Shown in pieces: positions 1 to 20,653 of a DNA stretch of 20,653 nt. Below the pieces are notes generated by a model. It saw only the letters and a list, made by a program, of their open reading frames with translations, was not told the DNA's origin and ran no database searches. Source of the stretch: a virus; IMG/VR virus record IMGVR_UViG_3300035130_000011, positions 1 to 20,653 of that record, one strand, 5' to 3'. The position numbers and the translations under genes were made by a program. How positions within the stretch are numbered: position 1 is the first letter of the stretch; every line of letters starts with the position of its first letter.

Positions 1-18
1 GGTAACACAGGTGGAAAC

Positions 19-240
19 ATGGAAAAAAGAGATGCGCATATTGTCATCGATGGCATTGGAGAGTTTGACGTTAAGCTTTCAGAGTTAACTATTGATATGG
101 AGGTTGATGTTAGCGCTCCTGAGTTCTGAAACGGGTTTTCTGAGGTAACTCCAACAGGTAGAAAGTTAGTAAAGCTATCCGGTGTTATTGTACATGATAA
201 CGGATTAGGTGACGCACAAAAGGTTGGCGACAAATGCTAA
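19..240 (+). pseudogene. small hypothetical protein interrupted by in-frame TGA
   Basis: An ATG at 19 follows AGGTGG (9-14). Its frame reads 36 codons and stops at TGA 127-129, but the same frame then continues open with protein-like composition (NGFSEVTPTGRKLVKL and on) to TAA at 238-240. No ATG, GTG or TTG lies in frame after the TGA, so the second half cannot start alone. The next gene's ATG (234) overlaps the TAA, as expected for a neighbour of an intact 73-residue gene ending at 240. The simplest reading is one codon (perhaps TGG) changed to TGA, making a pseudogene; a 36-residue product, stop readthrough or a sequence error are alternatives. The frame is also open upstream to the window edge. 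Family not recognised. Confidence 0.5.
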
Positions 241-314
241 CTTTTCTCAGCACATGGGCTGCACTAACCGCAACAGTATGCATTGCTGGTTATGTAATGG
301 ATGAGGGATGGTAA
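234..314 (+). CDS. 26-residue membrane peptide, hypothetical
   Basis: The reading frame starts at ATG 234, overlapping the last 7 bases of the preceding frame, and ends at TAA 312-314, one base before the next start. Residues 2 to about 20 are hydrophobic (FLSTWAALTATVCIAGYV) followed by a short acidic tail (MDEGW), so it could be a single-span membrane peptide. The ribosome site is weak (GGTTGG at 222-227); translation is probably coupled to the gene before it. It fills the space between two better-supported genes exactly, which is the main argument that it is real. Function unknown. Confidence 0.4.
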   Translation: MLTFLSTWAALTATVCIAGYVMDEGW

Positions 315-315
315 C

Positions 316-639
316 GTGAGCGAGATAAAGCGCATAACGGAAAAATCCAAGCAGCGCACGAAGGATGGGCGAGAAAACGCGTCTCTACGCAAGGACGATG
401 CATATGTTGTTGACCTAATTTATCTGCTAGAGGAATCCGTAAAAATAATAGATACGCTATGTGATCGTGGTGCTGCTGTTGGTAATGATGTGCTAACGGT
501 CGGTCAGCTTCATAGCATCATGGGCTCTATCGGAGACAAGAATCTTGAGGCGTATTTCATCGCCAAGATTAATGAGGGAATTGGTATTAGCCAAAAGCCT
601 GAGGTGCCGCTGATAGGTGAAGCCAGGATCAAGGGGTGA
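316..639 (+). CDS. hypothetical protein, 107 aa
   Basis: GTG at 316 is preferred to the in-frame ATG at 301 because GAGGG (303-307) lies 8 bases upstream of it and the previous gene stops at 314. The protein is hydrophilic and mostly helical in character: a basic N-terminus (EIKRITEKSKQRTKDGRE), a helical middle (DLIYLLEESVKIIDTLCDRG) and a segment LTVGQLHSIMGSIGDKNLE. No signal peptide or membrane span is visible. It sits among small genes left of the terminase, a place where phages often keep accessory or packaging-related genes. Family not recognised. Confidence 0.6.
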   Translation: MSEIKRITEKSKQRTKDGRENASLRKDDAYVVDLIYLLEESVKIIDTLCDRGAAVGNDVLTVGQLHSIMGSIGDKNLEAYFIAKINEGIGISQKPEVPLIGEARIKG

Positions 640-644
640 TGGTT

Positions 645-746
645 ATGGTTGGTAGGCCGACAAAATATTGCGATGAGCTGCTAGAGGCAGCAGGCTATGT
701 TGTGCGGCGAGATAACGCCATAAAACGAGGCCTTTGGTTTGGGTAA
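645..746 (+). CDS. 33-residue peptide with GRPTKY start, terminase-small-subunit-like N-terminus
   Basis: ATG 645 has AAGGGG (631-636) 8 bases upstream; an alternative ATG at 639 is too close to that site. The peptide opens MVGRPTKYCDELLEAAGYV. GRPTKY-x-x-EL is a common opening of phage small-terminase or helix-turn-helix packaging proteins, which are normally well over 100 residues, so this could be a decayed remnant or a free mini-protein. The frame closes at TAA 744-746. A separate, complete small terminase gene lies 300 bases downstream, so this would be redundant. Short length keeps confidence low. Confidence 0.4.
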   Translation: MVGRPTKYCDELLEAAGYVVRRDNAIKRGLWFG

Positions 747-933
747 AGTAATGGAATATCCGTGTGGGTATCAGAGCGATTATGTGTTTGATAGTGCGCA
801 TGAAGCGAGGCTACGTGATCGCTTGGATGAACTTGAAGAGATGGCAATGTCAGATGGATTTGGCGCAGATGAGTTTTTGGTGTGGTTAATAAAGGCAGCG
901 GCATCGCATGCTACAACTGGAGATGATATGTGA
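739..933 (+). CDS. hypothetical acidic protein, 64 aa (or 60 aa)
   Basis: Two starts are possible: TTG at 739, with GAGG (727-730) 8 bases upstream, or ATG at 751 with only a weak site. The first fits the overlap style of the region. The protein has an amphipathic, charged helix (EARLRDRLDELEEMAMSDGFG) followed by a more hydrophobic helix (ADEFLVWLIKAAA). No membrane span, signal peptide or known motif is seen. It overlaps the genes on both sides by a few bases, consistent with membership of the same operon. Function unknown. Confidence 0.5.
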   Translation: MGKVMEYPCGYQSDYVFDSAHEARLRDRLDELEEMAMSDGFGADEFLVWLIKAAASHATTGDDM

Positions 934-1064
934 TGCCAGCAGTAAGGCCGAATAAATACGCGCAACAAGATATAATCGACCGTGTTGTGCAGCACTTCAT
1001 CAGGCGCCTGCCTGTATGGAACGGCCCAACGTACAAGGATTGCAGAGATGGTTGCATCTGTTAA
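933..1064 (+). CDS. 43-residue hypothetical peptide
   Basis: ATG 933 overlaps the previous TGA by one base (TGATG), with GGAG (919-922) about 10 bases upstream. The product begins MPAVRPNKYAQQDIIDRVV, is basic and ends with three cysteines close together (CRDGCIC). Its last 17 bases overlap the start of the small terminase gene in another frame. Composition and spacing suggest a translated gene that may couple translation into the terminase, but no family is recognised and a chance frame cannot be excluded. Confidence 0.4.
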   Translation: MPAVRPNKYAQQDIIDRVVQHFIRRLPVWNGPTYKDCRDGCIC

Positions 1065-1512
1065 CGATGATGGATTAACCATCAAGCAAGAGGCGTTCGC
1101 ACGAGCGTATTTTGAGACTGGTAACGCTGCTGAGGCGTATCGAACTGCATACGACACAGAGCCAAACGCCATGGACTCTTGGATATATGTTGAGGCAAGC
1201 CAGCTTCTTGACCACCCTAAGATAACCACAAGGCTAAAACAGCTGCAGGAGGAGGCTAAAAAGCTTTCACTGTACACGGTTTCTCAGGCATACGATGAGC
1301 TAGAGGCCGCAAGATTGCTGGCGCACGGAGAGGCAAATCCATCTGCCGCCGTAAGCGCTATTAACTCAAAAATGAAGCTTTTCGGTTTAGAGCAACCAGC
1401 AAAAAAGCGTATTGAGCACACAAGTCCAGACGGCTCTATGTCTCCTGTATCGCCAGCAGATGTGACAAAAGAGGCGGTGGACGAATTGCGTAAATTGCTT
1501 GAGGGCGGTTAA
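1048..1512 (+). CDS. terS: terminase small subunit
   Basis: The predicted role is recognition of the phage packaging site and delivery of DNA to the large terminase. The 154-residue protein opens with LTIKQEAFARAYFETGNAAE and then AYRTAYDTEP, the arrangement of N-terminal DNA-binding helices seen in the Terminase_2-type small subunits. A charged helix (LKQLQEEAKKL) and a second helical block follow, the usual oligomerisation region. ATG 1048 is chosen because AAGGA (1035-1039) lies 8 bases before it; a GTG at 982 would add 22 unconvincing residues. Its stop shares one base with the start of the large subunit (TAATG), the canonical neighbour. Family assignment is by motif memory, not by search. 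Confidence 0.85.
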   Translation: MVASVNDDGLTIKQEAFARAYFETGNAAEAYRTAYDTEPNAMDSWIYVEASQLLDHPKITTRLKQLQEEAKKLSLYTVSQAYDELEAARLLAHGEANPSAAVSAINSKMKLFGLEQPAKKRIEHTSPDGSMSPVSPADVTKEAVDELRKLLEGG

Positions 1513-3077
1513 TGCTTCCAGCAATTGAGTGGGAAAATCTGACGCCAGCACATAGACTGGCATTGGCGGCGGCGGGCGAAGGTTCGCCGCTTGCGTTTGT
1601 ATCGTGCTGGTTCAACATCACTCAGGGGGAGAGTTTCCGCGCCAACTGGCATCATCATTATTATAGCTGGGCGGTCCAGCAGATGACCGAAGGAAAAGCA
1701 AGATGCATTGTGATAAACGTGCCGCCCGGATCTACAAAGACAGAGTTCTTTAGCATACACACGCCAGCATACTGTGCGGTCAAGTTCCCGAGGGTGCGAA
1801 TCCTAAATGGCTCATATTCCAAAGACCTAGTGGTCGAGAACAGCGAGCGAACTCGCGCACTTATCAAGAGCGATGAGTTCCAGGAGATGTACCCCTGTGA
1901 CATTGGGAAGGATAAAGCTGATAACTGGACCATCCTTAGAGATGGGAAGTCCGTGTTCCAGATGTTCAGTAGGTCCAACGGAGGACAAATCACTGGCGCC
2001 CGTGGTGGCTACATGATCGATGGATTCAGTGGGTATGTCGCTGCGGATGACTGGGACAAGCCGGATGACATGTTTTCCGATGCCAAGCGCAACAAGTCGC
2101 ACACTAGACTGGTAAACACGTTGCGATCTCGCCGCGCCATGAAGGCAGATGACAACGCTACTCCTATGCTGTTCATTCAGCAGCGACTCCATGTTGATGA
2201 CAGTTCCGCGTTCATTCTGTCTGGCGGCATGGGGATTAAGGTTGATCTACACATCAACATCCCTGCGCTCATAGATCGTGATTACATAGACACGTTACCT
2301 GATGTGATCCGTGAGAGGTGTATCCGTGACGTGTGCGGGTCGGAGCAGACAGATGGCAAATGGAGTTATTGGCCAGAGACAGAAGGTATACGAAACCTTC
2401 TAGATCTTCGTGATGCTCATCCGTACACTTTTCTCAGCCAATACATGCAGGCACCGGACACATTAGAGGGTGGGATCTTCACAGAAGGCGGTTTTCAGTA
2501 TTATGGCGATGATGAAGGCGCAGACCTTCCTGTGCCTCCGAAGTGGGAATACAGGTTCATCACGGCTGATACAGCGCAAAAGACGAACACATGGAATGAC
2601 TGGACGGTGTTCGCAGAATGGGGTGTATTCGAGGGTCGCATCTATCGGCTGAACTATCAGCGCGCACGGATGGAGGCCCCGCAACTTCGCCGCGACTTGG
2701 AAACGTTTATCAAGGCGTCATGGTCAAAGAATGGCGGCAGTGAAGGAAGTCTGCGCGCAGTGCTTGTCGAGGACAAGGTAAGCGGCACCGGGGTTATTCA
2801 AGAGGTCAAAGGAAAGGTGCCTCTGACAGTAACACCAGTGCAGCGGGAGAAAGATAAGCTAACTAGAGCACTCGATGCGCAGGGGCATCAGATGGCGGGC
2901 AAGGTTGTTTTACCGTATGGTGATCCGCAGAACTTTGAATTCGTTTCAGAGGTGGCCAGCTTTACGCCTGACGACACCCATAGATTTGACGACCAGACTG
3001 ATGTAATGATTGAAGCGATTGATTATGCTATAATCGGGCCGAAGCTTACGAGCAAACCAAGGATAAGGGCGCTGTGA
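1512..3077 (+). CDS. terL: terminase large subunit (packaging ATPase and nuclease)
   Basis: This is the motor that pumps DNA into the prohead and cuts it. The 521-residue length is typical. The ATPase half shows a Walker A-like loop VPPGSTKTE near residues 70-78 and a Walker B-like GYVAADD near 175-181. The C-terminal nuclease half (RNase H fold) starts at RFITADTAQK, with acidic candidates for metal binding at about D353, in VLVEDK near 421, and in DDQTDVM near 497. The region RGGYMIDGFSG and the QRLHVDD stretch also match large terminases. It follows the small subunit directly and its TGA overlaps the portal ATG by one base, so all three are probably translated together. Confidence 0.95.
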   Translation: MLPAIEWENLTPAHRLALAAAGEGSPLAFVSCWFNITQGESFRANWHHHYYSWAVQQMTEGKARCIVINVPPGSTKTEFFSIHTPAYCAVKFPRVRILNGSYSKDLVVENSERTRALIKSDEFQEMYPCDIGKDKADNWTILRDGKSVFQMFSRSNGGQITGARGGYMIDGFSGYVAADDWDKPDDMFSDAKRNKSHTRLVNTLRSRRAMKADDNATPMLFIQQRLHVDDSSAFILSGGMGIKVDLHINIPALIDRDYIDTLPDVIRERCIRDVCGSEQTDGKWSYWPETEGIRNLLDLRDAHPYTFLSQYMQAPDTLEGGIFTEGGFQYYGDDEGADLPVPPKWEYRFITADTAQKTNTWNDWTVFAEWGVFEGRIYRLNYQRARMEAPQLRRDLETFIKASWSKNGGSEGSLRAVLVEDKVSGTGVIQEVKGKVPLTVTPVQREKDKLTRALDAQGHQMAGKVVLPYGDPQNFEFVSEVASFTPDDTHRFDDQTDVMIEAIDYAIIGPKLTSKPRIRAL

Positions 3078-4396
3078 TGAAGTTACCGCGATTTCTACGC
3101 CGGGAAACGGCAGAGCAGAAGGCAAGCGCCGTTGGCGGTTATGTGGTGCAGCAAGGCCTGCCGGAGCCGCAGCTGACCAACAACACATACCGTGACTATT
3201 CGCGTGATGCTTACCAGAAAAACGTCATTGCGTTTCAGGCTATCGACAAGGTTGGTAGAGCTGCTGCGTCTGTTAAGTGGACATTCTGGCGCGGCGATAC
3301 TGAGGTAACAGACACACCGTTTGAGGAGCTTCTGACGCGGCCTAATCCTGTCATGTCGCAAGCGCAGTATATCCAGACGCTGGTCGGGTATTGGCTTCTG
3401 AGCGGGAACCGCTACCAAGAGCGCGTGATGGTTGGCTCTGAGCCGCGAGAGCTTTATCCCATTCGCCCTGACCGCATGAAGGTGACCCCAGGTTCAGATG
3501 GTCTGCCTGCCGGTTATCAGTTCGATGTAAATGGACGTAAGCACATTTGGGAAATGACGCGCCCAGATTTCGACTGCGACATCCTACACGAGCGCACGTT
3601 CAACCCGCTAGACGACTGGTATGGCATGTCGCCGCTTCAGGCTGGTACCACGGCTGTCGTCCAGCACAATAACGGCATGATGCTATCTGTTGCTCTGCTG
3701 CAAAACAGCGCCCGCCCATCTGGTGCTCTGGTTGTCCAGAAGGACGGAAGCGGTGCATATGGCTCATTGCCTGACGAGGAATACAACAGGCTAAAGTCAC
3801 AGCTAGAGGACCAATTCCAAGGCAGCGGGAATGCTGGCAGGCCGATGATTCTGGAAGGTGGTTTAGACTGGCGACAGATGGGCCTATCGCCTAATGACAT
3901 GGATATGCTGGACACACGCTATGCTGCGGCCCGTGATGTGTCTTTGGCTCTCGGTGTTCCACCACTGCTGCTGAACATCCCCGGTGATAGCACGTATTCG
4001 AACTACAAAGAGGCTCGCGGCGCATTCTGGGAGGATACAGTCATTCCGCTGTGTAAGCAGATCGCGGAAGGCTGGACGCAATGGCTTGGCCCGAAGTTTG
4101 GCAATATCGAGGTGCGGCCTGATTTCGATGACATCCCGGCTGTCGCCGAGAAGCGTCGTGAGATGTGGGACATGGCGGACAAGGCAACAGACCTGACGCT
4201 GAATGAGCGGCGTGAGATCAAGGGATATGAAGAGATCGAAGGCGGGGATACTATCTTCGTCAGCGCAAACCAGATCCCGCTCAGCGACGCCACCATGACG
4301 CCAAGTGCACAAGAGCCGCCCATGACAGCAGAAGAGGCTAAGGCCGTTGCCTATGGGTCCGTAGAGTTCGGAAGCAAGATCAAAGCGGTGAAGTGA
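3077..4396 (+). CDS. portal protein, HK97-type
   Basis: The portal forms the ring at the unique head vertex through which DNA enters and leaves. The 439-residue protein carries the HK97 portal family signatures: NVIAFQAIDKVGRAAASVKW in the N-terminal part, LLTRPNP, LSGNRYQERV, ELYPIRPDRM, and the loop region GALVVQKDG followed by GVPPLLLNIPGDSTYSNYKEA. ATG 3077 is favoured over GTG 3074 because it forms the TGATG overlap with the large terminase and AAGGG lies a few bases upstream (3064-3068). The C-terminus (MTAEEAKAVAYGSVEFGSK) is charged and low in complexity, usual for this family. Stop overlaps the next ATG. Confidence 0.93.
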   Translation: MKLPRFLRRETAEQKASAVGGYVVQQGLPEPQLTNNTYRDYSRDAYQKNVIAFQAIDKVGRAAASVKWTFWRGDTEVTDTPFEELLTRPNPVMSQAQYIQTLVGYWLLSGNRYQERVMVGSEPRELYPIRPDRMKVTPGSDGLPAGYQFDVNGRKHIWEMTRPDFDCDILHERTFNPLDDWYGMSPLQAGTTAVVQHNNGMMLSVALLQNSARPSGALVVQKDGSGAYGSLPDEEYNRLKSQLEDQFQGSGNAGRPMILEGGLDWRQMGLSPNDMDMLDTRYAAARDVSLALGVPPLLLNIPGDSTYSNYKEARGAFWEDTVIPLCKQIAEGWTQWLGPKFGNIEVRPDFDDIPAVAEKRREMWDMADKATDLTLNERREIKGYEEIEGGDTIFVSANQIPLSDATMTPSAQEPPMTAEEAKAVAYGSVEFGSKIKAVK

Positions 4397-4584
4397 TGAG
4401 CCAAATATTGATATACAAAATGTCTGCCATCAAGGATGACGGGACTGAGGTGGATTGCAGGTTTGCGGCTGACAGCAGTTGCCTTGAGTACTATTCCAAG
4501 GAGGCAAGAAACAGGCTTACAGCCAGGTACGGAAATAGCATAAAGAACTCAGACTTCCTTGTATTACCATTGGCGACAAATTGA
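4396..4584 (+). CDS. 62-aa hypothetical protein on an apparent inserted cassette
   Basis: ATG 4396 forms a TGATG overlap with the portal gene. The 62-residue product (start MSQILIYKMSAIKDDG; end NSDFLVLPLATN) resembles no family I recognise; it is a mixed-charge small soluble protein with two cysteines. The gene is bounded by 11-bp direct repeats exactly 186 bases apart. Removing one repeat unit would put the portal-adjacent ATG in frame with the downstream minor head gene, giving MSQILPRYLTG. The A/T-rich codons (ATA, AGA, AGG) differ from the structural genes on both sides. I infer a moron-like insertion that captured a resident start codon; comparison with related phages would decide it. 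Confidence 0.65.
   Translation: MSQILIYKMSAIKDDGTEVDCRFAADSSCLEYYSKEARNRLTARYGNSIKNSDFLVLPLATN
4400..4410 (+). repeat. direct repeat GCCAAATATTG, left copy
   Basis: This 11-bp sequence lies in the first codons of the 62-aa gene and recurs exactly at 4586-4596. The copies are 186 bases apart, a multiple of three, and bracket that gene. Confidence 0.8.
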
Positions 4585-4585
4585 G

Positions 4586-4596
4586 GCCAAATATTG
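4586..4596 (+). repeat. direct repeat GCCAAATATTG, right copy
   Basis: This is the second copy of the 11-bp repeat. Its last three bases are the TTG start codon of the minor head gene, and GAGG (4583-4586) just upstream supplies that gene's ribosome binding site. Confidence 0.8.
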
Positions 4597-5424
4597 CCAC
4601 GTTACCTTACAGGTCAGACGCGAGAACGTGAGGCGCAAATACAGCGTCGAATGCAGGCTGTCTTGGAACGGCAGTATCAGCGCGTGATAGCGGCAGAGAT
4701 CAGGCGGCAGATGGAGCAATACCTTGCTGCGTTTGAGCAGACCCGCTTTGTGCCTTCAGACACAGAGATGAATCTACGTCGCTTCACGGCTATCTATGCC
4801 GATATGACAGAGGCAAGCATTCGCACGTTTGGTATTCGTATCGTTGAACAGGGAAAGGCAATTGGAGAAATCGAGACAAAGCAGATCGAGGGCTTCGCTG
4901 CATTCTTTGCGCGCTTGGCTGCCGAGTGGATCGCGCAGGAGCTTATCCGCCGCAGGATCACCAGCGTCACAGAGACCACGCGAGAGCAGATCGTTTCTCA
5001 GGTGGCTAAGGGGCAGGAGCAAGGGCTAGGTGTAAGTGCCATCGCCAAGGCCATCAGGGACAAGATCCCGGGCCTTTCACGCTGGCGCGCTGCTGTTATC
5101 TCCCGCACAGAAACACATGCTGCCGCAAACTATGGCGCGCACGAGACGGCCAAAAGCACTGGGCTTGATCTAGTCAAGGAATGGGTATCTTTAGAAGATC
5201 ACCGCACCCGCGACTTTGGACAGGGTGACGGTGTTATTGATGAGTATGACCACAGGGCCATGGATGGACAAACTGTAGATATGAATCAGCCGTTCCAGAT
5301 GCCGCATATTACTGGTGATTTTGTGCAGTGTCAGTTCCCCGGCGATCCTTCACTGCCTGCTGCGGCGTCGATAAATTGCCGATGTGCATCTGTCCAAGCG
5401 GTTAAGGACTTTCTTGACGGCTGA
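4594..5424 (+). CDS. minor head (head morphogenesis) protein, SPP1 gp7 / Mu F-like
   Basis: These proteins bind the portal vertex and assist head assembly, and some are injected with DNA. The first 150 residues are helical and rich in Arg, Gln and Glu (REREAQIQRRMQAVLERQYQ). The conserved domain is C-terminal: ISRTETHAAANYGAHE near residues 168-183, KEWVSLEDHRTRDF near 195-208, DHRAMDGQTV, and the final INCRCASV, all hallmarks of the SPP1 gp7 family. The start is a TTG with GAGG (4583-4586) 7 bases upstream; the first in-frame ATG would remove 19 residues. The TTG probably replaced an ancestral ATG now used by the preceding small gene. It ends 5 bases from the stop of a gene on the other strand. 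Confidence 0.9.
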   Translation: MPRYLTGQTREREAQIQRRMQAVLERQYQRVIAAEIRRQMEQYLAAFEQTRFVPSDTEMNLRRFTAIYADMTEASIRTFGIRIVEQGKAIGEIETKQIEGFAAFFARLAAEWIAQELIRRRITSVTETTREQIVSQVAKGQEQGLGVSAIAKAIRDKIPGLSRWRAAVISRTETHAAANYGAHETAKSTGLDLVKEWVSLEDHRTRDFGQGDGVIDEYDHRAMDGQTVDMNQPFQMPHITGDFVQCQFPGDPSLPAAASINCRCASVQAVKDFLDG

Positions 5425-5429
5425 TCTAG

Positions 5430-5579
5430 CTACAGTAGCAAAACAGCGTATATCGCAAAGCATGCCGCGAACGGAGTTGCCTTCCATATTTTCCCACATC
5501 TGAGGTAATGCATTGCCACGCCAAATGATGTTCCGAAAGCGAACCATTGGGCCTCGTGTGAGGCGATAATGTCTATCAC
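5430..5579 (-). CDS. 49-aa hydrophobic small protein, second gene of reverse-strand pair
   Basis: This minus-strand frame starts at GTG (5579-5577), overlapping the TGA of the upstream 68-aa gene as GTGA, and ends at TAG (5432-5430). The product begins MIDIIASHEAQWFAFG and has two hydrophobic stretches, roughly residues 12-25 and 36-49, the second ending FAIYAVLLL at the C-terminus, so it may be membrane-bound. It has no clear ribosome site of its own; the 4-base overlap implies translational coupling. It fills the space up to 5 bases from the convergent minor head stop. Hydrophobic small phage proteins include superinfection-exclusion factors and holin-like proteins, but nothing here selects one. 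Below the usual length cut-offs for gene callers. Confidence 0.55.
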   Translation of the reverse strand: MIDIIASHEAQWFAFGTSFGVAMHYLRCGKIWKATPFAACFAIYAVLLL

Positions 5580-5782
5580 AGCGGCGCGCCAAGCTGACGC
5601 GAGATACTTTCGACCTGCTCATCTGTTAGTTCAATCTCAACAGTGGCAAATTCGTTCGCTACAGTTAGCGTGTAACCTTTTGAAGAAGTATTTGGTAAAG
5701 TCCTGACATCGCCATTACTGTCCTCTTTAGTTACGTCAACAAGATTCAGGCCATCAATGGTAATTACTGCATTCGGATTCAT
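5576..5782 (-). CDS. 68-aa hypothetical protein, first gene of reverse-strand moron-like pair
   Basis: This gene runs against all others in the window. Its ATG (5782-5780) has a full consensus ribosome site, AAGGAGGT, 6 bases upstream, stronger than most late genes here. The acidic product begins MNPNAVITIDGLNLVDVTKE and looks beta-rich, with a C-terminal helix (LTDEQVESISRQLG). No membrane span or known motif is seen. The DNA is visibly more A/T-rich than the head genes around it. It sits between minor head protein and protease, an interval normally empty in this type of phage. A separate promoter, opposite strand and different composition fit a moron expressed independently of lytic growth, perhaps in the lysogen; that role is inference. 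Confidence 0.8.
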   Translation of the reverse strand: MNPNAVITIDGLNLVDVTKEDSNGDVRTLPNTSSKGYTLTVANEFATVEIELTDEQVESISRQLGAPL

Positions 5783-5788
5783 GGCAGT

Positions 5789-5796
5789 ACCTCCTT
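5789..5796 (-). promoter_or_regulatory. strong ribosome binding site AAGGAGGT
   Basis: On the minus strand AAGGAGGT lies 6 bases before the ATG of the 68-aa gene. It is a complete anti-16S match and is the best evidence that this reverse-strand frame is translated. Confidence 0.8.
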
Positions 5797-5798
5797 AG

Positions 5799-5828
5799 AT
5801 TATCATAGTATGCCATGCGTTCGTGCAA
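5799..5828 (-). promoter_or_regulatory. candidate sigma70 promoter for the reverse-strand gene pair
   Basis: Reading leftward, TTGCAC (5828-5823) is followed after 18 bases by GATAAT (5804-5799); the overlapping TATGAT (5807-5802) is another possible -10. The leader would be very short, placing the ribosome site near the RNA 5' end. The -35 matches the consensus only in its first three bases, so this is a candidate only. Confidence 0.4.
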
Positions 5829-5852
5829 TCCAAAACACTAAACCAGTAGACT

Positions 5853-5880
5853 TTGCAACTTTACATAGCCGTGCTATAGT
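5853..5880 (+). promoter_or_regulatory. promoter P1 for protease and capsid genes
   Basis: TTGCAA (5853-5858), a 16-base spacer and TATAGT (5875-5880), with TG one base before the -10 (extended -10). The spacer holds an inverted repeat ATAGC-CGT-GCTAT (5865-5877). The same layout, including the surrounding CTTTGCAACTTT, recurs before the tail tube gene. Transcription would start near 5887, about 22 bases before the protease ATG. Confidence 0.65.
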
Positions 5881-5882
5881 CC

Positions 5883-5897
5883 TGCAAAGTTTGCAAA
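5883..5897 (+). promoter_or_regulatory. operator-like palindrome at P1 start site
   Basis: TGCAAA-G-TTTGCA (5883-5895) is a perfect 6-1-6 palindrome, overlapping the 8-bp palindrome TTTGCAAA (5890-5897). It covers the expected +1 of P1, a typical repressor position. It also forms an inverted pair with TTTGCAACTTT over the -35. Confidence 0.5.
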
Positions 5898-5908
5898 CCG
5901 AGGCGCAA

Positions 5909-6700
5909 ATGCCAAATCCGAGATCTGGTGAAAACCGCGACGACTGGCTGGAACGGTGTATGGCCGATCCTGAGCAGCGCGCGTCTTTTCCTGACAGTGA
6001 TCAGCGCTACGCGGTGCGCGTTTCCAAGTGGGATGAAAAGTCTATGCACTACAAATCCATTCCGTTCGAACTGAAGCGAGAGCCTGATCAAGACGGGACT
6101 ATTGAGGGGTACGCCAGCATTTTCGATGTTGTTGACAGCGGCATGGACGTTGTTGCCCCTGGGGCGTTTCGTAAGTCAATCGGCAGCGGTCGCAAGGTTC
6201 GGATGCTTTGGCAACACGATCTTGGCGAGCCTATTGGCGTATGGGATGAGCTTCGCGAGGATGACCGTGGTCTGTATGTAAAAGGCCGCATCTCCAAGGA
6301 GGTTCGGCGCGGTGCAGAGGCCATGGCGCTTTTCCGCATGGGGGCAATGGATAGCCTTAGCATTGGATACCGAACCATCTCAGCAGAGCCTGAAGGCGGC
6401 GGCAGGGTGCGGAAAATTACAGAGGCGGAGCTTTGGGAGGTCTCAGCAGTAACCATCCCAATGAATGAACACGCCATTGCGTCGGTTAAATCAATCGACT
6501 GGAACAACAAACGAGATATTGAGGCTGGACTACGTGACGTGTTCGGCCTCTCTCAAGACGAAGCCAAAGCGTTTATTGCGGATGGCTTCGGTGGACTTGC
6601 TGCGAAACGTGACGTGGACAAGCAAGGTCTGGAACCGGAGGCGGTTAAATCGCTTCTCGACCAAATCGGACAGCTTACAAGGAGCATTCAAAATGTCTGA
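5909..6700 (+). CDS. prohead protease, HK97 gp4 type (U35/S78), with N-terminal extra domain
   Basis: This serine protease trims the capsid delta domain and itself during maturation. ATG 5909 follows GAGG (5900-5903) and lies downstream of P1; upstream in-frame starts would lie before the promoter. Residues 1-42 (opening MPNPRSGENRDDWLERCMAD, ending DSDQRYAVRVSKW) match a short motif often attached to phage head proteins, GE-x-x-DDF-x-x-RCM then FPD-x-x-QR-x-AV-x-x-W. The protease domain runs from about 50 to 190: GYASIFDVVDSGMD, H103 in LWQHDLGEPIG, S151 in MDSLSIGYR, and E174/E177 in EAELWEVSAVTIP, the expected catalytic positions. The 263-residue length is slightly above the family's usual size. 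It overlaps the capsid gene by 8 bases. Confidence 0.92.
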   Translation: MPNPRSGENRDDWLERCMADPEQRASFPDSDQRYAVRVSKWDEKSMHYKSIPFELKREPDQDGTIEGYASIFDVVDSGMDVVAPGAFRKSIGSGRKVRMLWQHDLGEPIGVWDELREDDRGLYVKGRISKEVRRGAEAMALFRMGAMDSLSIGYRTISAEPEGGGRVRKITEAELWEVSAVTIPMNEHAIASVKSIDWNNKRDIEAGLRDVFGLSQDEAKAFIADGFGGLAAKRDVDKQGLEPEAVKSLLDQIGQLTRSIQNV

Positions 6701-7991
6701 ACATGATCCCGACCTGCAACAGGTCACAAAATCCGTCGCTGCACTGAATAAGGTGTGGGAAGAGCGCAAGGCCGCAGACGCCGAGATGGCAGAAGAGGTC
6801 AAGAAATTCGGCCAGGAGCTGCCGGAAACCAAGGCTAAGATCGATAAGATGGAAGCCGATATGGAGCGCTTCCAGAAGATTGCAGACGAGGCTGTGCTTG
6901 CAGCAAAGCGGCGCGCCAATGTTGCAACCGATGCGGACGGAAATGAGGTTGATCTGGACGCAAAGGCCCTGAAGTGGGCAAAGTCCATTCGTCTCGACCG
7001 CCACGTCGATAACTTCGATGCAGAAGGTATGGCGCAATACAAGGCTGCGTTTAATAGCTTTCTCCGCAACGATGAGCGCAAGCTGAGCGGTGATGAAATC
7101 AAAGCGCTGTCTGTCGGCTCTGATCCTGATGGCGGCTACACCGTCCACCCGGATATGTCTGGCCGCGTTGTCACCAAGGTCTTCGAGACGTCCCCCATGC
7201 GCGCGTATGCTTCCATTCAGTCCATCTCTACAGATGCACTTGAGAACCTGTATGACGACAATGAAGCGACCGTAGGCTGGGTTGGCGAAACCGCATCGCG
7301 TCCGTCCACTGACACGCCTGAGATCGGCAAGTGGCGCATTCCTGTGCATGAGCTGTACGCAAACCCTGCGGCCACTCAGAAGATCCTGGATGATTCCGAG
7401 ATCGACATGGAGGCTTGGCTGGCAATGAAGGTTGCCGACAAGTTCGCTCGTGAGGAAAGCGCACAGTTTGTTGCTGGAGATGGCATCAACAAGCCGCGTG
7501 GCTTCCTTGATTACCCTGACGGCACTGATCTGCGCACCAGTATCGAACGCTTCAACACTGGCGTTAACGGTGATTATGCTGCGGCCCCTAATGGTGGAGA
7601 TGTTCTGATCAATGCACTGTACGGCCTCAAAGCACAGTACCGGGCAAATGCGACTTGGTTTATGAACCGCGCAACCACTAAGCTGACCCGTAAGTTGAAG
7701 GACAGTGACGGTGCCTATCTGTGGTCCCCTGGCATTGCCGCAGGTCAACCTGCAACGCTGCTGGGTTATCCTGTTGCCGCGTTTGAGGACATGCCTGATC
7801 CCGCGACTGGGTCTCTGTCTGTGGCGGTCGGTGACATGCGCACCGCCTACCAAATCGTTGACCGTATCGGAATCCGCGTTCTGCGCGATCCGTACACCAA
7901 CAAGCCCTACGTCCATTTCTACACCACCAAGCGCGTCGGCGGTGACGTGATTAATGGCGAGGCGCTTAAATTGGTTGAGTTCAGCGCATAA
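6693..7991 (+). CDS. major capsid protein, HK97 gp5-like
   Basis: This is the 432-residue shell subunit. AAGGAG (6679-6684) lies 8 bases before ATG 6693, which sets the start inside the end of the protease gene. Residues 1 to about 115 are charged and coiled-coil-like (for example ELPETKAKIDKMEADMERFQ), the scaffolding delta domain removed by the protease. The mature part probably begins around ALSVGSDPDGGYTVHPDMSG, and carries family signatures KWRIPVHELYANPAATQKIL, AQFVAGDGINKPRGFL, FMNRATTKLTRKLKD and the C-terminal DRIGIRVLRDPYTNKPYVHF. Whether it makes the HK97 Lys-Asn crosslink cannot be told from sequence alone. A stable hairpin follows the stop. Confidence 0.95.
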   Translation: MSEHDPDLQQVTKSVAALNKVWEERKAADAEMAEEVKKFGQELPETKAKIDKMEADMERFQKIADEAVLAAKRRANVATDADGNEVDLDAKALKWAKSIRLDRHVDNFDAEGMAQYKAAFNSFLRNDERKLSGDEIKALSVGSDPDGGYTVHPDMSGRVVTKVFETSPMRAYASIQSISTDALENLYDDNEATVGWVGETASRPSTDTPEIGKWRIPVHELYANPAATQKILDDSEIDMEAWLAMKVADKFAREESAQFVAGDGINKPRGFLDYPDGTDLRTSIERFNTGVNGDYAAAPNGGDVLINALYGLKAQYRANATWFMNRATTKLTRKLKDSDGAYLWSPGIAAGQPATLLGYPVAAFEDMPDPATGSLSVAVGDMRTAYQIVDRIGIRVLRDPYTNKPYVHFYTTKRVGGDVINGEALKLVEFSA

Positions 7992-7998
7992 CAAACCG

Positions 7999-8019
7999 GC
8001 GGGGCTGTAGCGGCCCCGC
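7999..8019 (+). terminator. hairpin after major capsid gene
   Basis: GCGGGGC and GCCCCGC form a perfect 7-bp stem around a 7-base loop, 8 bases after the capsid stop. Only TTCACCC follows, without a U tract, so it is more likely a partial terminator or an mRNA 3' stabiliser than a strong stop. Confidence 0.6.
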
Positions 8020-8058
8020 TTCACCCAAACGCAGTAGAGAGCTAAAGGAGCTAGAAAC

Positions 8059-8502
8059 ATGCGCGATATGCTACACAACAAACAGGTCGTTGACCTCGGA
8101 ACGCTTACCCTTTCCGGAACCACTCCGGCGACTTCCGCATATGTGGATCTGAAAGGCTATGATGCCTGCACGATCATCGTGCGCAACAACACCATCACTG
8201 ACGCCGGTACCGCAGCCGGTTTTACCGTGACGCTACAGGAAAGTGCAGACACCACTGGTGCAGGCGCTGGCACTGTGGCTACCACTGACACCCCTAACGG
8301 CACCAATACTGTGACCGTGACAAGCGACACTGCTGATGACAGCGTTGCTGGTGGCATGGGCTATATCGGTGATGATCGATATGTTGGTGTTTCCGCAGTT
8401 GGCACCACTGGCACTGATGCTGACATCACCATCCTTGCCGTACTCAACAAGCCGCACAAGGCAAAGACTACTCTGGTCGGAACCAAGGTTGCGCGTACCT
8501 GA
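8059..8502 (+). CDS. probable capsid decoration/stabilisation protein
   Basis: AAAGGAG (8044-8050) lies 8 bases before the ATG. The 147-residue product is beta-rich and heavy in Thr, Ala and Gly (AGTAAGFTVTLQESADTTGA, YIGDDRYVGVSAVG, ILAVLNKPHKAKTT). It lies directly after the major capsid gene, between two hairpins. Small Thr/Gly-rich proteins with VTLQES and GYIG-x-x-RYV in this position are common in HK97-like phages and are usually taken to be head decoration proteins. The role is inferred from position and composition. It is a strong candidate for an abundant virion protein. Confidence 0.65.
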   Translation: MRDMLHNKQVVDLGTLTLSGTTPATSAYVDLKGYDACTIIVRNNTITDAGTAAGFTVTLQESADTTGAGAGTVATTDTPNGTNTVTVTSDTADDSVAGGMGYIGDDRYVGVSAVGTTGTDADITILAVLNKPHKAKTTLVGTKVART

Positions 8503-8510
8503 TCTTAGCG

Positions 8511-8535
8511 AGGGGCTGGGAAACTGGCCCCTTTC
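8511..8535 (+). terminator. hairpin with GAAA tetraloop after decoration gene
   Basis: AGGGGC (8511-8516) pairs with GCCCCT (8527-8532); TGG and CTG extend the stem with two wobble pairs, closing a GAAA loop (8520-8523). TTTC follows. It sits 8 bases after the stop and may partly end transcription or protect the capsid/decoration mRNA. Confidence 0.6.
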
Positions 8536-8554
8536 ATAAGAACAGGAGGCAGTC

Positions 8555-8776
8555 ATGAAATACGCCAAGATCACCAAGCCTGAAGGCTTCACCTGCTGCC
8601 CAGATGGCCACACCAGAACCACATTCAACAAGGGAGAGACCGTCTCTGGCAGGGTTGCTGAGTGGGCACTACAGGAGCGCGCTGCATCTGCTGTCTTTGA
8701 CCCGCGCGAAAAGACCAAGGTTGAATCTCCGCCTGAGACCAAGGCCAAGCGTAAGAAGAAGGTTGAAACCAAATGA
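8555..8776 (+). CDS. small basic protein, 73 aa, hypothetical
   Basis: AGGAGG sits 7 bases before ATG 8555. The N-terminal half (MKYAKITKPEGFTCCPDGHT, VSGRVAEWALQERAASAVFD) looks folded and has adjacent cysteines; the C-terminus from about residue 50 is a highly basic tail of Lys, Arg, Glu and Pro (KAKRKKKVETK). Small proteins with a V-x-G-x-VAEWAL segment occur between capsid and connector genes in related phages, but I know of no assigned function. The tail could touch DNA or the capsid interior; this is inference. Its stop overlaps the next gene as ATGA. Confidence 0.7.
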   Translation: MKYAKITKPEGFTCCPDGHTRTTFNKGETVSGRVAEWALQERAASAVFDPREKTKVESPPETKAKRKKKVETK

Positions 8777-9453
8777 GCCTTCTCCCGCCGCGTGATCTGT
8801 ATCAATACCGTGGGCACGTTCAAAGCACGGCACCAGCCGCAGAGCCTGTGACCGTCACAGAGCTTCGTGATTACCTGCGCGAGACAGCTACAGGGCTTCC
8901 TGACAGCGTTGCGGAGGATCTTATCGCAGAAGCGCGTGAGATGATTGAGAATAACACCGGGCTGGCACTCATCACGCAGGAGTGGACGCTTGCGCTTGAT
9001 CACTGGCCCAATGGAGCGTCGGAACCGTGGTGGGATGGTGTTCAGCAGGGGGCTATCTCAGAGCTATACAGCGGGCGCTATGCGCGCAGCTTGGACCTTC
9101 CGAGATACCCGCTGCAAGCAGTCGATAGCGTTACCGTCTATGACGAGGCGAGTAACTCAACCAGCGTGACGGTCTCGACCGTGTTTGATGTTGACACGTA
9201 CCGGACGCCTGGACGGATTACATTGAAGTCTGGGCAAACGTGGCCTGTGGCTTTGCGCGCTCAGAATGCCATCATTGTCGTGTATACGTCTGGGTATGGC
9301 GATGCATCTACTGACGTTCCTGCGGCGTTGCGGCGGGCAGTGAAGCAAGTAGCCGCGTATCTGTACACCCATCGCGGCGATGAGTGCGATATGGGAGATG
9401 CGCTGGCACAGGCTGGTAGCATCCTCGATCAATATATGGTGCGCAGGGTATGA
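8773..9453 (+). CDS. head-tail connector, HK97 gp6-like
   Basis: The predicted role is the adaptor ring that attaches to the portal after packaging. The 226-residue protein has a helical front half including VTVTELRDYLRE and LIAEAREMIENNTGLALITQEWTL, then PLQAVDSVTVYD, ITLKSGQTWP and IIVVYTSGYGD, and a helical C-terminus (ALRRAVKQVAAYLYTHR). This order is characteristic of the phage head-tail connector (gp6-like) family. Start ATG overlaps the previous TGA (ATGA). It is followed by two genes that are not standard members of the connector block. Confidence 0.85.
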   Translation: MSLLPPRDLYQYRGHVQSTAPAAEPVTVTELRDYLRETATGLPDSVAEDLIAEAREMIENNTGLALITQEWTLALDHWPNGASEPWWDGVQQGAISELYSGRYARSLDLPRYPLQAVDSVTVYDEASNSTSVTVSTVFDVDTYRTPGRITLKSGQTWPVALRAQNAIIVVYTSGYGDASTDVPAALRRAVKQVAAYLYTHRGDECDMGDALAQAGSILDQYMVRRV

Positions 9454-9806
9454 TCACAGGGAACATTGAAATCAACTCTGACACTTGGACGGAGATTGCT
9501 GGCGGCGCTTCTAGATTGCAGTTCTCTGCAAAGGGGGCAAGCGGTGTTTTGCTAACTTTCACCGAGAACGAGGTTCCTCCGGATAGCTTTGCCGGATGCC
9601 ATCGTTTTGGATCATGGCCTAATGGGTTTGACTTCGATCAGTCTGGATATCCAGATGGTCAACGTATCTGGGCTAAGTCGATTGCGCCTGTAGATGAGCT
9701 TTGCATCACACGCGATACAAACTTCCACTTCCTCTTCATCCCGGACGGTTCTGATAGCTTGATCACATCTGATGGAGACACATTCAAGGTGCTAGGCGAT
9801 GGCTGA
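9450..9806 (+). CDS. hypothetical beta-rich protein, 118 aa
   Basis: ATG 9450 overlaps the connector stop (ATGA). The product starts MITGNIEINSDTWTEIAGGA and is dominated by short predicted strands, with an aromatic, Pro/Gly-rich middle (FGSWPNGFDFDQSGYPDG) and LCITRDTNFHFLFIPDGSD. The plan resembles small beta-barrel virion accessory proteins. It overlaps the next gene by 8 bases, so the two are probably translated as a pair. The pair separates connector and head-closure genes that are often adjacent. Family not recognised. Confidence 0.7.
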   Translation: MITGNIEINSDTWTEIAGGASRLQFSAKGASGVLLTFTENEVPPDSFAGCHRFGSWPNGFDFDQSGYPDGQRIWAKSIAPVDELCITRDTNFHFLFIPDGSDSLITSDGDTFKVLGDG

Positions 9807-10347
9807 TTACAATTCCTCATACACGGGCGCGCAGATTGATGATGGCGTAGGACGTGCAATTGTACGAAATTTTGGTTGGCAGGATTTCCAAGATACAGCA
9901 ACGCCTGGAACCCCAATCCCACTGACGGCTGCGAATACTTGGTATGACCTGACAAACGATGCCAATGGCGCGCTAACAAGCACACAATACAAGGTCGCCA
10001 CCCATGGAACGATCTGGGATTCAAGCACAAACACAATTGACTTCTCGACGCTTGCCATTGGTGACACTGTTAGGTTCCGCACGGACGTGTCATTCGTAAC
10101 AAGTGGTGCAAATCATTTGGTCGAGACGCGATTTGTCTTCGGTCCTAGCTTCAACTTTAGCATCCCTTTCGATGGAATCGAGGTTAAGTCCGCAACGACC
10201 AAGAGGCGTATCAGGTATTGGTCCTTCACGATCAAAAACGCGGATACAAGGGATAACCCCGGTAAGTTTCAGGCGCGGTCAGATGCTACCGGTGATAGCG
10301 TCTTTGTAGGCGGATGGCAGATTGAAACGCAGGTGTTTGTGCCGTGA
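9799..10347 (+). CDS. putative virion fibre-like protein, 182 aa
   Basis: The start MADYNSSYTGAQIDDGVGRA contains the SYTGAQID-x-x-V motif found at the N-termini of many phage fibre and appendage proteins, where it links to the particle. The rest reads as a jelly-roll-type beta domain: PIPLTAANTWYDLTNDANGA, IDFSTLAIGDTVRFRTDVSF and WQIETQVFVP at the C-terminus. A place among the head-tail joining genes, not the tail-fibre block, suggests a head or neck fibre. That role is inferred from motif and position; a neck whisker or another virion accessory protein is possible. Overlaps both neighbours. Confidence 0.6.
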   Translation: MADYNSSYTGAQIDDGVGRAIVRNFGWQDFQDTATPGTPIPLTAANTWYDLTNDANGALTSTQYKVATHGTIWDSSTNTIDFSTLAIGDTVRFRTDVSFVTSGANHLVETRFVFGPSFNFSIPFDGIEVKSATTKRRIRYWSFTIKNADTRDNPGKFQARSDATGDSVFVGGWQIETQVFVP

Positions 10348-10691
10348 AGAACTGCTGTAAATATACTGCCGGAATGCTGAAGGAGCCTGTGGAATTCCAA
10401 GAGCGCACTCGCACACCTGACGGCGCGGGTGGCTATACGGAAAGCTGGGCAGCTGTGACCGGAGCGCCTACGCGGGCATATGTCCGGCAGTTGTCCAGCG
10501 GCGAACAGTGGGCCAGCCAGCGCACTGAGGGCCGCTCAACGCATATGATTGTGGTCCGCTACTCAGATGCGATTGATGAGACCATGCGCGCGGTAATCCG
10601 TGGGCGTGAGTATAACCTAGAGCCGCCGAACAATGTTGAGCTGAATGACCGCTGGCTTGAGATCAAGGCACGTCTCGGGGTGGCTGTTTAG
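10344..10691 (+). CDS. head closure / head-tail adaptor protein
   Basis: Predicted to seal the connector after DNA filling. The 115-residue protein has the family pattern AGMLKEPVEFQERTRTPDG, GGYTESWAAVTGAPTRAYVR, QLSSGEQ and a C-terminal REYNLEPPNNVEL. GTG 10344 (overlapping the previous TGA as GTGA) is chosen; it adds an N-terminal CCKYTAG segment that similar proteins also have, whereas ATG 10374 would remove it. It belongs to the block gp6-like connector, adaptor, gp10-like, tail terminator. Confidence 0.85.
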   Translation: MKNCCKYTAGMLKEPVEFQERTRTPDGAGGYTESWAAVTGAPTRAYVRQLSSGEQWASQRTEGRSTHMIVVRYSDAIDETMRAVIRGREYNLEPPNNVELNDRWLEIKARLGVAV

Positions 10692-11126
10692 ATGGTAACG
10701 ATCACTCTGAGCGGCGGGAAAGAGCTACAGGCTGCGTTGCAGAATATGCAGGGGCAGCTTGCGTCGGAAGTCAGCAAGGCAGTAACGGGAACCGCACTTG
10801 AGCTGCGTGGTGACGTGATCAAGCGTATCAATCGAGGCCCAGCATCTGGTCGCGTATATCAGAAATACAATCCCCGCAGAACGCATCAAGCATCTGCGCC
10901 AGGACAAGCTCCCGCATCAGATACTGGGCGTCTCGCAAACAGCATTTTCTTTGATACCAGAGGCCCACTCACGGCAGTTGTTGGTTCAAATGTTGTCTAT
11001 GCACTATACCTAGAATACGGGACTACTCGAATGGCAGCGAGGCCGTTCTTCAGGCCAGCTGTTGAGGCCATAAGGCCAAAGCTACAGAGCAGACTTGAGG
11101 CCGCTGTGAGAAAGGCGACGCAATGA
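10692..11126 (+). CDS. HK97 gp10-like tail completion protein
   Basis: The 144-residue product carries the HK97 gp10 family features: a helical N-terminus (LQAALQNMQGQL), an Arg/Pro-rich middle (RRTHQASAPGQAPASDTGRL), and VVYALYLEYGTTRMAARPFF followed by a C-terminal helix. The YA-x-x-LEYGT-x-x-M-x-x-RPFF segment is the diagnostic one. The ATG directly abuts the previous TAG, with GGGGTGG upstream; the end overlaps the next gene as ATGA. The family takes part in head-tail joining or tail completion. Confidence 0.88.
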   Translation: MVTITLSGGKELQAALQNMQGQLASEVSKAVTGTALELRGDVIKRINRGPASGRVYQKYNPRRTHQASAPGQAPASDTGRLANSIFFDTRGPLTAVVGSNVVYALYLEYGTTRMAARPFFRPAVEAIRPKLQSRLEAAVRKATQ

Positions 11127-11542
11127 AGTTAGCAGCAGTACAGCAAGGCGTATATGACAGGCTGAGCGGCGTTACAGCCATCACAGACGCCGTTACCGGG
11201 ATCTACACCAGCGTTCCGCAATCACCAGAGAGCGAGGACGCCAGCTCTTTCCCATACATCACCATTGGGCCTGTTTCAGTTACGCCTGATGATACTAAGA
11301 CGGACGATGGGTCGCAGGCGTTAGTTGATGTGCATATCTGGTCACGGTCAACATCTGCGCTGACGTGGCGGGCAATCGCTGACGATGTGTACGACGCATT
11401 GCAGAAGTACGATGCGCTCACTGTCACTGGCGCTGACGTTATCGATTGCCGGTTCGACAGCAGCGCGGAGTTCGACGACCCGGACGGTGTGACAAAGCAT
11501 CAAATCGGAACATATCGGATCAGCTATCGCTTTGCAGAGTGA
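11123..11542 (+). CDS. tail terminator-like protein (DUF3168)
   Basis: Predicted to cap the tail tube at the head-proximal end. The 139 residues fit the DUF3168 family: an N-terminal helix (AVQQGVYDRLSGVTAITDAV), IYTSVPQS, SFPYITIGP, ALVDVHIWSRS, a central helix (WRAIADDVYDALQ) and a final strand IGTYRISYRF. This gene type normally lies just before the tail tube, as here. Its stop is followed by one of the few real intergenic gaps in the window, holding promoter P2. Confidence 0.88.
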   Translation: MKLAAVQQGVYDRLSGVTAITDAVTGIYTSVPQSPESEDASSFPYITIGPVSVTPDDTKTDDGSQALVDVHIWSRSTSALTWRAIADDVYDALQKYDALTVTGADVIDCRFDSSAEFDDPDGVTKHQIGTYRISYRFAE

Positions 11543-11546
11543 CGCT

Positions 11547-11574
11547 TTGCAACTTTGCTAATCGGTGGTATGTT
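11547..11574 (+). promoter_or_regulatory. promoter P2 for tail tube and tail genes
   Basis: TTGCAA (11547-11552), a 16-base spacer and TATGTT (11569-11574) with TG one base upstream. The -35 region CTTTGCAACTTT is identical to that of P1. Transcription would begin near 11581, about 20 bases before the tail tube ATG. Inverted TGCTAAT/ATTAGCA arms (11556-11562 and 11583-11589) flank the -10. Confidence 0.6.
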
Positions 11575-11575
11575 G

Positions 11576-11583
11576 TTTGCAAA
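11576..11583 (+). promoter_or_regulatory. operator-like TTTGCAAA palindrome at P2
   Basis: The 8-bp palindrome TTTGCAAA covers the expected transcription start of P2, as the same 8 bp does near P1. A 9-bp direct repeat CGCTTTGCA (11528-11536 and 11543-11551) adds further TTTGCA boxes on the upstream side. Confidence 0.45.
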
Positions 11584-11601
11584 TTAGCATAGGAGGCCAT
11601 A

Positions 11602-12000
11602 ATGGCTGCTCAAAAAGGTCGCGACCTACTCGTGTTGAAGAACGCAACGGCCATTGCTGGCCTTCGTGAAACGTCAGTTGCCGTTGATGGTTCCCCCATC
11701 GATATCACCAACAAAGGCGACAGCGGATATCGAACACTCGCCAGCTTTTCTGGGTCGGAAAGCATCGATATCACAGGGTCTGGCGTTTGGGAGGACGATG
11801 TGATGCGCGCAATTGCATTCTCAGGTACCGGCACCACAAAGCTCCTTACGGATATCACATTGGCATGGGGTGATGGCGCAACGCTTTCCGGTGACTTCTA
11901 TCTTGCGAGCTGGACAAGCGCTGGCAACCACGATGGTGAAGAGACCTATGACACGACACTACAATCGTCCGGGGCCTGGACGTACACGGCAGCCGTGTAA
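11602..12000 (+). CDS. major tail (tube) protein
   Basis: The 132-residue protein should polymerise into the tail tube. Its plan, MAAQKGRDLLVLKNATAIAG, SPIDITNKGDSGYRTLASFS, IDITGSGVWEDD and LSGDFYLASWTSAGNHDGEE, is that of the TP901-1-type tail tube family. AGGAGG (11591-11596) lies 5 bases before the ATG, and a dedicated promoter precedes it, matching the large copy number needed. Followed by the chaperone genes and tape measure, the canonical order. Confidence 0.9.
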   Translation: MAAQKGRDLLVLKNATAIAGLRETSVAVDGSPIDITNKGDSGYRTLASFSGSESIDITGSGVWEDDVMRAIAFSGTGTTKLLTDITLAWGDGATLSGDFYLASWTSAGNHDGEETYDTTLQSSGAWTYTAAV

Positions 12001-12009
12001 GGTGGCGGA

Positions 12010-12381
12010 ATGAGCAAAATTATCAGTGTTGAATACGACGGAAAAGAATACACCATCAACGAAAATGAGGTGTTTTCGGTTTGTGATGCAATTGAGGACG
12101 TTCTAACTCTTGGCGAAATGGCCGAGATGATGAAGGACAGCCGCAAGATCCGTTTCGCAAGGCTGGCTGCGGCGTACGCAGTTCTTCTACGTGAGGTTGG
12201 TGCTCCTGTTGATACGAAGAAGATCCACAGTGAGTTTAGGTCTGCTCTTACCAGTGATGCGCGAAATGGCGTGATCAAGGCACAAGAGGCTCTTGCCGGA
12301 CTGATCAATATCCTAATGGATGGTGCAGATCCTTCTGAGGAGGATAAGGATCAGGGAAACTCAGGGAAGGCCGCTTCGTAA
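12010..12381 (+). CDS. tail assembly chaperone, G-like
   Basis: The 123-residue protein lies between tail tube and tape measure, the fixed place of the lambda G-type chaperone, which coats the tape measure during assembly. It opens ISVEYDGKEYTINENEVFS, has a helical core (LGEMAEMMKDSRKIRFARLA, KAQEALAGLINILMDGA) and an acidic, low-complexity end (DPSEEDKDQGNSGKAAS) typical of the point where a frameshift occurs. A slippery heptamer GGGAAAC lies 19 bases before the TAA. Most ribosomes would end here; a minority would continue into the -1 frame. Confidence 0.82.
   Translation: MSKIISVEYDGKEYTINENEVFSVCDAIEDVLTLGEMAEMMKDSRKIRFARLAAAYAVLLREVGAPVDTKKIHSEFRSALTSDARNGVIKAQEALAGLINILMDGADPSEEDKDQGNSGKAAS
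12354..12360 (+). other. -1 ribosomal frameshift site GGGAAAC
   Basis: The zero-frame codons are G GGA AAC, a canonical X-XXY-YYZ slippery site (compare lambda G/GT GGGAAAG). The -1 frame is open from 12348 to 12599. Slippage joins 117 residues of the G-like protein to 79 from the -1 frame. Confidence 0.8.
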
Positions 12382-12599
12382 AGGGGCTGTATCAAGCAGC
12401 AGTTCTGCACATGGGAATTGCCCCATCAGAGTTCTGGAAGATGAGGCCGCGTCATTTCTGGTATCTTGTTGCGGACAAGGCATCGCAGGCCGACAAGTTG
12501 AAGCCAAATGCCATCACTGGCAAAGACGCAAAGAGGCTCCGCAAGATGATGGATGCGCACAATCTGAGGGTCCAAAAGGAGCGGGCTAACAATGGCTGA
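12360..12599 (+). CDS. T extension of the G-T tail chaperone (expressed by -1 frameshift)
   Basis: This -1 frame is read after slipping at 12354-12360 and gives a fusion of about 196 residues. The extension reads KGLYQAAVLHMGIAPSEFWK and then RPRHFWYLVADKA, the pattern of T domains of siphovirus chaperones (a short helix, then M-x-PSEFW). An ATG at 12411 could only make a 62-residue fragment that would lack the conserved GLYQAAVLH, so separate initiation is unlikely. The T part is expected to recruit tail tube subunits to the tape measure. Its end overlaps the tape measure ATG by 8 bases. Confidence 0.8.
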   Translation, partial: LREGRFVKGLYQAAVLHMGIAPSEFWKMRPRHFWYLVADKASQADKLKPNAITGKDAKRLRKMMDAHNLRVQKERANNG

Positions 12600-14280
12600 T
12601 ATCCCTGTACAGGTAAAAATAACCGCTGACACGGATCAGGCCATTGCAGGTATCAAGAAGATTGACACCGCGGTTGATGGTCTCACGGCTTCTGCGCAAA
12701 CTGCAACTAGAAATACATCGCGACTGTCAGGCGTATTTAATACGGCAGGCGCAAGTGCTCTTCTCGCCAGCAATCGCAGCAGAATGCTAACGCAACAGTT
12801 TTCACAGGTTGCTCAGCAGTCTGTGGCTACTGGCCAAGTGGTTCAAGCTTTTGCAATCCAAGCGGCAGATATTGGTTTGGCATTCGGTACTGTTGGTACC
12901 ATTGTCGGCGCATTGGCTGGTGTGGCATTGCCGACACTTGTAGCTGCATTTGGTGGTGCCAGTGATTCAGCTGCAACGCTATCCGATAGACTTGATGAAA
13001 TTGAGGATGTCGCAGGACGTGCAAGTGCAACAATTGATCTTCTCCGTATGTCTACTGATCAGCTTGTGGAGACCTATGGCTTCGCAGCTGACCGAGTACG
13101 TAGATTTGCAATAGTTCAGGCTGAGCTACAGGCCAGTCAGGCAGCATCTCGACTCGCTGACCAATTTCAAACACTTTCAGGTGAACTTGATAGGTATGCC
13201 GTTACTCTTGATGAGATGGCAGGCCCAGCGGCCATGTCTGCATTTGAGACGCAGAGAAACGCCATCAGGGCGATTCAGGATGATTTTGGAATCACGGCAG
13301 ACCAAGCCGCCAGCCTTGTTGATGAGTTGTCAGCACTCGCAGACGCAAGCGGGTATGAGCAACAGCAAGCCGCACTTGCGAACGTGATAACTGCATTAGA
13401 GGATATGGAAATTCCTCTTGCTAGAATCCCTGATGAGCTAGAAATAGCAATCAACGAAATGATCACGCTTGGCAGGGAGACTGATCGAGCCAGGGCGCTT
13501 ATGGCTGAGCTTGGCGCTGAGGCGCGTGGTGTTACTGTTGGCGTGCCGCTTTTTGAGCAGGGATTTGATGCACAAGGCCTTCTTCCTCCCACCGAAACAC
13601 CTGATCTACCGCGCGGCGGTGGCAGAGGGCGTGGCAGGATTGATGCGCTAATCAAGAGCCTTCAAACTGAAACGGAGACAATCGAAACATGGCGTACCGA
13701 GAGCCTTGAGCGGCTGATGAAGGCCAATGAGCAGGAGCTTGAGGTTCTTGGGGGCCACAGTGAGGCAAAACTTCGCGTTGAGGAAGAATATCAGCGCAGG
13801 CTTGCGGAACTACGACAATCTGAGCAGTCACAAACGTTGAAAAGCTATGGAACACTGTTTGGAAATCTAGCAACGGCATTCAGCTCAGGAAGCGGCAAGC
13901 TGCTAAAGATCTCCAAGGCGTTCAGCGTCGCTCAGGGCCTGATCAACAGCTATCGCGCATATACCGAGGTTCTTGCTGACCCGTCCTTGATCGGTCGACC
14001 GTTTCTTCGCACCGCCTTGGCTGCGTCTACGCTTGCGTCTGGATTGGCTCAGGTTGCGAATATTAAAAGCGTTTCTGATGGGAGTACGGCAGGCGGAGGA
14101 GCGCCAACTGGGGCAGGTGGAACGGCTGGATCTGCTGCGGCTGCACCTTCACCACTGGAGGTGCGTGTTAGCGGGCTGGCACCAGATGATCTAATCTCAG
14201 GGGCGCAGGTTTCATCGCTGTTTGACAGGCTTCAGGATGAGGCAGGCGACCGTGGTCTAAGTGTGAGTTTTGCAAGATGA
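12592..14280 (+). CDS. tape measure protein
   Basis: This protein sets tail length. AAAAGGAG lies about 9 bases before ATG 12592. It begins with VQVKITADTDQAIAGIKKID, an Ala/Gln-rich helical block (LTQQFSQVAQQSVATGQVVQ), a hydrophobic segment at about residues 94-122 (LAFGTVGTIVGALAGVALP), long helices, a charged coiled coil near 365-425, and a second hydrophobic part around FSVAQGLINSYRAYTEVL. At 562 residues and the usual 1.5 Angstrom per residue, the tail would be near 80-85 nm, short for a siphovirus. The Gly/Ala linker near the C-terminus (TAGGGAPTGAGGTAGSAAAA) is typical. Overlaps the next gene as ATGA. Confidence 0.92.
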   Translation: MADIPVQVKITADTDQAIAGIKKIDTAVDGLTASAQTATRNTSRLSGVFNTAGASALLASNRSRMLTQQFSQVAQQSVATGQVVQAFAIQAADIGLAFGTVGTIVGALAGVALPTLVAAFGGASDSAATLSDRLDEIEDVAGRASATIDLLRMSTDQLVETYGFAADRVRRFAIVQAELQASQAASRLADQFQTLSGELDRYAVTLDEMAGPAAMSAFETQRNAIRAIQDDFGITADQAASLVDELSALADASGYEQQQAALANVITALEDMEIPLARIPDELEIAINEMITLGRETDRARALMAELGAEARGVTVGVPLFEQGFDAQGLLPPTETPDLPRGGGRGRGRIDALIKSLQTETETIETWRTESLERLMKANEQELEVLGGHSEAKLRVEEEYQRRLAELRQSEQSQTLKSYGTLFGNLATAFSSGSGKLLKISKAFSVAQGLINSYRAYTEVLADPSLIGRPFLRTALAASTLASGLAQVANIKSVSDGSTAGGGAPTGAGGTAGSAAAAPSPLEVRVSGLAPDDLISGAQVSSLFDRLQDEAGDRGLSVSFAR

Positions 14281-15128
14281 CGATAGTTATAGGAGCAACA
14301 CGGGCGGCAGCACTTGCATCGGCTGGGACTAGCAACAACCCAATCATTGCGTGGAAGAACAAGGCGCAGGATGTTGGTGCCACGATGTCAACCGGAGGCG
14401 GAACGGAAGTTGAGGCAGCCGCGCTTGCAGTTACCGGCACCACCTATGACGCGTGGGTTGCCACGCCTAGCGGATCAGATGTCAATCTTCTTGCTTCGTG
14501 GGGTGGAACGCGGGATATCTCTTTCGTTGGTATTGCTGCTCATAATCTCGGAACGCTTGGCGTGTCTGTTCGAGTGCAATACAGCACTGATGGCGGAAGC
14601 ATATGGAATGATAGCGGCGCTGGTGCGGTGACACCTACTGACAATCAGGCTATTGGCTTCTATTTTGACACAGTGACAGCGGCGGATTGGCGTATCAGGG
14701 TATTCAATTACGCCGCGTCAGATGATGTTGAAATTGCGGTGGCATTCTTTGGGGAGCCGATCACCATTGGGCAGCGCATTTATCAAGACTACGCTCCTCC
14801 AATTACGCCGACTAATGTGGAGCTGCAATCCAACGTGAGCGAGGGCGGGAACCTTCTGGGGTCTGCCATTGTTCGCAAGGGTTCTAGCGCACAAGCATCA
14901 TTCGAGCATATTGACCCGACATTTATTCGCAGCACAGCGGCCAATGGATGGATGGAGTTCCAGAAGCACTTCAACGGCGGAGGCGGGTTCTTCTGGGCGT
15001 GGAGGCCGACCAAATATGGCGATCTCTATTATGCATGGCGTACCGGCGCGCCCATCGCCCCACGCAACACATCTGTTAAAGACCTGATGACCTTTGACAT
15101 GGCAATGAGGCTTTACGATTACCCATGA
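14277..15128 (+). CDS. distal tail / tail-tip protein, 283 aa
   Basis: Located right after the tape measure, where siphoviruses encode the distal tail ring. The N-terminal 150 residues are a beta-rich domain with SVRVQYSTDGGSIWNDSG. The second half contains IYQDYAPPITPTNVELQSNV, SEGGNLLGSAIVRKGS and FFWAWRPTKYGDLYYAW, which I recognise as a recurrent phage tail protein pattern (approximately NVELQSN-x-SEGGN-x-LG then FF-x-AWRP). The exact structural role is inferred from position. It overlaps the hub gene by 4 bases (ATGA). Confidence 0.7.
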   Translation: MTIVIGATRAAALASAGTSNNPIIAWKNKAQDVGATMSTGGGTEVEAAALAVTGTTYDAWVATPSGSDVNLLASWGGTRDISFVGIAAHNLGTLGVSVRVQYSTDGGSIWNDSGAGAVTPTDNQAIGFYFDTVTAADWRIRVFNYAASDDVEIAVAFFGEPITIGQRIYQDYAPPITPTNVELQSNVSEGGNLLGSAIVRKGSSAQASFEHIDPTFIRSTAANGWMEFQKHFNGGGGFFWAWRPTKYGDLYYAWRTGAPIAPRNTSVKDLMTFDMAMRLYDYP

Positions 15129-16900
15129 CATTGCAGCGCGAACTGATCCAGATCGTTGAAATAGATATCCCGTATTGTGACCTCACATACGGCACGGGAT
15201 CTTGTACTGCTGTTCTTGGAACTGACGGTGTGCGCAAGTGCTACAACACATTCGCCACATGCCAGGATACTGCTAACTTCACGGCTGGGACCAAGACGCT
15301 GCGCTTTGCTCAAAACGTTGACGGCCTTCCTCGCGCTTCACGCATTTATCCATCTATGGCGACGCCAGTTAGCACCAATCCGTCGCGCGTTAATCTTGGC
15401 GGGGTAAGTGACAGAACCGGGCCGCTTGGGAAGCGTGAGCGGGTGACGATCAAGCTGAAGGACTTCACGGATAGCGATATATGGTTCGACAAGTACCAGT
15501 CAGAGCGCGTTGATGGATCTGCGCAGACTGATGAAGGTGGTTACAATCCGCAGGATCGCGGCACGTTCTTTGCAAAGCTGCGCCGCAGGTTCCCGTATTA
15601 TGTCGGCAAGCCGCTAAGGATATTGGAGGGCAAGGTTGGAACTGCGCTGGCCTCAATGCGCACACGCCACTACGTAATCAGCGAGTGGGATGGCCCTGAT
15701 GCAGCTGGGAACGTGACCATCGTTGCAAAAGATGTGCTTGATCTAGCAGATAACAAAAAGGCGCTTTGCCCTACCCCATCGCAGGGCAAGCTCGGAGTTG
15801 ACATAACCACTTCGACGCCATCGTTTGATCTGGTCCCTGCGACAGTTGGTTCTGAATATCCGACATCAGGACGGGCATCCATTGGCTCTGAGATTGTCAG
15901 CTACACTAGATCTGGCGACACTGTTACACTGACAGGTCGCGGCCTAGATGGCACTGAAGTAGCAACTCATAGCGCAGATGATCTTTTCCAAGAGGCATTC
16001 AGGGCAGATGGCGATAGCATCGCAACGGTCGTGCGGAACATCCTGCGTGATTATGCTGGTATTTCATCGTCGTTTATTCCCTTCTCCGACTGGACAGATG
16101 AGGCTAATCGGTGGCTGGCTGGCTTTGATCTGACAGCCACGATTGCAAAGCCGATCGGCGTTACAAAGTTGATCGGTGAGCTTTGTCAATTCGGTATCAT
16201 GATATGGTGGGACAACGAAAACCAAGAGATAAAGCTACGCGCAAATCGTCCGCTTGATCTTGGTGAGACACTGCCAAGCCTGTCAGACGCCAAGACATTT
16301 ATCGAAAAGACCATCGGCAACAGCGACCTTCACGAAGAAAGGTTGAGCCGTGTTCTGTTTTGGCATGGCATGATCGACAGCGCAGGTAGCGCGACTGATG
16401 GGACCAATTTCCGCAGGGTTACGGTTGCCATTGATGAAAGCGCAGAGGGTGCTAACGAATACGACCAGACCCAGGTTATCGAGATCTATAGCAGGTGGCT
16501 AGGTGACGGTGACGACAGCATAGCTGGTGCAGTAGCTGCCCGCCTGTTGAACCGTTATCGTGATACACCCAGACAGATCTCGTTTAGCTATGATGCAAAG
16601 GATGCTGCGGATATTCAGCTCGGATCGCCAATCGAGGTGACATCAAGATTGCTGACAGACGATACCGGAAATTCTCTTCCGACACAGATGCAGATTACCA
16701 GTATTGAAGAGGTTATTGCGGATCACCGCCTGAAGGCAACGGCGCAGGACTATGCCTTCGGAGGACGATATGGGTTCATTACAGAAAACAGCAGGCCCGA
16801 CTATGCGGCATCTAGTGACGCGCAGAAAACGAAGGGGACATATATCGTTGGCGCGTCATTGTTGTTCGGTGACGGGACCGGGCCGTATCTGATGTTCTAA
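15125..16900 (+). CDS. tail hub protein with N-terminal four-cysteine motif
   Basis: A 591-residue tail-tip protein. The first 50 residues hold a conserved cysteine pattern: C18 in IPYCDLTYG, C27 in GSCTAVLG, C39 in RKCYNTF and C46 in ATCQD. Lambda gpL, also a tail-tip protein, holds an iron-sulfur cluster through cysteines, so a metal site here is a reasonable guess but not shown. The middle has SIGSEIVSYTRSGDTVTLTG and RGLDGTEVATHSADD, a small beta domain found in phage hubs, followed by a hub-like core (IGELCQFGIMIWWDNENQEI) and a C-terminal IEVTSRLLTDDTGN region. It probably forms the closed tip and docks the fibre proteins encoded next. Confidence 0.8.
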   Translation: MTLQRELIQIVEIDIPYCDLTYGTGSCTAVLGTDGVRKCYNTFATCQDTANFTAGTKTLRFAQNVDGLPRASRIYPSMATPVSTNPSRVNLGGVSDRTGPLGKRERVTIKLKDFTDSDIWFDKYQSERVDGSAQTDEGGYNPQDRGTFFAKLRRRFPYYVGKPLRILEGKVGTALASMRTRHYVISEWDGPDAAGNVTIVAKDVLDLADNKKALCPTPSQGKLGVDITTSTPSFDLVPATVGSEYPTSGRASIGSEIVSYTRSGDTVTLTGRGLDGTEVATHSADDLFQEAFRADGDSIATVVRNILRDYAGISSSFIPFSDWTDEANRWLAGFDLTATIAKPIGVTKLIGELCQFGIMIWWDNENQEIKLRANRPLDLGETLPSLSDAKTFIEKTIGNSDLHEERLSRVLFWHGMIDSAGSATDGTNFRRVTVAIDESAEGANEYDQTQVIEIYSRWLGDGDDSIAGAVAARLLNRYRDTPRQISFSYDAKDAADIQLGSPIEVTSRLLTDDTGNSLPTQMQITSIEEVIADHRLKATAQDYAFGGRYGFITENSRPDYAASSDAQKTKGTYIVGASLLFGDGTGPYLMF

Positions 16901-16921
16901 ATATGCAGAACGTGTTATACA
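16893..16921 (+). promoter_or_regulatory. candidate promoter P3 for fibre/spike module
   Basis: TGTTCT (16893-16898), 17 bases, then TATACA (16916-16921) preceded by TG with one base between, an extended -10 as in P1 and P2 (CGTG-N-TATA shared with P1). The -35 is poor and the TTTGCA boxes are missing. It lies in a 48-base gap before the first fibre-module gene. Confidence 0.4.
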
Positions 16922-16948
16922 GTGTGAAAGCGAAATTCAGGGGCTAAT

Positions 16949-17473
16949 ATGGCAACCTATAGATCAATAGCAGCGAGTGAGGTGGATGCGGATAGCCCGG
17001 TAACGGCTACTCTGATGGACGCGCTTGCAAATAACCCTGTCGCGATCACTGAGCTGGACAGCACAGCACCTAAGATCAAGATTAGTGTTGAAAACGGTGT
17101 TACCGCTGCCGGTAGCCCATTTGTGATCGACGGAATGTTGAACTTTGATGGCATCACGCTGCAAGGATCGATCCAGAACATTTCAACAGGTACAGATTCC
17201 TTGCAGATACAGCTATCCACGGACGGTGTTTCGTATTCTGCGGCAACCACAATTGCGAACGTAGTTTCTGGTTCTCTGGCTGGTACGTTTTCACTTGATG
17301 TAGATCTAGCGACTGGTGATTACAGTGGATGGTACGCTGGCGCTGCCACTCCTGGCGTCTTGTCTGGCACGATTGCGGGTGGATCAGCTAGCGTTTCTCA
17401 CGTGAAGCTATCAATGTCTGTTGGTTCAAATGACACATATGTTAGGGCGCAGCGTGTCGGGGAGGTAATCTGA
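16949..17473 (+). CDS. tail fibre-module protein, 174 aa
   Basis: AGGGG lies about 5 bases before ATG 16949. The N-terminus MATYRSIAASEVDADSPVTA and LMDALANNPVAITELDS match a short motif (SIA-x-SE-x-DADSPVT-x-x-LM) found at the start of many phage tail proteins. The rest is Ser/Thr/Gly-rich and beta-like (DSLQIQLSTDGVSYSAATTI, GSASVSHVKLSMSVGS). It follows the hub and opens the appendage module, so it may be a base for the spike. Overlaps the next gene by one base (TGATG). Confidence 0.75.
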   Translation: MATYRSIAASEVDADSPVTATLMDALANNPVAITELDSTAPKIKISVENGVTAAGSPFVIDGMLNFDGITLQGSIQNISTGTDSLQIQLSTDGVSYSAATTIANVVSGSLAGTFSLDVDLATGDYSGWYAGAATPGVLSGTIAGGSASVSHVKLSMSVGSNDTYVRAQRVGEVI

Positions 17474-17877
17474 TGCCGACTAAACGAGAATTGCAGGAGC
17501 GATTGACAGCATCTCGGGCAGAGGTTTCGCGCTTGTCTGAACTTAACAGAGATCTTCGTGCATCCGTGATTGCGGCAAGTGATAAGGCATCTGCAAAGGT
17601 TACTGTCGAGAAGCGGTTAGAAGTTGATGCGTTGGTGAAATTGCTATCTGACCGAGATCTTGAGATTGAACAACTCAAAAGAGATAAGGTCACTGCAATC
17701 TCTGCTATGCAGAAACAGGTATCTGATCGCGATGGAGAGATTGAACGCCTTACGCGCATGAAAACGATTGCTGTATCTGATCACACTGAAGAAGTGAGGT
17801 TGCGCGCAGAGAACGACATGTTGCGACGAGAGCTTGGTGCCTGCCAATCCGAGATTGACCGCATGAAGGGAAGCTAA
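17473..17877 (+). CDS. coiled-coil protein, 134 aa
   Basis: Nearly the whole protein is a predicted coiled coil with heptad-like Leu/Val/Ile spacing (LTASRAEVSRLSELNRDLRA, LSDRDLEIEQLKRDKVTAIS, LRAENDMLRRELGACQSEID). No signal peptide, membrane span or enzyme motif is present. Two similar units, SDRDLEIEQLKRDKVTAIS (about 58-76) and SDRDGEIERLTRMKTIAVS (about 84-102), look like an internal duplication. Lying between fibre-module genes, it could be a trimeric rod or an assembly chaperone of the spike; both are inference. Starts at TGATG and ends at TAATG, fully in the operon. Confidence 0.75.
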   Translation: MPTKRELQERLTASRAEVSRLSELNRDLRASVIAASDKASAKVTVEKRLEVDALVKLLSDRDLEIEQLKRDKVTAISAMQKQVSDRDGEIERLTRMKTIAVSDHTEEVRLRAENDMLRRELGACQSEIDRMKGS

Positions 17878-18335
17878 TGGCTCTCACGGTATCATATGAC
17901 CCGTCATTGGACGCGCTGGCCGGTGCGGTCGTTTGCGTGTACACTATTCGCGAAAATGCGACCCAAACAGCAAGGATTGACTACATGTCATGTGGGTGCT
18001 CACAACAGCTAGATATCTGCATCGCTCAGGGTGCAGACAAGACGTTCACGCTTCAGGACGCAACGACCGTTGATTACTCGTCTGCTACTGAAATCACGTT
18101 CGATATCTGGGAGAGCGTAAACGGTGGCGCATCTGTTCTCAGCTTTTCCCTGACTGGAGGCGATATCGTACTGGCCAATGCATATTCATTCACATTCGAC
18201 ATCAGTGGTACAGAAAGCGCTGCTATGACAGCCACAAGAAAGCACTGCGAAGCATGGGTTACACTATCTGGCGGCGAGCGTCGTATGGTGGGAGCTGGTG
18301 CATTCCGCGTACAAGACACAAGGAAATTTGACTGA
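17877..18335 (+). CDS. beta-rich tail appendage protein, 152 aa (BppU-like N-terminus possible)
   Basis: The product has an N-terminal strand-rich part (MALTVSYDPSLDALAGAVVC), a Cys-containing link (YMSCGCSQQLDICIAQGADK) and then TFTLQDATTVDYSSATEITF, whose Q-G-x-D/A-x-TFTL pattern recalls the N-terminal domain of baseplate upper proteins (BppU family). That would make it an adaptor between the tip and the spike. The resemblance is to a short pattern only. Cysteine count (5) is high for a virion protein. It shares one base with each neighbour. Confidence 0.65.
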   Translation: MALTVSYDPSLDALAGAVVCVYTIRENATQTARIDYMSCGCSQQLDICIAQGADKTFTLQDATTVDYSSATEITFDIWESVNGGASVLSFSLTGGDIVLANAYSFTFDISGTESAAMTATRKHCEAWVTLSGGERRMVGAGAFRVQDTRKFD

Positions 18336-20419
18336 TGGCATTGACCGGACATAGGGCGTGGGCGCGCACAAGCGCAGGGAGTATCATTGCTGGCGCTGCT
18401 GTTGAGGTTCGCAGGGTTGCTGATAACAGCCTTGCCACGCTGTACACAGATGCAGGTGGCGGAACTGGCGTTCTAAACCCATTTACCACTGAGGCAGACG
18501 GCAGCTATGAGTTCTACGCCGAGCCTGACCGCTACAACGTTCTGGTTGGTACTGGCGCATCACAGGAGACAGTACCGCTAGACCTGACCGATGGACGCGC
18601 TCAAGTACCATGGCCTGATCGTGCAACCGCTGTGGCCGATATTGCTGGTGGGTTCGCAGCAGCTGATGGCACGATCAAAAGCGATGGGGTCGTAAGTTAC
18701 GTCGCATCAGCAGGCGCGACTGCGATCAGTGATCTACCAGGATGGCTGCCGTTTGGTGATGCATATTTTGATCATTTCCAAGCAAACACAACGCCTGGAA
18801 CAACAGACATGACGACAGGGTTCGCAGCTGCATCTTTATGGTCTGCCAGTTCTGGAAAAACGGTGCATGGGATTGATGGTGCCACATATCTTCTAAACAC
18901 CATGATCACGATGGCTAGCGGCGTGATGTTTGATCTTGGAAAGTCGACTGTGACACTTGGCATGTTCACGTCAGACATAACTGATTTTCGTATTGATGTT
19001 GGGGCTGTTGGGTTCAATATGTCGGGCCAAACAGTTTCACCATTTACGCCAAACAGCAATCAAATGTTGCGTATCGGACATGTCAGGTCTGCGCTTTCAG
19101 ACGGTCAGTTCGTTGACGTAGTAGCCGCGCGCAACTGCAGCGACGTTAACATCGATCTTGGAGATGTTACAGGAACTGGGATAATGAAGGTCGCTAGAGC
19201 AGACACTCTTTCGGGCGTCTCTAAAATTCAAGTTTATGCGCATGACCTAGGTTATTCCACATCATACTCCGGACTAAACGCTGCGAATGGTCAGATCACC
19301 GGAATCGATATCGATGATTCGCGTGTTAATGGAGTGGATAGCGAGCCAATTGAGGCGCACTCAAATTGTGAAGAACTGCAGATAACTGGCGCTGCTTTGG
19401 CTACGCTCGGCGGTATCAATCAGACTGATGCGATGACTGTTGCAAATGGTCGTGGACACCACGGGACTGTTATAAGTAAGAACTGCGGCGAATCTCTGGA
19501 TGTCCAGGCCGATTACTGCGTATTTGACGTTACTGATTTAGGTAGCAATACTTCCCTGAAGCTTATCCATGGTGCCAGCTATAACATTGTAAATGTTACC
19601 TCAAAGCAAGCCATAACCTCAGGTGTTGTAATCGCTGGTGGAACATTGGGTCGCGGACCGACAGAACACAATCAAGTGACGATAACCGTTGACGATGTTG
19701 ACCCGTCTAACACTTCTACCGCTACAGTTGGGATGGTAAAATTTGAGGACATTGGGTCAGGTGAAATTGCCCAATTTAATAAGGTATGGGCATCAGGAGT
19801 TGCTGGGACAAACACTGACTATGGCGCAGTGTTTAAAGATTCTAGTGCGGACAATGTTGTTCACTTAACTACAAGCGGAACATTCTCATCGAACACTATA
19901 GGGTTTGTCGACTCATCGGATCGTAATATTGTACATGTGTCAGCTGCCGCTTCAACTACTGTGCAGGATAGCGCGTCTGGCAAAAACTATGTGTACAATG
20001 ACGCGAAAAATATTCCTGATCACGGTGTTACCGCATCATCAGCATACCCGACAGGGACGCAAAACATCCCAATATCAACAGACACAAAGGTAGCATTCGA
20101 TGCTGAAAATTACGATTACGGAAACGACTATGATGCGTCAACAAATTACAGATCGACGCCGGGTCAAATAGGCCCGCACGGTTTCAGTGTGTCGTTGGAG
20201 TTTAACGCAGCATGTAATGCTAAGATAATGCTTTTTAAGAATGGAGTTTTACATTCTCAACAAGAGGCGATTTCGTCAGTCACAAGGCACTTCTGGTCAG
20301 GGTCATTTTATCAAGACACAGTGACTGACTACTGGGAGATTTTTGTTTCGCAGCCAGACGGAACGAGGAACATCACTGCCAGCGCTACCAATAACTGGTT
20401 CAACGTATTTAAAACGTAA
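18335..20419 (+). CDS. tail spike / receptor-binding protein, 694 aa
   Basis: The last and largest protein of the appendage module. The N-terminus (RAWARTSAGSIIAGAAVEVR, then LYTDAGGGTGVLNPFTTEAD) is a known attachment-type domain of phage fibres, ending in the YEFYAEPDRYNVLVG strand. From about 155 a pectate-lyase-like beta-solenoid is suggested by many short strand-turn repeats (FDLGKSTVTLGMF, QFVDVVAARNCSDVNIDLGD, VTGTGIMKV). The end (about 605-694: GFSVSLEFNAACNAKIMLFK through to NNWFNVFKT) resembles a C1q/jelly-roll trimer domain of tail spikes. I infer binding, and possibly cleavage, of host surface polysaccharide; no catalytic residues can be named. Confidence 0.78.
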   Translation: MALTGHRAWARTSAGSIIAGAAVEVRRVADNSLATLYTDAGGGTGVLNPFTTEADGSYEFYAEPDRYNVLVGTGASQETVPLDLTDGRAQVPWPDRATAVADIAGGFAAADGTIKSDGVVSYVASAGATAISDLPGWLPFGDAYFDHFQANTTPGTTDMTTGFAAASLWSASSGKTVHGIDGATYLLNTMITMASGVMFDLGKSTVTLGMFTSDITDFRIDVGAVGFNMSGQTVSPFTPNSNQMLRIGHVRSALSDGQFVDVVAARNCSDVNIDLGDVTGTGIMKVARADTLSGVSKIQVYAHDLGYSTSYSGLNAANGQITGIDIDDSRVNGVDSEPIEAHSNCEELQITGAALATLGGINQTDAMTVANGRGHHGTVISKNCGESLDVQADYCVFDVTDLGSNTSLKLIHGASYNIVNVTSKQAITSGVVIAGGTLGRGPTEHNQVTITVDDVDPSNTSTATVGMVKFEDIGSGEIAQFNKVWASGVAGTNTDYGAVFKDSSADNVVHLTTSGTFSSNTIGFVDSSDRNIVHVSAAASTTVQDSASGKNYVYNDAKNIPDHGVTASSAYPTGTQNIPISTDTKVAFDAENYDYGNDYDASTNYRSTPGQIGPHGFSVSLEFNAACNAKIMLFKNGVLHSQQEAISSVTRHFWSGSFYQDTVTDYWEIFVSQPDGTRNITASATNNWFNVFKT

Positions 20420-20435
20420 CAAAAAGGGAAAAACC

Positions 20436-20653
20436 ATGGACTTCACAGAAAAAGAACTGCACCGACTTCAGGCGAACCTGCGCGAACTTATCAACGTTGC
20501 GCCGCAGCTTCGCGATCACCTGTGCAATACAGGACAGCTTGACGCCAGAGACAAGGTGTCGCTTGCTGGCGGGCACCTTATGATCGCTGAGGGGATCATT
20601 GGGCAGCTTTCGTTTGCTGCGCCTGATGGATCTGTCATCAAGACCGCAGAAGG
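20436..20653 (+). CDS. hypothetical protein, start only (runs off window)
   Basis: ATG 20436 has AAGGG (20424-20428) 7 bases upstream, 16 bases after the spike stop. The frame stays open for 72 codons to the window end. The visible part is helical and charged, beginning MDFTEKELHRLQANLRELIN, followed by a segment with DARDKVSLAGGHLMIAEGII. I do not recognise the family; the position after the spike could hold a fibre chaperone, lysis or later accessory gene. Confidence 0.7.
   Translation, partial: MDFTEKELHRLQANLRELINVAPQLRDHLCNTGQLDARDKVSLAGGHLMIAEGIIGQLSFAAPDGSVIKTAE

Follow-up and report, generated by a model that had tools for sequence, protein, structure and literature searches.

Why two small frames should face leftward in the head-gene region of an otherwise rightward phage operon, and whether either is a gene, are the questions raised by this locus. 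The window, an IMG/VR virus record of 20,653 bases, is apparently a fragment carrying the packaging and structural half of a genome, and Pfam matches of the neighbouring genes (Phage_Mu_F, Peptidase_S78, Phage_portal, Phage_capsid, Terminase_6C) identify the surroundings. The features at issue are the following.

4594..5424, plus strand: MuF-type minor head protein gene (PF04233, E 2.9e-11; alignment of relatives), left border of the cargo site
5430..5579, minus strand: ORF2, 49 aa, GTG start, hydrophobic C-terminal end, GTGA overlap with the ORF1 stop; doubtful gene
5576..5782, minus strand: ORF1, 68 aa, ATG start, perfect SD, coding score reached by no spurious frame; likely a real accessory gene
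5789..5796, minus strand: AAGGAGGT, ribosome-binding site of ORF1, 6 nt ahead of its ATG
5851..5898, plus strand: putative late promoter/operator of the protease-capsid block, with TTTGCAA repeats around TTGCAA-16-TATAGT (5853-5880), between ORF1 and protease
5909..6700, plus strand: prohead protease gene (S78; PF04586, E 3.5e-32; start by comparison with relative L011), right border of the cargo site

The two family matches place the frames between minor head protein and protease, as a first-pass annotation of the same DNA had proposed; its description of some 30 rightward genes holds for their direction, the number counted being about 27. The protease alignment of L011 begins at MPTPRAGETRDDFLDRCM, equivalent to the window codons from 5909, and this position is most likely the protease start, rather than the mechanical ORF start at 5810. 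The non-core interval between MuF and protease would thus be 5425-5908 (484 nt). Further downstream, the 508-aa capsid frame as listed (6465-7991) runs over most of the tail of the protease gene; the capsid gene probably begins close to MSEHDPDLQQVTK (about 6695), 3' of an AAGGAG site, as in relative L002.

The case for ORF1 as a gene begins with its ribosome-binding site. The perfect AAGGAGGT site reported earlier for the first gene is present at 5789-5796; the motif occurs twice in the window, this being its only occurrence in start position, and the SD of no rightward gene exceeds 6 of 8 matching bases. Coding potential was scored with codon frequencies trained on 26 rightward genes, each gene being scored leave-one-out, and compared with a control set of 115 spurious frames, each 45 codons or longer. 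The log-likelihood of ORF1, +0.097 per codon, falls within the range of real genes (0.04-0.23) and is reached by none of the 115 spurious frames. ORF1 is therefore likely to be a real gene. Scored on synonymous codons alone, it lies just under the lowest real gene, and its G+C content of 44% places it in the lowest 3-4% of 207-nt windows, a modest difference that agrees, for ORF1, with the earlier statement that this DNA is A/T-richer. The low synonymous score and the base composition would fit a recent foreign origin.

ORF2 presents a different picture. Its codon score of -0.044 is under that of every real gene and is reached by 6% of spurious frames, making the second member of the supposed pair doubtful; it additionally has no SD, and its region gives no Rfam match and no unusually stable RNA fold. 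The last 19 residues are hydrophobic, with a hydropathy maximum of 1.75 (mean over 19 residues), and ORF2 is accordingly read as either a coupled small membrane protein or no gene. Of the coupled pair in the first-pass annotation, the two minus-strand frames and their GTGA overlap stand, and the status of ORF2 as a gene is doubtful.

Neither product matches a family at cut-off in Pfam, PHROGs, PADLOC, or NCBIfam, in keeping with the earlier remark that both are unfamiliar, and neither frame gives an HTH (Aca) family match. A weak TIG match (E 0.014) lies below its own cut-off and was rejected, and a single-sequence AF2 model of ORF1 (pLDDT 55) is too poor for a fold search. Nothing was recovered for either frame from PDB sequences, phage records (as DNA and protein), or the 29 related records, nor from IMG/VR, bacterial genomes, or 395 genomes of the family to which a related Rhodobacteraceae MAG belongs; the scans of IMG/VR and of genomes depend on short exact peptides and may miss distant relatives.

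More is learned from what relatives carry at the same place. In a survey of 46 non-redundant relatives, anchored on MuF and protease matches, the distance between the two genes ranges from overlap to 2,457 nt, with cargo that differs and faces forward or in reverse; the matches lie 150 nt or less apart in 25 of the 46. The clearest comparison is provided by L111 and L112, whose identity is 94.7% on the side ending at the MuF stop and 98.2% on the side that begins just ahead of the late promoter. Exactly between these points, L111 (8777-9667) carries about 630 nt more than L112 (4134-4395). L113 (1680-3047) and L110 (1126-1399) show the same filled and empty states at the MuF-late promoter site. 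Among the cargo, L021 carries small forward genes and L113 a forward ParB-like/DUF6551 gene, and the HNH gene of L162 lies in reverse. L116 (1233-2693) and L130 (3601-5109) have in common a forward pair encoding 252-aa (phrog_4652) and 164-aa proteins, to which L130 adds a reverse 88-aa gene (5476-5742), and in L117 three small reverse frames that overlap one another lie at 1913-2525, between MuF and protease. In the cultured distant relatives P12026, Pq0, and 1N2-2 no gene is annotated at the junction, and a Desulfofustis phage record has two. Judged by these comparisons, the MuF-protease junction is an insertion hot spot. The moron-like insertion proposed earlier thus gains support: the suggested comparison of whether relatives hold other genes or none at this spot was made and came out positive, some of the genes facing in reverse.

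Several candidates were set aside in this survey. The reverse gene of L128 (8798-9632) proved to be a capsid fragment accompanied by a second small reverse frame and was left out of the cargo tally, the contig being possibly rearranged or misassembled, and in the L148 type the 479-nt gap is taken up by a protease extended at its N terminus. The middle reverse frame of L117 gave a by-eye impression of an HTH protein that neither Pfam (CI repressor, E 0.21) nor Foldseek confirmed, so that a parallel to acr-aca arrangements is not claimed.

Forward cargo in relatives resembles an insulated unit. In L111 and L113, on a by-eye reading, a hairpin and a promoter-like TTGACA-16-TATTGT site open the cargo, and ahead of the late promoter stands another hairpin, this one with a T run; a terminator scan finds such sites ahead of the late promoter in L021, L114, and L144, and in L130 downstream of the forward cargo. 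The window cassette, unlike this cargo, is reversed and has no recognisable terminator. The scan of 5300-6000 gave no terminator-like site, so by the definition in PMC4378225 the cassette resembles a moron in its location and is not a canonical one.

The tolerance of the junction for cargo may be explained by the element that follows it. Immediately upstream of the protease, TTTGCAA direct repeats sit over the -35 of the predicted promoter at 5853-5880, TG precedes its -10 (an extended -10), and TTTGCAAA follows. In many relatives the same arrangement stands upstream of the protease: TTTGCAA[C/G]TTTGC, a short spacer, then GTGNTATAA, and usually TTTGCAAA. One pattern matched 34 sites among relatives, all on the coding strand and some of them from near-duplicate contigs, and at least three TTTGCA/TGCAAA words occur at the junction in 19 of 46 non-redundant relatives. 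Allowing up to 2 mismatches, the window contains just two sites, compared with a mean of 0.04 in shuffles, the other being:

11545..11583, plus strand: second copy of the TTTGCAA late promoter, preceding the major tail protein gene (11602-12000; phrog_1407)

Downstream second copies are also found in L011, L121, L123, L124, L129, L133, and L137. These positions suggest that a regulated promoter drives the capsid and tail proteins, which are made in large amounts. In the literature searched, the exact TTTGCAA words that were tried gave no match, and this widely shared promoter of capsid genes is apparently undescribed so far. Gene I of phage Mu, which we take to be the protease gene, as in the D3112 annotation, offers a point of comparison. 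Mu likewise has several internal late promoters (lys, I, P, and mom) for separate late blocks, one of which serves gene I, just as the protease here has its own (PMC4461284). The promoters are comparable in use and differ in sequence, the TTTGCAA direct repeats belonging to the present phage. Because the downstream block, judged by conservation only, owns a late promoter, an insert at the junction need not cut capsid expression, and the site would tolerate cargo for that reason.

Accessory genes recur at the boundary between the head-gene blocks in phages of quite different kinds, as two examples illustrate. In Pseudomonas phage D3112, the anti-CRISPR gene acrF2 occupies the corresponding interval, with the MuF/G genes on one side and the protease on the other; the interval belongs to a plasticity region of low G+C (PMC4378225). 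D3112 and other Mu-like Pseudomonas phages share with the window small orphan genes of low G+C that vary among relatives; the genes of the D3112 region, however, follow the direction of the late operon, whereas those of the window are reversed and have no HTH partner or sequence similarity to them. An aca partner is likewise missing from many acr loci. The locations and composition of such loci vary (PMC9410906). In the lytic phage SPP1, the morons ORFs 8-10 lie, like the cargo of the window, between the portal/gp7 block and the capsid block, with transcription signals on either side (PMC6316719). SPP1 differs in belonging to another phage group and in that its segment also carries a replication origin.

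Taken together, these observations are best read as a horizontally acquired accessory cassette at the MuF-protease junction, a reading held with good confidence that extends to the cassette and not to its function. The cassette would sit where two blocks of the late operon, portal/MuF and protease/capsid, meet at a recombination-tolerant junction. ORF1 would be translated leftward from its strong ribosome-binding site, and its transcript would probably be independent of the late operon; transcription apart from that operon would allow ORF1 to be made early in infection. The promoter candidate of the first-pass annotation was not confirmed by comparison with shuffled sequence: the best leftward sigma-70-like match upstream of ORF1, at 8 of 12 bases, is equalled by 37% of shuffles.

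The lack of a leftward promoter match above chance and of a terminator bears also on the foremost alternative, in which the locus holds no functional gene and is a decaying or new, unselected insert, the features of ORF1 being chance or remnant and ORF2 going untranslated. The lack of detectable relatives for either frame and the resemblance of the ORF2 codon score to spurious frames point the same way. Against this, the perfect SD of ORF1 and its gene-like score are unmatched among spurious frames, phage genomes carry little spare DNA, and the junction of relatives holds real genes. A non-functional insert is unlikely on balance, even as the best-placed of the competing explanations.

The lifestyle of the phage group is relevant to a further alternative, and to the earlier proposal that the genes serve the lysogen. 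A screen of 29 related records gave no tyrosine integrase, and one of 17 gave no serine recombinase (resolvase), several of the records measuring 33-40 kb; control genomes gave matches, the related records may be fragments, and the window lacks its other half. HTH_3 matches above cut-off occur in 2 of the 17 related records. In three relatives of 37-40 kb, the non-structural regions encode a helicase, a primase, SSB, and RecE/Sak4/Rad52-type recombination proteins, together with several DNA methyltransferases and a Mom protein. This content speaks for a non-integrating, DNA-modifying phage group, within the bounds of records that may be fragments and a window that holds one half. The DNA methyltransferases and Mom suggest pressure from host defences.

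A pair for lysogenic conversion or superinfection exclusion, its leftward genes on in the repressed prophage and ORF2 acting in the membrane, would account for the opposite orientation of the frames and for the hydrophobic end of ORF2. It has a precedent in Pseudomonas phage Fc02, where small exclusion proteins are expressed against the lytic operon; olg1/sie1 encodes a protein of 7.9 kDa transcribed, in the orientation of ORF1, against that operon (PMC9936078). The Fc02 gene, however, adjoins the repressor of a temperate phage, and neither repressor nor integrase is seen in the window, nor an integrase in the records of its relatives. The absence of integrase and resolvase from the related records screened, a leftward promoter match no better than chance, and the lack of coding support for ORF2 leave use in the lysogen unsupported and make an exclusion pair improbable. 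A virion protein, decorative or internal, is the least probable reading, very much an outside chance: the location among head genes, a beta-rich (low-confidence) model of ORF1, and the decoration-like gene that Mu-like phages carry as an accessory close to the protease (PMC4378225) could be cited for it, but ORF1 faces away from the late promoter and so would not be made with the capsid.

Within the preferred reading of an acquired accessory cassette, the anti-CRISPR gene at the same site in D3112 and the DNA-modification genes of relatives make counter-defence or host interaction the likeliest single guess for ORF1, ranked over an improbable lysogen exclusion and a very improbable virion decoration. 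That ORF1 is a small host-interaction or counter-defence protein is thus a tentative proposal, possible rather than probable. A bolder version, in which ORF1 is the first known member of a new counter-defence family and the TTTGCAA operator sets its expression against that of the capsid genes in a divergent early/late switch, under a late regulator as yet undescribed and common to many uncultured phages, would be a long shot.

ORF1, and maybe ORF2, would on these grounds be orphan accessory genes of a familiar kind, and the late promoter is the more interesting neighbour of a modestly interesting orphan gene. The MuF/protease junction, home to an anti-CRISPR in Mu-like Pseudomonas phages, recurs as an accessory site in an apparently non-integrating environmental lineage. 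The recurrent layout in relatives, namely MuF, cargo, terminator, late promoter, and protease, may serve as a guide to new host-interaction genes, and the conserved TTTGCAA promoter offers a handle on late-gene control in phages that have no close cultured member.
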